Shown in pieces: positions 1 to 64,000 of a stretch of DNA of 64,000 nucleotides (its first letter is position 1; each line of letters opens with the position of its first letter). The stretch comes from Paenibacillus sp. DMB20. Lineage in GTDB: Bacteria > Bacillota > Bacilli > Paenibacillales > Paenibacillaceae. The notes beneath the pieces were generated by a model. The model made no database searches. It had not been told where the DNA came from and saw only the letters and a program-made list of their open reading frames with translations. The translations under genes and the position numbers were made by a program. The stretch is from NCBI RefSeq assembly GCF_000987955.1, contig NZ_LAZU01000037.1, positions 372,001 through 436,000 of the forward strand, in the 5' to 3' direction.

Positions 1-10
1 TCAAGGCCCT

Positions 11-850
11 TTAAAAATCCTGGGCGGTCCCCTCATAAACAAACTCGGCCGGCCCGGTCATATAGACATGGTTATCCTTCTCGTTCCATTCGATAAACAA
101 CTCTCCGCCTTTCAGGGAAACCACGGAGGACCTGTCCGTGAAACCGTTCAGTACCGAAGCGACCAATGTCGCACAGGCGCCCGTTCCGCAAGCCAACGTC
201 GGACCGGCTCCTCGCTCCCACACCCGCATATCAACGTGCCCACGGTCGCGGACGGTGGCAAACTCCACGTTGATTTTTTTCGGGAACAGGGGATGTCCTT
301 CCAGCTTGGGACCCCAAGCCATAAGGTCGAAGGAAACGGCATCGTCGACATAAATAACGCAGTGCGGATTGCCCATGGATACGGCGGTGAATCGAAATTC
401 CCTCCCTTCAACCTCGACCGGATGGTTTAGTACCGGATTTTGGTCCAGCACCGTAGGTACCTCCAAGCCTTCCAGCACCGGCTCGCCCATATCCACCCTC
501 ACCGTTTGTACGCGGCCGTCTTCAATATCAAGACTCAGATCCTGAACGCCTGCCCCCAGCGTTTCGACGGTAAGCCGTTCCTTCCGCGCATAACCTTTAT
601 CGTAGACGTATTTAGCCACGCAGCGGATGGCATTGCCGCACTGCTCAGCCTCCGTTCCGTCCGAATTGATGATGCGCATGCTGAAATCCGCCCGACCCGA
701 AGGAAGGATATAGACAAGCCCGTCAGCACCGAAGCCAAAATAACGGTTGCATAATTTTACAGCCAAATCCGCCGCATTTTCCGGCAGGCCCTTCTCGCCG
801 TATATGATAATAAAGTCATTTCCCAATCCATGCATTTTCGAAAATTGCAT
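11..850 (-). CDS. dapF: Diaminopimelate epimerase
   Basis: Converts LL- to meso-diaminopimelate, the last step before the lysine/peptidoglycan branch; cytoplasmic. The N-terminal MHGLGNDF signature is present, and the two catalytic cysteines sit in EQCGNAIRC and in LACGTGACAT. About 280 residues, normal for the family. The open frame reaches further upstream, but GAGGAG directly abuts the first ATG, whereas it lies about nine bases before the ATG at 850 that gives MQFSKMHG, so I use 850. It is separated from the upstream ATPase by about 125 bp and may be transcribed with it or alone. Confident family assignment. Confidence 0.96.
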   Translation of the reverse strand: MQFSKMHGLGNDFIIIYGEKGLPENAADLAVKLCNRYFGFGADGLVYILPSGRADFSMRIINSDGTEAEQCGNAIRCVAKYVYDKGYARKERLTVETLGAGVQDLSLDIEDGRVQTVRVDMGEPVLEGLEVPTVLDQNPVLNHPVEVEGREFRFTAVSMGNPHCVIYVDDAVSFDLMAWGPKLEGHPLFPKKINVEFATVRDRGHVDMRVWERGAGPTLACGTGACATLVASVLNGFTDRSSVVSLKGGELFIEWNEKDNHVYMTGPAEFVYEGTAQDF

Positions 851-976
851 AAAACCCATCTCCTCTGCGGCTCCTGACAAGCAAAACAGCGGCCTTATCG
901 CCCTTGTTTAAGGGTAATGGCGTTTTGCTAGTGTGAGAAAAAGTTTACCGCAGAAGGACGGGTTTTCAAATTTACT

Positions 977-3770
977 TTATGCTGAAAGGTTTGCACTTTT
1001 TGTCATCATGCCGCGTCTATTCCGATGGCGGCGTCCGCCCCACACGCTTCCCGCTCCCATGAGGAAGGTCGGGATTCCTCCTGCGACAAGCGTAATGGCC
1101 CACTCCCTGAAGCCGAGCGGAACGGTTTTGAAAATCGGCTGCAGCGCTTCAATGTACATCACGCCAAGCATAAGCAGGACCGAGGACAGAACGGCAAGCA
1201 CAAGGTACTTGTTCTGAAGCGGATTCCGGTGGAAGACCGAACGCGAGCTGCGGCAGTCGAACACATGGATGAGCTGTGCCATGACAAGGGTCGCAAAAGC
1301 AACCGACTGCGCTTTGGCCAACTGGCCGGCCTGATCCGGTGCTGTCCGCAGCGTAAGCCAGAACGCTCCCAATGTGCAGAAGCCGATCAGGACGCCGCGG
1401 CTTATGATTTTCCAGCCCAGGCGTCTTGCGAAAATGTTCTCCTTGGCGCCGCGCGGCTTGTGCTCCATCAGATCCTTTTCGGGCTGATCGACGCCGAGCG
1501 CCATCGCAGGAAGTCCATCCGTCACAAGGTTCACCCATAGAATCTGGATGGGTGCGAGCGGGAGCGGCAGTCCCATCATCATGGCAAAGAACATGGTCAG
1601 GATTTCGCCCACATTGGAAGCGAGAAGATAGCGGATAAACTTGCGGATATTCTCGTAGATGCTCCGCCCTTCTTCAATCGCCGCAACGATCGTTGAGAAA
1701 TTGTCGTCGCTGAGCACAAGCGCGGAAGCCTCTTTGGTCACGTCCGTACCGGTAATGCCCATGGAGATTCCGATATCGGCGGCTTTGATGGCAGGTGCAT
1801 CGTTCACCCCGTCTCCCGTCATGGCCACCACATGCCCTTTCCGCTGCAGCGACTTCACGATTCGGAGCTTATGCTCGGGCGACACCCGGGCATATACGTA
1901 AGTCTGGTCCACTTTGGCATCCAGCTGCTTATCATCCAGCCGCGACAACTCCTGCCCTGTCATGGAAAGTCCTCCACGCGGCATGATGCCGAGCTGGGAA
2001 GCAATGGCTTCCGCCGTCGTACGGTGATCGCCGGTGATCATGACGGTTTTGATTCCGGCGCGGCGGCAGATGGCAATCGCATCCCGCACCTCGCGCCGCG
2101 GCGGATCGATCATGCCGGCCAGGCCCGCAAAGACGAGTTGGCATTCAGCTTCTTTTTCGTTCTCCGGCTTGTCGTAAGGCCTGAGATCCCGGTAAGCCAG
2201 GCCAAGCACGCGAAGTGCATCCGAGGCCATCGCTTCATTCGCGGCCAGAACCTTTTGCCGCAGGGTTCCCGTTAACGGCACGACATTGCCTTCCCATAAT
2301 ATATAGGAACAGGCATCCAGCAAGACGTCCGGAGCTCCCTTCGTGCACAGCAGGCGTCCACCTTGATGGCTGACGATCACGGTCATCAGCTTCCGTTCGG
2401 AATCGAACGGAAATTCCTTGTCCCGCTGGTAGGAAGACGTCAGGCTGGATTTGGGCAAGCCCATTTTGGCGGCAAGCGTAAGCAGCGCCCCTTCCGTCGG
2501 ATCCCCTTTCAGTTCCCAGACCGCGCTGGGCGGCGCCGTTTCCTTCGACTTTTTCTTGCTTCTTGCCTCTTCCTGAAGGTTTTCGTATATCTCCGCATTG
2601 TTGCATAATCCGCCGATCTGCAGCAGCCTCCGCAGCGCCTGGTCGTTGCGCAGCTCCACGGGTTTTCCGCCCTGCAGGATCTGGCCTGACGGCTCATAGC
2701 CTTGGCCGGTGACCTCCAGCACCCTTCCTCCGGTCCAAACCCGGGTAACGGTCATTTTATTTTGGGTCAGCGTGCCGGTTTTGTCCGAGCAGATGACCGA
2801 AGCGCAGCCAAGCGTCTCGACGGACGGAAGCTTCCGGACAATCGCCTTCCGCTTGATCATCCGCTGTACGCCAAGCGCCAGCGCGATGGTCACGATCGCG
2901 GGCAGCCCTTCGGGAATCGCGGCCACGGCCAGACTGACGCCGGCAAGGAACATCCCCGCAGCGGGCTGGCCGTGCAGAATTCCCGCTACGACCACCATGA
3001 CCGTAAGCCCAAGAGACACGCCGATCAGGATTTTGCCAAGCTGCTCAAGCCGATGCTGAAGCGGCGTTTCCTGAGACTCGGTACTCTGAATGAGGTCGGC
3101 GATTTTTCCCATTTCGGTATCCATCCCGGTACGGATGACCACGCCTTTGGCCGTGCCTCTCGTCACCATCGTACCCATATACCCGATATTTTTCCGGTCG
3201 CCAAGCGGCACATCCTGTTCGGCAATCGGGCCGGCATGCTTGTTCACCGGCAGCGATTCTCCCGTAAGCGCAGACTCCTCCACGCTGCAGCTGCTCGTTT
3301 CGAGCCAACGGACGTCGGCGGGAATCCGGTCCCCGCTCTCCACCAGGATGATGTCCCCCCGGTACAAGCCCCCGGGCGCCGATATGAATGACTTGGCCGT
3401 CCCGAAGCACCTTCGCCCCCGGCGCCGACAGCTGCTTGAGCGCCCGCAGGGAGCGTTCTGCCCGGAACTCCTGCATAAAGCCCAGCACGCCGTTGATCAG
3501 AATGATCGCGATAATCGTCACGGCGTCCAGGTACTCGCCCAGCAGCCCGGATACCAAGGTGGCGCCGAGAAGCACAAGTACCATGAAGTCCTTAAATTGA
3601 TTCAAAAACAGCGTGAACGGCGATATTTTCTTTCCTTCGGACAGCTCGTTCCACCCGCTGGTTTTGCGCCTTTCCCCCGCTTCCTCTTCCGTGAGGCCCT
3701 GTTGCGGATGGACTTGCATCACCTGCTGCAATTCGTCGACATCCATCTGGTGCCATAACTTTTGTTCCAT
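977..3770 (-). CDS. P-type Ca2+-transporting ATPase (YloB/SERCA-like), frameshifted in this sequence
   Basis: Type IIA cation pump expelling Ca2+ across the membrane using ATP. Visible in order: an N-terminal cation-ATPase domain ([13 protein letters not shown]), the actuator TGES loop, the M4 ion-binding PEGLPA, the phosphorylation motif CSDKTGT, the hinge [10 protein letters not shown] and a C-terminal membrane region. The frame breaks at a run of six C on the plus strand (3355-3360). Reading five restores LVPGDI and one protein of about 930 residues. Start ATG at 3770 has GGGAGGGAAAGGGAG before it. It is divergent from rqcH; the orthologues yloB and yloA are also neighbours in B. subtilis. 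The break is probably a sequencing error. Confidence 0.9.
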
Positions 3771-3948
3771 GCTCCCTTTCCCTCCCGGTTGTTTCTCCAG
3801 TTCCGGCGGACAGCTTTTCCACCTCTCAACGTAAATGTATTCGGACAGGTTCGCAAATATCACAGGAACGGCTCTTAAGTTTTTGCCCGAAGTATGGCAT
3901 CATAGAGTAGAAAGCAATCTGGGAAGCGTTAGAATAGGAGAAATGACT

Positions 3949-5709
3949 ATGGCATTGGACGGAATCGTAACACGGGCGATCACGCATGAGCTTCAGGCCT
4001 GCCGGGGTGCCCGGATCAGCAAAATATATCAGCCGAACGACAGGGATATCGTACTGCATATCCGCACGCAGAAAGGGAATGCCAAGCTGCTGCTCTCGGC
4101 GAATCCCACCTATCCGAGAGTTCATCTGACAGAGGAAAGCTTTTTGAATCCGACCGAAGCGCCGATGTTCTGCATGCTGATGCGCAAGCACTGCGAAAGC
4201 GGAATTATCGAGGATATCACCCAAGTCGGTATGGAACGCATCATCCACATCAGCATCAGGCAGCGGGATGAGCTGGGGGACGTCTCCTCCAAAAAAATCG
4301 TTATCGAGCTTATGGGCCGCCACAGCAACATCATCCTGATCGACCCTGCCAGCGGCACGATTCTTGACGGAATCCATCACGTCACGCCGGCCATCAGCAG
4401 CTACCGGGTCGTTATGCCGGGCTTTGCCTACAGCGAGCCGCCTCAGCAGCATAAGCTGAACCCGCTGGAGGTCGGGCAGGAGGAATTCAGGGAATCCTGC
4501 ATGCTTAGTCCGGATCAACCGGCCGCCTGGCTCGTTAACACGTTCAGCGGATTAAGCCCGCTGATATCCCAAGAAATCGCGTACCGGGCCGGCTGTGCCG
4601 CCGGGGGCGAAAGCGGTGAGACGGACAAAGACTGCGGGGCATTATGGAGCGCTTTTACCGGCATCATGGACCTTGTAAGAGATAACCGGTATGACCCCGT
4701 CACGGGCGAGAACGCCAAGGGAAAAGCCGTTTTTTCCGTCGTTCCGCTGACCATGCTGACCGGGGAGCTCCAGCATTACGATTCGGTGGGCGCATGTCTC
4801 GAGGCTTACTACGGAGAGAAAGCCGAGCGCGACACGGTCAAGCAAAAAGTAAGCGACCTTCTGCGTTTTCTTCAAAACGAGCGGGCGAAAAACCTGAAAA
4901 AGCTCGACAAGCTTCAGGAGGATCTGGAGGAGGCTGGCGACGCGGACCGGTACCGGATCTCCGGTGAACTGTTGTTCGCTTCGATTCACCAAATTCAAAA
5001 AGGCGACAAGCAAGTAGAGCTGGTGAACTTCTACGACGAGGAGCAGAAGCCGGTCACCATCCAGCTCGATCCCCTTTTGTCGCCTTCCGATAACGCGCAG
5101 CGTTACTTCAAGAAATACAACAAGTACAAAAACAGCCTCGCCGTCATTGACGAGCAGCTGATAAAGACCCGCCAGGAAATAGACTACCTCGACAACCTGC
5201 TCCAGCAGCTGTCGCACGCCTCGATGAACGATATCGACGAAATCCGGGAGGAGCTCGTGCAGCAGGGATATTTGCGAGACCGCAGCCGCAAGACGAGGAA
5301 GAAGAAAAAGAACGACAAGCCGACGCTTCATGTATACACTTCGTCGGAAGGAATCGAGATGTACGTCGGCAAAAACAACCTGCAAAACGAATACGTGACG
5401 AACCGGTTGGCATCGCCGAACGACACTTGGCTCCATACCAAGGATATTCCCGGCTCCCACGTCGTCATCCGGAGCGACAGCTTTGGGGAGGAAACGCTGC
5501 AGGAAGCCGCCCAGCTGGCCGCTTATCACAGCCAAGCCAAAGAATCCAGCAGCGTGCCGGTGGACTACACGCTGATCCGGCATGTTCGCAAGCCCAGCGG
5601 CTCGAAACCGGGGTTTGTTATCTACGACCATCAAAAAACCCTGTTTGTCACGCCGGACGAACAGTTTGTCAAAAGCCTGCCGAATGCCATCAAAAATCAG
5701 CGGAGCTAA
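3949..5709 (+). CDS. rqcH: Ribosome quality control protein RqcH (NFACT family; YloA)
   Basis: Binds stalled 50S subunits with peptidyl-tRNA and directs C-terminal alanine tailing of the nascent chain. The 586-residue protein begins MALDGIVTRAITHEL, the standard NFACT-N start. A long charged coiled-coil region lies in the middle (around residues 260-400), and the C-terminal NFACT-R domain contains VYTSSEGIEMYVGKN and NDTWLHTKDIPGSHV. Start 3949 is supported by AGGAG eight bases upstream; the open frame extends 38 codons further without a site. Older annotations call the family fibronectin-binding protein FbpA. It is divergent from the Ca2+ ATPase, and a dispersed repeat and a strong terminator follow. 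Confidence 0.93.
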   Translation: MALDGIVTRAITHELQACRGARISKIYQPNDRDIVLHIRTQKGNAKLLLSANPTYPRVHLTEESFLNPTEAPMFCMLMRKHCESGIIEDITQVGMERIIHISIRQRDELGDVSSKKIVIELMGRHSNIILIDPASGTILDGIHHVTPAISSYRVVMPGFAYSEPPQQHKLNPLEVGQEEFRESCMLSPDQPAAWLVNTFSGLSPLISQEIAYRAGCAAGGESGETDKDCGALWSAFTGIMDLVRDNRYDPVTGENAKGKAVFSVVPLTMLTGELQHYDSVGACLEAYYGEKAERDTVKQKVSDLLRFLQNERAKNLKKLDKLQEDLEEAGDADRYRISGELLFASIHQIQKGDKQVELVNFYDEEQKPVTIQLDPLLSPSDNAQRYFKKYNKYKNSLAVIDEQLIKTRQEIDYLDNLLQQLSHASMNDIDEIREELVQQGYLRDRSRKTRKKKKNDKPTLHVYTSSEGIEMYVGKNNLQNEYVTNRLASPNDTWLHTKDIPGSHVVIRSDSFGEETLQEAAQLAAYHSQAKESSSVPVDYTLIRHVRKPSGSKPGFVIYDHQKTLFVTPDEQFVKSLPNAIKNQRS

Positions 5710-5719
5710 ACCGCAGTAT

Positions 5720-5826
5720 GAAAAACGTCATCGTACTTCACAGAAGACAGACCGCTTTTAGCGGATGTTTTTCTTACGATATAGAATTCCATCAGCTCCG
5801 CTGATAACTTATAAATTCTATATCTA
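5720..5826 (+). repeat. Dispersed intergenic repeat, copy A
   Basis: Shares with copies near 16.6, 17.9 and 57.1 kb the core AGACCGC-tttta-GCGG followed by GTTTTTCTTnCGATATA, and an upstream AAAAACGTC. Here the right arm is diverged and forms its own inverted repeat (ATATAGAATT with AATTCTATAT). It lies between the rqcH stop and its terminator, so it is probably transcribed in the rqcH 3' UTR. Confidence 0.6.
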
Positions 5827-5829
5827 ACA

Positions 5830-5876
5830 AAAAAGAGCCTAAAAGCATGATCATTCCATGCTTTTAGGCTCTTTTT
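5830..5876 (+). terminator. Bidirectional intrinsic terminator
   Basis: A perfect 20-bp stem (AAAAAGAGCCTAAAAGCATG and its complement) with a 7-base loop ends in T5 on both strands. It closes rqcH on the plus strand and the PHP gene on the minus strand. Confidence 0.93.
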
Positions 5877-5908
5877 GCGCGTTATCGCGTCATGAATATC
5901 CAAACCGG

Positions 5909-6796
5909 TTATAGCTGCATCCCGCGGGCCGCCTGCAGTTCCTCCAGCACGGAAGCGGACACGCGCCGTCCGCCGATGTCCCCGTGAAAAACGACTCCCT
6001 GCCGTTCGCCGTGATAGTCGGAACCCGCCGTTACGATCAAGCCGAATTCTTCCGCGATCTTCGCATAACGCGACTCCTCTCCGCGTCCGTGATCGGAATG
6101 GTACACCTCGATTCCCGCCGGACGCGCTTCCCGCAGGATCTCCCTAACCAGCTCATCATCCCCGTATAAACCGGGATGGGCCAGCACCGGCGTCCCCCCG
6201 GCCTCTCGGATCCAGCCGCAGGCCTCCTGCGGCGAAATGCGGGGCTGAGCCGCATAGGCCGGCTTGCCTTGAGCGAGATAACGGTCGAACGCCTCGCGCA
6301 TGTCCGAAGCGAAGCCTCTTCGTACCAGCGCGTCCGCAATATGAGGTCTTCCGATGCTTTCATCCGGTTTCAGCTCGCGGCCAAGGCCGGCGATGACTTC
6401 CTCCATCGTAATATCCATGCCGAGCTCATGCAGGTTGGCTATGATTTTTTGGTTGCGCTCGGCCCTCGTGTTCCTCAAACGAGCCAACCGTTCAAGAAAT
6501 AGGCCGTCTTCCGGATCGATATAGTACCCGAGAACGTGAATGTCCTTGCCGCCGGCCATGGTGCTGATTTCCACGCCGGGAACGACCGTCACGCCGTACC
6601 GGATCCCCGCCTCCAGCGCTTCCCGTACCCCGGCGACCGTATCGTGATCGGTAATCGCCAGCGCGGCAAGGCCCTTCTCCGACGCGAGGCGCACATTTTC
6701 CGCCGGCTCGTTCACTCCGTCCGAAGCCCTCGTATGCGTGTGAAGATCGCATTCCTTATTAGCGTTAACATCAGCTGCCGCATGATCGCTTTGCAT
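5909..6796 (-). CDS. PHP-domain phosphoesterase (TrpH/YciV-like)
   Basis: A 295-residue polymerase-and-histidinol-phosphatase fold metal-dependent hydrolase. Metal ligands are visible as DLHTHTRASDG near residue 17, ITDHDT near 48, PGVEIS near 74, VLAHPG near 205 and the late GSDYHG. Relatives such as E. coli YciV act as 5'-3' exonuclease/RNase AM or 3',5'-nucleotide bisphosphatase. Which substrate applies here cannot be read from the sequence. It is a single gene ending at the shared terminator with rqcH. The N-terminal fifteen residues are not conserved-looking, so a slightly later start is possible. Confidence 0.85.
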   Translation of the reverse strand: MQSDHAAADVNANKECDLHTHTRASDGVNEPAENVRLASEKGLAALAITDHDTVAGVREALEAGIRYGVTVVPGVEISTMAGGKDIHVLGYYIDPEDGLFLERLARLRNTRAERNQKIIANLHELGMDITMEEVIAGLGRELKPDESIGRPHIADALVRRGFASDMREAFDRYLAQGKPAYAAQPRISPQEACGWIREAGGTPVLAHPGLYGDDELVREILREARPAGIEVYHSDHGRGEESRYAKIAEEFGLIVTAGSDYHGERQGVVFHGDIGGRRVSASVLEELQAARGMQL

Positions 6797-6919
6797 GATT
6801 TCTTAGCCCCTTCCTTCGATTGTGCTTTTTCTTATTGTAACGGACTTGCACCGACTGGCGCGAGTTCAGCTTCACCGCTATACAAAAAAAAGCACCCGCG
6901 CTATAATCGCACGTATGCT

Positions 6920-7358
6920 TTATTTCCGTTTGCGGCTGTTTTTAATCAACGTCATGCGCCGGGAATGGCGCAGCCAAGAGTAATAGGATTTCAAATCGCG
7001 GAGTTCGATCGTCTCGGACATCCGGCCCAGGAAAGTGACGATAATCATCCGGTGCAGCGGATTCCCGATCAGATCGCGTTCATGCTCCAGCTCGGAAAAT
7101 TCCGCGACGACCACCAGGTCCTCGTCTATGAGATACACATCCTGCTCATTCCGGTAATACGGAACGATCCGGTTCTGCTTCAGGCATTCCCACATCCATG
7201 CCCCGATCTCTTCGTGCGGCGTATCATTTCCGTTAATCCGGTCGTTATACCGGCTCTTGGCATGGTTGGTTATGACGATATCCGCTATTTTTTTTGTCGT
7301 TTAATGTAATGTAAAACGGCTCGTAGGTGCTCCACCGCTCTGTCCCTTTGTCGCGCAT
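6920..7358 (-). CDS. Conserved hypothetical protein, frameshifted here; possible DUF4258/RelE-like fold
   Basis: Not confidently recognised. The C-terminal 91 residues are open, and the N-terminal part continues in another frame through a run of eight T on the plus strand (7288-7295). With seven, the gene reads from ATG 7358 (MRDKGTERWSTYEPF) into NDKKIADIVITNHAKSRYND as one protein of about 145 residues. The ITNHAKSRYNDR segment followed by short beta-strand-like stretches (VYLIDEDLVVVAEF, MIIVTFL) resembles the small RNase-like folds of DUF4258/BrnT/RelE proteins. That comparison is inference from pattern only. No antitoxin partner is visible next to it. Confidence 0.5.
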
Positions 7359-7483
7359 GGATAATCACTCTCCACCAAATGGGTCTTTATATCTATGTAT
7401 ATATACCCAACATATTACATCATTCCTCAAATATGCACAAGGCAGAAACTTTTTTTGGATGTGAATAGTTCTTGAATATCCAA

Positions 7484-7508
7484 TAAAGAAAAGCGGCCTT
7501 GCGGCCGC
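7484..7508 (-). terminator. Intrinsic terminator of ylbF-ylbG
   Basis: On the minus strand GCGGCC-gcaa-GGCCGC is followed by TTTTCTTT. It lies about 55 bp past the corrected ylbG stop but inside the uncorrected, over-long reading frame, which independently supports the corrected stop. Confidence 0.8.
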
Positions 7509-7562
7509 CAGATTTACGCATGTATCCAATAGGCAATCCGAACGGTCGAACCCCGGAGAGGT

Positions 7563-7827
7563 CTACAATCCAAAAAAAACGGGTCTTGTCGGGAACATTG
7601 CTGCTGTACTCGGTTTTTATTTCGTTCCTGTACGAGCGCTCAATTTTCCGGACATAGGAAAGCCTTCGAATATTTTTCATGGTATCGTCGGCACGATCAG
7701 CGTTGACGTACATGACGACATACTGCATGCGACGTGAGATGTAATGCACGCTGCCGTATTTCTCAAGGTTTCTCGCAGCTTTCACATCACTCACCCAAAT
7801 AATAAAACCGGTTCGTTCCGCCAACAT
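7563..7827 (-). CDS. ylbG: YlbG family protein (DUF2129), frameshift near the C-terminus
   Basis: Small cytoplasmic protein of unknown biochemical role found next to ylbF across Bacillales. Recognised from GFIIWVSDVKAARNLEKYG, VHYISRRMQYVVMYV and VRKIERSYRNEIKTE, matching YlbG along its length. The frame as written runs on to 135 residues with an atypical tail. A run of eight A on the plus strand (7572-7579) read as seven gives a stop at 7563 after NVPDKTRFFGL, the usual length of about 87. The terminator immediately beyond supports this. It is in an operon with ylbF, with a 44-bp gap. Confidence 0.85.
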
Positions 7828-7871
7828 TCTGGTCCCGCCTCGCTTTCCCCTCTATCTTTTCCTTCCGCCGG

Positions 7872-8309
7872 TCATCCGCACTGGCAGCCCCCGCCGCTTC
7901 CGCATCCTTTCTTGGGAAGCGGATTGTTGCTTGGTACCTTGATGGTATCCGATACGGAAAACGCGATTTTCTCCGACATGTTTAACAGCATGTCATCCAG
8001 GTTTTTTTCCGCAAGCTTGAAGCGCGCAACCTCTTCAAAAGCTTCCAGCTCGGCCTCCACCGCCATGACCTTTTCTTTGGCCTCATGATAATTCGGGTGA
8101 AAATGGCCGAACCTTTCGGTTTCCTCAAAAAGGACCTTTTGGGCTTCGAGTTTTTTCACCAGAGCTTGAATCTCCGGGTTGTTCTCGACCGCCTGCTTCC
8201 AATATAGGTAATCCGCCACCTCGACGGACGCATTGATCATATCGCCCAATTCATAGGCATAGGTGAGCACCTCGGCCATATCGACCGTGTTTATTTCCGA
8301 TACGCTCAT
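7872..8309 (-). CDS. ylbF: YlbF/RicF family protein with C-terminal cysteine cluster
   Basis: Member of the RicF/YlbF-YmcA helical family. In B. subtilis RicF joins RicA and RicT (YaaT) in an Fe-S cluster complex that supports RNase Y-dependent mRNA maturation, competence, sporulation and biofilm formation. The 145-residue chain is nearly all helical, with the family core from VADYLYWKQAVENN to KVMAVEAELEAFEE. It ends in GCGSGGGCQCG, a cysteine cluster suited to metal or Fe-S binding. First gene of a two-gene unit with ylbG. Confidence 0.88.
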   Translation of the reverse strand: MSVSEINTVDMAEVLTYAYELGDMINASVEVADYLYWKQAVENNPEIQALVKKLEAQKVLFEETERFGHFHPNYHEAKEKVMAVEAELEAFEEVARFKLAEKNLDDMLLNMSEKIAFSVSDTIKVPSNNPLPKKGCGSGGGCQCG

Positions 8310-8495
8310 GAACTCATCCCGCTTCTGTATATAGTTTAGGCATACCCGTTAAGGATAGGCCTCTTTTATCATAGCATATGAAGTTGATCATAAGAAGAGG
8401 GAAAACCGGACAGACGGCACTTAAGTCGATAGAATGCTTTCGCCGCGAGAGCTCCGTTGAAACGTATTCCCTGATTTCGCATTTTCGGGATCGCA

Positions 8496-10394
8496 TCAAG
8501 GAGCAATCGGAAGTTGCAATTTCATTTCCTGCCAGTCTTCTTCCGAAAGCTCGGCAGGGGAGGAAGTTGACGACTCCGGTTCATACAGTTCGCCCAACAC
8601 CCTCCATGGATTGCGCAGCATGCTTTTCGGGATGAATTTCTTCTTACCGCTCTCGAAGCCTAGTTCAACGGCAGCCCTCCAATCAAGGGCAAGCTCCATG
8701 ATTTCCCTGGCGGTCGAACTGTGATAGCTGCGCCAATCCCGGGTCCACATGAGCGGAATTTTGGTTATGCCCGGGAACAGCGACAGCTTGTCCGGAATTT
8801 CCTGATCCGGCTCGTAGAAATGTACTGTACGCCCGCTGTATACGATGCCCGCAGCAGAAATCGGGTCATATCCGCCATTCATGTAACGGTTCGGGTTATT
8901 CTTCCCGTTATCCATGGCAAACAGCCCCGACTCCGGCAAGCCGGAAATTTGGCCGAAACCGCCAACTCCGCGTTTGGGCGGAAGGCCGAAAGATGTCAAA
9001 AGCTTGCGGATTTCCGGAAGCTGATCCGGCTGAACGGCAAAAAACAGCGGTCCCAGCCGGTGAATCCGTCCGGCAATCTTGGGGTGGCGAGCTATCCGCT
9101 CCGCTTCCTCCGCCGTCTCGCATTGCAGGACCGTGATCTCCGCAAAGGCGGTTCTGCCTACTTCCCGCCCCCATTGCTCCAGGGCGTTCGCGACATTTTC
9201 GGGAACGCCGGACGCCGATTGCCGCTCGATAAACCGCATGACCTCCCCCGGGCTCATGCCAAGGTCGGCAGCGGAGGTTACCGAGCTTTTGGTAAGCCGG
9301 TAAACCGACATATGGTCATCGGATACCCGCTCGGCGCATAACGCCAGTTGCCATCGCACGGTAAACGGGGTGCCGGGCGGTACAAGCACCTCGTAATCCG
9401 GCTGGACAAAAAGAAATCCCTCGATCCCATTGACCGCATCCAAGGCTCTCTCTTCCGCCTTCAGCAGGCTGCGTCCCGAAAGCTTCCAGCGGATCAGCAG
9501 GCTCCCGCCCGGGGACACTCCGGAATCGGCAAATCCCGCTCCTGCCAGAAACCGCACCCATCCTCGGGCCTCTTCCTTCAAAGACGGAAGGCGTTCTGCC
9601 CTGACCATGCCGGCCGCTTCCATCCCTTCCAGAAGCCTGTCGACGTCGTGCCACGCATCCGCCTTCAAGCTTTCAAGGCACAGCAGCCGCCTGAAATGCT
9701 GGCTTTCCGGTTGGTTGCCGCCGTACCGTCCCATCATGTTTTGAAAAAGTTGCCTGTTCATCTCCTCCTCCGGCAGCTCCAGCCATTCCTTCAAAGCATC
9801 CTCCTGCAGGGTCAATGAATGGCTTTCATTAACGACCAGTCCGAGATTCAGCATGAGGTCGAGCAGAACGGCAGCCCGGGGAGGGTAGGCCTCCTCATGG
9901 GCGTATCTCAAACCGATTCGGGAAATCTCTGTTCCGGTGATTCCGCTGTCCGTGTCTTCCAGCTTCGAAACATGCTTTTTATGCACGGTGCCCTTTGACG
10001 TAAGCGGAAGGCCTTCATTCCTGGAGACGTAAACCAGGGCATTAAAGAGATCCAGCGCCAATCCGGCCTTGGCCTCTTGCTCCGTCGCGTCTGCAGAAAC
10101 ATCAACCGTGCCCTCCGGAATCGTGAAGAAGATTTCCTGCAGAAAAGGCAGCCTGTCTTCGGGAATAAAGTACAGCCGCTCTCCCCAAGCTTTTTTAACC
10201 GCCTTGATCCAGCCTTCTTCCCGAAGCTCCGCAAAGGAAACCAGCACCTCGGCCCCGCATAGGGGCGGAACGTCCAGTTTCTTAAGTTTATCGTCATCAA
10301 AGGGCTGGCCCGCGAAAGCACGCCAGATTCGGCTCAGCACTTTCTCGTTCGCCCCGGAAAGACCGGGCACATCCTTCGCCTGAATAAAGCTCAT
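8496..10394 (-). CDS. XPB-associated protein with helicase C-terminal-type domain (Helicase_C_3)
   Basis: A 632-residue protein with no Walker motifs of its own. The segment from about residue 325 to 450 (GFLFVQPDYEVLVPPGTPF, VYRLTKSSVTSAADLGMS, then VPENVANALEQWG) matches the helicase-associated domain annotated as XPB/Ssl2-type N-terminal (pfam13625). The first 300 residues look like winged-helix repeats. Its ATG overlaps the stop of the upstream XPB helicase by ATGA, implying translational coupling and a joint role. Mycobacteria carry a comparable XPB plus pfam13625 neighbour. The biochemical role is unknown; a DNA-remodelling or repair partner is inference. Confidence 0.78.
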   Translation of the reverse strand: MSFIQAKDVPGLSGANEKVLSRIWRAFAGQPFDDDKLKKLDVPPLCGAEVLVSFAELREEGWIKAVKKAWGERLYFIPEDRLPFLQEIFFTIPEGTVDVSADATEQEAKAGLALDLFNALVYVSRNEGLPLTSKGTVHKKHVSKLEDTDSGITGTEISRIGLRYAHEEAYPPRAAVLLDLMLNLGLVVNESHSLTLQEDALKEWLELPEEEMNRQLFQNMMGRYGGNQPESQHFRRLLCLESLKADAWHDVDRLLEGMEAAGMVRAERLPSLKEEARGWVRFLAGAGFADSGVSPGGSLLIRWKLSGRSLLKAEERALDAVNGIEGFLFVQPDYEVLVPPGTPFTVRWQLALCAERVSDDHMSVYRLTKSSVTSAADLGMSPGEVMRFIERQSASGVPENVANALEQWGREVGRTAFAEITVLQCETAEEAERIARHPKIAGRIHRLGPLFFAVQPDQLPEIRKLLTSFGLPPKRGVGGFGQISGLPESGLFAMDNGKNNPNRYMNGGYDPISAAGIVYSGRTVHFYEPDQEIPDKLSLFPGITKIPLMWTRDWRSYHSSTAREIMELALDWRAAVELGFESGKKKFIPKSMLRNPWRVLGELYEPESSTSSPAELSEEDWQEMKLQLPIAP

Positions 10395-12139
10395 GTTGTT
10401 TCAGCCGCCTCCTTACGGGATCCGAATAAAACCCTCTCTGCCGGAAGACGGCTGCCGATCGAAGACATCGTCTCCGTCCGGTATTGGTAGCCCTGTTCAA
10501 TGAGAAAAAGCTGGCGCCGAAGCGCAAATGCCTCCTCCCGGCTGTCCTGTGACACAAGAGCATAAAAATAAGCCCGGTTATCCCCGCTTTTCGGCCGCAG
10601 AATGCGCCCCAGCCTTTGCGCCTCCTCCTGCCGGGAGCCGAAGCTTCCGGAAACCTCAATGGCGACGGAAGCGTCGGGCAAATCCACGGCAAAGTTAGCC
10701 ACCTTCGAGACGACGAGCGCGCGGATATCCCCTCTGCGGAAAGCTGCGTAAAGCTCTTGTCGCCTTGGCTGCGGCATTTGGCCGGATATAAGCGGAAGGT
10801 CCAGACTTGCGGAAATGTCCTTCAGCTGATCGAGATATTGGCCGATAATCAGCGTCTGGGCCTCGCCGTGGCGCTCCATAAGCCGCTTTACGGCATCCAG
10901 CTTGGCCGGATTTTCCGATGCCAGCCTGTATTGTTCGCGGGTTCCCGCGCAGAGGCATTTCTCCCTGACTTGATCCGGGAGCGGAATTTTCATCTCCACG
11001 CATTCCACGGAGGCGATCCACCCTTTTTCCTCCAGCGTCTTCCAGGGCATTTCGTAACGCTTGGGACCGATCAGGGAAAACACGTCATGCTCCCTTCCGT
11101 CCTCCCGCACCAGCGTAGCGGTGAGGCCCAGCCGCCTCGTCGCTTGAATATCCGCCGTCGCCCGGAAGACCGGAGCGGGCAGCAAATGGACTTCGTCATA
11201 AATGATCAACCCCCAGCTGCGTTCGTTGAACAGCTTCATATGGCGCAGCTCGTCCTCCTTGCCGTGCCGGTGGGTCAATATTTGATAGGTCGCCACCGTA
11301 ACCGGCTTTACCTGTTTGCTGCTCCCCGTATATTCGCCGATTTCGGCTGAAGTTAGGGTCGTCTTGTCCTCAAGCTCGGCCATCCACTGGCGGACCGAGG
11401 TTGTATTCGAGGTCAAAATCAGCGTTTCGCACTGCAGCTCCCGCATGGCCGCCATCCCGACGATCGTTTTTCCGGCACCGCAGGGAAGGACCAGCACGCC
11501 GCTTCCGCCCAGCCCTCCGCTGTCCCGAAACGTCCCGGCCGCCTCCTGCTGGTAGTCCCGAAGGGAAAACCGTTCCGCTTGGCCCGCTCCTCCTTCCTCT
11601 CCCCGCCAACGGATATGCAAAAACTGGCCGTCCTGGTAGCCCGCATAATCCAGCACCGGATAACCGAGACGGGTCAATTCCTGCTTCAGCATGCCTCTTA
11701 GCCCGGCAGGGACTTCCGCTTCGGTATCCGATACATAGCGTAAACGAGCCGCGTCAAGCAAAAGCTTCCGTTTTACTTCCTCCATCGTTTTCGAACTGCA
11801 TGCGCGGAGAATCAGGCCCCCCGGTTTTCCCGGATGCTTTAAGAGAGACAGCTGGCCGTATCTTTCGATCAGGCGGTTTATATCTTCCAGCAGGGCGGCG
11901 GGGACATTCCAGCGGGACAGCGACTGAAGGCTTTCCCGGATCCGTCCGGCCGACCACCCCGCCGACGCCGCATTCCATAAAGATAAAGGAGTAATCCGGT
12001 ATGTATGAAAGGACGGAGGACTTTTGACCAGATCGGCATACTGCGAAATCTGTTCCCTGGCTTCTTCAAAGCCGGCATGGTTTACCTCCAGCAAAATGGT
12101 CCGATCGCGCTGAACAATGCAAGGCCTTTCTTTCGTCAT
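10391..12139 (-). CDS. XPB-like DNA repair helicase (SF2)
   Basis: ATP-dependent DNA translocase of the XPB/Ssl2 branch of superfamily 2. Motifs (numbering from ATG 12139): Walker A PCGAGKT about 219-225, DEVH about 315-318, TAT motif III followed by the XPB-typical RED motif in LVREDGRE, and motif VI QRLGRILRPK. The region before Walker A carries the damage-recognition-like domain (FSLRDYQQEAAG starts the helicase core). About 582 residues. Start 12139 is chosen because AAGGGGGA lies seven bases upstream; earlier ATGs overlap that site. It is coupled by ATGA to the downstream partner gene. The family is patchy in Firmicutes. Confidence 0.9.
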   Translation of the reverse strand: MTKERPCIVQRDRTILLEVNHAGFEEAREQISQYADLVKSPPSFHTYRITPLSLWNAASAGWSAGRIRESLQSLSRWNVPAALLEDINRLIERYGQLSLLKHPGKPGGLILRACSSKTMEEVKRKLLLDAARLRYVSDTEAEVPAGLRGMLKQELTRLGYPVLDYAGYQDGQFLHIRWRGEEGGAGQAERFSLRDYQQEAAGTFRDSGGLGGSGVLVLPCGAGKTIVGMAAMRELQCETLILTSNTTSVRQWMAELEDKTTLTSAEIGEYTGSSKQVKPVTVATYQILTHRHGKEDELRHMKLFNERSWGLIIYDEVHLLPAPVFRATADIQATRRLGLTATLVREDGREHDVFSLIGPKRYEMPWKTLEEKGWIASVECVEMKIPLPDQVREKCLCAGTREQYRLASENPAKLDAVKRLMERHGEAQTLIIGQYLDQLKDISASLDLPLISGQMPQPRRQELYAAFRRGDIRALVVSKVANFAVDLPDASVAIEVSGSFGSRQEEAQRLGRILRPKSGDNRAYFYALVSQDSREEAFALRRQLFLIEQGYQYRTETMSSIGSRLPAERVLFGSRKEAAETT

Positions 12140-12292
12140 TCCCATTCCCCCTTGATATTCCATAGCGTCGTTCGCAAGCAGAAAAATGTTTCAAAAAAAA
12201 GAAGTCCCTACCCGCGTGAACGGATATGAACTTCCCCAAGCTTACTGTTCCCAATATATCCCGATTCCATGCATCGGAACAAATCCTTGCCC

Positions 12293-13474
12293 CTACGACT
12301 GCTCCGGCTCATTCTGATAAGCTTCCACCATATGAACCATCAGCTTCAGGCCGTGCAGCATGGCATCCTCGTCAAAATCAAACTTCGGGTGATGATGCGG
12401 ATAAACGGCATTTTTCGCTTCATTTCCGGCACCCACAAACATGAAGCATCCGGGGATCTTTTGCAAATAATAAGCAAAATCCTCGGCGGGCATGATTTTG
12501 GGCGCCAGCAGAACATGTTCCTTCCCGAAGACTTCCGGAGCCGTCCGGAAAAAGCGTTCAGCCTCGGCTTCGTCATTCACGACCGCAGGATATCCCGTCA
12601 AATACTCCATCGACATCTCCGTTCCATAAGCCTCCGCCGTGTTCCGGGCGATTCTTTCGATCCGGGCCCCGATCAGCTTTCGCGTCTCTTCATCGAACGT
12701 TCGGACCGTTCCGGTAATTCGGCAGCGGTCCGCAACCACGTTTTGGGCGGAGCCTCCCTGGATCGTCCCGACGGTGACGACCGCCGGCTGAAGCGGATCG
12801 ACCGACCGGCTGACAATGCTCTGCATCTGCATGACAAGCGCAGATCCGGCCACAACGGCATCGGCCGTCACATGCGGCATGCCTCCGTGTCCCCCGCGGC
12901 CGGTGATATCGATAAAAAACTCATCCGCCGCCGCCATGACCGGCCCCGCCGCACTGGCCGCCGTCCCGATCGGGAACGGGGTCCACAGGTGCAGACCGTA
13001 AACGACGTCCGCCCCATCCAGCGCCCCGGCCTCGATCATTCCCAGCGCGCCGCCGGGACACACCTCCTCCGCCGGCTGGAACATGAAGCGGATCTCGCCG
13101 CGGACCTTTTCTTCCATCGCTTTAAAGTAAGACGCAGCCGCCAGCAAAATGGACGTGTGTCCGTCATGGCCGCAAGCATGCATGGCCCCGCTTACCGTCG
13201 ATTTGTATTCGCAGGTCTTCTCGTCCTGGATCGGCAGGGCATCCATATCCGCGCGCAGGACAACCGTCTTGCCCGGAAGCCCGCCTCTGAGAACCGCCAT
13301 GACGCCATGTCCCCCCATGCCCGTCTTGACCTCGTATCCCATTTCCTTTAGGCGCGCTTCAACATAAGCGGACGTTTTTTCCTCATGAAAGGAAACCTCG
13401 GGGTGTTGATGCAAATAACGGCGCCACTCCACCATCTTCGGAAACAGCTGTTCCAAACAAACGTCTTCATTCAT
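12293..13474 (-). CDS. M20 family amidohydrolase/aminoacylase
   Basis: Zinc-dependent deacylase/hydrolase of the HipO/AmhX/N-acetyldiaminopimelate deacetylase group; cytoplasmic. Metal-binding and catalytic motifs are visible: LRADMDALPI, AMHACGHDGH, FQPAEE, the dimerisation-domain GRGGHGGMPH, and the C-terminal MPAEDFAYYLQ with PHHHPKFDFDE. About 393 residues from ATG 13474, which has GGAAGG ten bases upstream; the longer open frame lacks a site. It starts 29 bp after the Nudix gene and is probably cotranscribed. The substrate cannot be told from sequence. Confidence 0.88.
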   Translation of the reverse strand: MNEDVCLEQLFPKMVEWRRYLHQHPEVSFHEEKTSAYVEARLKEMGYEVKTGMGGHGVMAVLRGGLPGKTVVLRADMDALPIQDEKTCEYKSTVSGAMHACGHDGHTSILLAAASYFKAMEEKVRGEIRFMFQPAEEVCPGGALGMIEAGALDGADVVYGLHLWTPFPIGTAASAAGPVMAAADEFFIDITGRGGHGGMPHVTADAVVAGSALVMQMQSIVSRSVDPLQPAVVTVGTIQGGSAQNVVADRCRITGTVRTFDEETRKLIGARIERIARNTAEAYGTEMSMEYLTGYPAVVNDEAEAERFFRTAPEVFGKEHVLLAPKIMPAEDFAYYLQKIPGCFMFVGAGNEAKNAVYPHHHPKFDFDEDAMLHGLKLMVHMVEAYQNEPEQS

Positions 13475-13502
13475 TTCGATCCATCCTTCCCACTTAAGCG
13501 GC

Positions 13503-14003
13503 TCAATCTCTCTCCAGCAAACCGCGGAGCGTGCACAACAGCAGCGCGTGTCCCAGGGCGGCGTCATGGCAACCGCCGTCCCTTAAATTCCGGTAAACCT
13601 CTCTCAGAGGCACCCAAACGGGCACATCCTCGTCGTTGGCCTGCCGCAGCTCCGCAACCTTTTTCACGTCTTCCGTAAAATAGAAAAACACTTTCCTGTT
13701 GGCAAGCGACGCCATGGGGTAAGCGCTTCCCAAATATGTAATCTCCCCGCACAGCACGCCGGTTTCTTCCTCAAGCTCCCTCTGAACGGCAAGAGTCCTA
13801 TCCTCTCCCGGTCCAACCGTTCCGCCGGGCAGCTCCAGGGTATGTTCCCCTACAGCCTCGCGGTACTGGGACACCAGCATGATGCACCCATTGTGGATGA
13901 CCACGACGGAAGCGGATTCCGGGATCAGGTCAAACACAACGATTTCATTCGTCTTCGTCTCTTCAACGGCATAATATTCCGTTTCATAAATGATTCGGTT
14001 CAT
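13503..14003 (-). CDS. Nudix hydrolase (ADP-ribose pyrophosphatase-like)
   Basis: Hydrolyses a nucleoside diphosphate linked to another moiety, probably ADP-ribose-type. The Nudix box reads GGTVGPGEDRTLAVQREL followed by EEETG, fitting Gx5Ex7REUxEExGU. The N-terminal strand pair (EYYAVEETKTNEIVVFD) and LVSQYREAVGEHTLELP are typical of NudF-like enzymes. 166 residues. It is first gene of a short unit with the M20 amidohydrolase. Confidence 0.85.
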   Translation of the reverse strand: MNRIIYETEYYAVEETKTNEIVVFDLIPESASVVVIHNGCIMLVSQYREAVGEHTLELPGGTVGPGEDRTLAVQRELEEETGVLCGEITYLGSAYPMASLANRKVFFYFTEDVKKVAELRQANDEDVPVWVPLREVYRNLRDGGCHDAALGHALLLCTLRGLLERD

Positions 14004-14286
14004 GGCGGTTTCTCCTTTTCTTATGAGCTGTTCATAAGATTATATAAACCTTTCGGAGTCAACCGCCGACGCCGCTTCTTATCCATCGACCCCATTGTAT
14101 CAGAAAAACGGCGGCTCTAATACTTCAAAATGGTCGAATTCCGAACTTCCCGGCCCTCCGGTTCCCCCTTGTTCCGTCCATGCCCGGCCTCCGTTTCGCA
14201 AGCCCCGCGGGCTTGCACAAGTCCAGGAAACATACTATCATATTTAAAGAACTTTGTAGGGACATATTAAGGGGGTTAATAACGCC

Positions 14287-14635
14287 ATGATTTTTGAAAA
14301 TACTGGCTTGGACGGATTAAAAAGTGATTTGGCATTTCTGGATGAAACTGCCGAAAAGGTGGGCTTTATCCGCTGGCAATGGGAATACTACCGCGCTACA
14401 TACGATTTGAAGATCGAGGACAAAAAAAAGCGATGAGAACTACTACCTGCGGATCAACACCCGCGCCGTGGAAGGAAAGCTCGAAAAGCCCGATGCCGTG
14501 CTTCAAATTGAAGCCGTTTACCTCGGCAGAGCGACGTTCCCTCACGGGCTGGAGTACGAATCCCCTGCCCCGCAACCGGTGCTGAATATCGCAACCAAAA
14601 AGCTGCAGGAGCTGAAAACGCTTCTTGAAGCGTAG
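14287..14635 (+). CDS. YugN-like family protein, frameshifted here
   Basis: Starts MIFENTGLDGLKSDLAFLD and contains GFIRWQWEYYRATYD, as in B. subtilis YugN (pfam08868; function unknown). A run of eight A at 14422-14429 breaks the frame. With seven it continues IEDKKSDENYYLRINTR to the stop at 14635, about 115 residues. ATG 14287 follows AAGGGGG by about 12 bases. It ends nine bases before ftsW, so the two are probably cotranscribed. Confidence 0.78.
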
Positions 14636-14644
14636 AGCCGGCTT

Positions 14645-15862
14645 ATGAGTAATACTAAACCACAGCCGAAGAGAGGGACGCCGGATTTTCAGCTGTTGAT
14701 CCTTACCTTGCTGTTGGTGGGATTTGGATTGATCATGGTGTTCAGTTCCAGCTCAAGCTTGACTGTCATTAGCGAGAAATTCGGCTATGACCCGCTGTAT
14801 TTTACCAAGCGGCAGCTCATCTTCGCCGTTATCGGCACGTTTGTGATGCTGGTCGCCATGAACATCAATTACAAGAAATATAAAAAAGCTCTTTTTTCCC
14901 GTTTTTTTCATAACTTTGATATTGCTCATTCTCGTCGTCTGATCGGCAAGGCTACGAATGGCGCCGCCAGCTGGTTTAACCTCGGCAAGCTTGGCATCCA
15001 GCCGACCGAGCTCGCCAAAATCGCAACCATTGTTTACCTGTCGGCCCTGATCACGAAAAAAGGGGAGCGGATCCGCCAGTGGAAGGGCGGATTCTTCCCG
15101 GTGCTGATTATCGTCGGCGTCGTGGCCGGCCTGATCATGCTGCAGCCCGATCTGGGATCCACCTTCATTCTGGTGGCGACAAGCGGGCTGGTCATCTATG
15201 CCGGCGGCGCAAGCATCAAGCATATCACCGCCTGTATTTCGCTCGTTGCCCTCGGATTGGCGCTGACGATCGGCGTAGGCTCCCTGTTCGACGCCGTATC
15301 GGGCGGCGGGACCCAGCAGGCCGATGGCAGCAACTACAAAATGGGCCGAATCGAGGCGTATCTCGATCCGTTCAAGGATCAGTCGGGCACCGGCTACAAC
15401 CTTGTTCAATCCCTCATTGCCATTGGGCAGGGCGGAATTACGGGCGCGGGCTACGGCGAAAGCGTGCAGAAGCTGCATTACCTGCCGAACCCGTACAACG
15501 ACTTTATTTTTTCCGTCATCGGCGAGGAATTCGGTTTTATCGGCACGACGATCTTTTTGCTGCTCTACCTGTACTTCATATGGAGGGGCATCATCGTTTC
15601 GCTGCGCTGCCCCGATCCCTTCGGAACGTTGACGGGCATCGGCATCATGGGCTTGATCGCGATCCAGGCGTTTATCAACATCGGGGGCGTGACCAACACC
15701 ATTCCGATTACGGGCGTAACCCTTCCCTTCATCAGTTACGGTGGCTCCTCGCTGCTCGTGATGATGCTTGCCATGGGAATCATGCTGAGCATCTCTAGGG
15801 AGAGCAATCGGCCCGTACAGGAGGAAAAGGTGAAGTCCGTGGTGCGAAAAAACGTCCTATAA
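14645..15862 (+). CDS. ftsW: SEDS-family peptidoglycan glycosyltransferase, probably FtsW
   Basis: Polytopic membrane enzyme polymerising lipid II, acting with a class B PBP. SEDS hallmarks are KATNGAASWFNLG, LQPDLGSTFI, LPNPYNDFIFSVIGEEFGFIG and a C-terminal TNTIPITGVTLPFISYGGSS. 405 residues. Residues about 80-97 read as a polar stretch where a membrane helix belongs. Reading the A6 at 14882-14887 as five and restoring one C near 14940 gives KKLFFPVFFITLILLILVVL, so the locus seems to carry a compensated pair of indels. Nearby ylaN supports ftsW (ylaO) over rodA or spoVE, but the three are hard to separate. Confidence 0.82.
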   Translation: MSNTKPQPKRGTPDFQLLILTLLLVGFGLIMVFSSSSSLTVISEKFGYDPLYFTKRQLIFAVIGTFVMLVAMNINYKKYKKALFSRFFHNFDIAHSRRLIGKATNGAASWFNLGKLGIQPTELAKIATIVYLSALITKKGERIRQWKGGFFPVLIIVGVVAGLIMLQPDLGSTFILVATSGLVIYAGGASIKHITACISLVALGLALTIGVGSLFDAVSGGGTQQADGSNYKMGRIEAYLDPFKDQSGTGYNLVQSLIAIGQGGITGAGYGESVQKLHYLPNPYNDFIFSVIGEEFGFIGTTIFLLLYLYFIWRGIIVSLRCPDPFGTLTGIGIMGLIAIQAFINIGGVTNTIPITGVTLPFISYGGSSLLVMMLAMGIMLSISRESNRPVQEEKVKSVVRKNVL

Positions 15863-15956
15863 CGTGCCGGGCAGAAGATCATAATCCGCATGATGCGAAA
15901 TTTATTTAGGCAAGGTCGTTAGGGGAGTTTGCGTTGTTTCAGCTCCCTCGTCCTTT

Positions 15957-15990
15957 AAAAAAGACTACCGGGTGTCCGGTAGTCTTTTTT
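15957..15990 (+). terminator. Bidirectional terminator between ftsW and the Asp23 gene
   Basis: AAGACTACCGG-gtgt-CCGGTAGTCTT followed by TTTT on the plus strand, with a short A run before it serving the minus strand. It separates convergent genes. Confidence 0.9.
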
Positions 15991-16030
15991 CTTGGTTATT
16001 TTTTTTGTCGAACTGGCGGGCCATGCCCGC

Positions 16031-16418
16031 TTATTTAGCCCGGCTTGAGATGTCCTCAATTTCGTCATCCTTAAAGGAAACGCCTTCGACTTTAACGTTA
16101 ACCTCAACGACCCGGAGCCCCGTCATGCTCTCTACCGCTTCGCGGACGTTCTGTTGGAGCATGCGGCAAACTTCATGTATGGGTGTCTCGTACAGTACGA
16201 TAATGCGCAGGTCAATCGCAGCTTCCAACTGGCCTACTTCCACCGTTACGCCTTTTTTGCACGTTTTTGCCGCTGAGACGTTTAGCCCAGCCTTCGGACA
16301 ATCCTCCGGACATCGCGGCGATCCCGGGGGTTTCCAAGGCCGCCATTCCTGCAATTTTCGAGACGACATCATCCGATATCCGAATTAAACCGTTATCCAG
16401 TTGAAGTTGTTCCGCCAT
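16031..16418 (-). CDS. Asp23/Gls24 family envelope stress protein, frameshifted here
   Basis: Recognised from the N-terminal GLIRISDDVVSKIAGMAALE and the C-terminal VNVKVEGVSFKDDE with EVCRMLQQNVREAVESMTG. Family members (YloU, YqhY, Asp23) are soluble or membrane-tethered proteins linked to envelope stress or fatty-acid homeostasis. A T6 run on the plus strand (16253-16258) splits the frame. With five, NVQKGVTVEVG joins the halves into about 128 residues. ATG 16418 has AGGAGG eight bases upstream. YloU versus YqhY cannot be resolved with certainty. Confidence 0.85.
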
Positions 16419-16552
16419 GCCAAAATCCTCCTTCACCCTCATTATCCGTATTGTAAATCCTAACCGGTATAAAAAGCAAATCCGTGTTTATTTTAGCGTT
16501 TATTTCCTCGAAATTTTTGGGTATAGTGTTAAAGGGTAATTCATTATTTACA

Positions 16553-16668
16553 TAAGAAAAACATCTGTCGACGCAAACTAAAAGAAGAAGGCAGACCGCT
16601 TTAAGGGTAGTTTTTCTTGCGATGCAAGGAGGCGATAGCTCCGAATTTACTCTCTTACATCTTATTAA
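16553..16668 (+). repeat. Dispersed intergenic repeat, copy B
   Basis: Contains the shared left arm AAGAAAAACaTC, core GGCAGACCGC, then GTTTTTCTTGCGAT and AAGGA, and a right arm ending TCTTACATCTT. The GCGG half of the inner hairpin is degraded. It lies just upstream of, and overlapping the longest open frame of, the Ca2+/H+ antiporter gene. Confidence 0.6.
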
Positions 16669-16684
16669 AAGGCTGGTGTATTCC

Positions 16685-17755
16685 TTGAAGAAATGGCTTA
16701 GTCCCGCATTATTGATTATCACCTTCCTGCTGAGTGCGGCAGGGCACTTCTTAGGTTGGAACTTTACGCTGCAGTTTATTCTGTCAGCCATCTCGGTTAT
16801 TTTCGTCGCGGGCTTTCTCGGAAAAGCGACAGAAAGCGTCGCCCATTATGCCGGCCAGCGGCTCGGCGGCTTCCTGAACGCGACCTTCGGCAATGCAGCG
16901 GAGCTGATCATCGCCATCCTGCTTGTGAAACAGGGATTATACGATATGGTAAAGGCCAGCATCACCGGCTCCATTATCGGGAACCTGCTCCTCGTTCTCG
17001 GTTTGAGCCTGTTCGCAGGCGGCCTCAAATTTAAAATCCAAAAGTATAACGTTACCCTGGCCGGACTGAACGGGTCGCTGATGATTTTGGGCATTATCGC
17101 CCTTTTCATTCCCGCGGTGTTCATGAACACCCACTCCATCACCGAGTCGGACACGAAGTTTTTGAGCTTGGTTGTAGCCGGCATTCTCATTGTCTCCTAT
17201 CTTGCCTGGCTCTTCTTCTCCATGATCACGCACAAAAACTACCTGGCTGACGTCAGCGACGAAAGTGCGCAGGAACTTCCTCACGAGCATGCCCCTACCT
17301 GGTCCAAAGGCCGCTCCGTCCTGTACCTCATTGTTGCGACGGTGATGGTTGCTTTTGTCAGCGAATGGCTTGTCGGCGTCCTGGAGCCCGTCAGCCACGA
17401 GTACGGTCTCAGCGAGCTGTTCGTCGGCGCGTTTCTGGTCGCGATTGTCGGCAACGCCGCCGAGCACAGCGCGGCAATTATGCTGGCCATGAAAAACAAG
17501 ATCGGAGCCGCCGTCGAGATTGCCGTGGGCAGCAGTCTCCAGATCGCGTTGTTCGTGGCCCCTGTATTGGTGTTTATCAGCTTTTTCATGGGCAACACGA
17601 TGGATATCGTCTTTACCACCATCGAGCTCGTGGCGATCGGCGTAGCCGTCTTTATTGCCAAGTCGATTACCCAGGATGGTTCAACCAACTGGTATGAAGG
17701 GCTGATGCTTCTGGCCGTCTATGTCATTCTGGGCTTTTCCTTCTATTTGGTGTAA
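16685..17755 (+). CDS. Ca2+/H+ antiporter (CaCA family, CAX/YfkE-like)
   Basis: Membrane exchanger exporting Ca2+ for protons. The two alpha-repeat signatures are FGNAAELIIA and VGNAAEHSAA, each inside hydrophobic segments, with about eleven predicted membrane spans. An acidic/His loop (DVSDESAQELPHEHAP) lies between the halves. The open frame extends to 16622, but that part is the dispersed repeat. TTG at 16685 gives LKKWLSPALLI as the N-terminus and about 356 residues, close to B. subtilis YfkE, so I prefer it. The weak upstream AAAGGCTGGTG leaves the start uncertain. Confidence 0.85.
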   Translation: MKKWLSPALLIITFLLSAAGHFLGWNFTLQFILSAISVIFVAGFLGKATESVAHYAGQRLGGFLNATFGNAAELIIAILLVKQGLYDMVKASITGSIIGNLLLVLGLSLFAGGLKFKIQKYNVTLAGLNGSLMILGIIALFIPAVFMNTHSITESDTKFLSLVVAGILIVSYLAWLFFSMITHKNYLADVSDESAQELPHEHAPTWSKGRSVLYLIVATVMVAFVSEWLVGVLEPVSHEYGLSELFVGAFLVAIVGNAAEHSAAIMLAMKNKIGAAVEIAVGSSLQIALFVAPVLVFISFFMGNTMDIVFTTIELVAIGVAVFIAKSITQDGSTNWYEGLMLLAVYVILGFSFYLV

Positions 17756-17771
17756 GGCAGACTAGGCGCGC

Positions 17772-17818
17772 AAAAAGCGTCCGGCGAACAGAAAATCCGC
17801 CGGACGCTTTTTTTTTTG
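17772..17818 (+). terminator. Terminator of the Ca2+/H+ antiporter gene
   Basis: AAAAAGCGTCCGGCG pairs with CGCCGGACGCTTTTT across an 11-base loop, followed by T9. Confidence 0.92.
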
Positions 17819-17820
17819 CG

Positions 17821-17955
17821 TTTATACTTTCTTATCTCTTAAGAAAAACGTCTATCGACGCACATTTTCAAGGGGAAGCCAGACCGCATATAGCGGAAGT
17901 TTTTCTTGCGATATAAGGATGGCAAACCTCTGAAGTTTGTACTTTCTTATCTCTT
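17821..17955 (+). repeat. Dispersed intergenic repeat, copy C (best preserved, with direct-repeat ends)
   Basis: Most complete copy: AAGAAAAACGTC, then AGACCGC-atata-GCGG, GTTTTTCTTGCGATATAAGGA, and a right arm with GTACTTTCTTATCTCTT. A near-identical TATACTTTCTTATCTCTT also precedes it (17824-17841), so the unit is bounded by direct repeats about 116 bp apart, suggesting a partial tandem duplication. Confidence 0.7.
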
Positions 17956-17956
17956 C

Positions 17957-17993
17957 AAAAAAACGCATGCCATCCTTCCCTACGCATGCGTTT
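17957..17993 (-). terminator. Terminator of ylaN
   Basis: On the minus strand AAACGCATGC pairs with GCATGCGTTT and is followed by a run of T (A run at 17957-17963 on the plus strand). Confidence 0.88.
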
Positions 17994-18018
17994 CTATGTA
18001 TCGCCTGTCTAGGACAGG

Positions 18019-18306
18019 CTACTCTGCTTGATTCATGGCTTCATACAACAGAGCCAGGTTGCGTTCCAGCTTGCTTAACAGCTGTTTCCCTGCAGCTTCA
18101 GGAAGAAGTCCGGCACGTACCGCAAAGTCGACCTCTCTCGAAAACCCGTACATTTGGGTATCCAGCACTTCCTCATAGAGAGGGCAGTAACGGGTTGCCA
18201 GATTCTCCATCTGCACTTCAATGAGCTTTTGAATTTTATCTGCATCTTCATGTAGAAGACTGATCGCTTTAAGATTCAGCTGTTCCTGCAAATCAGATGA
18301 AGTCAT
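18019..18306 (-). CDS. ylaN: YlaN family protein (DUF1507)
   Basis: A 95-residue soluble protein with the family signature [20 protein letters not shown] and VDFAVRAGL. YlaN is conserved in Firmicutes and has been linked to iron homeostasis through an interaction with Fur. ATG 18306 has GGGGGGAAG before it. Its closeness to ftsW resembles the ylaN-ylaO arrangement of B. subtilis, although here several genes intervene and strands differ. Confidence 0.92.
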
Positions 18307-18418
18307 GATCTTCCCCCCTATGTCAATATCACAGCACGGTTACTACCTCTAATATTAGACGAAATCGCAAGTCAATACAAGGACCAGTTCTAAAGTACCC
18401 GTTAATGCGCCTGATCAT

Positions 18419-18456
18419 TAAAAAACACCTTTCCTGAAAAAGGAAAGATGTTTTTT
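18419..18456 (-). terminator. Terminator of the HPr-like gene
   Basis: AAAACACCTTTCC pairs with GGAAAGATGTTTT around a short loop. A run of A on the left gives the T tract on the minus strand. Confidence 0.88.
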
Positions 18457-18462
18457 CGGAAA

Positions 18463-18708
18463 CTACTCGGCTACTACGTTTACATTCAAGCCGTGCTTGT
18501 TAAATACGTCGATCATCGCTTTTTTCGCTTCATCGGCATCCGGCCCGTGAACATGCAGTTCATAGCTCTGATGGCTAACCAGCGTAGTGAACAAACCGAG
18601 AATGCTTTTAACGTCGATGTACTTGTTTTCGGCCTGCAAAACGATCGAGGAAGTAAACTGGCCTGCGGTTTGGGCGATTTCCACGACCGCTGCATTGTTA
18701 TTCGACAT
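18463..18708 (-). CDS. HPr-like protein lacking the phosphoryl-accepting histidine
   Basis: 81 residues of HPr fold. AVVEIAQTAGQFTSSIVLQ aligns with helix 1 and strand 2 of HPr, and YIDVKSILGLFTTL with the Ser46 region. The chain starts at the position of the active-site loop: counting back 31 from Ser35 (Ser46 equivalent), Asn4 occupies the His15 position, and the GLHARPA motif and first strand are absent. It therefore cannot act as a normal PTS phosphocarrier, but could keep a Crh-like regulatory role through Ser35. GGAGGG seven bases before ATG 18708 and no in-frame upstream extension show that the short N-terminus is real. Monocistronic. Confidence 0.82.
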   Translation of the reverse strand: MSNNNAAVVEIAQTAGQFTSSIVLQAENKYIDVKSILGLFTTLVSHQSYELHVHGPDADEAKKAMIDVFNKHGLNVNVVAE

Positions 18709-18800
18709 ACGAATCCCTCCGTATCATAAAAATAAAAACCATTGCTTCATTGCTCCTTCATGATACATTGAATCCGTTTTCCCATGCAACCTATTTTGTC

Positions 18801-19917
18801 TTATTTTAAATTTTCCGGGTTTAGCCCTTCGAGCTCGGGAACGACAAACAGGCCGTCCTTGCGGATCAAAACGTCGTCAAAGTATATTTCCCCGCCGCCA
18901 TATTCCGGACGTTGGATCAGGACAAGATCCCAGTGAATGGATGAGCGATTGCCGTTGTCCGTTACGTCATAAGCTTGACCTGGCGTGAAGTGAAGGCTGC
19001 CCGCGATTTTCTCGTCAAACAGAATGTCCTTCATCGGAGACAGAATGTACGGGTTGAATCCGATCGCAAACTCGCCGATATAGCGCGCGCCTTCATCGGA
19101 ATCGAGAATTTCGTTAAGACGGGCGGTATCGCTGCCGGTAGCTTCTACGATTTTTCCGTTCTCGAAGCGGAATTTGATGTTTTCAAACGTCACCCCGTTA
19201 TACAGGGTCGGCGTGTTGTATGAGATCGTGCCGTTAACGGAATCCCGTACCGGTGCGGTGTAAACTTCGCCGTCCGGAATATTTTTTTTGTCCGGAGCAT
19301 TTCTCCGCGCCGATGCCCTTGATCGAGAAGCTGAGGTCGGTTCCCGGACCGATGATGCGGACTTTATCGGTCTTTCTCATCAATTCGGCCAGCGGGTCTT
19401 GGGCACGGTCCATTTTGGAGTAATCCAGGTTGCACACGTCAAAGTAAAAGTCCTCAAAAGCCTCCGTGCTCGTGTTTGCAAGCTGTGCCATGCTTGCGTT
19501 TGGATAGCGCAGCACGACCCATTTGGTGCGCTTAACGCGTTCCTCGCTATGTACGGAATGCTGATAGATCGAGTTGTAAAGCTTCATATTTTCTTCCGGA
19601 ACGTCTGACAGGTCGTTTACATTCTCGCCGGCACGGATGCCGATATAGCAGTCCATCTTCTTCATCCGTTCCAAATCCAGCTCGGCCCATAAAGAAAGCT
19701 GTTCCTTCGTTGCATTTTTCAGCATGGCGCGTTGCACCGTTCTGTCTGTCAGCTGGACAAAAGCATGCCCGCCCTTCTTGCCTACTTCTTCAATGATGGC
19801 ATTAAGCAGGTCGCGCTCGGAACCGATCATTTCGATCAGTACATTTTCGCCCGGCTGCATATCTACCGAATAACCGACCAGATTCTCGGCCAGCTTCTGA
19901 ATTCTTGGATCACGCAT
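18801..19917 (-). CDS. M29 family aminopeptidase (AmpS/PepS-like), frameshifted here
   Basis: Dinuclear-metal cytoplasmic aminopeptidase. The N-terminal half ([18 protein letters not shown]) and C-terminal half ([48 protein letters not shown], which hold the expected Glu, His and HxD ligands) are in different frames. The T8 run on the plus strand (19282-19289) read as seven restores [17 protein letters not shown], which supplies the missing metal-ligand glutamate. Corrected length is about 371 residues. ATG 19917 is preceded by AAGGAGGG. Confidence 0.88.
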
Positions 19918-20039
19918 GGGTTGTTCCCTCCTTGAGCTGATCCGCTGCCCTATGCCCAAACAATTGAACAGCGGTTAAATTTCATTCCTATATTGTAGCA
20001 CGGCAGATCGTTCGCGTCAGCCGGGGGTGGGCAAGGGTT

Positions 20040-20879
20040 TTATTTGTAACCCGAAAAATGAATTTCGGTTACCAGCGTCTCCATGCGCTGTCGCCCCGAC
20101 GGATCGGCAAACTCCAGCACCCGCTCCGAGGTCAGCTTCCTAGGCAAGCGGGAGGTTTTATCCACCGTCAAGTGGTATACCGCTGCGGCCTGGCTCTGTT
20201 CCAGCATCCGGTTCATCTCACGGTTTTCCCGTTCCCATACGGCAAGCAGCCTTTTCCGTGCCTTTCCGTTCGGTGTGTACAGGATATCTCCCTTCTCGAA
20301 GATCCGGCTTCGAAGCTTCTCCATCTGAGCTTTCAGCACCTCTGCCGTCATACGGCGGGAGGCCTCCGGAGTCAATTGGATTCGCAGCACCCTTGTGCCC
20401 CGGGCCGCGCCGTATTCCTCTGTAACGGTTTTATCCGATTTTCCGATATATTCAAGCTGTTCCAGCGGATTCAAGCGTGCCATCCAATCCGTATTCGAAA
20501 AACCGGCGGTCAAGGCCATCCATTTGCCGTTTTCGTACTTCATTTTCCCCTTCAGTCCATCCATATTCATCCCTCCGGCCGAATAGGCTGCCGTTTTAGG
20601 AATCTTGCCGGTTGGATGGGAAGTCGTCAGCGTAAGCAGCCTATGATTTTGCAGTTGGCCCTGGAAGACGACCGCCTGTTTGTAGATTCCGCTGTCATCA
20701 TTGCGTACGGCTGTTTCTCCCTTGAACGCTAAATCGTCAACGCCGGCCAGCCCGGCCAAAGCTCGGTTAAAATGTTCCTCCGCCGTCATGCGTTCCGTCT
20801 GGCAGCCCTGTACAATCATAACCAAACTTACGAAAAGCCACATTTGCCGTGATATAAATTGAAATCTTCCAGCCGTCAT
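20040..20879 (-). CDS. Predicted lipoprotein of unknown function
   Basis: 279 residues, with an N-terminal hydrophobic segment (MWLFVSLVMIVQGC) ending in a lipobox-like QGC, so probably anchored outside the membrane. The mature part contains a MERK-like alternation of charged and polar segments and repeated short motifs (VLRIQLTPEASRRM, YHLTVDKTSRLPRKL). This is reminiscent of outer-sheet lipoproteins that act as chaperones or sensors in Bacillales, but I do not recognise a named family. ATG 20879 has GGAGG nine bases upstream. It follows the GGDEF gene on the same strand after a terminator, so it is probably a separate unit. Confidence 0.65.
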   Translation of the reverse strand: MTAGRFQFISRQMWLFVSLVMIVQGCQTERMTAEEHFNRALAGLAGVDDLAFKGETAVRNDDSGIYKQAVVFQGQLQNHRLLTLTTSHPTGKIPKTAAYSAGGMNMDGLKGKMKYENGKWMALTAGFSNTDWMARLNPLEQLEYIGKSDKTVTEEYGAARGTRVLRIQLTPEASRRMTAEVLKAQMEKLRSRIFEKGDILYTPNGKARKRLLAVWERENREMNRMLEQSQAAAVYHLTVDKTSRLPRKLTSERVLEFADPSGRQRMETLVTEIHFSGYK

Positions 20880-20982
20880 CTATGATCATTCCTCCGCTGA
20901 TTGATGATCTTAGGCTAACCGCCCGGTTCCCATTTATACAAGAATAAAACGACTTCGTCTTTCTTCTTCATTGGCGGCGGCC

Positions 20983-21014
20983 AAAAAAGGCCTTGCGGAT
21001 TTGCCGCAAGGCCT
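20983..21014 (-). terminator. Terminator of the GGDEF gene
   Basis: AGGCCTTGCGG with CCGCAAGGCCT around a 5-base loop; the A run at 20983-20988 provides T6 on the minus strand. A T run on the other side may serve the plus strand. Confidence 0.88.
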
Positions 21015-21036
21015 AGTGTTTTTTTGTTGTCGCCCG

Positions 21037-23016
21037 TCACCCGGATTCCTCCGCTTTCTCCACGACGATCCGGTTCCGACCGCTGTTTTTCGCCTCGTAA
21101 AGCGCCATGTCCGCACGGTAGAACAATGATTCCACGCTGATCCGGTCATGCGTCCAATTCCACTCCGAAATCCCGCAGGACACGGTAACCTTCGGATCTG
21201 TCTCCTCGGCGACCCTCCGGCGAATGCGTTCCGCGACCTGCTGCGTCTGCTCGATTCCGAGTCCGGGCAGGTAAACGGCAAGCTCTTCGCCGCCCCATCT
21301 GGCTGGAATGTCGCTTTGCCGGATGGACGTTTTTATGATGCCGCTGACCTGCTTTAGTATTTTATCGCCGCGCTGATGGCCGAACGTATCGTTAACCTGC
21401 TTAAACTGGTCGATATCCACCACGATAAGCGAACCGCAAAAATCCCGGCTTTGGCACTCATGTATCGCCTCATCCAAATAGTGGCGGGCATACAGCTCGG
21501 TCAGCATATCCCGATTGGCCATCCGCCTGACTTCGGCATGAAGGGATGCATTCCCGACAGCCAGTCCGATGTGGCTTGTCAAAGCCTGAAGCAGACGGTA
21601 ATTGTCGTAGGAGAAGTAATGCTTTTTTCTATGGGTCAGGAGTATGACTCCCCGCACTTCTCCGTTCACCGTAAGCGGCGTGGCAATCATGGAGCTTGAG
21701 CCCGTCGTTTCCATCAGCCTCGATTCGGCGGGCCGCTCTTCCATGTAATTCGACAGGATCAGCGGCTCCTTGGAATGGTACACGATTCCGGCCAGTCCGT
21801 AATCTTTTTCGAACACTTCTTTCGTCAGCCACGATGCATTGCACGATACGACTTCAAGTCCGCCCAGCTCCTCATTGTGGCTCATAATGCAGCAGTATTC
21901 CGCCTCAAGTAATTTGCGCAGCTCCTGATTGGCAAATTGATAAATGTCGGTCAGCTTCAGGCTTTTGTTCAATCGCTGGGTCAGTTCGTTAATGATCCTC
22001 AACTCATGGATCATCAGGTTGGATTGCTCGTACAATTTGGCATTTTCAAAGGCTGTTCCGGCAGCGTCGGCCATCATTCCTAGCAGCTCCAGATCCATCT
22101 CTTCCATTAAAACGGAGTCGACGTCCACATGAAGAACGCCGTAAACCCCCTGTTTGCCTCCTACGGGCACGCCGATTTCAACCCTGCCCTCTTCAGCCCT
22201 CCGGTTTACCGTTAAAGTCCCTTCCATAAAAGTGCGGACATAGACTTCCTCCTGCCAATGATGCAGAAGCAGCGGGCGGACCAGAGGATGGCTGCTATGA
22301 TGATCCTGGGACATAAACAGCCGTACTCCCGCATTCGGATAAAGGTCGAGGACGCTGTCCAACACTTCCGTGAGCACCCCGTCCACATCGATCTGGGCAT
22401 GCATCCGCTTGACGTATTGGAACAGGATTGAACGCCTGCGCGCTTCCTTTGCCGCCTGGTCATACACCTTTTCCAGATCGGAAACGAATATATGCTCAAA
22501 CCTGCGGTAAAAGCAGGACTTCAGCAAAAGCGCCGCCGATTCCGTCATCATCCGGGCTTTCTCTATGGCTGTTCCTGCCGGCGAAACGCTGACTAAAACG
22601 GCAAACAATTCATTGCGATTTCTGGTAAACAAGGGGACTGCGCATACGTTCTTTCCCCCCAAGCGTTCTTCACTGAAGCCTGCTGCCGCTGCTCTATTCT
22701 CCAAAGCACTTCGGAGCGTGCCGTCATCGCCCGCGGAAAAGTAGGGCTGCAAGACAGGATCCCCGGCAAGCCAATTTCCTTCCCGGCACACGATGCACCA
22801 GTCGCTTTTCAGTACGAATTCCAGTCCGCCGCTCTCCTTCTTCCACTCCCAAAAGCTTTCCTCAAGCAATGGCTGAAGATATGGCAAATCCGAAAGGGTA
22901 ATATCAAGATTCTGAGGCCACTTATGGAATTCTTGTTTTGGGTCTCGCCCGGAACCATAATACAAGGCCGTAGAACCGGGAGAGCTTGCAGAAACCTTCC
23001 GTTGTTCTTCTGACAT
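21037..23016 (-). CDS. Diguanylate cyclase with GAF-type sensor domains
   Basis: About 659 residues. The C-terminal 165 residues form a GGDEF domain beginning NRDMLTELYARHYLDEA with VDIDQFKQVNDTFGHQRGD. The active loop is RWGGEEL, a functional GG(D/E)EF variant, preceded five residues earlier by RQSD, the RxxD inhibitory I-site. Upstream lie one or two GAF-like domains (GVLHVDVDSVLMEEMDLELLG; then ATPLTVNGEVRGVILLTHRK) and a variable N-terminal sensor region. No membrane segment is seen, so it is cytoplasmic. Predicted to make c-di-GMP from GTP in response to a bound ligand. Start 23016 follows AAAGGAG; eight extra upstream codons overlap that site. Confidence 0.88.
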   Translation of the reverse strand: MSEEQRKVSASSPGSTALYYGSGRDPKQEFHKWPQNLDITLSDLPYLQPLLEESFWEWKKESGGLEFVLKSDWCIVCREGNWLAGDPVLQPYFSAGDDGTLRSALENRAAAAGFSEERLGGKNVCAVPLFTRNRNELFAVLVSVSPAGTAIEKARMMTESAALLLKSCFYRRFEHIFVSDLEKVYDQAAKEARRRSILFQYVKRMHAQIDVDGVLTEVLDSVLDLYPNAGVRLFMSQDHHSSHPLVRPLLLHHWQEEVYVRTFMEGTLTVNRRAEEGRVEIGVPVGGKQGVYGVLHVDVDSVLMEEMDLELLGMMADAAGTAFENAKLYEQSNLMIHELRIINELTQRLNKSLKLTDIYQFANQELRKLLEAEYCCIMSHNEELGGLEVVSCNASWLTKEVFEKDYGLAGIVYHSKEPLILSNYMEERPAESRLMETTGSSSMIATPLTVNGEVRGVILLTHRKKHYFSYDNYRLLQALTSHIGLAVGNASLHAEVRRMANRDMLTELYARHYLDEAIHECQSRDFCGSLIVVDIDQFKQVNDTFGHQRGDKILKQVSGIIKTSIRQSDIPARWGGEELAVYLPGLGIEQTQQVAERIRRRVAEETDPKVTVSCGISEWNWTHDRISVESLFYRADMALYEAKNSGRNRIVVEKAEESG

Positions 23017-23326
23017 AAAAAGGGCGCTCCTTTGCACCATTATAAAAACCTGACTAAAGACCCAGTCCCCCCCGGTTGAATGCGTAAATCCCCCTTGTCC
23101 AGGCTTCGCGGTATCCGCATCTTGTTAAAAGCTGCAATCGCATCGCTGTTCAGCGGTGCAGCCTTAAAAATTCAATATTTATTCAGATAAAAAGAACGAT
23201 TTAGCATTACCCCTATCTTACTCTTTTCTACCCGGTTTTGCATCAGTTTTTCGGTAATTCGCTCATATTTTTTTAGGTCCTTGGTCCTATCGACAAAATT
23301 AGACAAAGTTAAACTTCATGTTAATC

Positions 23327-23354
23327 TTGACTTTATAGCATCCTTTCATATAAT
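23327..23354 (+). promoter_or_regulatory. Sigma-A promoter of rpsD
   Basis: TTGACT (23327-23332) and TATAAT (23349-23354) with a 16-bp spacer, in an AT-rich region about 200 bp before rpsD. One mismatch to consensus in total. Confidence 0.85.
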
Positions 23355-23360
23355 ATTTAT

Positions 23361-23549
23361 TGTTGAAAAAGAATGCAAATGCATTCCTTGAATTTGGGCG
23401 GAACGTTGTGTCACCCTCACGATATTTGTTGCTGACAGGACAGCGGCTGAACTTTCCCGTCAGATCTTCCGGGTTTTCGGACAGTAGTAAACAAATACGG
23501 CGCAAATAGAGCCCTAATGAAACTTTAATTACAAAGGAGTCTATATTAA
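23361..23549 (+). promoter_or_regulatory. Long rpsD leader, probable S4 autoregulatory leader
   Basis: About 190 nt separate the promoter from the rpsD ATG. Firmicute rpsD genes usually carry a structured leader to which S4 binds for feedback. This leader contains GC-rich complementary stretches (for example TCTTCCGGGTTTTCGGACAG), but I did not fold it. AAAGGAG precedes the start codon. Assignment by position and length. Confidence 0.5.
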
Positions 23550-24150
23550 ATGGCACGTTACACCGGTCCTAAATTTAAATTGAGCCGTCGCGTGGGTATT
23601 TCCCTCAGCGGTACTGGAAAAGAATTGAAGCGTCCTTTCCCTCCGGGACAGCATGGTCCTAACCAACGGAGAAAAATGAGCAACTACGGAATGCAGCTTC
23701 AAGAAAAACAAAAAACTGCGTCATATGTACGGTCTGGGTGAGAAGCAATTCCGCACCCTGTTCGATAAAGCAACAGGTATGAAAGGTATCGCGGGCGAGA
23801 ACTTCATGTTCCTGCTTGAGAGCCGCCTGGATAACCTCGTTTACCGTCTTGGGCTCAGCAACTCCCGTGCGGGTGCTCGCCAGTTGGTTGCCCATGGCCA
23901 CGTAACCGTAAACGGCAAAAAAGTGGATATCGCATCCTACGCAGTTACGCCTGGTGATGTTATCGGTCTTCGTGAAAGAAGCCGCGGCCTGTCCGCTATC
24001 AAAGATGCTTTGGCTAACCGCGTACATCTTCCGGCTTACCTTGAGTTCGACGAAACGGCTATGGAAGGCAAGTACATCCGCCTGCCTGAGCGTTCCGAAT
24101 TGTCTCAAGATATCGACGAGAAGCAAATCGTCGAATTCTACAACCGTTAA
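23550..24150 (+). CDS. rpsD: 30S ribosomal protein S4, frameshifted in this sequence
   Basis: Primary 16S rRNA-binding protein of the small subunit and its own translational repressor. [16 protein letters not shown] starts the protein; the S4 RNA-binding domain is [20 protein letters not shown] followed by [12 protein letters not shown], and it ends [22 protein letters not shown]-like. An A6 run at 23710-23715 shifts the frame after QEKQK. With five [18 protein letters not shown] is restored and the protein is 199 residues, the expected length. A real frameshift in this essential gene is implausible, which makes it the best internal control that the sequence contains homopolymer errors. Confidence 0.95.
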
Positions 24151-24161
24151 TATTAAGGTCG

Positions 24162-24193
24162 AAAACCCGGAGCTTTATGCTTCCGGGTTTTTT
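24162..24193 (+). terminator. Terminator of rpsD
   Basis: AAAACCCGGAGC-tttat-GCTTCCGGGTTTTTT. The stem and T run follow the rpsD stop by a few bases. Confidence 0.92.
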
Positions 24194-24481
24194 CGTCTTT
24201 TTCAAAACGGATGCGCCAGCAGATTCTTTGTCAAAAAAGATCTTCTCCGGTACATCCGTTTTGCATAAAAATGAAATAATAATTTACAAACATGCCACTC
24301 CGACAAGGAAAATTTCCTTTTTTCATCCTGAATGATATGCTTCCTCGTTCCCTCCTCGAATTGAAACCTGCAGCTAAATACGGGATTTCCCTTCATTGCC
24401 TCAACGGAAATCATTCCGCTACCGGGACTATCAAAAAATCAACTTTCCGATAAATGGGAGCGGCAGGATCCGATCCGATGA

Positions 24482-24508
24482 TTCAAAAGCTTCGTTTTAT
24501 GCTATAAT
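24482..24508 (+). promoter_or_regulatory. Probable promoter of the class A PBP gene
   Basis: A perfect TATAAT at 24503-24508 with a weak TTCAAA at 24482-24487 (15-bp spacer), 30 bp before the start codon. AAGGAGGAG at 24520-24528 is the ribosome binding site. Confidence 0.6.
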
Positions 24509-24537
24509 AGGTGCGTTAAAAGGAGGAGTAAACATTC

Positions 24538-27500
24538 ATGGTTGAGGAGAAAAAACAGGAGCCTGAAAACGAGCGCCCTCCTAAACGATCCATTGGACGA
24601 AAGATAGGATCGGTCATCGGCTGGCTCTTCGTGATTGGACTCATGGGTACCCTGTTCGTGGGAGGAGCCGTCTTCGGCTACATAACCTCTATTGTCAAAG
24701 ATGAGCCTGTAAGAACCAGAGCTCTTATCGAACAGAAAATGAACGATAACGCCGTTACCGGCTTCGCCTACTTTGGCGACGGCTCTCCGATCGGGCAGCT
24801 TCGCACAGAGGAAGACCGGCGGCCCGTGGAGTATTCGGAGATACCTCAGATCGTCATTGACGCGGTTGTATCCATTGAAGATAATCGTTTTTATACCCAT
24901 GATGGCGTCGATTTCATGGGAACCGCCCGGGCCGTTAAGCAGCGTCTTTTAAATGAACCGGTCCAGACCGGGGGAAGCACGCTGACCCAACAGCTGGCAA
25001 GACAAGTGTTTCTGAGCCGGGACAAGACAAGCGACCGCAAAGTCAAAGAAATTTTGCTGGCCTTTCGCTTGGAGCGTTTCCTGACCAAGGAACAAATCAT
25101 GACCGCCTATTTGAATAAGGTCCTTACGGAAACGGTTCGAACGGCTATAACGTATTCGGCATTAAAGCTGCCGCCAAAGGAATTTTTAACATCAGCGACC
25201 TGAAGAAGCTCAATCTCGCCCAGGCAGCCTATCTGGCAGGTCTCCCACAGCTCCCGTCAGCCTATTCGGCTTTTAACGGGGTCGGCGAATTCGATGCAAA
25301 ATCATTCAAGCGAGCCTTGAAACGCCAAGTTCTGGTGCTTGACCGTATGCTGGAGGAAGGAAAAATCACTCCTGCCCAGTATAAAAAAAGCGAAAGCATT
25401 CGACATTAAGAAATCGCTTGCGCCGCGAACGCAGAAGGCTTACGTGACCTACCCTTACCTCATGATGGAAGTGGAGCGGCAGGCCTCAAAAATATTATTG
25501 GAGCTTAACCATCCTGACGTCGATAAGGAACAGACGAAGGAAAACGGCGAGCTGATGGATGAAGCACGCACGCAGCTCAGTACCGGAGGATACCGGATTT
25601 ATACGACGATCGACCGGACCTTATACGGAGCCATGCGCAAAATAGCCGAGGACGACAGCAACTTCTTCCCTGACAGCAAAACGAAAGGGAAAGAGCAGAC
25701 CGCGGCCATGATGATCGATAACAAAACCGGCGCCATCCTAGGCATGATCGAAGGGCGCGACTTCAAAACCGAGGAAATGAACTATGCCACCCAAATGGTC
25801 CGGCAGCCCGGATCGGCCATGAAGCCGATCGCCGCCTTTTTGCCTGCGCTGGATTCGGGTAAAGTACAGCCAGGAAGCATCGTGGATGACTCGCCGATCA
25901 TACTGAAGAACGGTAGCAGTTACCATATTCCTAAAAACGTAAACTGGCGTTATAAAGGCCTTATGACCGCGAGAGAGGCATTGAACAACTCGACGAACAC
26001 CGTTGCTCTTAAACTGTTCAATAATTCCATCGGCATTGAGAACGCATGGGAGTTTGCCAAAAAGCTCGGCATCACCACGCTCGTAAAAGAGGACTATTCT
26101 TCAGGGACCGGCGGAATAGGCGGGCTCACTTACGGCGTATCCGTAGAGGAGTTGACGAACGCCTATACCTCCATCGGCAACAAAGGCAAGTTCGTCGACG
26201 CTTATATGATCGAAAAAATCGTGGACTCGAACGGCAAAATCGTTTATAAACACGAAGCCAAGCCCGTGCAGGTCTATTCCGAGCAGACGGCTTATCTTAT
26301 GGCCGACATGATGCGCACGGTTATTACCAACGGCTCCGGCAACACGGTTCGCGACAACTACAAGCATTTCAATAAAGTACCGATCGTCGGCAAAACCGGT
26401 TCCAGCCAAAGCTATGGAGACAGCTGGTTTATGGGCCTCTCCCCGGATGTTACGGTTGGGGTATGGGTCGGCTACAAGCATTCCGTAAACACCTTGGATA
26501 AACCGCAACGAATACACGCCCAACAAATTTGGTCGAAAATCATGAACGAAGCGATCCATCTGAAGCCGAATCTGTTCAAGACGCATGAGTTCAAAAAACC
26601 GGAGGGCATCGTCTCCAAAACGGTATCGGCTTATAGCGGAAAGCTTCCGTCGGCGTTGACCGACAGGTTCGTGACGGACCTGTTTAACGCGAAGTTCGTG
26701 CCGACGGAAGTGGACGACAGTCTGACCAAAGCCAAATATATTACGTACAGAGGCGCGAACTACATCCCAAGGGATGGAACGCCTTCAGATATGCTGAAAG
26801 AGCGGGTCGTCATCAAACGCGAAAAACCGATCGACGAATTAATCAAAGAACTTGAAGCTGCCTTTGCCGTCATGCGCGGAAATCATGAACCATTGCAATT
26901 CTACATTCCGGAGGATGCCAATAAAGGTATGCCAACGAAGATCGATCCGCGGGTAGACGACGGCAGAGCCCCGACCCCGCCGAAAAACATGCATTATTCG
27001 CGCCAGAACGGCAAAGCCGTCATCAGCTTTGCCCCGAGCGGCTCTCCCGATGTCGTAGGATATCGACTGTACCGCTCCATCAGCGGCGGCCCGTTTGTCC
27101 GTGAAGGTGGGGTCGTTATGGCCGATGATACCAAGCAATTCGTGACAAGCTCGGGTTCAAGCGTATCTTATTACGTTGTAGCGGTGGACGTTGCAGGTAA
27201 AACTTCGGAGCCAAGCGCCATCGTCGGCGCAGGGTTTGTACCCGATCCGGATCCCGTGCCTGACAAGAAAAGCGAAGTAGACGGCACTGTCGTGCCGGAT
27301 GATCAAACAGCGGAAGAAACGCCTGATACCTCGCAGGGGCCCGCATCCATTCCGCAGCAGCCGGGACAGCCGACATTCCAAGCAACTCCCGACGGCTTTA
27401 AGGCGTCGTGGAATGCCAATCCGCCGCAGGATCAAATCACGCAGTACAACGTCTACTTCAGTCCCAACAATGACGACGCTTTTCAAATGATCGGCTCCAG

Positions 27501-27621
27501 CCAAAGCCAAGAGTATTACTTTAAAGCCAACGGTCCCATTAGCGGAACCTTCAGGATTACCGCTGTCAATGGGCTCGGTGAATCGTCGCCTTCACCGACG
27601 GTATTCTTTGAGAAAGAATAA
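24538..27621 (+). CDS. Class A penicillin-binding protein (PBP1-type), two indels in this sequence
   Basis: Bifunctional transglycosylase-transpeptidase, about 1027 residues. In order: basic N-terminus, membrane anchor about residues 34-55, GT51 motifs EDNRFYTHDG, GGSTLTQQLARQVF and KEILLAFRLERF, then the transpeptidase with SAMK, STN and KTG (VGKTGSSQ). At the C-terminus are FN3-like repeats (VVGYRLYRSISGGPF; ITQYNVYFSPNND) split by a Pro/acidic linker. A missing T near 25124 (LNKVLYGNGSNGYNVFG restored) and an extra A in A7 at 25383-25389 (YKKAKAFDIKK restored) break the frame in opposite senses. Similar to B. subtilis ponA in architecture. Confidence 0.9.
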
Positions 27622-27643
27622 TTGCATACCGTTTAACGGCAAG

Positions 27644-27687
27644 AAAAGCCGTCTCGCCAGCAATCGCTGTAAGAGACGGCTTTTTTT
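27644..27687 (+). terminator. Terminator of the PBP gene
   Basis: AAAAGCCGTCTC pairs with GAGACGGC followed by T7. Confidence 0.9.
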
Positions 27688-27727
27688 GCTAAGAAGAATA
27701 AACATGTTGCAGTGTGCCGCAACGCAG

Positions 27728-27772
27728 AAAGGGTGCCTTCCCTGGTCGCGTAGACCTTGGAGGCACCCTTTT
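27728..27772 (-). terminator. Terminator of acsA
   Basis: AAAGGGTGCCT pairs with AGGCACCCTTT over a 22-base loop. The T tract on the minus strand is short, so efficiency is uncertain. Confidence 0.7.
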
Positions 27773-27776
27773 AAAT

Positions 27777-29501
27777 TTAATCCTCAATCGTTGATAGATC
27801 GCCCGTCGGCAGATCCAATTCCCATGCCTTCAGCACGCGGCGCATAATTTTGCCGGAACGTGTTTTCGGCAACTTATCCTTAAACTCAATTTCACGCGGA
27901 GCGGCATGCGCTGACAGTCCCTCCTTAACAAAACGATAAATATCGTCTTTAAGTTCCTGGGACGGCTCGTAGCCTTCTCGCAGAGAGATGAACGCTTTAA
28001 TGATTTCTCCTCTGGTAACGTCCGGTTTACCGATAACCCCCGCTTCCGCGACAGCCGGATGTTCCACAAGCTTGCTTTCAACTTCGAAAGGCCCGATCCG
28101 CTCACCCGAAGAGTTGATGACATCGTCGATCCGCCCCTGGAACCAGAAGTATCCCTCTTCGTCCATATAAGCGGAGTCGCCGGATATATACCAGCCCGGG
28201 ATCCGGAAGTACTCCTCATACTTCGCCGGGTTGTTCCAGATCTTTCTCATCATCGAAGGCCACGGCGTCTTAATCGCGAGATTCCCCATGGTATATGGCG
28301 GAACCTCACGCCCCTGGTCATCAAGGATAGCGGCTGTTATGCCCGGCAGCGGACGTCCCATGGACCCCGGCTTAATCGCCATGCTCGGATAGTTGCAGAT
28401 CAGCTGGGCTCCGGTTTCCGTCATCCACCATGTGTCGTGAATCCGGTGCTTATAGGCTTTGTAGCCCCAACGCACAACTTCGGGGTTCAGCGGTTCACCG
28501 ACCGACATGACATGACGAAGGCTGCTCAAGTCATATTGGTCGATCAAGTCGGAGCCGGCTCCCATCAGCATGCGGAACGCCGTTGGCGCACTGTACCAGA
28601 CGGTTACCTTATATTTTTCAAGAGTGCCGTACCAATCCTGCGGGCTGAAGCGCCCGCCGCGGATGACATTGGTCGCTCCGTTCAGCCACGGGGCAAATAT
28701 CCCGTAGGACGTACCGGTAACCCATCCCGGGTCCGCCGTGCACCAATAAATATCATCCTCCCGCAGGTCGAGAACAACCTTGCCGGTGTAATAATGCTGG
28801 ATCATGGCATTTTGCACATGATAGACGCCTTTAGGCTTGCCAGTCGAACCGGATGTATAATGCATGATCAGGCCGTCTTCCCGATCCAACCACTCTATTT
28901 CCAGATCCGGGGAAGCTGCTTCCATCTCGCTGAAATAATTCAAAATTCCTTCTTCCGAAGGCGTGTTTTCGCCAACGACAAAGATGTGCTTCAATTCCGG
29001 CAGCTCATCGCGTTTAACCCTCGGCAGCAATGCAGGCGTCGTAACGAGCGCCACGGCACCGCTATCCTCCAGACGGTCCTTTACCGCCGTTTCCATAAAC
29101 GCTTCAAACAAGGGCCCTACGACCGCTCCCACCTTCAAAATGCCAAGCAAGCTGGCATACAGCTCCGGACTGCGCGGCATGAAAATAAATACGCGGTCCC
29201 CTTTACCGATGCCGTATTTTCGAAGCACGTTACCAAACTTGTCGGACTGCTCCTTCAACTGCGCGAACGTGATTTTTTCATCCCGGGCGGCGTCGCTGTA
29301 CAGCAGGGCTGTCTTGTCCCCCCGCCCTTCAGCTACGTGCCGGTCGATCGCTTCATAAGCCATGTTGACTTTTCCCGTATCGTACCAGGTGAAATGGCTC
29401 TCGATTTCATCCCAAGAAAATCGGGCGACCGCTTCCTCATAATTGCTTAAATTGGATTTTGATACTTCACTTGGCAGTACTTCACTATGCGTTTGATTCA
29501 T
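27777..29501 (-). CDS. acsA: Acetyl-CoA synthetase
   Basis: Activates acetate to acetyl-CoA via acetyl-AMP. Core motifs are YTSGSTGKPKG (P-loop-like A3), WWMTETGAQ (A5), YISGDSAYMDEEGYFW with GRIDDVINSSGERIGP (A7/A8), and the C-terminal PKTRSGKIMRRVLKA whose lysine is the target of regulatory acetylation. 574 residues from ATG 29501, chosen because GAGGAGG lies nine bases upstream. It is divergent from acuA, the acetyltransferase known to inactivate AcsA in Bacillus, with a CcpA-type operator between them. Confidence 0.95.
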   Translation of the reverse strand: MNQTHSEVLPSEVSKSNLSNYEEAVARFSWDEIESHFTWYDTGKVNMAYEAIDRHVAEGRGDKTALLYSDAARDEKITFAQLKEQSDKFGNVLRKYGIGKGDRVFIFMPRSPELYASLLGILKVGAVVGPLFEAFMETAVKDRLEDSGAVALVTTPALLPRVKRDELPELKHIFVVGENTPSEEGILNYFSEMEAASPDLEIEWLDREDGLIMHYTSGSTGKPKGVYHVQNAMIQHYYTGKVVLDLREDDIYWCTADPGWVTGTSYGIFAPWLNGATNVIRGGRFSPQDWYGTLEKYKVTVWYSAPTAFRMLMGAGSDLIDQYDLSSLRHVMSVGEPLNPEVVRWGYKAYKHRIHDTWWMTETGAQLICNYPSMAIKPGSMGRPLPGITAAILDDQGREVPPYTMGNLAIKTPWPSMMRKIWNNPAKYEEYFRIPGWYISGDSAYMDEEGYFWFQGRIDDVINSSGERIGPFEVESKLVEHPAVAEAGVIGKPDVTRGEIIKAFISLREGYEPSQELKDDIYRFVKEGLSAHAAPREIEFKDKLPKTRSGKIMRRVLKAWELDLPTGDLSTIED

Positions 29502-29542
29502 TGATTGCATCCTCCTCATTTTTAAATCGTTCTCCTACTTGT

Positions 29543-29556
29543 GGACAGCGCTTACA
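29543..29556 (+). promoter_or_regulatory. Candidate CcpA operator (cre) in the acsA-acuA intergenic region
   Basis: GGACAGCGCTTACA matches the 14-base cre pattern TGWNANCGNTNWCA at all constrained positions but the first. It lies 42 bp upstream of the acsA start. The B. subtilis acsA and acuABC genes are known to be CcpA-repressed, and ccpA lies 2 kb away here. Confidence 0.65.
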
Positions 29557-29786
29557 AATGATATGAATGAAACATTAGAATACACAAACGGCTGGTCATC
29601 ATGCAGCTTCGGGTCGTCGTGCACTGACCTGATGATTCCCAAGGAATCTCGGAAGTCAATAAGTATAATTGTGAAGGTTTTATGTCGAAGTGATTATATC
29701 ATAATTGGCGTTTTCCTGTCATTGCTTTTCATTTTTTTTATTTTTTTTGCTATAAGTAGGGTATGTACTTGAAAGGAGCGTACCTG

Positions 29787-30419
29787 ATGGAGCACTTCAA
29801 GCTGTACAAGTCTCACCTTTTGTTTCCGGAAGACCGCCGCCTGATTGTTGAGGGCCCCGTTCCGCCGGAACGGCTCGCCGAGCTGTCGATGCACCCTGAT
29901 TTGAACGCATTCCGCCGTCCGGCGGAGCAGCACGAGGCGCTGGTGGAAATCACAGGACTGCCTGAAGGAAGGATTATCGTGACCCGGGACGGCGAAACCA
30001 TTGTCGGTTATGTCACCTTTCACTATCCAGACGAGCAAGAACGCTGGTCCCAAGGAAATATGGAGGATTTGATTGAGCTTGGAGCCATTGAAGTGGCTGA
30101 CGATTACCGTTCCCTGGGGCTTGGCCAGCGAATGATCAAAACCGCTTTTGAAGACGGGCAGATGGAAGCGTATATCGTGTTTACGACCGAATATTACTGG
30201 CATTGGGATCTCAAAGGAAGCGGATTAAACGTATGGGATTACCGAAAAATGATGGAACGGCTTATGAAAGTCGTCGATATGGAGTGGTACGCGACCGATG
30301 ATCCGGAAATTTGCTCCCATCCCGCGAACTGCCTGATGGTACGGATCGGCAAGAAGGTCCCTTTATCCTCGCAGGAACAGTTTGACCGCATCCGTTTCCA
30401 GCAGCGCTTTATGTATTGA
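29787..30419 (+). CDS. acuA: Acetoin utilisation protein AcuA (GNAT protein acetyltransferase)
   Basis: Acetylates the catalytic lysine of AcsA and so switches acetate activation off. 210 residues. GNAT core: IIVTRDGETIVGYVTFHYP, then IEVADDYRSLGLGQRMIKTAF with the acetyl-CoA-binding R/GxGxx motif. The family-specific YWHWDLKGSGLNVWDYRKMM follows. ATG 29787 has GAAAGGAG eight bases upstream. No acuB or acuC follows; the gene is followed by a terminator shared with mtnN. Confidence 0.93.
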   Translation: MEHFKLYKSHLLFPEDRRLIVEGPVPPERLAELSMHPDLNAFRRPAEQHEALVEITGLPEGRIIVTRDGETIVGYVTFHYPDEQERWSQGNMEDLIELGAIEVADDYRSLGLGQRMIKTAFEDGQMEAYIVFTTEYYWHWDLKGSGLNVWDYRKMMERLMKVVDMEWYATDDPEICSHPANCLMVRIGKKVPLSSQEQFDRIRFQQRFMY

Positions 30420-30510
30420 ACCGAGCCAAAGTCCAACATGCGGCTAAACGCAGTTTCTTCGGGGTAAAGAATGAATCCGTTTTCGTGAAATTTATAAATT
30501 CTTTAATTTA

Positions 30511-30563
30511 AAAAAGAATCCCCGTTTCCCATGCTTCATTGGAAGCCGGAACGGGGATTCTTT
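30511..30563 (+). terminator. Terminator between convergent acuA and mtnN
   Basis: AAAGAATCCCCGTT pairs with AACGGGGATTCTTT around a 23-base loop; A-rich on the left and T-rich on the right, so usable in both directions. Confidence 0.85.
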
Positions 30564-30588
30564 AGAAATCCAATATGAAAAAAAACGT

Positions 30589-31290
30589 TTATAGCAGGTC
30601 CAACATGCGGCTGACGATACGATGGGAACGGTGGGAAGCTTTGACCGTGAACTCGGCAAAATTGACATGAGCCGAGCCATCGGCTTTGTCCGACATGGAA
30701 CGTATAACCACGTAAGGCACCCCATTCATATGGCACGTCTGGGCCACCGCCGAGCCTTCCATTTCCGCACAGGCTCCGTGTAGATGCTCATACAGCGTCT
30801 GTACCGTCTCTCTGCTGGCAATGAACTGATCCCCCGACAACACCTTCCCGATAAGGTAGTTCCCGTCTCCAAGCGCCTTACAGGCCTCCTGGGCCAGCCG
30901 GATCAACTGCGCATCCGCCGGAAAATCGGAAACGCTCTGGTATGGAATCACCCCGCGTTCATAACCAAGTGGCGAGACATCCATATCATGCTGCATGCAG
31001 GACGAGGAGATCACGATATCCCCGATATCCAGTCCGGGATCCAGCGCCCCCGCAACCCCGGTAAACACCACTTTGGAAACGCCAAAATGATCAATCAGGA
31101 TTTGGGTCGTCACGGCTGCATTTACTTTGCCTACCCCCGATTTGCATACGACGACATCTTTTCCCTGCCAGGTGCCTTTCACGTACGTTATGCCGGCTTT
31201 TATTACTTTTTCCCCATGCTCCATCTGAGCCAAAAGCAGTTCAATCTCTTCGTCCATCGCTCCAATCAGACCGATTACAGTAGTTGTCAT
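30589..31290 (-). CDS. mtnN: 5'-methylthioadenosine/S-adenosylhomocysteine nucleosidase
   Basis: Cleaves adenine from MTA, SAH and 5'-deoxyadenosine in methionine salvage and methyl-cycle detoxification. IGLIGAMDEEIELLL carries the N-terminal acidic residue, CAEMEGSAVAQ the ribose-binding Met-Glu, and RSMSDKADGSAH the catalytic Asp. 233 residues from ATG 31290 (AAGGAGGG upstream); the longer open frame has no site. Confidence 0.94.
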   Translation of the reverse strand: MTTTVIGLIGAMDEEIELLLAQMEHGEKVIKAGITYVKGTWQGKDVVVCKSGVGKVNAAVTTQILIDHFGVSKVVFTGVAGALDPGLDIGDIVISSSCMQHDMDVSPLGYERGVIPYQSVSDFPADAQLIRLAQEACKALGDGNYLIGKVLSGDQFIASRETVQTLYEHLHGACAEMEGSAVAQTCHMNGVPYVVIRSMSDKADGSAHVNFAEFTVKASHRSHRIVSRMLDLL

Positions 31291-31448
31291 GATGCGAATT
31301 TCCCTCCTTGGTTGCAGATACCGCTGCTCCATAATACCTGCCCACATTGTTAAATCTACGGATAAGCCAGAAAAAAAAGCCCCATAAAGGAGCTTTTTCA
31401 GTAAATATGGTGTCGCGATTCCCCGCTTCATCGGTTCATCGCAAACGG

Positions 31449-32459
31449 CTACTCGTTCACATGGCTTACGGAAAGACGAAGAATCGTCTCATGCGGCAAA
31501 ATGACGCGAGGGTTGTCCACATTTTCCTTCTTCATCAGCTTGGTGAGCAGACGCATCGCGACCGCCCCCAGGTCGTACATCGGCTGGGCCACGGTGGTCA
31601 ACTGAGGACGAACCATGGACGCCATACGGATATTGTCCACGCTGATAATCGAGAAGTCGTCCGGAACCTTATAGCCTTCATCCTGAATGCTGTGGATCGC
31701 TCCAATAGCCATTTCATCCGTTGCGGCAAAAATAGCCGTCGGCTTCTTCTTGAGGCCAAGGAAGTACTTCATGGCTTCCACTCCGGATTCATAGCGGTAG
31801 TTGCCTATGCGCACAAGATCTTCCTGGTATTCGATGCCGGCAGCCTCAAGCGCCTTCTTGTAACCCTGGAAACGCGCATAACCGTTAGCCGGATCCTGCA
31901 GCGTGCCGCTGATCATTGCGATCTCGCGGTGGCCATGCCGAATCAGGGTGTTAACCGCATCAAATGCAGCCTGTTCATGATCGATGTCGACCGAAGGATA
32001 CGAGCCTTTCTCGTCGCGGGTTGCGCACAAGACGATCGGCACGGCAGAAGTCTGAAATGCCTGAATATGCTCGTCCGTCACGGTTCCGCCCATAAACAGC
32101 AGCCCGTCCACCTGCTTCTCGAGCAGGGTATTGATGACACGAATTTCCTTTTCCTTCCGCTTGTCGGCATTACACAAAATGATATTGTAGTGGTACATGT
32201 TGGCGATATCTTCAATCCCCCGGGCAATTTCAGCGAAAATGGAGTTTGAAATGTCAGGGATGACAACGCCGACTGTTGTCGTCTTCTTGCTGGCCAGACC
32301 TCTGGCCACCGCATTCGGACGATATCCCAAACGCTCTATCGCTTCATAAACTTTTTTTCGGGTCTGAGGCTTCACGTTGGGGTTGTTGTTAACTACCCGC
32401 GATACCGTGGCCATCGATACGCCTGCTTCACGCGCCACATCGTAAATGGTTACCGTCAA
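31449..32459 (-). CDS. ccpA: Catabolite control protein A (LacI family)
   Basis: Global carbon catabolite regulator that binds cre sites together with Ser46-phosphorylated HPr or Crh. [23 protein letters not shown], followed by the hinge [13 protein letters not shown] and a periplasmic-binding-like core. The HPr/Crh contact stretch and the C-terminal [19 protein letters not shown] are strongly CcpA-like. I place the start at TTG 32459, giving [10 protein letters not shown] like B. subtilis, with GGAGAGAAGG upstream; an ATG 15 bases earlier is possible. Possible targets in this window are acsA/acuA and the PTS genes. Confidence 0.93.
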
Positions 32460-32558
32460 ATTCCTTCTCTCCATTGCCAATAAATTTTCAATCATACGTT
32501 CAAAAGCCAATTAAATTTATGATACGACAAATTAATGCTTTGTGCAATCACGAAGGCC

Positions 32559-32906
32559 CTACAGGCCGTTCAATTTGCCCCTCAGCGTTTCAGCCGTAAT
32601 TTGGGAATGGGATGTATGCCAAACCTGCTCTCCTTGTCTTACAAGAATAACTTGCGGCGATTCATGCTTGACTCCTAAAGCTTCCGCGGCTTCATTGGAA
32701 ACCGGTCGGTGTTCAATCACGTCAATTAATGCGTAATCCACCTGTTCATTCGGCTGATTATTCAAATAAGACGTCACTTGCTCGTAAGCCCCGGAGCTGA
32801 TGGGGCAGCGTGTGCTGTGCTTGAAAATAAGCAGTGCTTTTCGGTCCGTTGATTCCAGGGCGGTACGCAATTGTTCGCTTGTAGTCATTTTCGTCATAGT
32901 CGCCAT
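32559..32906 (-). CDS. ytxJ: Monothiol bacilliredoxin-like protein YtxJ
   Basis: Thioredoxin-fold protein of the bacillithiol redox system (DUF2847). LLIFKHSTRCPISSGAYEQ carries a single active cysteine in CPIS, followed by the cis-Pro loop HESPQVILV. 115 residues. It lies directly upstream of ccpA on the same strand, as in B. subtilis. Three in-frame ATGs near the N-terminus leave the exact start open. Confidence 0.9.
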   Translation of the reverse strand: MATMTKMTTSEQLRTALESTDRKALLIFKHSTRCPISSGAYEQVTSYLNNQPNEQVDYALIDVIEHRPVSNEAAEALGVKHESPQVILVRQGEQVWHTSHSQITAETLRGKLNGL

Positions 32907-33000
32907 CGGATATACATTCCCTTCATAGAATTGAAGTTCCTATCCTATATCCTAACAAAATGTTCGTGAAAAATCCAACAAACTCGACAAAATACGGCAA

Positions 33001-33450
33001 TTATCTCGCGCAAATGTCCAAAATCTCCTTTTTCAACTTTGAAAAAGCGATCACCTTCTCCAGACGGTTTTCGATATCCGCCACCCATGCCGGATCGTTC
33101 TGGGACTTGGCAAATCGGTAAAGGTCCAACAGCATATTAATCCGGTCTTCAAAAGCGCCCTCGCAGCGCTGCTGGAATTCCTGCAGAGATCCGTGGGGCG
33201 TCGACAGCACCTCCCGCAGCACGGAAGCAGGTTCATTGATGTCGGCAAACGAAACTTGAACTCCGGTATTAACCTCGCCAAGAGATTTTATAAACGCAAT
33301 GAGATCGGGTTTTACAAGAGGCATAAGTTCATATGTCGAGCAAACCCGACAAGTATAAACGGGGACATGGCAAATGCATGCCTTCCGAGCGTATACCAGC
33401 CTTCTTAGTTCCATTTCCATGTACAGTCCGCAATTGCACTTCCTAAACAA
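33001..33450 (-). CDS. Uncharacterised protein with N-terminal zinc-ribbon-like cysteines
   Basis: 149 residues from a TTG start at 33450 with GAGGTGG eight bases upstream. The N-terminus has CNCG, CICH and CRVC, enough cysteines for one structural zinc. The remainder is predicted helical (EFQQRCEGAFEDRINMLLDLYRF-like). I do not recognise the family. The gene stands alone, 94 bp upstream of ytxJ on the same strand. Confidence 0.6.
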   Translation of the reverse strand: MFRKCNCGLYMEMELRRLVYARKACICHVPVYTCRVCSTYELMPLVKPDLIAFIKSLGEVNTGVQVSFADINEPASVLREVLSTPHGSLQEFQQRCEGAFEDRINMLLDLYRFAKSQNDPAWVADIENRLEKVIAFSKLKKEILDICAR

Positions 33451-33719
33451 AAATGGTCCACCTCTAATCCTATCACATGATGTCTGGTACCAATGAGTCT
33501 ATTTATATGAATGGTACTATTCGACTATCATATCAAAGATTCCTGCAAATTTGTGATAATGCTTTTTTTTGCCAGTTATGTATTTATTAGTTTTTTCGGA
33601 GCGGGAAACATGAAAATTTACAGGCTATTTGTTACAATAAGGTGAAAGTATGCTGCGGATCCCGAAGGAATCGTTCCAGCAAGGACCGTGATCCCTATCA
33701 TGAAAGGAGCTTTGTACCT

Positions 33720-34244
33720 ATGCGGCTTGCAGGTAAAAAAGTAATAGCTCTCGTTGACGAAGAGTTCGAGGATTTGGAATTGTGTTATCCCGTCTATCGC
33801 GTCCGGGAAGAAGGCGCCGAGGTTCATCTGGCCGGATTCGAAAAAGGAAAAACTTACATCGGCAAATACGGCGTTCCCGCCAAGGCCGAATACTCTTTTG
33901 AGGAGCTGGACAGCAAAGATTATGACGGCATTCTCGTGCCGGGCGGATGGGCGCCGGACAAGCTTCGGCGTTACGATAAAGTACTGCGGCTGGTACGCGA
34001 AATGGATGCCGACAAAAAACCGATCGGCCAAATTTGCCATGCCGGATGGGTGCTTATATCCGCCAAAATTTTAAACGGGGTTACCGTCACCTCCACGCCC
34101 GGAATCCGGGACGACATGGAGAACGCCGGGGCTGTGTGGAAGGATGAGGCGGTCGTCACCGATGGACATATCATTTCGGCAAGGCGCCCTCCGGATCTCC
34201 CTCCTTACGGAAAAGCATTCTGCGACGCACTGGCCGAGCGTTAA
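33720..34244 (+). CDS. DJ-1/PfpI family protein
   Basis: 174 residues of glutamine-amidotransferase-like fold. The nucleophile cysteine is in GQICHAGWVLIS, with the partner glutamate early in VDEEFEDLELCYP. VPGGWAPDKLRRYD is the glycine-rich loop typical of the PfpI group, which act as general stress proteins or deglycases; the exact activity is disputed for the family. ATG 33720 has AAAGGAG nine bases upstream. Convergent with ptsI. Confidence 0.85.
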   Translation: MRLAGKKVIALVDEEFEDLELCYPVYRVREEGAEVHLAGFEKGKTYIGKYGVPAKAEYSFEELDSKDYDGILVPGGWAPDKLRRYDKVLRLVREMDADKKPIGQICHAGWVLISAKILNGVTVTSTPGIRDDMENAGAVWKDEAVVTDGHIISARRPPDLPPYGKAFCDALAER

Positions 34245-34256
34245 CATACAAATGCA

Positions 34257-34300
34257 GACAAGCCGTCCTTTCGGAAATATTTCCGAAGGGGCGGCTTGTC
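34257..34300 (+). terminator. Long inverted repeat between convergent genes
   Basis: GACAAGCCG…CGGCTTGTC with the inner TTCGGAAATATTTCCGAA forms a nearly continuous stem. There is no T run right after the stem on either strand, so termination is likely but not typical. Confidence 0.6.
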
Positions 34301-34365
34301 CCTCAAAAAAATAATTGGCGATTCAGCGAACAACGTAAACAAAATCCCTGGCGCTTGCAGTCGGG

Positions 34366-36129
34366 TTATGAAGCCGAGCTTCCGGGATTGCCGTTTTTGG
34401 ACATGGAGCTGTTTCTCTCCGCAAAAAGAGTAAGCCGCTCTTCGACCATGGCACTGCTGCGGAGCTTGAAACAGGCCTCCGCCTCCCGCTCGGCCTCTTT
34501 TGCATCCGTATTCAATATACGGTGCTTCACGTTCAGCAAGGACAGCGGCGACATGCTCAAATCTTCTACCCCCAGCTTCAGCCACAGCGGAATGGCACGC
34601 TCATCCCCGGCAAGCTCTCCGCAAACACTGACCGGAATACCGGCCTGCTTGGCAGCTTCCACCGTAGTCCGAAGCATGCGGAGCACGGCAGGATGGAACG
34701 GATGGTACATATGGGCAATCTGTTCGTTCATGCGGTCAACTGCCAGCACATACTGGACAAGGTCGTTGGTCCCAATGCTGAAAAAGTCGCATTCCTCGGC
34801 CAGCAAATCGGCAATCATGACAGCCGCCGGGACTTCGATCATGGCCCCCACCTGAATGTCGGGATCATAGGAAAGCCCTCTTTGGTCAAGATCGGCCATA
34901 GCGAGCTTTAACACTTCATTGGCCTGCCTTACTTCGTCAACGGACGAAATCATGGGGTACATAATTTTCACTTTTCCATGGCAACTGGCCCGCAGGATGG
35001 CCGTCAGCTGCGTCTGGAACAACTCCTTGCGGTCCAGGCTTATTCGGATTGCACGGAATCCGAGCACCGGATTTTCCTCTTCCGGCAAAGCGAAATAGTC
35101 CAACTGCTTGTCACCGCCGATATCCAGCGTACGAATGACGACGGATGAATCCCCCGCCTTCTCCGCAACCTGCCGGTATACTTCAAACTGCTCGTTTTCC
35201 GTCGGAAACGTATTCCGATCCATATAGAGAAACTCCGTACGGAACAGGCCGACGCCCTCCGCGCCGTTCCGCAAGGCCGTATCCAACTCTTTCAAGGAGT
35301 TTATGTTGGCCGCGAGCCGGAAATACGTGCCGTCCTTCGTCACGGCTTCCACGGAAGAAAGCAGCTGGAGCTGCTCCTTTTTCTTCAGTTGCTGACTCCG
35401 GATGCCCGTATACCGGTCAATCACTACCTGATCAGGGTTAATGTAGAGGTAGCCCTCGTCACCGTCAACAACCAGGAACTCTCCTGTCTGGATAGGCTTC
35501 TCCAACCCGCTTTCAATGCCGGATACCAGCGGAATGCCGATCGCCCGGGCCATAATGGCCGAATGGGACGTCTTGCCGCCCGACATCGTGACGATCCCCA
35601 GGACGTGCGAAGGATTAAGGTGGGCAAGCTGTGACGGAGAGAGCTCCTTGGCCACGAGGATATACGGCTGCGTATCCGAAGGCAAAGTGACCTCCGGAGC
35701 CCCTAGCAAATGCTTCAGGAGGCGGTTTCCGACATCCTTGATGTCCATCGCCCGCTCTTTCATGTATTCATCGTCCAGGAGGTCGAACATCGAGACGAAA
35801 TGATCAATGGCTTCCTTTACCGCAACCTCGGCGGCCTTGTACTGACGTTCGATCAGCCCCTGGATTTCATTCATGAACACAGGGTCCTCCAAAATGGCGA
35901 GATGCGCGTCAAAAATATGGGACTCCTCGTCTCCCACCATTTCTTTGAACTCGTTCTTGATATATTCGATTTCATCTTTGGAGGTTCGGATGCCTTCATA
36001 AAGGCGCTCGAACTCTTTGGCCAAATCTACGGCGTCGATTTCGGAATCCGGCAGATCAAGCTCCCAATGCGGAAGCACGAACGCTTTTCCGAGCGCAACG
36101 CCCGCTGCTGCGCCAATGCCTTTTATCAT
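34366..36129 (-). CDS. ptsI: PTS enzyme I (phosphoenolpyruvate-protein phosphotransferase)
   Basis: First phosphotransfer step of the PTS, from PEP to HPr. N-terminal MIKGIGAAAGVALGKA; the phospho-histidine is in SGGKTSHSAIMAR; the C-terminal PEP-binding barrel contains GAEGVGLFRTEFLYMDR, GAMIEVPAAV, IGTNDLVQY and the catalytic cysteine loop VSVCGELAGD. 587 residues, a few more than usual at the C-terminus. It overlaps the PTS permease stop by ATGA, so it is translationally coupled. No ptsH is in this cluster. Confidence 0.95.
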   Translation of the reverse strand: MIKGIGAAAGVALGKAFVLPHWELDLPDSEIDAVDLAKEFERLYEGIRTSKDEIEYIKNEFKEMVGDEESHIFDAHLAILEDPVFMNEIQGLIERQYKAAEVAVKEAIDHFVSMFDLLDDEYMKERAMDIKDVGNRLLKHLLGAPEVTLPSDTQPYILVAKELSPSQLAHLNPSHVLGIVTMSGGKTSHSAIMARAIGIPLVSGIESGLEKPIQTGEFLVVDGDEGYLYINPDQVVIDRYTGIRSQQLKKKEQLQLLSSVEAVTKDGTYFRLAANINSLKELDTALRNGAEGVGLFRTEFLYMDRNTFPTENEQFEVYRQVAEKAGDSSVVIRTLDIGGDKQLDYFALPEEENPVLGFRAIRISLDRKELFQTQLTAILRASCHGKVKIMYPMISSVDEVRQANEVLKLAMADLDQRGLSYDPDIQVGAMIEVPAAVMIADLLAEECDFFSIGTNDLVQYVLAVDRMNEQIAHMYHPFHPAVLRMLRTTVEAAKQAGIPVSVCGELAGDERAIPLWLKLGVEDLSMSPLSLLNVKHRILNTDAKEAEREAEACFKLRSSAMVEERLTLFAERNSSMSKNGNPGSSAS

Positions 36130-38011
36130 GATTCTCTACCCCCAGCGTTACTTTCATTTAAAACAACCGACATCACCGATGACTGTCCTTTTTTAACGGT
36201 TTTAAACGGAGCGAAGCTCCAGGACCTTACTTTATCCGGATTCGTAATGACCATCGGCGTCGCCAGCGATGCCGCATGCGTCTTCAGATAGCCAAGATCG
36301 AATTTGACAAGAAGCTGACCCGGCTCCACCGCGTCGCCTTCGCTGACGACGGCCGTAAACGGCCCCTTCAGCTGCGAAGTATCTATGCCGATGTGGATCA
36401 GCACTTCAAGGCCTTCCGGCGTGGAAATGCCGATGGCGTGCATGGTCGGATACACGTGCATGACCGTTCCGTAAACGGGAGAGACCAGTTCTCCCTTTTC
36501 CGGAATAAAAGCCACCCCGCTGCCGACAAGCTTCGCCGCGAAAATATCGTCAGGGACTTCCTCGATCGGAAGCATTCGACCCTGGACCGGAGCGCTGAAC
36601 AATACCCGCGGCAGATCCCGCTGCATCAGCTTGTTGATTTCCTCGCGGATCAGCTCGGAATAAGTACCGAACACAACCTGCACATTTCCCCCGCCAAGCT
36701 TGATAATGCCGGCGGAGCCCAGCAGCTTAAGCGCATTCGTATCGATCTGGCGGTCATTATGGACCGTCAAGCGAAGCCGCGTCATGCAGGACTCTACTTG
36801 AACGATGTTTTCCTTGCCCCCCAGCGCCTCAAGTATAAGCGGAGCCTGGTAAGGAATATTCCCGGCCCAGCCTTCCAGCGCGGAGCCTTCTTCCCGGCCC
36901 GGGGTCGGAATGCCGAACCTTCGGATCGCCCACCTGAACAGAAAATAATAGACCAGGCCGTAAGCGAGTCCGATCGGAATGAGCATCCACGCGTTCTGGG
37001 ACAAGTGGAAATTGATCACGTAATCGATAAATCCTGCTGAGTAAGAAAAACCGTGATGTATGTTAAAGGTGTAGGTCAGCACCATGGCAAAACCGGCCAT
37101 TAGGGCATGAAGCACATACAAATAAGGCGATGCGAACAAAAAGGCGAACTCAATCTGCTCGGAGACTCCGGTCAGGAAGCATACCAGCGCGGAGCGCATA
37201 AAGGTCTTCCGGACCTTCGGCTTCAGGTCCTCCCGGGCCTCCTGGATAATGGCGAAGGCAATGGCCGGGAGAGCAAACATCATGATCGGGAACAGGCCCG
37301 CCATGAAATCCCCTGCCGTCGGGTCTCCCGCAAAAAAAACGCGGCAGGTCGCCCTGAACGGTGACGCCGTCCGCCGTTTCATAAGTTCCGAGCTGGAACC
37401 AGTATACGTTGTTCAGAAGATGATGAAGCCCGAAGGCCGTCAGAACGCGGTACAGAATGCCGTATAAAAACAGGCCGAACCCGCCCATATGTACGGTCAA
37501 GACATAAAAAGATTCAAGGCCGTCCTGAAGAACGGGCGCAATCCCCGTCATTCCCCAGGCAAACAGGGCCGAGAACAACCCCATGATGAGAAGGACAAAT
37601 CGGGACCCTCCAAAAAATTGTATCGCTTCGGGCAGCTTTATATGTTTAAAACGATTGTAGACCATGCTGGAAATGATTCCGAATACGATCCCGATCAAAG
37701 TCGAGGGATGGACGCTTCCGTTCCCGATCGCACCCGTAACCTGATCATAGATGAACATGCCGGCCAGCGCGGCCAATCCCGCGGGACCTCCCTGATTGGA
37801 CAATCCCCAGGCCACGCCGATCGCGAACAGATAGGGCATATAATAAAAAAACACCGTGGCCGGCAGCCTTTGCAACCTCGCCAAGGGACTCCATCCCCCA
37901 TGCCGCCCAAGGCAAACTTCCGACGCTGAGCAGGAGAGCTGCCGCAGGAAGCGCCATCGTAGGGAGCATGACCGCTCTGCCCAATTGCTGTAAAGATCCC
38001 AACCAATTCAA
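36126..38011 (-). CDS. PTS permease EIICBA, N-acetylglucosamine (NagE/NagP)-like, two frameshifts here
   Basis: Imports and phosphorylates a sugar. EIIC: N-terminal LGRAVMLPTMALPAAALLL through FGLHHLLNNVYWFQLGTY and RFFAGDPTAGDFMAGLFPIM-type motifs, which match GlcNAc rather than glucose permeases. EIIB: the active cysteine in VESCMTRLRL. EIIA: the active histidine in EVLIHIGIDTSQLKG. Two homopolymer excesses split it: A7 at 37845-37851 (GVFYYMPYLFA restored) and A8 at 37332-37339 (PRFFAGDPTAGDF restored). Corrected length is about 627 residues, close to E. coli NagE. Coupled to ptsI downstream. Specificity is inferred from family resemblance. Confidence 0.87.
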
Positions 38012-38077
38012 GGCGAGCCTCCTTTCTATTCTAGATGGTACGCGCTGAGCCGCTTTTTGTCAAAAAGAAAAGGCCGG

Positions 38078-38124
38078 AAAAGAAAACAAACAGGCCCTTT
38101 ACTCAGGCCTGTTCGTTTCTTTTC
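38078..38124 (-). terminator. Terminator of the CoA-binding protein gene
   Basis: GAAACGAACAGGCC with GGCCTGTTTGTTTTC on the minus strand, A/T-rich flanks on both sides. It separates the aroA unit from the PTS unit. Confidence 0.8.
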
Positions 38125-38134
38125 CCGTAGAGAG

Positions 38135-38557
38135 CTATTTGCCTCCCAAAGCGATGGAATCTTCCACCTTGATGCAGCGGTCCATAATCGCCGTCATCCC
38201 ATGCCGCTCCGCAATGGAAGCCGCTTCTTCGCTTATGATGCCCTGCTGCAGCCATAGCACTTTGGCACCGATCTCAGCCGCTTCCCGTGCCACGTCGGCA
38301 CAGTATTCGCTGCGCCGAAACACGTTGACGATCCCGACCGGCTCCGGGATGCTTTTCAGGGAAGGGTAGCACTTCTCGCCTAAAATTTCGTCCGCGTTCG
38401 GATTCACCGGAATGATCCGGTAACCCCGTTTTTGCATGGCTTGGGCCACCATGTAGGAAGTCCGGTCCGTTTTCTCCGACAAGCCGACGACCGCGATGTT
38501 TCCGGCATTCCTTAAAATGTCGGCAATTTGCTCTCGCGTTGGATTTTCAAAAGCCAT
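38135..38557 (-). CDS. CoA-binding domain protein (YccU-like)
   Basis: 140 residues with a Rossmann-type succinyl-CoA-ligase CoA-binding fold: IAVVGLSEKTDRTSYMVAQA, YRIIPVNPNADEILGEKCY, IVNVFRRSEYCADVA and KVLWLQQGI. Stand-alone members of this family have no firmly known function. ATG 38557 is used because GGGGAAAT precedes it and the family starts there. It starts 53 bp after aroA on the same strand, so it is probably cotranscribed. Confidence 0.82.
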   Translation of the reverse strand: MAFENPTREQIADILRNAGNIAVVGLSEKTDRTSYMVAQAMQKRGYRIIPVNPNADEILGEKCYPSLKSIPEPVGIVNVFRRSEYCADVAREAAEIGAKVLWLQQGIISEEAASIAERHGMTAIMDRCIKVEDSIALGGK

Positions 38558-38610
38558 TGCATTTCCCCTGCCTTTCCGCTCCCTGTTGAAGGAGCTAAGT
38601 TCTGTTTCCC

Positions 38611-39903
38611 CTAGTTTACCCATTCCACGTCGGCCCCAAGCGCCTTCAGGTGGTCAAAATATTGAGGGTACGATTTGGCCACATGGTGGGCATCCTTGAT
38701 CCGAAGCGGTTTACCGGCACGCAGCCCGACAACCGTGAGCGCCATGATGACGCGATGGTCGTAGTGGGCATTGATTTCCACGCCGCCTTCAACGCCTTCG
38801 GGACGGCCGTGCACGATGATTTCGGCCTGACGCTCTTCCACCCTCGCACCGGCTTTGCGCAACTCGGCCAAATAATCGGTAATCCGGTCGCATTCCTTGT
38901 AACGTAGGTTCTCTACATTATAGAAACGGGAGGTTCCTTCGGCGAACACCGCGGCGGCCACCATGGCCAGAACCGCGTCCGTCGCCGTGTCCCCGTCAAA
39001 CTCCAGCGCTTTCAGCGTTCCGTTGCCCTGAACCCGCACGTTGCCGTTCTCGTGGACAAGCGGAACCTGCATCATTCTCAGAACGTCAACGATCGCGCGT
39101 TCTCCTTGCTTGCTGTCCTCGGACAAATTCCGGATGGTCACGTCCGAACGCGTTACCGCGGCAGCGGCCAATACCGCAGCCGATCCCGGATAGTCCCCCT
39201 GCACGGTGTACGTCTTCGCCTGATAGCTCTGCCTTCCGGGTACGCGGAAAAACATGTATTCCTCATCGGCATAAACGACGATTCCCGCCTGCTCCAGCAC
39301 CTCCAGCGTCTGCCCGATCACGACCTTCGATTTCAGATCTCCGGTAACGGTGATCTCGCTGTCCTCCTCGAGCAACGGCGTCAGGAACAGCAGCGCGCTC
39401 AAGTACTGGGAGCTGACGGAGCCCGAAACGGTAATGCTTCCGCCTTTTGGCCGGCCGCCGCGGATCGTAATCGGAAGACGCCCGTTGCTGTGCTCCACCT
39501 GGACCCCAAGCTGGCCGAGGGCGTCGATCAGGTCGTCATGCGGGCGCTTGCCGAGGGAATCCGGATAAGTATTCACAAACGCAACCTCTTCGGACAACGA
39601 AGCGATTCCCATCAGGAACCGGAGCACGGCCCCCGCGTTGCCGACGTTCAATTCTTTGACGCTGCGGGGGGTTTTTCCGAATCCGGTGATGACCGCTTTT
39701 TCGTCGTCCTCCGTCAAAGTGGCGCCAAGATCCTGGATGCAGCGTCTCATGGCGTCGCTGTCCTCGCTGTGGGCAGGGTAGTAAATCGTGCTTTCCCCTT
39801 CGGCAAGAGCGGCCGCAAGCAAATAACGGGTCGTGTAATTTTTCGAGGACAACGCTCCGATTTCGCCCTTTAATACCGGTGTCGGTCTGACAATAACGTC
39901 CAT
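38611..39903 (-). CDS. aroA: 3-phosphoshikimate 1-carboxyvinyltransferase (EPSP synthase), divergent substrate loop
   Basis: Sixth step of the shikimate pathway, adding the enolpyruvyl group from PEP. Catalytic residues are kept: SSKNYTTR (Lys21, Arg26), SVSSQYLSALL, the Asp in TATDAVLAM, KECDRI and YDHRVIMAL. The loop equivalent to E. coli Asn94-Pro101 reads NAGAVLRF, so the Thr97 and Pro101 positions are Ala92 and Phe96. Both positions influence glyphosate binding in characterised enzymes. 430 residues from ATG 39903 (AAGGAGAG ten bases upstream). It heads a unit with the CoA-binding gene; aroK lies nearby. Confidence 0.92.
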   Translation of the reverse strand: MDVIVRPTPVLKGEIGALSSKNYTTRYLLAAALAEGESTIYYPAHSEDSDAMRRCIQDLGATLTEDDEKAVITGFGKTPRSVKELNVGNAGAVLRFLMGIASLSEEVAFVNTYPDSLGKRPHDDLIDALGQLGVQVEHSNGRLPITIRGGRPKGGSITVSGSVSSQYLSALLFLTPLLEEDSEITVTGDLKSKVVIGQTLEVLEQAGIVVYADEEYMFFRVPGRQSYQAKTYTVQGDYPGSAAVLAAAAVTRSDVTIRNLSEDSKQGERAIVDVLRMMQVPLVHENGNVRVQGNGTLKALEFDGDTATDAVLAMVAAAVFAEGTSRFYNVENLRYKECDRITDYLAELRKAGARVEERQAEIIVHGRPEGVEGGVEINAHYDHRVIMALTVVGLRAGKPLRIKDAHHVAKSYPQYFDHLKALGADVEWVN

Positions 39904-39990
39904 TGTATGTAATCTCTCCTTCAAACATATCGATTTTTTTTCTTCAAAAGGTTGAACCCGTAATAGGACTGGCTTCGCCATAAATGGAAA

Positions 39991-40020
39991 TTGACAGGTA
40001 AATCTACGCTTAGGTATCAT
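39991..40020 (+). promoter_or_regulatory. Promoter of the rhodanese gene
   Basis: Consensus TTGACA (39991-39996), 18-bp spacer and TATCAT (40015-40020), 50 bp upstream of the rhodanese ATG. Confidence 0.8.
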
Positions 40021-40070
40021 TAAGGACAAGGCTACGGGAACGATAAAACTTACAGAAAAGAGGTCGCTTT

Positions 40071-40382
40071 ATGAAAGATATTCCGCAAATTGATCCTTCC
40101 GAATTGAAAAGCCGGCTTCAAAGCGGAGAGAACATTTACATGATCGATGTCCGCGAAGACGATGAGGTGGCCCAGGGCATGATTTACGGCGCCAAGCATA
40201 TTCCCATGGGCGATATCCCCGCCAGACTCGACGAAATCCCCCGGGATACCGAGGTTATCTTCATATGCCGAAGCGGCGGGCGCAGCCAGCGGGTATGCGA
40301 ATTTTTAAGCCGGCAGGGTCTCGGCAACGTCGTAAACATGCAGGGCGGCATGCTGGAGTGGTATGCCGGGGAGGAAGAGTGA
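40071..40382 (+). CDS. Single-domain rhodanese
   Basis: 103-residue sulfurtransferase-type protein. The active cysteine is in FICRSGGRSQR, and the domain also shows YMIDVREDDE and GAKHIPMGDIPAR. It may carry persulfide sulfur for thio-modification or detoxification; the partner is unknown. Monocistronic, with its own promoter and terminator, divergent from aroA. Confidence 0.92.
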   Translation: MKDIPQIDPSELKSRLQSGENIYMIDVREDDEVAQGMIYGAKHIPMGDIPARLDEIPRDTEVIFICRSGGRSQRVCEFLSRQGLGNVVNMQGGMLEWYAGEEE

Positions 40383-40411
40383 ACCGGCCAGCTGCAGGTT
40401 GAATTCATCAT

Positions 40412-40446
40412 AAGGACCGGGAGAGCTTCTTCCCGTCCCTTTTTTT
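40412..40446 (+). terminator. Terminator of the rhodanese gene
   Basis: AGGACCGGGA pairs with TCCCGTCCCT with one bulge, followed by T7. Confidence 0.82.
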
Positions 40447-40473
40447 GTACTCGTACACAGGACCTCGGCCGGC

Positions 40474-40989
40474 TTAACCGCGGTAATGCGCTAAAACCTC
40501 AAGAGCCACTTCATGGGCGGACCGCCCTGTCGTATCCACGGTGACATGCGCAAACCGGTAACAGTCCCTTCGCTCCTCCATGAGCTGCCGCACTCTTTCC
40601 TCCAGATTATCTCCGGCCAAAAGCGGGCGCCCCGAGTCGCCGCGGACCCGGTCGATAATGGAGGTCTCGTCCGCCGTCAACGCGGCAACCCAACCTTTTT
40701 GACTCATCAGCTCGCAATTTTCTTTCCGGAGCACGGCTCCTCCGCCGGTCGCAATGACCAGGCGCCGCCGTCCGAGAACTCTGTCCAGGACTGCGGATTC
40801 GGCATTTCGAAAAAAGGCCTCGCCCTCGCTCTCAAACATCGCCGGTATGGACTTGCCGACCGCCTTCTCGATTTCACGGTCCAGGTCCAAAAGCGTATAG
40901 CCCAGCTGTTGCGCGATCAAATGGCCGGCGGTGCTCTTTCCGGTTCCCATCATCCCGATCAGGATGATATTGCGGTCACGCTGATCCAT
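40474..40989 (-). CDS. aroK: Shikimate kinase
   Basis: Phosphorylates shikimate at O3. P-loop GMMGTGKST at residues 12-20, shikimate-binding LLDLDREIEKAVGKSI and ATGGGAVLR, and the lid RGDSGRPLL. 171 residues, standard length. Two genes away from aroA on the same strand, separated by the divergently placed rhodanese gene. Confidence 0.94.
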   Translation of the reverse strand: MDQRDRNIILIGMMGTGKSTAGHLIAQQLGYTLLDLDREIEKAVGKSIPAMFESEGEAFFRNAESAVLDRVLGRRRLVIATGGGAVLRKENCELMSQKGWVAALTADETSIIDRVRGDSGRPLLAGDNLEERVRQLMEERRDCYRFAHVTVDTTGRSAHEVALEVLAHYRG

Positions 40990-41233
40990 ATTCTCACCCC
41001 ATTTGTGGTTTTAGCCTATTGAAAATAGCGACTTTTTTTGAACATCCTACTAAACTTTTTCATATCATACCACAGGGCCAAAAGATTGGACAATCCGGCA
41101 ACCGGGCTTTATACGGCCTTCCATCGTCCGTTTTCATATTTTTATATTCTCGAAGTCTATCTTTAGCCGGCTTGTCATATAAATAATATTGCCCGGTGAT
41201 TAACGATTATGTCGTAGGAGTGATATCGAAACC

Positions 41234-41528
41234 ATGTCTGACGAACAACAGACCCGAACTGAACCGCCAAAGCGGATCAGCCTAATTCTGGATTCTTCGC
41301 GTCCGCTCTGCAGGGAGGACATCATCTGGGTGCTGCATTACGTGCAAAAAAAAAGTGGCCTCGAAAGACCCGGCGCTGCTGGATCTCTCAAAGCCACGAT
41401 TATTGCAAACCTTCGCCAGGTACAGTGAGGCCGCTATGCTGCTCCTCGGCAGCAAGACACACGTCCATATCGACAATGACGGCATTCGCGCCTGCCTGGC
41501 CGATCTGCTGAACGGACTAAAGGATTAG
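41234..41528 (+). CDS. Small conserved hypothetical protein, frameshifted here
   Basis: Not recognised. It starts [20 protein letters not shown] with AGGAGTGAT about ten bases upstream. A run of nine A at 41346-41354 ends the visible frame early; with eight it continues [19 protein letters not shown] to the stop at 41528, about 97 residues, helical and soluble. Its last codons overlap the stop of gnd (41525) on the other strand by four bases. About 240 bp before it hold no other gene. Confidence 0.6.
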
Positions 41529-42935
41529 TCCATCCAGTTAAAGTGGAATACGCCCTCTTTGTCCACGCGTTTAAACGTATGGGCGCCGAAATAGTCGCGC
41601 TGCGCCTGAAGCAAGTTCGCGGGCAGGTTCGCCGTGCGGTAGCTGTCATAATATGCCAGCGCGCTGGAAAAGCCCGGTACCGGAATGCCCAGGGATACGG
41701 CGGAAGAAACGACTTTGCGCCATGCATCCTGATAATTTTCGATGATCTCCTTAAAGAACGGATCCAGCAGCAGATTTTTCAGCTCCGGATTGTTGCTGTA
41801 AGCATCGGTAATGTTTTGCAGGAAGCGGGAACGGATGATGCAGCCGCCGCGCCAGATTTTGGCCAGCTCGCCGTATTTCAGATCCCAGTTGTATTCGTCG
41901 GAAGCTACGCGAAGCTGCGCGAAGCCTTGGGCATAGGATACGATTTTGGAAGCGAACAGCGCTTTGCGGACATTTTCCACGAATTCCGCTTTGTCTCCGC
42001 TGAAGCCTTCGGTTTTCGGTCCGTTCAGGATTTTGCTGGCTTCCACGCGCTCTTCCTTCATAGCGGACAGGAAGCGGGAAAATACCGATTCGGTGATCAT
42101 GGACAACGGAACGCCGAGATCCAGCGAGCTTTGGCTTGTCCATTTGCCTGTTCCTTTTTGGCCCGCCGTGTCAAGGATGAGGTCTACCATAGGCTTGCCG
42201 GTTTCCTCGTCGTATTTAGAGAAGATATCGGCGGTAATTTCGATCAGGTAGCTGTCCAGCTCGCCTTGATTCCATTCCGTGAAGATTTCATGAAGTTCTT
42301 TGGCATCCATGCCAAGAACGTCCTTCAGGAGCTGGTAGGCTTCGCAGATCAGCTGCATGTCACCGTATTCGATGCCGTTGTGGACCATTTTCACATAGTG
42401 TCCGGCACCGTCCGGTCCGATATATGTACAGCAAGGCTCCCCGTTCACTTTGGCGGAAATGGCGGTCAGGATCGGTTCAACCAGTTCGTAGGCGCTCTTT
42501 TGTCCGCCCGGCATGATGGAAGGCCCTTTGAGCGCGCCTTCTTCGCCGCCCGAAACCCCGGCTCCGATATAGCGGAAGCCTTTGGCTTCAAGATCTTTGT
42601 TGCGGCGTACGGTATCCGGGAAATAAGCGTTGCCCCCGTCGATAATGATGTCGCCTTGATCCAGGTGAGGCAGCAACTGCTCGATTGTAGCGTCGGTAGC
42701 TTGTCCGGCCTGAACCATGATCAGGATTCTGCGAGGGGTCTCAAGCGACTCCACGAACTCCTCGATCGAAAATGTTCCCGTCAAGTTTTTGCCTTCCGCT
42801 TCCTTCAGCAGGTCCTCCGTTTTTTTGCGGGGAGCGGTTATATACGGAAACGGTGAAGCCTTTGCTCTCGATGTTAAGAGCCAAATTTTTACCCATTACA
42901 GCAAGGCCAATCACACCAATCTGTTGTTTTGCCAT
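41525..42935 (-). CDS. gnd: 6-phosphogluconate dehydrogenase (decarboxylating), frameshifted here
   Basis: Oxidative pentose-phosphate step making ribulose 5-phosphate and NAD(P)H. N-terminal Rossmann motif [17 protein letters not shown], then [25 protein letters not shown], the catalytic [14 protein letters not shown], and C-terminal RDYFGAHTF. The T7 run at 42820-42826 separates the first 40 residues. With six, [19 protein letters not shown] is restored and the enzyme is about 469 residues, the usual length. ATG 42935 has GGAG seven bases upstream. Confidence 0.94.
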
Positions 42936-43135
42936 CTGGTTCTCCATCCTTTGCTCCATTTATTTGTAGGTAATCCATCCCTGATGTCACCATTTCGGAA
43001 TGTTTTACAATACACTTATATTAACGTTTTTCCGCGGAGAAGTGAACCCCTCCCGCCGAAAACCGGCCGCGCGAAAACACCCCTGACGTTCCGGAGGTGT
43101 TCATCGTGCTTTATTTAGTTTGTGCAGCATTCGCA

Positions 43136-43732
43136 TTACCATTCAAGGCGGAACAATTCGAGCGAAAGCTCCTGCAGCCTCTTCTTGCTCTCCGCAGCGG
43201 CCTTCTCGTCCCCCGCTTGCATGGCCTCGTACAGCTTCTCCAGCTCATCGTCTGTTTCCAGCCTGCAGAGCAGCAGGCGGCGCTCGCCTTCTTTCGATTC
43301 AAGCAGCCGGACCATTTCCTGTTCGGTCATGGGGTTTCCTTTCTGGTACAGCACGCGCTGCCGGTACCCCGAAATCTCGACCAGACGAATGACCTCGCCG
43401 AACAAAATATTTTCAATCAGGATTTGCCGATCCTTAAACCTCTTGACAACGGCGTGGCCGCGGGTGTTCTCAATCAGCTTCTCCATCCAAACCGCAAGTT
43501 TCGGATCCCGTATCATGTAATCCCCGACCAGCTTAAAGCCGCTCCCGGTACGCTGGAACCGCAGCTTGACAAGCTTTCGCCCGGTCCGGATCGAAATGAC
43601 GAACTGCACGTCGTTCTCACTCCAGTAAAGCGAATACCCTTCCTGGATCAATTCCTTGATCAGGTCCTGGATATGCCGGCGGTCAAACCGGAGCTCCAGA
43701 TTGCAATACTCCACTTCCTCGCTCTTATTCAC
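43136..43732 (-). CDS. Uncharacterised protein, helical C-terminus
   Basis: 198 residues from GTG 43732, which has AAGGAGGG seven bases upstream. The first 80 residues look like alpha/beta (VEYCNLELRFDRRHIQDL; LYWSENDVQFVISIRTGRK). The rest is charged helix ending QELSLELFRLEW. No family recognised and no membrane segment or signal. A weak hairpin with TTTT near 43073-43106 may terminate it. Confidence 0.6.
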   Translation of the reverse strand: MNKSEEVEYCNLELRFDRRHIQDLIKELIQEGYSLYWSENDVQFVISIRTGRKLVKLRFQRTGSGFKLVGDYMIRDPKLAVWMEKLIENTRGHAVVKRFKDRQILIENILFGEVIRLVEISGYRQRVLYQKGNPMTEQEMVRLLESKEGERRLLLCRLETDDELEKLYEAMQAGDEKAAAESKKRLQELSLELFRLEW

Positions 43733-44003
43733 GGCACTCCCTCCTTGGTACTCCTGCTCCTATCCGCTTCTTTGGCTAAGACGATTCCCCGTCGCTTGCT
43801 TTGACGTTGTCTTATCTATATCTTATACTTCATCTTATGTAACGGTAACTTGGTTTATTGACTATTTTTACCCCATGCCAAAAGGGCCCAAACCTTGCGG
43901 TTCAAGATAACCGTCCCCTTCAGCGTCGTTGTTCGATAAGGGTAAGAATATTCGTCCAAGAAGCGCACGTTATGAATATACGAATAAGAAAGGCTGTTGA
44001 TAT

Positions 44004-44627
44004 ATGGGTTTCACCGGATTTGCCGCTGAAGATTTCGATGTGTTTGCCGTACCCGGCCTGGAAGCCCGCATGGGCGCGCTGATCGAACGGGTGCGCCCGA
44101 AGCTGGAGGCTCTCGGAGCCGAGCTCGCTCCATACGTCTCCGCCATATGCGGCGAGGAGATGTTCGTACACGTGGCCAAGCACGCCCGCCGCAAGGTCAA
44201 CCCGCCGATCGATACCTGGGTCGCCTGGGCGGCGAACAAAAGAGGCTACAAAGCCCTTCCCCATTTTGAGGTGGGAATGTTTGAATCGCATCTGTTCATC
44301 ATATTTGCGATCATTTACGAAAGCCCGAATAAAAGCATATTCGCCGGCAAACTGGAGAAAAAGCTGTCCTCGGTTCGGTCCAAGCTGCCCAAAGACTATT
44401 ACTGGTCGACCGACCATATGAATCCGAATGGCATCTCTCATGCCGACATGGATAAGGAAAGCTTCTCCGCCCTCATCACCAAGCTGAAACAGGTGAAAAA
44501 AGCCGAAGTTATGTGCGGGCTGAGCATTCCGCGGGAGAAAGCCTCGACGATGGACGGGGGAGAGCTGATCCGGACGGTTCAGGAAACGTTTGAAACACTT
44601 TTGCCGCTGTACCGGATGGCGTTTTGA
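44004..44627 (+). CDS. YktB family protein (DUF1054)
   Basis: 207 residues matching DUF1054: MGFTGFAAEDFDVFAVPGL, VHVAKHARRKVNPP, DTWVAWAANKRGYKALPHFE and PKDYYWSTDHMNPN. The function of the family is unknown. It has a weak site (AAAGG) about 11 bases before the ATG. A long open frame on the opposite strand is only a coding shadow. Confidence 0.88.
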   Translation: MGFTGFAAEDFDVFAVPGLEARMGALIERVRPKLEALGAELAPYVSAICGEEMFVHVAKHARRKVNPPIDTWVAWAANKRGYKALPHFEVGMFESHLFIIFAIIYESPNKSIFAGKLEKKLSSVRSKLPKDYYWSTDHMNPNGISHADMDKESFSALITKLKQVKKAEVMCGLSIPREKASTMDGGELIRTVQETFETLLPLYRMAF

Positions 44628-44679
44628 CCGGATTTCCGGACCCCTTTGATACGAGTGATTGAGAAACCCGAGGAATTGA

Positions 44680-44729
44680 AAAAAGGATGCCGGACCGATG
44701 CTCTCGAATCGGGTTCCTGCATCCTTTTT
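44680..44729 (+). terminator. Terminator of the YktB-family gene
   Basis: AAAAAGGATGC pairs with GCATCCTTTTT across an internal partly complementary segment (CGGACCGATG…CGAATCGGG). Confidence 0.75.
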
Positions 44730-44756
44730 CATATAGCGAGACAGGCGCTCCGCAAG

Positions 44757-44793
44757 AACAGCCAAACCCGCAATGAATGGGTCTGGCTGTTTT
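44757..44793 (-). terminator. Hairpin after the MFS transporter gene
   Basis: ACAGCCAAACCC with GGGTCTGGCTGT. The minus strand continues TTCTT, a modest T tract. It lies 20 bp past the transporter stop. Confidence 0.65.
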
Positions 44794-44812
44794 GGCTGCT
44801 CCGTCCGAAAAA

Positions 44813-46109
44813 TCAAGCCTTTGCCCGGCTCGGTTGAGCAGGAGCCCCATGGCGGCGGGACAGGAACAAATGGATGAAAAACATGGCACACATCACGATT
44901 CCGCTCGCCACGAAAGGGGCGCCGTGGCCGACCCGGTCCCAGAGCCACCCTGAGATTACGGGGCCGAACACCATTCCCGAGCCCTGCAGCGTCAGAAAGA
45001 ATCCCCATACGGTCCCTCTCTCCCCTTTGGGGACTAAGCTGGCGACAAACGTATTCCAGCCAGGCAGGATCATGGCATACGCGATCCCTACCACGCAGAC
45101 CAGCACAAAGACGGCAGGAAGCGACTTGAACATGGTGAAAATGCCCAACGTTACCGCGCATAACAGAAAGCCGATGTTCAGGAAGCGCCTGGTCCCGAAG
45201 CGGTCGATCAGCCTGCCCGCCGGTATGAGCGCCAATACGGTAATCCCCCCGCCGATAACGAGGAGCAAACTGTATTGGTTTGGGGACAAGCCCAAGTCAT
45301 TGGCCACATACAGCGTCAGAACCGGGCTGAGAAGGCCGATGACGGACGACTGCAGGAAAAGCGCGGGATACACGAGCCAGCTTACGTTCAGCGTCGTTTT
45401 TATCTCGCGAAGCGTGGCCTTGACGCTCTTGCGAAGCTTCGTCAAGGTCTGCTTCAGCCCTTTTCCTTTGACTGCCGGATGGGAAGACGCCCCCGGCTTG
45501 ACAGGAATCTTCTTCCTGCCCGGAAGGAGCAGCGCCGTGATGACTAAAATAATGCCCGCCCCGATCAAGATCAAAAAAGCCGTCTGGTAGTTTTTCGAGG
45601 TGTGTTCCATGATAAAGTTCATCGTAATGGGACCTATGCCAGTACCGGCAAGCGCAGCCGTTTCCAGCGCTCCCATTGCGGTTCCGTTGCTGTTGTTAGG
45701 TCCCGATATTTCCGTTGCCCCGGTCATCGCGCAAGGCCATAGAGGTGCCGTTCCGGTCCCCAGGATCAGGCAAGCCAGCGACAGCCAGATCGGCCCGTCC
45801 GTAAATGAAATGATCAGCAGCGAGATGACCACCATGGCGAGCGCAATGGACATCGTGCCGCGAAAGCCAAGCCGCTCCGAAATCCAACCGGCCGGGCTCC
45901 GGAACAGGTTGTCTCCCAGATATTGAAGCGCAAAGGCCACTCCGATGACCGTCCCCGACACGCCCAGAATATTTTTCATGTAAACCGGAAGAATGGCCAC
46001 GAGCAATGAACCCTTCACAAATTCCACCAAAAAAAAGAATTACAAGCAGTTCAAAGAAAAATGGAGACAGCAGCCTGCGTTTTTCTGAGGTTGAGACGAT
46101 TTGAGACAT
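44813..46109 (-). CDS. MFS transporter, frameshifted near the N-terminus here
   Basis: Twelve-span major facilitator, about 431 residues. The MFS loop 2-3 signature is seen as GWISERLGFRG and its repeat in the second half as AGRLIDRFGTRR. A basic cytoplasmic loop (LPGRKKIPVKPG to LRKSVKATLREIKT) joins the halves. An A8 run on the plus strand (46029-46036) splits off the first 30 residues; with seven, LLVILFLVEFVKG is continuous and supplies the first membrane helix. The substrate is unknown; it resembles drug/sugar efflux MFS proteins of Bacillales. Confidence 0.82.
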
Positions 46110-46295
46110 ATTTCCACATCCTATCGTTCATACTGATACAGCACTCTCTATAGTCTTGCCTGTTCTCGGGAAGAAATGCCCTCATAACCTTTGCTTGCAT
46201 TCCCCCCCTATTTTGCTATACTCAATTTTGTTTATATGAAACACAAATCGACAATCATAAACAATTTCACCTACAGAAAGGTTGTGACAGGGTCC

Positions 46296-47771
46296 ATGGA
46301 CCATAGCCGTACACCGCTCTTCACCGCACTGAAAGAACACGCGGCCAAAAACCCGGTGCAGTTTCACATTCCCGGCCATAAGAAAGGTCTCGGTACCGAT
46401 ACCGAATTCCGGGAATTTATAGGGGATAACGCCCTCTCCATAGATTTGATCAACATCGCTCCGCTGGATGACCTTCACCAGCCGACCGGGGTGATCGAAG
46501 AAGCCCAGAAGCTTGCGGCAGACGCCTTCGGGGCGGATTACACCTTCTTCAGCGTTCAGGGGACCAGCGGCGCCATCATGACGATGATTATGTCCGTATG
46601 CTCTCCCGGCGACAAAATTATCGTTCCGCGCAACGTACACAAATCCGTTTTGTCCGCCATCATTTTTACCGGGGCCAAACCGGTTTTCGTATCGCCGGCC
46701 CAGGACGGCAACGTCGGCATTGACCACGGCATTACCATCAGCTCCGTGCGTAAAGCGCTAAAGCGCCATCCGGACGCCAAAGCGGTACTTGTCATAAATC
46801 CGACCTATTTTGGCGTAAGCGCCAACCTGAAGGAAATCGTGGATCTGGCGCACAGCTATCATGTGCCTGTGCTGGTCGATGAGGCACACGGCGTTCTCAT
46901 TCACTTCCATGAAGACCTGCCGATGTCCGCGATGGAAGCCGGTGCCGATATGGCGGCTACGAGTGTACACAAGCTTGGAGGCTCCATGACGCAAAGCTCC
47001 GTTCTCAACCTGAATACCAAGAACGGGTATATCAATCCGTTCCGGGTTCAGACGATCATCAGCATGTTGACGACGACGTCAACCTCGTATATTCTGCTTG
47101 CTTCCCTCGACACGTCCCGCCGCAATCTGGCCCTTAAAGGACGCGAGATGGCAGCGAGAGCAATCGAAATGGCGCAGTACGCCCGCCGCTCCATCAACGA
47201 GATTGACGGCTTGTACTGTTTTGGCGATGAAATCCTTGGCGGCGAGGCAACCTACAGTTTGGATCCGACCAAAGTGACCATCCATGTGCGCCATCTCGGT
47301 ATTACCGGATACGAAACGGAGAATTGGCTCCGGGAGCATTATAACATTGAGGTCGAGCTCAGCGATATGTACAATATTTTGTGCTTGATCACGCCGGGCG
47401 ACACCCTGGATACGGTTGAAACTTTGCTGACCGCCCTGCGCGAGCTGTCCAAAAAACATCACAACAAGAACGAGATCAACGAGCTGGTCGTGAAAATTCC
47501 TGAGATTCCTCAGCTTTCCCTCATCCCAAGGGATGCTTTTTACGGAGATACGGAAGTGATTCCGTTTAAGGAATCCGCAGGCCGGATCATCGCGGAATTT
47601 ATTTACGTCTACCCGCCGGGTATTCCGATCCTTCTTCCGGGCGAGGTCATTTCGCAGGACAACATCGATTACATCACCGATCATGTGGACGTCGGGCTTC
47701 CCGTCAAAGGCCCCGAGGATCGGTACATCCGGAACGTCAAGGTTATCGTCGAAGCGGATCCGATTTTCTAA
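46296..47771 (+). CDS. speA: Arginine/lysine/ornithine decarboxylase (SpeA-like)
   Basis: PLP-dependent group III decarboxylase, in B. subtilis arginine decarboxylase feeding agmatine into polyamine synthesis. VQFHIPGHKKGLG is the family N-terminus, VDEAHGVLIHF holds the cofactor aspartate-histidine pair, and TSVHKLGGSMTQSS the PLP lysine. 491 residues from ATG 46296. The upstream AGGG is close and the open frame runs to 46191, so the start is not certain. Convergent with the DUF1292 gene. Confidence 0.9.
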   Translation: MDHSRTPLFTALKEHAAKNPVQFHIPGHKKGLGTDTEFREFIGDNALSIDLINIAPLDDLHQPTGVIEEAQKLAADAFGADYTFFSVQGTSGAIMTMIMSVCSPGDKIIVPRNVHKSVLSAIIFTGAKPVFVSPAQDGNVGIDHGITISSVRKALKRHPDAKAVLVINPTYFGVSANLKEIVDLAHSYHVPVLVDEAHGVLIHFHEDLPMSAMEAGADMAATSVHKLGGSMTQSSVLNLNTKNGYINPFRVQTIISMLTTTSTSYILLASLDTSRRNLALKGREMAARAIEMAQYARRSINEIDGLYCFGDEILGGEATYSLDPTKVTIHVRHLGITGYETENWLREHYNIEVELSDMYNILCLITPGDTLDTVETLLTALRELSKKHHNKNEINELVVKIPEIPQLSLIPRDAFYGDTEVIPFKESAGRIIAEFIYVYPPGIPILLPGEVISQDNIDYITDHVDVGLPVKGPEDRYIRNVKVIVEADPIF

Positions 47772-47782
47772 GATATTCTTAT

Positions 47783-47812
47783 AAAAACCCCAGTGCATCC
47801 GCACTGGGGTTT
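47783..47812 (+). terminator. Bidirectional terminator between speA and the DUF1292 gene
   Basis: AAACCCCAGTGC-atcc-GCACTGGGGTTT, with A5 before it and TTTCGT after. Confidence 0.88.
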
Positions 47813-47829
47813 CGTGTTGGGACAAAAAC

Positions 47830-48147
47830 CTACTCTTGGGCGGCTACCAGCTCGTTATAAGCCTCTTCCACCGCATTCCACTCATCTTCGTCCTCGATAT
47901 TATAAAGAACCATTTCCTCGTTCTCTTCTTCCATACGCAGAATAACGCCGTCAGCTTCCGGGTTATTACGCTCGATAAGAAGGGCATATAGTTTTTCGCC
48001 GACATCAAACGTCTCCACGAGAACCATTTCCACTTCTTTGCCCTGTTCGTCCGTCAATGTCAGCACAAACTCTTCATGTTCGTGATCGTGGTCATGATCA
48101 TGACCGCAGCCACAGGCATCTCCATGACCATGTGTGTGATCGCTCAT
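47830..48147 (-). CDS. DUF1292 family protein with histidine-rich N-terminus
   Basis: 105 residues. The DUF1292 core reads FVLTLTDEQGKEVEMVLVE, KLYALLIERNNPEADGVIL and a strongly acidic C-terminus, as in YrzB-type proteins of unknown role. The N-terminal 25 residues (HTHGHGDACGCGHDHDHDH) are an unusual His/Cys stretch that could bind metal. ATG 48147 is chosen over an upstream ATG because GTGAGG lies eight bases before it. Confidence 0.85.
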   Translation of the reverse strand: MSDHTHGHGDACGCGHDHDHDHEHEEFVLTLTDEQGKEVEMVLVETFDVGEKLYALLIERNNPEADGVILRMEEENEEMVLYNIEDEDEWNAVEEAYNELVAAQE

Positions 48148-48236
48148 TGAAAAAAACCTCACTTCGGTTAAATTATCATACTTCCGTATGGTACCATGGA
48201 AGAATGATCAGGTCAATTTTACCAGAGAGCTTCTAC

Positions 48237-48800
48237 CTAATTCAAAACCGTAATTACTTTTTCCGCCACTTTTTCGTATCCCGAGTCTGCCGAATACTTG
48301 ATGTAAAACCCTACCGAATACTTGCCGACCCTGTCGAAGTCATAAGTGAAATCATTGGTGCGGAACCAGAAGTTATCCTTGTTCTGATTGTCGATATTCT
48401 GGGACTGTATATCTTTAACATTACCCGAAGGATCTTCGATGGCTACTTTTACCGCATGCACGTTATCGTATAAAGTATCCACCTGGCTGAAAACGTTAAA
48501 CTTCAACTTCCCCCGGTTGACGTTCCCGAATGCAGTATCCCCCTTGAACAGGAAAATATGCACGTTCGGCTTGATTACCTGGACTTTTCCGCTTTTCTTA
48601 TCCCATTGTACGGCGCCGTTCATGTCCCGGACCGGGACATATATTTTGTTGTCGATCAGGTAGCCCCCGTCCTTCAGCTCCTTCCCGTTCATCAGCACTT
48701 TTACTTGTTCATAAAAAGAGTCGGCAAACAGCATGGTTCCCCCACCCATTAAAGAAATAACGAGCGTTGCCGCCATAACCTTTTTCCAGTTCACCTTCAT
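48237..48800 (-). CDS. Secreted protein with copper-amine-oxidase-N-like domain
   Basis: 187 residues with a signal peptide (KKVMAATLVISLMGGGTML, cleavage near LFADS). The first mature part, VKVLMNGKELKDGGYLIDN followed by KIYVPVRDMNGAVQWDKKSGKV, matches the copper amine oxidase N-terminal-like repeat widespread in Paenibacillus surface proteins. The remaining 100 residues are beta-rich and unassigned. Despite the domain name no enzyme activity is implied. GGAGGGG precedes the ATG. Confidence 0.8.
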   Translation of the reverse strand: MKVNWKKVMAATLVISLMGGGTMLFADSFYEQVKVLMNGKELKDGGYLIDNKIYVPVRDMNGAVQWDKKSGKVQVIKPNVHIFLFKGDTAFGNVNRGKLKFNVFSQVDTLYDNVHAVKVAIEDPSGNVKDIQSQNIDNQNKDNFWFRTNDFTYDFDRVGKYSVGFYIKYSADSGYEKVAEKVITVLN

Positions 48801-48989
48801 TAATGCACCCCTCCGTTTAGTTTCTGGTTGTTATATGTGTATACTACAAATGAAAAAATAAAAGTTGCGCGCTTTTGATAATTTTTCGCGTTTTATTTAT
48901 TTTCGTTGGTTGTTTGGCATAAATTCGCTAGAATGGAAAGGAAAGCTGCTTTTTACTACAAATTTTATTGGTGCTGGAGGTTGAGTTCA

Positions 48990-49727
48990 TTGACGTTAAA
49001 ACTGCAAATGCTCGGTACTGGCGGCGCTTTCGCCAAATCTTACTTCAACAACAACGCCCTCGTTTTCGACGAGGATTTTACGCTGCTCGTGGACTGCGGG
49101 GTGACCGCGCCGATGGCGCTTCACCGTCTCGGCCGTTCCTTCGAATACGTGGATGCCGTTCTTGTCACGCACACCCATGCCGATCATGTCGGAGGACTGG
49201 AAGAGCTGGCCTTCAAAATGAAAATGCAGTACAAGCGCAAAATTCCGTTATACATAGCCGATTCCCTCGTCACGACGCTTTGGGAAAACACGCTGAAAGG
49301 CGGACTTTATCAGGAAGGTTCCATCACCTCTCTTGACGACGTCTTCAAAGTATTTCCTCTTACTCCGGGAGAAGCGGCGGACATATCCCCCGGAATACGC
49401 GCAGAGCTGATCCAAACCAGACACATTCCCGGAAAAGACAGCTATTCGCTTTATTTGAATGAACGTGTTTTTTTCAGTGCGGACATGACCTTCGATCCCG
49501 CGCTGCTTCTCAAGCTTGTTCAAGAGCGCGGCTGCGAGGTCATTCTTCACGAATGCCAGCTGGAGGGCCCCGGCCAGGTGCATACCACGCTCGATGAGCT
49601 TCTAAGCCTGCCGGAAGATATCCAAAAACGGATCTACCTGATGCATTACGGCGACAATATGAGCAGCTTCGAGGGGCGAACGGGACCTATGCGTTTCCTG
49701 GAACAGCACCGGATCTATGAACTCTAG
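48990..49727 (+). CDS. MBL-fold metallohydrolase
   Basis: 245 residues of metallo-beta-lactamase fold. The HxHxDH motif is [10 protein letters not shown], with a further His in [10 protein letters not shown], the Asp in SADMTF, and a terminal MHYGDN. It resembles RNase Z/YycJ-like stand-alone hydrolases; the substrate is not known. I choose TTG 48990 because GGAGG is eight bases upstream and the fold begins [11 protein letters not shown]; the ORF extends 28 codons further without support. Confidence 0.85.
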
Positions 49728-49741
49728 AAGCTCGGTTTGAA

Positions 49742-49802
49742 GCCTCCCGTTAGATCCGCGAATAGAATCCTTCGGGCTAAGGGGATACTAACAACGGGAG
49801 GC
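49742..49802 (+). promoter_or_regulatory. Inverted repeat burying the ribosome binding site of the DUF3892 gene
   Basis: GCCTCCCGTT (49742-49751) is the exact complement of AACGGGAGGC (49793-49802). The second arm contains the Shine-Dalgarno GGGAGG of the gene starting at 49810. The 41-base loop itself has the partly complementary AATCCTTCGGGCTAAGGGGAT. The hairpin could terminate the upstream gene or, since no T run follows, hold translation of the downstream gene off. Confidence 0.6.
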
Positions 49803-49809
49803 GATAATT

Positions 49810-50050
49810 ATGAATAACGATGGACAACAAGCCGAAGTTGTAGCCGTACGAAAAAAATGGCGACGGTGATATCGTTCAGCTTAAGCTGGACAACGGACAG
49901 GTCGTAGATTACAAAACCGCTCAGCAAATGGTTCAAAACAAAGAAATCAGGAACCTGAACGTGTTCCGCGGACGGGACGACGAGCTTCATCTGCGTTCCA
50001 ATGCCGACGGCGACCCGAGCAATAACCTGGATAATCTGCCGGGATTTTAA
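49810..50050 (+). CDS. DUF3892 family small protein, frameshifted here
   Basis: About 79 residues after reading the A7 run at 49851-49857 as six: EVVAVRKNGDGDIVQLKLDN, then GQVVDYKTAQQMVQNKEIRN and a C-terminal LHLRSNADGDPSNNLDNLPGF. The AVRKNGDGDI…LKLDNG pattern and length fit DUF3892, a family of unknown role common in spore formers. GGGAGG is eight bases before ATG 49810, inside the inverted repeat described separately. Confidence 0.78.
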
Positions 50051-50061
50051 TATATCTCTGT

Positions 50062-50085
50062 GCCGGTCCGAAAGGCCGGCTTTTT
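50062..50085 (+). terminator. Terminator of the DUF3892 gene
   Basis: GCCGG-tccgaaagg-CCGGC followed by T5. Confidence 0.85.
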
Positions 50086-50154
50086 GCTTTCCTGAACCTA
50101 TACATATCTCGGCTACAACCGGCTGAATTCCTTTGATTCCTGGCAAACGTACAA

Positions 50155-50195
50155 GAAAAAAACCGTCCATACATGAACGGTCAGAGTTTTTTTTA
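50155..50195 (-). terminator. Hairpin with T/A runs on both sides
   Basis: AACCGTCCAT…ATGAACGGT, A7 on the left (T7 on the minus strand) and T8 a few bases to the right. It can serve the GNAT gene on the minus strand. Confidence 0.7.
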
Positions 50196-50266
50196 TATAC
50201 AGATTTCCAAATTTTAGCTTAAACGGACTTTCTGGCTATTGTCGACTTAAAGTGGTGTTTGAGGTT

Positions 50267-50725
50267 TTAAATTATTTTTAATTCAGCTCTTTTTTTCATG
50301 CGGACATGAGGGATTCCGGCGTCGTCAAATGGCTCGTCCGATATGGTCACATAACCGAGCTTGTTGTAAAAGCCCTCGGCCTGGCACTGGGCGTCAAGGA
50401 TGGAATAAACAAGCCTGAGCTCCCTGGCCTGCGTTTCCATGGCCATGAGGAGAACACGGCCGAGACCCTTGGAACGGTAAGGTTTGCGTACGGCGATACG
50501 CTGCATTTTGGCCGATTCTTTATCGTAGTAAATTACTCGGCCTGTTGCCGCGTACTCGCCGTCATATTTAATCAAAACATGGTGCGCGTCGGCATCCAGG
50601 CTGTCGTAATCGTCGATTTCCAGATCGATTGGAACCTGCTGCTCCTCAACGAATACTTCTTTCCGAATGTTCAGCGCCTCTTTCAGCTGATCTTCCGTGG
50701 TGACATTAATGATTTCCGCTGCCAT
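50267..50725 (-). CDS. GNAT family N-acetyltransferase
   Basis: 152 residues. The acetyl-CoA loop is MQRIAVRKPYRSKGLGRVLL (V-x-x-x-x-R-x-x-G-x-G/A), preceded by IRKEVFVEEQQVP, typical of the YitI/ElaA-like subgroup. LDAQCQAEGFYNKLGYV is the C-terminal GNAT strand-helix. The acceptor is unknown. ATG 50725 follows GAGAGGTG; the 37 additional upstream codons look non-coding. Confidence 0.86.
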   Translation of the reverse strand: MAAEIINVTTEDQLKEALNIRKEVFVEEQQVPIDLEIDDYDSLDADAHHVLIKYDGEYAATGRVIYYDKESAKMQRIAVRKPYRSKGLGRVLLMAMETQARELRLVYSILDAQCQAEGFYNKLGYVTISDEPFDDAGIPHVRMKKRAELKII

Positions 50726-50860
50726 TTCCAACACCTCTCGATATCTCAAATCACTTCCGAAACAGTTCGCCGGATATATAGATGAATTATTATACAAAAT
50801 ATTTATTTTCCTGTATAGTAGAGGAAAATGCATCATACGGAAAGGAGCCGGAGAGCAAAT

Positions 50861-50989
50861 ATGGGAATCGGCGGCACGATTTTTTGGGCTGTCATCATTT
50901 CGATTATTCTGATTTACCCTATGTTTTATACCATAAATAAAGGTTATTCCCGTAAATGGGATGAAGAACAGGACCCGGATGGACGATAA
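50861..50989 (+). CDS. Small single-span membrane protein (42 residues)
   Basis: ATG 50861 with AAAGGAG upstream. One membrane helix (IFWAVIISIILIYPMFY) is followed by a charged tail (KGYSRKWDEEQDPDGR). It has its own terminator. No family recognised; too short for standard ORF cut-offs but with clean signals at both ends. It is divergent from the GNAT gene. Confidence 0.6.
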   Translation: MGIGGTIFWAVIISIILIYPMFYTINKGYSRKWDEEQDPDGR

Positions 50990-51021
50990 ACCGCCACCCC
51001 TTGCGGCCGGCGGTTATTTTC
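50987..51021 (+). terminator. Terminator of the small membrane protein gene
   Basis: AACCGCC…GGCGGTT followed by ATTTTCTT, starting at the stop codon. Confidence 0.75.
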
Positions 51022-51057
51022 TTGGTTTGGGTCCAGGTCTTCCTTCCGGTAGCATCG

Positions 51058-51294
51058 CTACAGCTTATCTTTAAGCATGCTTTCCGGCTCGAGTACCGGA
51101 TCGGGAAAAAGCCTTTCTCCCCTGCCTCCCGGCGCATATACGTCTTTTTCAACCGAACGGTCATAAACATCCTTTAATACAGGCGAAACCGGGGATTGGA
51201 GCGGGTCCATATCGACGGACGTTCTGCCCGATATGCTGCAGCCGCTTAAAAGCGGAAACAGCAGGAGTAACGCAAACGACCGCTTTCCCTTCAT
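51058..51294 (-). CDS. Small predicted lipoprotein
   Basis: 78 residues from ATG 51294: basic start MKGKRS, hydrophobic ALLLLFPL and lipobox LLSGC. The mature part is about 60 residues, Pro/Asp-rich and without a known domain. An in-frame ATG eight codons upstream (51318) is also possible. Nothing in the context indicates a function. Confidence 0.6.
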   Translation of the reverse strand: MKGKRSFALLLLFPLLSGCSISGRTSVDMDPLQSPVSPVLKDVYDRSVEKDVYAPGGRGERLFPDPVLEPESMLKDKL

Positions 51295-51397
51295 TATGTA
51301 ACACTTTCCATTTGACACGCAGTCGTCCCCCTAATTGGAAAAATCAAACTCCCCCTAGTCTGAACCGGAACGAGGCATTTTATAACGAAGAAAATAA

Positions 51398-51426
51398 TTG
51401 ACACGTTAACCATCAGCTGATAATAT
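51398..51426 (+). promoter_or_regulatory. Promoter of tRNA-Val
   Basis: Perfect TTGACA (51398-51403), 17-bp spacer, TAATAT (51421-51426), 30 bp before the tRNA. Confidence 0.85.
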
Positions 51427-51456
51427 ATAAATTGTCTTTCGAAACTTATTTATCAT

Positions 51457-51529
51457 GATCTGTTAGCTCAGCTGGGAGAGCACCATCTTGACAGGGTGGG
51501 GGTCAGTGGTTCGAGCCCACTACAGATCA
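51457..51529 (+). tRNA. tRNA-Val (anticodon GAC)
   Basis: A 73-nt cloverleaf: acceptor GATCTGT/ACAGATC, D arm GCTC…GAGC, anticodon stem CCATC/GGTGG with loop TTGACAG (anticodon GAC), T arm AGTGG-TTCGAGC-CCACT, discriminator A. The 3' CCA is not encoded. It has its own promoter and terminator. The accessory, AT-richer DNA that follows suggests this locus has served as an integration site. Confidence 0.97.
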
Positions 51530-51538
51530 TCGCCGAGA

Positions 51539-51571
51539 ACCCTTGTGGCATTAAGCCGCAGGGGTTTTTCT
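51539..51571 (+). terminator. Terminator of tRNA-Val
   Basis: AACCCTTGTGGC-attaa-GCCGCAGGGGTT with TTTC and further T-rich sequence. Confidence 0.9.
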
Positions 51572-51734
51572 TTTTTTTCACTTTCTCCATATTCCGTTAG
51601 ATAATTGTGAGTGGGGACAAAATGGGGACAAAACCTGTTTGTACGTCTGTTTTATAGTCCTATTTGGTCTCATTTCTATAAATCACCCTATATGATTTTT
51701 AATTTGACTGATATAAAAAAAACGGCTCAACACT

Positions 51735-51835
51735 GGTGAAGTGCACCCCTTAGATTAGACATTGGAACCCCCCTAGGGTTAACCGATGAATTTCTAGGGG
51801 GTCATTTTTATGCCAGCAAAGAAAGGTCAAAAATA
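51735..51835 (+). mobile_element. IS3-family-like left-end remnant
   Basis: TGGTGAAGTGCACCCC resembles an IS3-type terminal repeat. It is followed by a stem CCCCCCTAGG…CCTAGGGGG-like pair (51770-51804) and then ATGCCAGCAAAGAAAGGTCA, which reads MPAKKGQK, the start of IS3/IS150-type orfA, stopped at once by TAA. No transposase core follows, so only the first ~100 bp of an element remain. Based on recollection of IS3 left ends; no second end found. Confidence 0.55.
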
Positions 51836-52057
51836 ATCAAGGCCTGGTTTACATACCTCTTGAAGATATACAGCACGTAAGTCGGCTAATACCATTAAAT
51901 CGTAAAAAAGACCATGCTAGCACATAATCGGTATGGTAAAGTCCAATAATCGGTTCCACCAATCACTTCTATTTTTCTTTGCCTATGCGCCCTGGCCGTT
52001 CATGTAATACATCATAAGATAAGGTGTAGTTTAAAACAAACAAAGGAGGAATCATTC
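51836..52057. other. Non-coding stretch before the yjcZ-type gene
   Basis: No supported gene. AT-rich, containing one hairpin (51910-51937) of the GCCAGCACATAGCC-loop type. The AAAGGAGG site of the next gene is at its end. Confidence 0.5.
51910..51937 (+). repeat. Hairpin with conserved loop, copy 1 of 3
   Basis: GACCATGCTAGCACATAATCG followed by GTATGGT. It shares the loop core GC(C/T)AGCA(C/T)nTA with hairpins at 52191 and 53241. Confidence 0.5.
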
Positions 52058-52162
52058 ATGGGTGAAGCAGTAGGTGGATACGGCGGTGGATACGGCAGCA
52101 AAGTAGGAATAGTTCTTGTATTGTTCATCTTGCTGGTTATCGTCTTAGCTGCATTCGTATAA
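52058..52162 (+). CDS. YjcZ-family sporulation peptide
   Basis: 34 residues: a Gly/Tyr-rich start (GGYGGGYGSK) followed by one hydrophobic span (VGIVLVLFILLVIVLAAFV), the signature of the YjcZ/pfam09680 sporulation peptides. AAAGGAGG is nine bases upstream. Too short for usual ORF calling. Expected in mother-cell or spore membranes by family; the function is unknown. Confidence 0.82.
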   Translation: MGEAVGGYGGGYGSKVGIVLVLFILLVIVLAAFV

Positions 52163-52189
52163 TAAGATCTAGTATCCTCAAAGCTAAAG

Positions 52190-52224
52190 AAAGACCCTGC
52201 CAGCACATAGCCGGCAGGGTCTTC
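52190..52224 (+). terminator. Terminator after the yjcZ-type gene (conserved-loop hairpin, copy 2 of 3)
   Basis: AAGACCCTGCC-agcacatagcc-GGCAGGGTCTT, an 11-bp perfect stem. Confidence 0.85.
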
Positions 52225-52383
52225 AGATTTCAGGCATTCGGGATTTTAGTATGAGTACTATAAAAAAAAAATTTGACAAATAATCTTGTGCATATTGGAA
52301 CAAGCCAGCACCATATATTTAGTTAACGATTTGACCTTCGGCTAAAATGTCTGCTCTGAAATCAACGTAATGGAGGGGTTAAT

Positions 52384-53203
52384 TTGTCTGATCCGTTTGT
52401 GGTTCGGTCATTAGACGAAATCCGCTTTTGGTCACGAATAATGAAAGAACATTCACTATTCCTTCGATTAGGTTTTAGGTGTGAAGACACGCAATTGATC
52501 AATGAGGCGAATCAATTTCAAGCTGTGTTTGATGATATAGAAAGAAGAGCCTACGCATTTACAGCAGATGCCGATCCACAAATGATTAGGGAGTTTAATA
52601 CTGAAGTACATAATGCCGCAGCACATATTTGGGCATTCAAAAGGAAAGTTTTGGGTCTTATCCTACGATGTAAACTCCCAGGTCAAAACAATTTCCCCTT
52701 GCTCGTTGATCATGTAAGCAGAGAGGCTAATTATTTTAGGAATCGGTTGGAAGAACTTAATCTCGGAAGACTTGAGCCCCTACACGATGCGATCATAGAT
52801 GAAAATGTTTTCTTTCTAAAAATTATGGCGGATCACGCAAAATTTATAAGCCACCTCCTTGACCCGTCTGAACGGAAGCTAGTGAAACAAGCGAGGGAAT
52901 TTAGCCAAGAATTTGATACCCTCTTGTGGCAAGCAGTGGATCTGAGCTCTATGCGGCCTCAATCCCAAACCATTCCTTTATTAAGTCAATTTGTTGATGA
53001 GAATCGAGTCTCCGTTAAATCCCTCCGGGATTTCAAAAAAAACAGCTCGCGATTTAATTGAAGAATGCCGAATCAAAAGCATCATTCATCCCTTATTGGC
53101 CGATCATGTATTCCGGGAAGCGGAACGGTTTCTGTTTATTCTCGATATGTTTGAGCAATCTTTATCAGGGGTCAAAGTAAACAAGAAAGAAATACTGTTT
53201 TAA
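52384..53203 (+). CDS. DUF2935 family protein, frameshifted here
   Basis: Helical-bundle protein made of two related halves: IRFWSRIMKEHSLFLRLGF in the first and IDENVFFLKIMADHAKFISHLL in the second, both with the Glu/His spacing of a possible metal-binding four-helix bundle. An A8 run at 53035-53042 read as seven joins the last 55 residues (FKKTARDLIEECRIKS), giving about 272 residues. TTG 52384 has GGAGGGG seven bases before it. Codon use is more AT-rich than in the flanking housekeeping genes, consistent with acquisition. The role of the family is unknown. Confidence 0.78.
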
Positions 53204-53240
53204 CTATCCTTAAATACTTTCAGATGTTGTTCCAAAAAAT

Positions 53241-53266
53241 CCCCCGCCAGCATCTAGCCAGCGGGC
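53241..53266 (+). repeat. Hairpin with conserved loop, copy 3 of 3
   Basis: CCCGC-cagcatctagcca-GCGGG. The same loop core as the hairpins at 51910 and 52190, here after the DUF2935 gene and without a T run. Confidence 0.5.
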
Positions 53267-53272
53267 CATTTC

Positions 53273-53605
53273 TCATTGTTCTGGAATTCCCGCAGCTCGC
53301 CGAAGGTAATTCGCCAAATTGTGAGCATGGGTCTTCCCCACCTCATCGCCTTCCTTGTACTTGGCAAACCACAGCGGAGACACGTAATTATCAATCAATG
53401 CCTGGGCGGTTCCCACCGGCAGCGGTACGAAATTAGGTGTAGAAGCCTGCTGCGGGGCCTGCTTAAGGTCAGCAGCAACATCGTTGTAAAATTGCTTCAA
53501 CGTCTTTTTGCCAAACAGCAGCGAGCGGAACCGGCGTGCCGTTAGATTCTTGAACCGTTCCCCGTATGACCCCCACAGAGGCTGTGGGAGAGGCCTGAAG
53601 AGCAA
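53273..53605 (-). CDS. Unrecognised protein or gene fragment
   Basis: The open frame encodes about 110 residues (GERFKNLTARRFRSLLFGKK, LKQFYNDVAADLKQAPQQ, LIDNYVSPLWFAKYKEGDE). The frame stays open further upstream to about 53670 (KAVRKVGQALGESKGRLLFR) without a good start or ribosome site, so it may be a 5'-truncated remnant. Composition is protein-like, with an amphipathic helix and a proline-rich linker. I recognise no family. It sits in the accessory stretch after tRNA-Val. Confidence 0.4.
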   Translation of the reverse strand: MLFRPLPQPLWGSYGERFKNLTARRFRSLLFGKKTLKQFYNDVAADLKQAPQQASTPNFVPLPVGTAQALIDNYVSPLWFAKYKEGDEVGKTHAHNLANYLRRAAGIPEQ

Positions 53606-53799
53606 TCGCCCTTTCGATTCCCCTAGTGCCTGCCCGACTTTGCGGACAGCCTTATCAGACGTAGACGGTTTGAAAAATCAGATTATCCGTATACTTGTAC
53701 AGAGACCGTCGCATGAAGTATGATGGAGACCCATGCCGTTCAAAGCGGATTGGAGGCACGGGACAAGACCTATTTCCTATTATGAAAGGAGAACAAGTA

Positions 53800-54225
53800 A
53801 TGTCTGTCAATGCTTATTTGGTTTTTAATGGAAACTGTCGCGAGGCCGTTGAGTTCTATGCAGATGTATTCGGAACGGAAAAGCCGCAAATTATGACCTT
53901 CGGCGATAATCCGCCAAACCCGGAATACCAGCTTCCGGAAGAAGCGAAGAACCTTGTCATGCATGCCCGTTTAACGATTAGCGACAGCAATGTCATGTTC
54001 TCGGACACGTTTCCGGGCATGCCTTTCGTGGTAGGCAATAATATCACCCTTGCGATTGTAACGAATAGTCGCGATGAAGTTGAGACATGGTTCAACAAGC
54101 TGAAGGAGGGCGGAAAGGTAGGCATGGAGCTGCAGGAAACGTTCTGGAGCAAGTGCTACGGTCAAGTGACTGACAAATTCGGGATCGAATGGCAGTTCAA
54201 CTATGAAGAGAATCCGACCTCATAA
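53800..54225 (+). CDS. VOC/PhnB-like glyoxalase-fold protein
   Basis: 141 residues: AYLVFNGNCREAVEFYADVFG begins the first beta-alpha-beta module and LAIVTNSRDEVETWFNKLKEGG the second; KCYGQVTDKFGIEWQFNY is the PhnB/YjdN-type C-terminus. Family members are metal-binding or resistance-like proteins of varied function, and no substrate can be assigned. AAAGGAG is nine bases before ATG 53800. Terminated at 54337. Confidence 0.84.
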   Translation: MSVNAYLVFNGNCREAVEFYADVFGTEKPQIMTFGDNPPNPEYQLPEEAKNLVMHARLTISDSNVMFSDTFPGMPFVVGNNITLAIVTNSRDEVETWFNKLKEGGKVGMELQETFWSKCYGQVTDKFGIEWQFNYEENPTS

Positions 54226-54336
54226 GAACGGATCGCATTAACTCTTTTTTGAAGCTTGACGTTAGTGTAACCCAGTCCATAGTTCCTTAAATAGAGGGCT
54301 ATTACAGGAGTTGGAACGTCTATAAATTTAACGTTA

Positions 54337-54373
54337 AAACAGCCGAGCAAGCAAATGCTTGCCCGGCTGTTTT
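54337..54373 (+). terminator. Terminator of the VOC gene
   Basis: AAAACAGCCGAGCAAGC-aaat-GCTTGCCCGGCTGTTTT, nearly perfect and usable in both directions. Confidence 0.9.
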
Positions 54374-54416
54374 AATCTCGCCCCTCAGGCGAATGTCGGT
54401 GTTGGAATGCCGAAGC

Positions 54417-55124
54417 CTATATTGAGGCAACGGTCTCTCTTTTATCCAGCTCCAAAGGCAAAAAGGCATAGGTTCCGTCCTTAACTATCTGGCATCTACG
54501 GACAGGAACGGGACGTCTGAAAATAGGTCCGTCTATTACGGTAGTATGAAACTCCCCGCCTTCTCCGCAAGGGTCTATGCCGCGAGCTTCAAGCTCCTTC
54601 ACATATTCATGGGTTAAAATCCGCCCCAAATCGTCTTCACTCATCCCCAGTGATAAATTTACGGTTACCACGATCGTGACAAATCCCAGATTGATGAACT
54701 CCTGAACCGTTTCAAGGTGATCCATTTCCCACAGAGGCATACCCAGCTTCAAACCGGCGTTTGTCGTAACCTTGTCGTGCCAACAACCATGGGCAGGGAC
54801 ATCCAAGTCGCCGGTTACCAGTACTTCTGCACCTTGTTCCTTCGCTTTTTCTAACAATTCCATGTAGACGGCTTCATAATCTTCCCAACTCGCAGCTCCG
54901 GTATAAACAGGCAAACCGATGGATTCCGCTTGGGCGTTTATCAGTTCCGGAGGCATTCCGTGCGACCGGGATCGCTGCCCTTCTTCCTCCAACATCACGA
55001 TCAGCCCTACGGCTTCCCCAACCTTCATGGCTTTATATAAAGCCAACGTGCTGTCTTTTCCCCCACTGAAGGAAGCAACGAACTTATGTCCGTGAGCACC
55101 ATTTTTCCAATCCTGATCTGTCAT
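54417..55124 (-). CDS. Diphthine-ammonia ligase-like PP-loop ATPase (DUF71)
   Basis: 235 residues. PP-loop FSGGKDSTLALYKAM near residue 20 and the family-diagnostic DPCGEGGEFHTTV near the C-terminus, with VTGDLDVPAHGCWHDK between. The eukaryotic and archaeal member Dph6 amidates diphthine on EF-2, which bacteria lack. Bacterial homologues therefore have another, unsettled ATP-dependent ligase role. ATG 55124 follows AAAGGGGAAG. Confidence 0.85.
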   Translation of the reverse strand: MTDQDWKNGAHGHKFVASFSGGKDSTLALYKAMKVGEAVGLIVMLEEEGQRSRSHGMPPELINAQAESIGLPVYTGAASWEDYEAVYMELLEKAKEQGAEVLVTGDLDVPAHGCWHDKVTTNAGLKLGMPLWEMDHLETVQEFINLGFVTIVVTVNLSLGMSEDDLGRILTHEYVKELEARGIDPCGEGGEFHTTVIDGPIFRRPVPVRRCQIVKDGTYAFLPLELDKRETVASI

Positions 55125-55324
55125 CCTATTCTTCCCCTTTGTTTGCTCTATGCTTGGTGACCTGTAACCCATGTTTATATATTAAGCCTCGTGGAGTGAA
55201 ATCATCAAATATTTATAAGCCCGCCAAGCATGACAAGGCGGAAGGATTCGGTTAATCGTCAAAACTAGGCGTCGTTTTACCGGTCATCGGATTTGTCTTT
55301 TTATCGCCTCCAAATTTTTCAGGC

Positions 55325-55351
55325 AAAAAAACCGAGAGGATGAACTCTCGG
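55325..55351 (-). terminator. Terminator of the small membrane-protein gene at 55375-55545
   Basis: On the minus strand CCGAGAG-ttcatc-CTCTCGG followed by T7. Confidence 0.88.
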
Positions 55352-55374
55352 CCTAACGATATCCATCTGAGGTT

Positions 55375-55545
55375 TTATGACAAATAACTTATTGCAACAC
55401 CCACAAGCAGCATAACAAGGATAGCCCCCATGTAACCCAAGGCAAGCCCGAGAACGTTCATGACCGTCTGGCTTTTCGAAGTTTCTGCCTGTTCCAGTTC
55501 ATGAATTCTGCCTTCAAGCTCCATTAATTTATGTTTATTGTTCAT
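55375..55545 (-). CDS. Small coiled-coil/membrane protein (56 residues)
   Basis: Starts MNNKHKLMELEGRIHELEQA, a short charged helix of coiled-coil type, followed by one membrane span (VLGLALGYMGAILVMLLVGVA). GGAGG precedes ATG 55545 and a strong terminator follows the stop. No family recognised; the clean signals at both ends support a real gene. Confidence 0.62.
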   Translation of the reverse strand: MNNKHKLMELEGRIHELEQAETSKSQTVMNVLGLALGYMGAILVMLLVGVAISYLS

Positions 55546-56083
55546 GGTATCCTCCGGTTGTTTATGTCCCTCTTAATAGATAACGCCATATATAAACAAA
55601 AGTTACATTTTATTTATTGGTATTTTTATACAAGCGAAGACCCCGCGGATCCTCCACAGGGTCTTCTGTCGTGGGAAGCGATATAAAACGCTAAGCAATT
55701 TTCCAATTGCTAGGGAGCTTTGCCTTTAAAAAACCGCCGAAACTTCGACCGTTTTTTCCTTTTCCATTTCAGTGTGTTCATGGTTAATCCACAACCTTTC
55801 GAAAACTGCCGTCCGACTGTTTTCCGTCTGTTGAAGGATGACTACCACTTCCCACTCATGTTCTATTTAACCACGGCAGCAATGGGTGAAACACTCGAGG
55901 AGATGTTTTTTTTCTGCAACGGCGTATAGCTGGACGCAACCGGCATGATCCGGCGAACCGCTATCGATCCGGAGTAGCTCCCCCAAGCCTTCCTGCCATA
56001 GGATTTCGTTTTACGTGAATTCAATAAACCGAATGAGGGAACTCTAACCAATATAGCCGCCAAGAACAGGAGGTGAAACCGGA
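55546..56083. other. Stretch without a supported gene
   Basis: Short open frames on both strands lack ribosome sites. A hairpin GAAGACCC…GGGTCTTC is at about 55636-55666, and a small inverted repeat AAGCAATT…AATTGCT near 55695. Nothing else recognised. Confidence 0.5.
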
Positions 56084-56239
56084 TTGAACATCAAAACCGA
56101 CGATTACCGAATTGCTCCGCTTAACGGAAACGACCAGACCTTAAACGCCATCAAGGCAGCCGAAGCGGAAATAGCCGAAATAACGGGTAAAGAGGTTACG
56201 CTCATTGCCTACGAAAAAACAGATAAAACGAAGCGGTAG
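56084..56239 (+). CDS. Small soluble protein (51 residues)
   Basis: TTG 56084 has a perfect AGGAGGTGA eight bases upstream. The product (NIKTDDYRIAPLNGNDQ, then IKAAEAEIAEITGKEVTLIAY) is a compact alpha/beta peptide. I do not recognise the family. A terminator follows 23 bases after the stop. Confidence 0.65.
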   Translation: MNIKTDDYRIAPLNGNDQTLNAIKAAEAEIAEITGKEVTLIAYEKTDKTKR

Positions 56240-56261
56240 CCCTTGGGGCAATAGCTTATCG

Positions 56262-56292
56262 ATCCCTTCCATGCCAGGAAGGGTATTTTTTT
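56262..56292 (+). terminator. Terminator of the 51-residue gene
   Basis: ATCCCTTCC-atgcca-GGAAGGGTAT followed by T7. Confidence 0.88.
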
Positions 56293-56517
56293 GCGAAAAA
56301 TTTCAGAAAACCTGCACCTTTTTCGACATTTGAATCGTATATATTATGTCGCAGGAAAATACCTAAAATCCCCAATACCTGGCCCATACATATCATCCTG
56401 TTACACCACCTTCATACAAAAAAACGAAAAAAAAGGGGCTGAGATTCCTTCAACCGTACAGGCAACATTGCGTCTCTTTTGCATACATTGGAGAGTCGAA
56501 AAGAGGTGATACCCATT

Positions 56518-57025
56518 TTGAAGAAGGCTTTATACCGCACGCTGGTCTTTGCCTTGCTGCTGCTGTTCGCTTTCCCCGTCGTTCATGAGGCTGACGCCGC
56601 TAGTCAAAAGCTGGACTCCAAATACGCCAAACACAAGCAGTTCATCGTGATCGACAAATCCAGCAACAAGCTTACCTACTATGAAAAAGGCAAGGTCGTC
56701 AAAACCTTCCTTGTAGCCACGGGAAAGAAACCTTCCTACACGCCCGAGGGTCTGTTTAAAATCCACGAGAAAACGAAAAACAGGCCTTATTATAAAAAAG
56801 AAAATCAAAGGCGGAGATCCGAGAAATCCCCTGGGGGACCGATGGCTCGGCATCAACGTAAAAATCAATGGAAGAACGAGTTATGCTTACGCCATCCACG
56901 GCAACAACAATCCCGCTTCCATCGGAAAATACGTATCCGACGGCTGCATCCGGATGTACAACAAGGATGTCCGCTGGCTGTTCGACAAGGTGAAGATGAG
57001 CACCCCCGTACTTATTCAAAAATAA
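56518..57025 (+). CDS. L,D-transpeptidase (YkuD family), frameshifted here
   Basis: Secreted enzyme cross-linking peptidoglycan stem peptides. Signal peptide ALLLLFAFPVVHEADA. The YkuD domain starts KQFIVIDKSSNKLTYYEKGK, and the catalytic block reads HGNNNPASIGKYVSDGCIRM with the active cysteine. The second half is out of frame after PYYKK: the A6 run at 56794-56799 read as five gives KKKIKGGDPRNPLGDRW and a stop at 57025, about 168 residues. Start TTG 56518 with AGAGGTG nine bases upstream. It lacks an N-terminal LysM. Confidence 0.86.
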
Positions 57026-57039
57026 TAGGATACCTTAAG

Positions 57040-57070
57040 CCGGAGCCCTGCAAAAGGGCCCGGTTTTTTT
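57040..57070 (+). terminator. Terminator of the L,D-transpeptidase gene
   Basis: CCGGAGCCCT-gcaaa-AGGGCCCGG followed by T7. Confidence 0.9.
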
Positions 57071-57150
57071 AAGATATAAGAAAAGTATAAGCTTCGAAAG
57101 ACGCGGCTTCCTTATATCGCAAGAAAAACTTCCGCTAAATGCTGTCTGTT
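57071..57150 (-). repeat. Dispersed intergenic repeat, copy D (inverted orientation)
   Basis: On the minus strand: AGACAGC-attta-GCGG, GTTTTTCTTGCGATATAAGGA, a spacer, then TATACTTTTCTTATATCTT. The right arm and the GATATAAG/CTTATATC pairing are intact; the left AAGAAAAAC arm is missing. Confidence 0.65.
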
Positions 57151-57262
57151 TGGATTGAAACGGCGCTTTTCCCGTTTGAACATCCTCAAATATGCCCCGT
57201 TATCGTTCGCTTGACAGAGGAAAAGAGCAGCGGCCCCGGTTTCGTACCGGTTTAGGGACAAC

Positions 57263-57293
57263 AAAAAAGCCCATCATTGTTCGATGAGCTTTT
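57263..57293 (-). terminator. Terminator of the minus-strand sugar operon
   Basis: On the minus strand AAAAGCTCATC…GATGGGC followed by T6. Confidence 0.8.
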
Positions 57294-57410
57294 GCATGAC
57301 TCCGATCGCGGGCCAATCCCTTCGTTCGTTATATGTGCGCTTTCGCGGTCTGATGGATGCGGCAGACGTTGCTATATCTGCGTTCATTTCCGTTGACGGC
57401 GATCGTCAAT

Positions 57411-58391
57411 TCATTCCCATACGTCCACTTGTATAAGTTCAAGCAGCCTCTGGTGATCCTCCGGAACCACGCAGCCTGCGGTCGGTTTCAGCGCGTTGGC
57501 GCTTCCGGCCGCGGCGGCATAACGCAGGCATTCTTCCGCCGGCAGTTCGCGAACATGGGCAAAAGCATACCCTGCCACGAAAGAGTCTCCGCTGCCTACC
57601 GGATTTACCGCTTTGATTTCCGGAATCCGGATTCGATAGATCAGGCCGCCAATGCATGCCAATGCGCCCATCGCACCCAAAGTGACAATGACTCTCGGAA
57701 TGCCCGTATCCTCCGCAAGCTTCCGGATGGCGGCTCCATAGGCGTGAAGGTTGCCCTCTCCAGCCGCATCCAAGCGAGGATCGTTGTCCCCGGCACTGCT
57801 CAGCCACGGTTTGATTTCGTCCTCGTTCGGCTTGATGAAGCCTGGTTTTCCTTTCATCCCCGCTTCCAGCGCGGGTCCGCTGCTGTCCAGGAATACCTCC
57901 GCGCCGCAGGAGGAAGCTATTTCAATCAACTCGGCGTAAAGCTCCGGCCGGCATCCCTTCGGCAGGCTTCCCGAAATAATGACCAGACCTGCTTTCCCGG
58001 CAAGCTCCCCGACTTTTGCTTTGATTGCTGCCTCATCCTTCGGCGTCACCGGCGGACCCGGCTCCAAAGCCTCCGTAAAGGTATGGTTCAATTCGTCTAT
58101 AATGCTAAGACAGATTCTCGATTCGCCTTGTATATTTACAAAATCGGTATGAATTCCTTCATCTTCTGCCGCACGGGCGATAAACTGCCCGTTATAACCG
58201 GCGGTAAAACCCGTAGCGGTAATTTCACGGTGCCCCAATTGATGCAAAACCCTTGAAACGTTAAGGCCCTTACCTCCGGCAATAGCATGAACCTGTTCTA
58301 CGCGCATTACGGTCCCCGCCGTCCAACCGTTCATATAGTAAGTTTTATCAATGGCTGCATTTAACGTTACGGTGACAATCCTTGGGTTCAT
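57411..58391 (-). CDS. 1-phosphofructokinase/tagatose-6-phosphate kinase family (PfkB)
   Basis: 326 residues. It phosphorylates a ketose phosphate to the 1,6-bisphosphate. VTLNAAIDKTYYM and IAGGKGLNVSRVLHQLG are the substrate-binding signature of the FruK/LacC subgroup; VNPVGSGDSFVAGYA contains the catalytic Asp and anion hole. ATG 58391 overlaps the aldolase stop (ATGA), so its product likely feeds that aldolase. The adjacent GatY-like aldolase makes tagatose 6-phosphate the likelier substrate; this is inference. Confidence 0.87.
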   Translation of the reverse strand: MNPRIVTVTLNAAIDKTYYMNGWTAGTVMRVEQVHAIAGGKGLNVSRVLHQLGHREITATGFTAGYNGQFIARAAEDEGIHTDFVNIQGESRICLSIIDELNHTFTEALEPGPPVTPKDEAAIKAKVGELAGKAGLVIISGSLPKGCRPELYAELIEIASSCGAEVFLDSSGPALEAGMKGKPGFIKPNEDEIKPWLSSAGDNDPRLDAAGEGNLHAYGAAIRKLAEDTGIPRVIVTLGAMGALACIGGLIYRIRIPEIKAVNPVGSGDSFVAGYAFAHVRELPAEECLRYAAAAGSANALKPTAGCVVPEDHQRLLELIQVDVWE

Positions 58392-59257
58392 TGCAGATAA
58401 TCCCTGGCCTTGCCGAAGGAGCCGCACAGCCGCATTTTCTCGATCGCTGCCGCTTTTAAGGCTTGTTTGGCAGGAACCATGTATTTGCGCGGATCGTTTT
58501 CTTCCGGATTATGATCGAATACGTCTTTGATCGCGTTGGAGAAGACAATGCGGAGCTCTGTCGCCACGTTCATTTTGGACATGCCCTCCGCCACGCAGCG
58601 TCTGACCTGTTCATCCGGAATGCCGGATCCGCCGTGGAGAACAAGCGGCACCGACACTTTGGCCGCTATTTTGCGGATCCGTTCAAAATCGATGTTCGGT
58701 TCTCCTTTGTAAATGCCATGGGCCGTTCCTATGGCAGGCGCGAGCGTATGCACGCCGGTTAACTCCACGAAGCGTTGGCACTCGTCCGGGTCTGCCAGCA
58801 TGGCATGCTGATCGTCCACGACGATATCGTCCTCCACCCCGCCGACGCGTCCGAGCTCGGCCTCCACATTGATTCCTACGGCATTTGCGGCTTCCACGAC
58901 TTTTCGGGTCATATCCACGTTCACGTCAAAGGCTTCATGAGAGGCGTCAATCATGACGGAGGTATAACCGGCCCGGATGCACTGCATGATGATATTGAAA
59001 TCGGAACAGTGGTCCAGGTGCAGCGCAATCGGTACGCTTGATCTTTCGGAAGCGACCATTGCAGCTTTTGCAATATAGTCCGGTCCTAGATGCTTTACGG
59101 TCCCGACCGTGGATTGAATGATTAGCGGCGACTGCGTTTCTTCCGCTGCCTCAACGACAGCCTGCAGCATTTCAAGCGTATGCACGTTAAACGCGCCGAC
59201 GCAGTATCCCCCGCCGCGTGCAGTCTCCAATAAAGGCGTAGATGATATTAAGGTCAT
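58388..59257 (-). CDS. Class II ketose-bisphosphate aldolase (GatY/KbaY- or FbaA-like)
   Basis: 289 residues, zinc-dependent. LHLDHCSD (catalytic Asp and zinc His), EAELGRVGGVEDD, IGTAHGIYKGEPN and VLHGGSGIPDEQV are the class II hallmarks. Together with a LacC-type kinase and a SIS isomerase the expected reaction is tagatose (or fructose) 1,6-bisphosphate to dihydroxyacetone phosphate and glyceraldehyde 3-phosphate. It lies 19 bp after the ROK kinase and overlaps the kinase downstream. Confidence 0.88.
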   Translation of the reverse strand: MTLISSTPLLETARGGGYCVGAFNVHTLEMLQAVVEAAEETQSPLIIQSTVGTVKHLGPDYIAKAAMVASERSSVPIALHLDHCSDFNIIMQCIRAGYTSVMIDASHEAFDVNVDMTRKVVEAANAVGINVEAELGRVGGVEDDIVVDDQHAMLADPDECQRFVELTGVHTLAPAIGTAHGIYKGEPNIDFERIRKIAAKVSVPLVLHGGSGIPDEQVRRCVAEGMSKMNVATELRIVFSNAIKDVFDHNPEENDPRKYMVPAKQALKAAAIEKMRLCGSFGKARDYLQ

Positions 59258-59276
59258 TGTGTAAGCCTCCCATTCA

Positions 59277-60248
59277 TTATGAGTGATTCATGTCATGACG
59301 CTGCTTGGCCTGCATGGCACTGCCGATGACGCCCGCGCCATCTCCCAGAGATGCCGTTCGGATCTCAAGATCCTGCCTGAAATCGGGCAGCAGCCTTGTG
59401 AACAGAATCCGGCGCAGCGGCGCCAATAGCCTTTCCCCGGCCAAGGCTCCGCCTCCGCCCAGAACGATCACCTGCGGGCTCAAAATATGGACGGCAGGCA
59501 CAAGCGCTTTCCCCAACAGTTCGCCCGCATGGTTCATGATTTCGGAAGCCAGGGAATCCCCGGCATCCACCGCTCTCGACAGATCGGCTGCCGACAACTG
59601 CGCGAGATCGTCTCCCGGAAACCATTGCGATAATATGGACGGCGCCCCCTCGCTTAAACGGCGCTTCGCTTCGCGGACCATACCCGAGGCGGAGGCCGAT
59701 GCTTCCAAGCATCCTTCAAAGCCGCATCCGCACGGCGCCGTTTCGCCGTCCATCATGCCATGCCCGATTTCGCCGGCCAGGTTGCGGTAGCCGTAATGAA
59801 GCTGCCCCCGGCTCACCATGGCCGAGGCAATCCCGGTACCCACCGTCAGGCCCAAAACATAATCGACGCCGCGCCCCGCGCCAAACATCGCTTCTCCGTA
59901 AACGTACATCCGCACGTCATTGTCGATATAAACCGGCAAGGAAGTACGCTTGGACAGTTCCGCGCTTAAGGGTACATCCCGCCAATTCAGGTTGGCGGAG
60001 TACACCGAGCTTCCCGTCCATGGATCCGCCAATCCCGGTATGCCGACGCCCATGCCGGCCACCCGGCCGGCAAGTCCTGCGCCTTCCGTCAGTTCCAGAG
60101 CCATTTGTGCCATTTTGTCCAACACGGCAGAGGTGCCGAGATGTGCCTCGGTAGGCTTTTTCAGCGAATTCAGCACCTCGCCCTTCTCGTTCACGATGCC
60201 GCAGACGATGTTGGTTCCCCCAACATCCATGCCGATCCAGAAACTCAT
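59277..60248 (-). CDS. ROK family sugar kinase
   Basis: 323 residues. ATP-binding GMDVGGTNIVCGIV at the N-terminus, the catalytic Asp in VYIDNDVRM, and the ROK zinc signature GEIGHGMMDGETAPCGCGFE with GCLEA. It phosphorylates a hexose or amino sugar at O6; glucokinase is the default annotation, but the catabolic context makes the substrate open. AGGGGGAG precedes the ATG, which is 11 bp after the regulator gene. Confidence 0.9.
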   Translation of the reverse strand: MSFWIGMDVGGTNIVCGIVNEKGEVLNSLKKPTEAHLGTSAVLDKMAQMALELTEGAGLAGRVAGMGVGIPGLADPWTGSSVYSANLNWRDVPLSAELSKRTSLPVYIDNDVRMYVYGEAMFGAGRGVDYVLGLTVGTGIASAMVSRGQLHYGYRNLAGEIGHGMMDGETAPCGCGFEGCLEASASASGMVREAKRRLSEGAPSILSQWFPGDDLAQLSAADLSRAVDAGDSLASEIMNHAGELLGKALVPAVHILSPQVIVLGGGGALAGERLLAPLRRILFTRLLPDFRQDLEIRTASLGDGAGVIGSAMQAKQRHDMNHS

Positions 60249-60259
60249 CGTTTCTCCCC

Positions 60260-61051
60260 CTAAGGATTTTCGTTTTCGGCTATATACAGAGAGGTTCCCG
60301 CTTCCTTCAGTGCCCCCGACAAAACCTCGGGCGGCTGTTCATCCGTAATGCATCCGTGCAGATCCTCCAAAAGGGCTACCGTAAACAGGGAAGCCCGGCC
60401 GATCTTCGTATGATCGAAGACCGCGATCGTCTTATCCGCGCGCCGCATCAGCATTCGGGCAATATTCGCTTCAAGCTCCGAATAAGTGCTCACCCCCGCG
60501 GCCGTAAAGCCGTCAATGCCCATAAACATCGTGTTGATGTTGACGGCATTGACGGTCTGCTCCGCCAGCGGCCCGCAAAGCTCGAAGCTCTTGTTTCGCA
60601 GCACTCCGCCCGTCAGCACCACCTGAAGGTCGCTGTTCTCCGACAGCTCCATCGCAATATTAACGGCGTTGGTCACGACCGTAATATTCTTTCTGTGCTT
60701 TAACTGCTGGGAAATCAGGAACGTCGTCGTTCCTCCGGTCAGCCCGATCACATCCCCTTCTTGAACCAAAGAGGCGGCCTTCCGGGCGATATTCATTTTT
60801 TCCATATACAAAACCTGCTGCTTCTCGGCAAAAGGAACCTCGTAAACCGAAGCCGGCTTCACGTACATCGCTCCGCCGCCGACGCGCCGGATGACGCTTC
60901 CGCTCTGCTCCAGCTCCTCCAAATCCCTCCTGGCCGTAGCTTCCGAGCAGTTGAATGCCGTCATCAGCTCTTGAAGTGACATTTCGCCCTTAACCGCCAG
61001 CGCACTAAGGATCCGGTTTTGCCGTTCCGCTTTCATTCCAATACGTGCCAT
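60260..61051 (-). CDS. DeoR/GlpR family transcriptional regulator
   Basis: 263 residues. N-terminal HTH (AERQNRILSALAVKGEMSLQ, then FNCSEATARRDLEELE) and the DeoR sensor domain (DVIGLTGGTTTFLISQQL; VVLTGGVLRNKSFELCGP). Such regulators usually repress the sugar operon they sit in and respond to a phosphorylated sugar. Start 61051 has AGGAGG about ten bases upstream; two earlier ATGs overlap or precede that site. A palindrome in the operon promoter (63475-63492) is a candidate operator. Confidence 0.9.
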   Translation of the reverse strand: MARIGMKAERQNRILSALAVKGEMSLQELMTAFNCSEATARRDLEELEQSGSVIRRVGGGAMYVKPASVYEVPFAEKQQVLYMEKMNIARKAASLVQEGDVIGLTGGTTTFLISQQLKHRKNITVVTNAVNIAMELSENSDLQVVLTGGVLRNKSFELCGPLAEQTVNAVNINTMFMGIDGFTAAGVSTYSELEANIARMLMRRADKTIAVFDHTKIGRASLFTVALLEDLHGCITDEQPPEVLSGALKEAGTSLYIAENENP

Positions 61052-61136
61052 ATCTTTCATATCCTCCTCGCTGGTCATTACCGAAGCGCCGCTTCAAGAT
61101 GCTGCTTTGGGACATTCACGTTGCCGTTTTCGTTCT

Positions 61137-62186
61137 TCAGATTTTAACCACCTGAGTCAGGTTCCGCGGTTCATCGGGGTCGACCCCTCTGTTCACGGCT
61201 GTCCAAAAGCCCACATATTGAAGCAGCGGCAAATACATAACGGCGCGAGCCTCGTCGCTTACCTCCGCTCCCCCGATTTCAAACACGGCGTCCGCAAAAG
61301 CGGTATCCTCGCCCTTGCGGGCCGTCAGCACAAGCACATAAGCGCCGTATGCTTTCATCTCTTCCGCCACTTTCAGCTCATATGGCCTTGCCGTCTCCGA
61401 CAGCAGCAATACAACGAGCGATCCGGGCTCGATAATGGATTTGGGACCGTGCCTGAATTCCAGGGTGCCGTAGCTTTCAGTCCAAGTATAAGACATTTCC
61501 TTCAGTTTGAGGCAAGCCTCTTGCGCAATCCCGAAGTAACTTCCCATGCCCAGGTAAATGGTTTTATTGAAATGGTTGTTATCGATCAGCTGTTTGGCAA
61601 AATCGTCGGCCTGCGTTATTTTGGCGCCGGACTGCTCCATTACGGCTTTCATCTCGCCCGTGTAACGTTCTCCCGCAGCCAATGCGATGGCGGCCTGCAT
61701 CATATACGTCATGCTGACAAAGGACTTCGTCATTACGGTGCTCTTCTCTTTGCCATACGGAGATACAAGACATTCCGTGCGCTGAGCCATGCCGCTGTCC
61801 TCATAACAAGTGATGCCGCATGTATCCCATTCTTCCAGCCCTTTGACCGAATCGATGGCCAGAATTACCTCGGTGGATTCCCCGGAACGGGAGACCCCGA
61901 CAAGAAGCTTCTTCCTGCCTATGGCGGCGGACTGATCCCGGAACAAAAAGATTTCCGAAGAAGGAAATGCGCTTGCGGGCCGGCCGAGCCAATATCGGAA
62001 GGTCGCGGCCATCGTTTGAGCCTGGTAATAGGATGAACCCGAGCCTATGAATACAACCTCGTCATAAACGCCGTTGCCGATATATTTCTGCACCCAATCC
62101 TGCTGCTTGGATAACTGCTCCCAAGCGGCAGCGATGGCATCCCCCTGCTGGGCAATCTCCGGGTATGTCAACTGTCCCTTTATCAT
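61137..62186 (-). CDS. SIS-domain sugar-phosphate isomerase/deaminase (AgaS/GlmS C-terminal-like)
   Basis: 349 residues with two SIS domains: VVFIGSGSSYYQAQTMAATF and LVGVSRSGESTEVILAI in the first, TIYLGMGSYFGIAQEACLKL and EFRHGPKSIIEPGSLVV in the second. The S-R-S-G-E-S-T-E and RHGPKS motifs match sugar-6-phosphate-binding AgaS/GlmS-type enzymes. With the aldolase and kinase downstream, a galactosamine-6-phosphate deaminase/isomerase role is plausible but not shown. GGGGAG precedes the ATG. Confidence 0.86.
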   Translation of the reverse strand: MIKGQLTYPEIAQQGDAIAAAWEQLSKQQDWVQKYIGNGVYDEVVFIGSGSSYYQAQTMAATFRYWLGRPASAFPSSEIFLFRDQSAAIGRKKLLVGVSRSGESTEVILAIDSVKGLEEWDTCGITCYEDSGMAQRTECLVSPYGKEKSTVMTKSFVSMTYMMQAAIALAAGERYTGEMKAVMEQSGAKITQADDFAKQLIDNNHFNKTIYLGMGSYFGIAQEACLKLKEMSYTWTESYGTLEFRHGPKSIIEPGSLVVLLLSETARPYELKVAEEMKAYGAYVLVLTARKGEDTAFADAVFEIGGAEVSDEARAVMYLPLLQYVGFWTAVNRGVDPDEPRNLTQVVKI

Positions 62187-62240
62187 TAAAGAAGTCTCCC
62201 CCTCATCATTATTTGTTCTTTCCGTAGGCCGATCAGCCGC

Positions 62241-63416
62241 TCAGCCGTGAACCGGCACGTCGTTCTGCACGGCAGGACGATGCCGGCCTTGATCGACTTG
62301 AACGACCTTTCCGCCAGCACGAATGGACTCCGTTGCTGCGCAACCCACCGCCACGCTCATGCGCCCCGCAAAAGGCGTCGTCAGCGGCATTTTATCGAAC
62401 AGAACAAGGTTGATGAAATCCTGGCAAATCCGCGGATCGGCTCCGCCGTGGGTACCCGGCATTTGTTTCATTTCATAGACCCTATCGCTCATCTCGTGCC
62501 AGGAGCCGGACTTTCTGGTTTTTACATAAATCTTGTCGTTCACGTCGTCATTCTCAAGCCGGCCCTTGGTGCCGATAAAGGTATAATTGCGGGAATAATC
62601 GGGACTGAAATGGCACTGCAGGTACGATGCCTTGATGCCGCCTTCAAGCTGCATGATGACCATGCTGTTATCTTCCACATCGATTTCTTCGCGGAAGGCG
62701 CATTGAGTCATCCGTTCAAAGCTTGCTTCCGGACAAGTGTTCTGCAGCTCGCATTCCGGACAGTGGAGATCGTTCGGCATATCCCCGCCGTAATAATCCA
62801 GGCTGCCGAAAGCGGATACCTTCTCCGCGTAACGGCCTGTAAGCCAGTGAATGATATCGATGTCATGCGACGCTTTCTGCAGAAGCAGCGAGGTCGTATT
62901 GTCTCTCGTGCCATGCCAGTCATGATAGTAATAATATCCGCCGAGTCCTACGAAATGCCTTACCCAAACGGCCTTGACCTCGCCGATCACGCCCGAGTCG
63001 ATGATTTCCTTCATCGTCTGGTACATGGCCATGTAACGCATATTAAAACCGATCATCAGGTGTTTGCCCGATTGTTTCCATTCATCCAGAATGCGGTCGC
63101 ATCCTTCCGGCGTTATCGCCAGCGGTTTTTCGCAATAAACGTGCTTGCCTGCACGGAAAGCGGCAATGGCGTGCTCCTCATGAAGATGATCCGGCGTAAG
63201 AATCGCAACCGCGTCAATGTCTTCTCTGGCGAGAAGCTCCCGGTAATCCGTCGTGGCAAACGCCTCCGGATTCACCCTCTGTTTGAAGTCTGTAAGGGCT
63301 TCCATCGAAATGTCCGCCACGCCCGTTACCACGGAATTTCCGCCAGGCTGATGCCAGTATTCCGCAATCATGCTCCGGTTGCCGGCACCGATTACGCCCA
63401 TCCTAACCTGTTTCAT
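62241..63416 (-). CDS. Gfo/Idh/MocA family oxidoreductase
   Basis: 391 residues. NAD(P)-binding VRMGVIGAGNRSMIAEY, catalytic-site VYCEKPLAI, and a C-terminal Gfo/Idh/MocA domain. Between them a cysteine-rich insertion (CPECELQNTC plus a further CAF at 270-290) could bind zinc. The substrate is some sugar or inositol derivative. First gene of the operon after the promoter at 63470-63498; the SIS gene follows after 54 bp. Confidence 0.87.
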   Translation of the reverse strand: MKQVRMGVIGAGNRSMIAEYWHQPGGNSVVTGVADISMEALTDFKQRVNPEAFATTDYRELLAREDIDAVAILTPDHLHEEHAIAAFRAGKHVYCEKPLAITPEGCDRILDEWKQSGKHLMIGFNMRYMAMYQTMKEIIDSGVIGEVKAVWVRHFVGLGGYYYYHDWHGTRDNTTSLLLQKASHDIDIIHWLTGRYAEKVSAFGSLDYYGGDMPNDLHCPECELQNTCPEASFERMTQCAFREEIDVEDNSMVIMQLEGGIKASYLQCHFSPDYSRNYTFIGTKGRLENDDVNDKIYVKTRKSGSWHEMSDRVYEMKQMPGTHGGADPRICQDFINLVLFDKMPLTTPFAGRMSVAVGCAATESIRAGGKVVQVDQGRHRPAVQNDVPVHG

Positions 63417-63469
63417 TTTCCATCACCTCATTTTGAGTATTCGTAATCATGAACTTGATGTATGATGAC

Positions 63470-63498
63470 AGTTTAAATCATTATTATGATTTTTTCAA
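63470..63498 (-). promoter_or_regulatory. Promoter with palindromic operator for the sugar operon
   Basis: On the minus strand TTGAAA (63493-63498), 17-bp spacer and TAAACT (63470-63475). The spacer region is itself a palindrome, AAATCAT-tatt-ATGATTT (63475-63492). A repressor bound there would block RNA polymerase, so it is a candidate operator for the DeoR-type regulator of the operon. Confidence 0.6.
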
Positions 63499-63548
63499 TC
63501 GTATTATTGACGTTTTATATCATATATTTTGAAATTTTTTGTGAATGC

Positions 63549-63580
63549 AAAAAAAAGCCCGGCCATCCGGCCGGACTTTT
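63549..63580 (-). terminator. Terminator of the alpha-mannosidase-like gene
   Basis: On the minus strand AAAAGTCCGGCC-ggat-GGCCGGGCTTTT followed by more T. Confidence 0.9.
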
Positions 63581-63637
63581 CGCTATCCATCTTAGTTTAT
63601 AGCAGGTTTCATTTCATTTTATGCGGTTTGAACGGGG

Positions 63638-64000
63638 TTAAGCCTTTACTCCCAGGGTAACGATCTCATACGGCTTCACCGTGAGGGTGAACTCGCCTTC
63701 CTCGTTGAAGCGCTCGGAAGTCCCCTCCTCTTCCAGGATCGTCGTTTTGTAGGCCTGGGCATTCGGAAGGCTCGTCTGCAAGGACAGCTCCGTGGACGAA
63801 GCTCCCATGTTGAACCATCGCAGCATCAAATCGCCCGATTTATGGCTCACTTTCAGCGACGAGAACGCAAGCTCCGGATGATTCCAACCGAACATCGATT
63901 GCGCAGGCGCGATCGAGCCTTGATGAATGCCGGTCTGGCATACCGTCCACGGCACCTGGAACTGGTAAGCTTCCGCATAAGCGCCGGAGGTCATGCCGTT
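63638..64000 (-). CDS. 3' end of a glycoside hydrolase, probably GH38 alpha-mannosidase (partial)
   Basis: Only the last 120 or so codons are inside the window; the frame is open at the right edge. Segments such as MFGWNHPELAFSSLKVSHKS, GDLMLRWFNMGASSTELSL and KPYEIVTLGVKA resemble the C-terminal beta domain of GH38 alpha-mannosidases. It is on the same strand as, and upstream of, the sugar operon but has its own terminator. Confidence 0.6.
   Translation of the reverse strand, partial: NGMTSGAYAEAYQFQVPWTVCQTGIHQGSIAPAQSMFGWNHPELAFSSLKVSHKSGDLMLRWFNMGASSTELSLQTSLPNAQAYKTTILEEEGTSERFNEEGEFTLTVKPYEIVTLGVKA

Follow-up and report, generated by a model that had tools for sequence, protein, structure and literature searches.

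HPrL, a shortened and slowly evolving HPr relative without the histidine-phosphate part, is a core protein family of the Paenibacillus order

HPr is a textbook two-input switch, with a histidine for sugar uptake and a serine for catabolite control. His15 and Arg17 of HPr touch CcpA, and in lactic acid bacteria HPr phosphorylated at the serine (Ser-P-HPr) brings about inducer exclusion. Crh, known from Bacillus and its relatives, is described in PMC9631020 as acting with CcpA in its Ser-P form and with methylglyoxal synthase in its unphosphorylated form. Here, we describe a protein, designated HPrL, encoded in a 64,000-nt stretch of the Paenibacillus sp. DMB20 genome (hereafter, the window). 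Among the literature matches listed on HPr, CcpA, and catabolite repression in Paenibacillus, there was no title on a Paenibacillus HPr, and no title on the HPrL protein appeared among the matches listed. Searches for Paenibacillus together with HPr-like and Crh, with "HPr family phosphocarrier protein," or with HPr and tripartite tricarboxylate gave no matches.

The HPrL gene lies on the minus strand at positions 18463–18708 of the window and encodes 81 amino acids, which the ORF translation, profile, and structure comparison identify as an HPr fold without the first strand and His15. The first-pass annotation had recognized this ORF correctly, but the gene had to be assigned to the minus strand; the plus-strand translation of the same bases is unrelated. 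The ATG (18708–18706) is preceded at a distance of 6 nt by a Shine-Dalgarno sequence, GGAGGG (18715–18720, minus strand), and codons D32–L39 (DVKSILGL, 18592–18615, minus strand), which include that of Ser35, are invariant in an alignment of 31 sequences. Past the stop codon, the gap between HPrL and the downstream gene contains a terminator-like hairpin (18418–18458), which the scan scored on the plus strand alone, at 18429–18447. The downstream gene (18019–18306, minus strand) is ylaN, of the DUF1507 family, and it adjoins HPrL in 89/89 main loci. YlaN is the protein called Fpa in S. aureus and is tied to iron control in the account of PMC11559061. Upstream of HPrL, an M29 aminopeptidase gene (18801–19959, minus strand) is split into two frames by an apparent frameshift. 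No Rfam family matched the region 17800–19000 at E-values up to 1.

Genes read in two frames also occur elsewhere in the surroundings, presumably encoding an Asp23-type protein (16031–16442), RpsD (23550–24150), and a penicillin-binding protein (24538–27621), all named by eye. With apparent frameshifts in at least four genes near HPrL and a contamination of 9.3%, the assembly looks indel-prone, and truncation by error therefore needed to be ruled out. For this purpose, 80 orthologues from named genome records were read in the three coding-strand frames over 150 nt upstream. All 80 had the identical start position behind a Shine-Dalgarno sequence, and the number of open codons 5′ of the start was at most 15 in 68 of them, with a maximum of 43. 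Neither H-x-R-P nor G-[LIFV]-H-A-R was found upstream in any of the 80 orthologues within these frames and this distance, so that no orthologue had an upstream extension bearing His15 and the reading of HPrL as a short protein stands. An in-frame G-[LIFV]-H occurred in six orthologues, always directly 5′ of the start codon; in these cases, the bases of the GGAGGGATTCAT-like Shine-Dalgarno region were read as GGIH, and their interpretation as HPr remnants was rejected.

The relationship to HPr was evident from sequence profiles. HPrL matched the Pfam family PF00381 with an E-value of 6e−8 and 33.1 bits (cut-off, 23), which makes it a member of the family, although the match spans only profile positions 20–80 of 81. 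In a phmmer comparison with solved proteins, the E-values were 1e−7 for HPr and 5e−4 for Crh. The narrower models gave scores below their cut-offs: 34.7 bits (cut-off, 110) for the NCBIfam HPr equivalog NF010352, which the ptsH gene product of the same genome (L003) likewise fails to reach with 100.4 bits; 32.7 bits (cut-off, 47.9) for the subfamily TIGR01003; and 28.3 bits (cut-off, 123) for NF010354, on which another HPr protein of this genome, L001, scores 128.8 bits. We take NF010354 to be the Crh model; its library title is "HPr family phosphocarrier protein." A circular permutation of HPr was considered and rejected: query residues 62–77 scored −0.2 bits against the HPr N-terminus in phmmer, which is chance level, and in the best structural alignments the two chains are matched in order from beginning to end.

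An AlphaFold model of HPrL was built from 31 sequences (mean pLDDT, 81, with the five models at 64–81; pTM, 0.66). It comprises helix 2–15, strands 21–26, 29–32, and 48–54, helix 58–71, and strand 75–78; these details are uncertain in helix 2, which the model forms only poorly, and in residues 1–10, where the mean pLDDT is 70. Foldseek placed HPr (1ptf) first, with an E-value of 6.6e−5, and Crh (1mo1) fourth, and the sequence identity to HPrL was 24–33% across the nine rows with E < 0.001. In structural alignments with VIA-align, the best 27 rows were all HPr or Crh, with Z-scores of 9.0–10.4 over 68–76 residues. The model thus superposes on HPr and Crh without strand 1 and without the GLHARP loop, and carries a short extra strand after helix 3. 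In 10 of these 27 rows, including the top two, the first aligned pair was model residue 4 with chain residue 15, whereas the other 17 rows began with model residue 1 or 2 on chain residues 10–12, so the register of the first residues is soft. The 4/15 register, in which Asn4 corresponds to His15, Ala6 to Arg17, and Ser35 to Ser46, is shared by the sequence alignments through the conserved QTA-x-x-F and KSI-x-G motifs, and Asn4 of the model lies at or adjacent to the His15 position. It was also considered, from the alternating pattern V9-x-I11, that strand 1 had been kept and that the excised part was the His loop with half of helix 1; the model shows helix 2–15 instead, and this arrangement is likely, though not certain.

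These results confirm what had been read from the bases at the outset, namely an HPr-like protein with Asn at the His15 place and no GLHARPA motif, an N-terminus beginning at the active-site loop without strand 1 (seen both in the profile match from position 20 and in the model superposition), and the motif VKSILGL, whose Ser35 occupies the place of Ser46. The PF00381, phmmer, Foldseek, and structural alignment results are all well above chance. The first-pass annotation had left open an HPr derivative or an unrelated binding module; the profile, phmmer, and fold matches uphold the former, and the latter is dropped. HPrL is a shortened, slowly evolving HPr relative in which the histidine-phosphate part has been lost.

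HPrL is a core family of the Paenibacillus order and is rare outside it. It was found in 100/100 genomes of the genus and in 295/295 genomes of the family, covering 19/19 genera, with best E-values of about 5e−39 or better among the matches listed. In the order, 146 of 149 genomes gave a match at the default threshold; 145 of these were strong (E ≤ ~1e−38), one was a weak match of ordinary HPr strength (G727), and three genomes had no match. In a sample of the class (n = 398), the only strong matches beyond the order were in G508 (91 bits) and G491 (78 bits), the remaining ones scoring no more than 42 bits, as ordinary HPr does. In the family of G508, none of the three other genomes gave a match. 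When a phylum sample (n = 398) was searched with a wider profile at an E-value of 1e−12, there were seven matches, all from the family to which the window belongs. For comparison, the ptsH of this genome had a full-length match of at least 75% in 56/61 genus genomes (its own counted), with 64–66% in G079 and G011, and only partial pieces in G092. It was weak in G007 (4e−14) and G016 (1e−11), yet both carry HPrL; within the genus, HPrL is thus no less universal than this ptsH. A second HPrL copy, which is partial, makes G069 the sixth genus genome with two; it was left out of the fetched loci.

Residue conservation was counted over 109 distinct proteins from 178 loci, some places having been fetched twice. 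Lys34 and Ser35 were kept in 108/108 distinct proteins with that column, even in paralogues with 47–63% identity, and loss of Ser35 across the family was not seen. The sole gap is the broken paralogue in L121 (approximately 2940–3176), a tct-linked copy interrupted by a stop codon (one TAA, G032). Position 4 was Asn in 90 of the 109 proteins, Ser in 6, His in 3, and another residue in 10; position 6, the place of Arg17, was Ala in 75 and Arg in 7, all seven in the distant and paralogue set. E50 was present in 97, H52 in 99, H54 in 94, and H72 in 106 of the 109 proteins; to our knowledge, these are not HPr family residues. The invariance of Lys34-Ser35 extends over all paralogues with that column, in which the strand-4 residues vary. 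Among 22 diverse members, the invariant columns were A15, S20–V23, D32, K34, S35, L37–L39, L51, G55, and D57. The dN/dS values were 0.00–0.10 for pairs with a computable dS (6/11 window comparisons showed saturation, and seven of the eight close pairs were computed). Strong selection acts on the DVKSILGL helix face and also, within the main group, on strand 4 (YELHVHG).

In a phylogenetic tree that combined 22 rows of HPrL proteins and paralogues with six ptsH orthologues and this genome's three other HPr proteins, but lacked the window protein, the 22 rows formed one clade (support 95/98). A second tree, to which the window protein and two orthologues were added and from which the longest branch (L002) was removed, contained the same clade with 25 rows (100/97). 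Both trees gave long-branch warnings and had weak forks (14/28 open in the first and 10/30 in the second), and they were consequently used only for the HPrL clade and for the place of L177 and L178. His4 occurs in L177, L178, and L180, each without the Arg-Pro that follows His15 in HPr. As both trees place L177 and L178 within the main group, His4 as a remnant of His15 was rejected, and reversion or chance is the better reading.

The genome also holds the other parts of an HPr system. Three further HPr proteins are encoded, L001 (GLHARPA), L002 (FHVRPA), and the ptsH product L003 (GIHARPA), together with two HprK-type genes (L005 and L006). In the window, a CcpA equivalog lies at 31449–32510 (498 bits; cut-off, 442) and PTS enzyme I at 34366–36129, 13–16 kb from HPrL and on the same strand. 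HprK was found in 148/149 genomes of the order, including all 145 with HPrL, and many genomes of the order sample had two to five HprK-type matches. G735 has neither HprK nor HPrL; HprK occurs without HPrL in G714 and G721, and together with the weak HPrL match alone in G727. Because HprK is present in 148/149 genomes, its co-occurrence with HPrL is almost uninformative.

Between the peptidase gene and HPrL, a promoter-like block, TTGCAT-18 nt-TATCAT (18760–18789, minus strand), begins 11 nt past the peptidase stop codon. Its −35 half is poor against the consensus, and a sigma-70 consensus scan of 18000–19000 found nothing. The spacer contains a partly cre-like 13-base element, GAAAACGGATTCA (18769–18781, minus strand), conserved in most relatives examined; the block common to close relatives between the peptidase stop and HPrL reads TTGCAT-AAG-AAARCGGATTCAA-TATCAT. 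Of 117 distinct upstream regions, 78 contained the core GWAARCGGATWCA exactly and 85 contained it with at most one mismatch, on the coding strand in every case, as against 5/2340 in the shuffle control; 23 regions had nothing within two mismatches. This core resembles a CcpA site (cre) without the leading T. The window element has two mismatches to the 16-base consensus WTGNNARCGNWWWCAW. At most one mismatch to WTGNNARCGNWWWCAW was found at seven places in the window (5.1 expected), which is not above chance and does not include the HPrL element. Within one mismatch, WTGNNARCGNWWWCAW occurred in 39/117 upstream regions and 40/2340 shuffles, a comparison that is not a probability because the upstream regions are related. 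Upstream of the distant L170, the 14-base cre consensus occurs without mismatch (TGTAAGCGCTAACA, compared by eye). The genome contains eight exact copies of GWAARCGGATWCA (reversed-pattern control, 0), three of them within long ORFs (L229, L231, and L232), and these copies define no clear regulon. A second exact copy of GAAAACGGATTCA lies at 30472–30484 of the window (minus strand) between two convergent genes, and a cre-like site with one mismatch lies at 29542–29557, 23 nt 5′ of a gene that by eye is acsA-like. Judged from these sequence patterns, control of HPrL by CcpA through the element is a plausible lead, not a result.

The neighborhood of the main copy is weak functional evidence, because the whole region is syntenic. 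The M29 aminopeptidase gene was linked in 79/80 first loci, was inverted in L100, L105, L109, and L113, and was not detected near HPrL in L112, L168, and L182; it was therefore rejected as a functional partner, and ylaN is the constant pair. The paralogue loci are more telling about function. In 12 fetched paralogue or distant loci, a subset of those existing, the tricarboxylate transporter gene tctA lay nearby on the same strand in seven (L117–L121, L174, and L176), counts that are not independent because L118–L121, L174/L176, and L177/L178 are close relatives. A malic enzyme gene adjoins the paralogue in five (L117–L121). An eighth locus, L175, encodes a CitA-like kinase together with its regulator, and relatives of this kinase also flank L174 and L176. 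FAH-family hydrolase genes were present in three loci (L170, L177, and L178), and L169 had none of the tct, malic, CitA, or FAH genes. No such genes were found within about 4 kb in any of the 89 main loci. The gene order is tctCBA-terC-HPrL-malic in L117, tctA-malic-HPrL in L118–L121, and tctCBA-HPrL in L174 and L176, showing that the link to tctA or malic enzyme holds despite changed gene order. Whether the paralogues have an organic-acid target is, in our judgment, an evenly balanced question.

HPrL probably works as a regulatory binding protein and not as a phosphate carrier. HPr-type phosphorelay is impossible for it because His15, the loop, and the first strand are all missing, which supports the earlier statement that it receives no phosphate from enzyme I; such transfer is almost certainly excluded. 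A regulatory role through protein contact is very likely. Phosphorylation of Ser35 by HprK has about the same chance of being right as wrong, since no relative shows a change in this face, yet helix capping would keep it too. Moreover, Ser46 is also conserved in the HPr of bacteria without HprK, so the invariance of Ser35 does not prove phosphorylation. We propose, at roughly even confidence, that HPrL is a phosphotransfer-dead, HPr-fold regulator of carbon metabolism, with Ser35 as a switch operated by HprK and with organic-acid metabolism as the original setting. According to this proposal, the family's ancestor would have lost strand 1 and the His15 loop, apparently only once, and acquired a short strand at the C-terminus. 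HprK would phosphorylate Ser35 in response to carbon status, and either the modified or the unmodified form would bind a target protein in carbon metabolism, as Crh binds CcpA or methylglyoxal synthase. Crh, whose Ser-P form acts with the former and whose unphosphorylated form acts with the latter, is therefore a model for both kinds of action. The paralogues suggest that the original setting was the uptake and catabolism of tricarboxylates and malate; against this, the main HPrL copy is not within an organic-acid operon.

The alternative that survives best, although we consider it rather unlikely, is that HPrL is a phosphorylation-independent binding subunit, in which Ser35 would serve for helix capping. 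Paralogues would then have the transporter or malic enzyme encoded beside them as partner, whereas the core copy would bind another housekeeping target through the conserved strand-4 face (E50, H52, and H54) and H72. The high conservation of these four residues and the persistence of paralogues near tctA or malic enzyme under shifting gene order agree with this; on the other hand, Lys34-Ser35 is invariant across all paralogues with the column and the strand-4 residues are not, and the partner is only putative. Also unlikely, and slightly more so, is a Crh-like corepressor, in which HPrL phosphorylated at Ser35 would occupy the HPr site of CcpA and steer it to a subset of cre sites. Ser35, Ile36, Leu37, and Gly38 agree with the CcpA-contacting helix of HPr, CcpA is present, and both the unbroken conservation of Ser35 and the seven proteins with Arg at the Arg17 position would suit such a role, but in HPrL itself, His15 and Arg17 are replaced by Asn and Ala, and if the upstream element were a cre, CcpA would repress HPrL exactly when Ser-P forms arise. 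With the His15 and Arg17 contacts gone, we regard CcpA as a doubtful partner. It is very improbable that HPrL acts as a decoy or competitor that titrates HprK and buffers the Ser-phosphorylation of HPr: the kinase target face is kept without the histidine side and HprK is co-present throughout the order, but that co-presence is uninformative, and the conservation of strand 4 together with dN/dS values of at most 0.10 where computable suggests a specific partner. Finally, the idea that a mis-called start or frameshift masks an ordinary HPr, for which the frameshifted genes nearby could be cited, is refuted by the same start in 80/80 orthologues and the lack of an HPr N-terminus in the three coding-strand frames.

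HPrL constitutes an order-wide, phosphotransfer-dead, strand-deleted HPr family. It would separate the two functions of HPr, with the histidine half deleted, the serine half unchanged throughout the order, and paralogues at tricarboxylate transporters, and it offers a small protein through which carbon control in Paenibacillus can be tested. More tentatively, and with less expectation of being correct than the proposal itself, HPrL could represent a third class of HPr signaling beside HPr and Crh: a strand-deleted, His-less, serine-only adaptor, of which the paralogues would be carbon-status subunits in tricarboxylate transporter and malic-enzyme clusters and the core copy would couple sugar status to another housekeeping process order-wide. 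With HPr (PtsH, PF00381; 1ptf, 1y4y, and 3le1), HPrL shares the fold from helix 1 to helix 3 and the Ser46 motif KSI-x-G, whereas it lacks the first strand, the GLHARP loop, His15, and Arg17, and adds a short C-terminal strand. Crh (1mo1 and 1mu4), like HPrL, lacks His15 and keeps the Ser46 region, but it is a complete HPr chain in which only His15 is changed, whereas HPrL has no strand 1. Their gene positions also differ, Crh following whiA and HPrL standing beside ylaN; the gene after the whiA-like ORF here, the position of Crh in Bacillus, is L001 (1465–1758), which scores above the NF010354 cut-off with GLHARPA intact. The comparison with Crh made in the first-pass annotation thus holds for a His15-less HPr relative with the Ser46 region but is otherwise loose, since Crh keeps the full fold and a separate Crh-type protein, L001, is present. 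Inducer exclusion by Ser-P-HPr, in which an HPr-type protein acts on a transporter, would fit the tct-linked HPrL paralogues; it uses ordinary HPr, whereas the HPrL case would involve a separate, His-less paralogue encoded beside the transporter.
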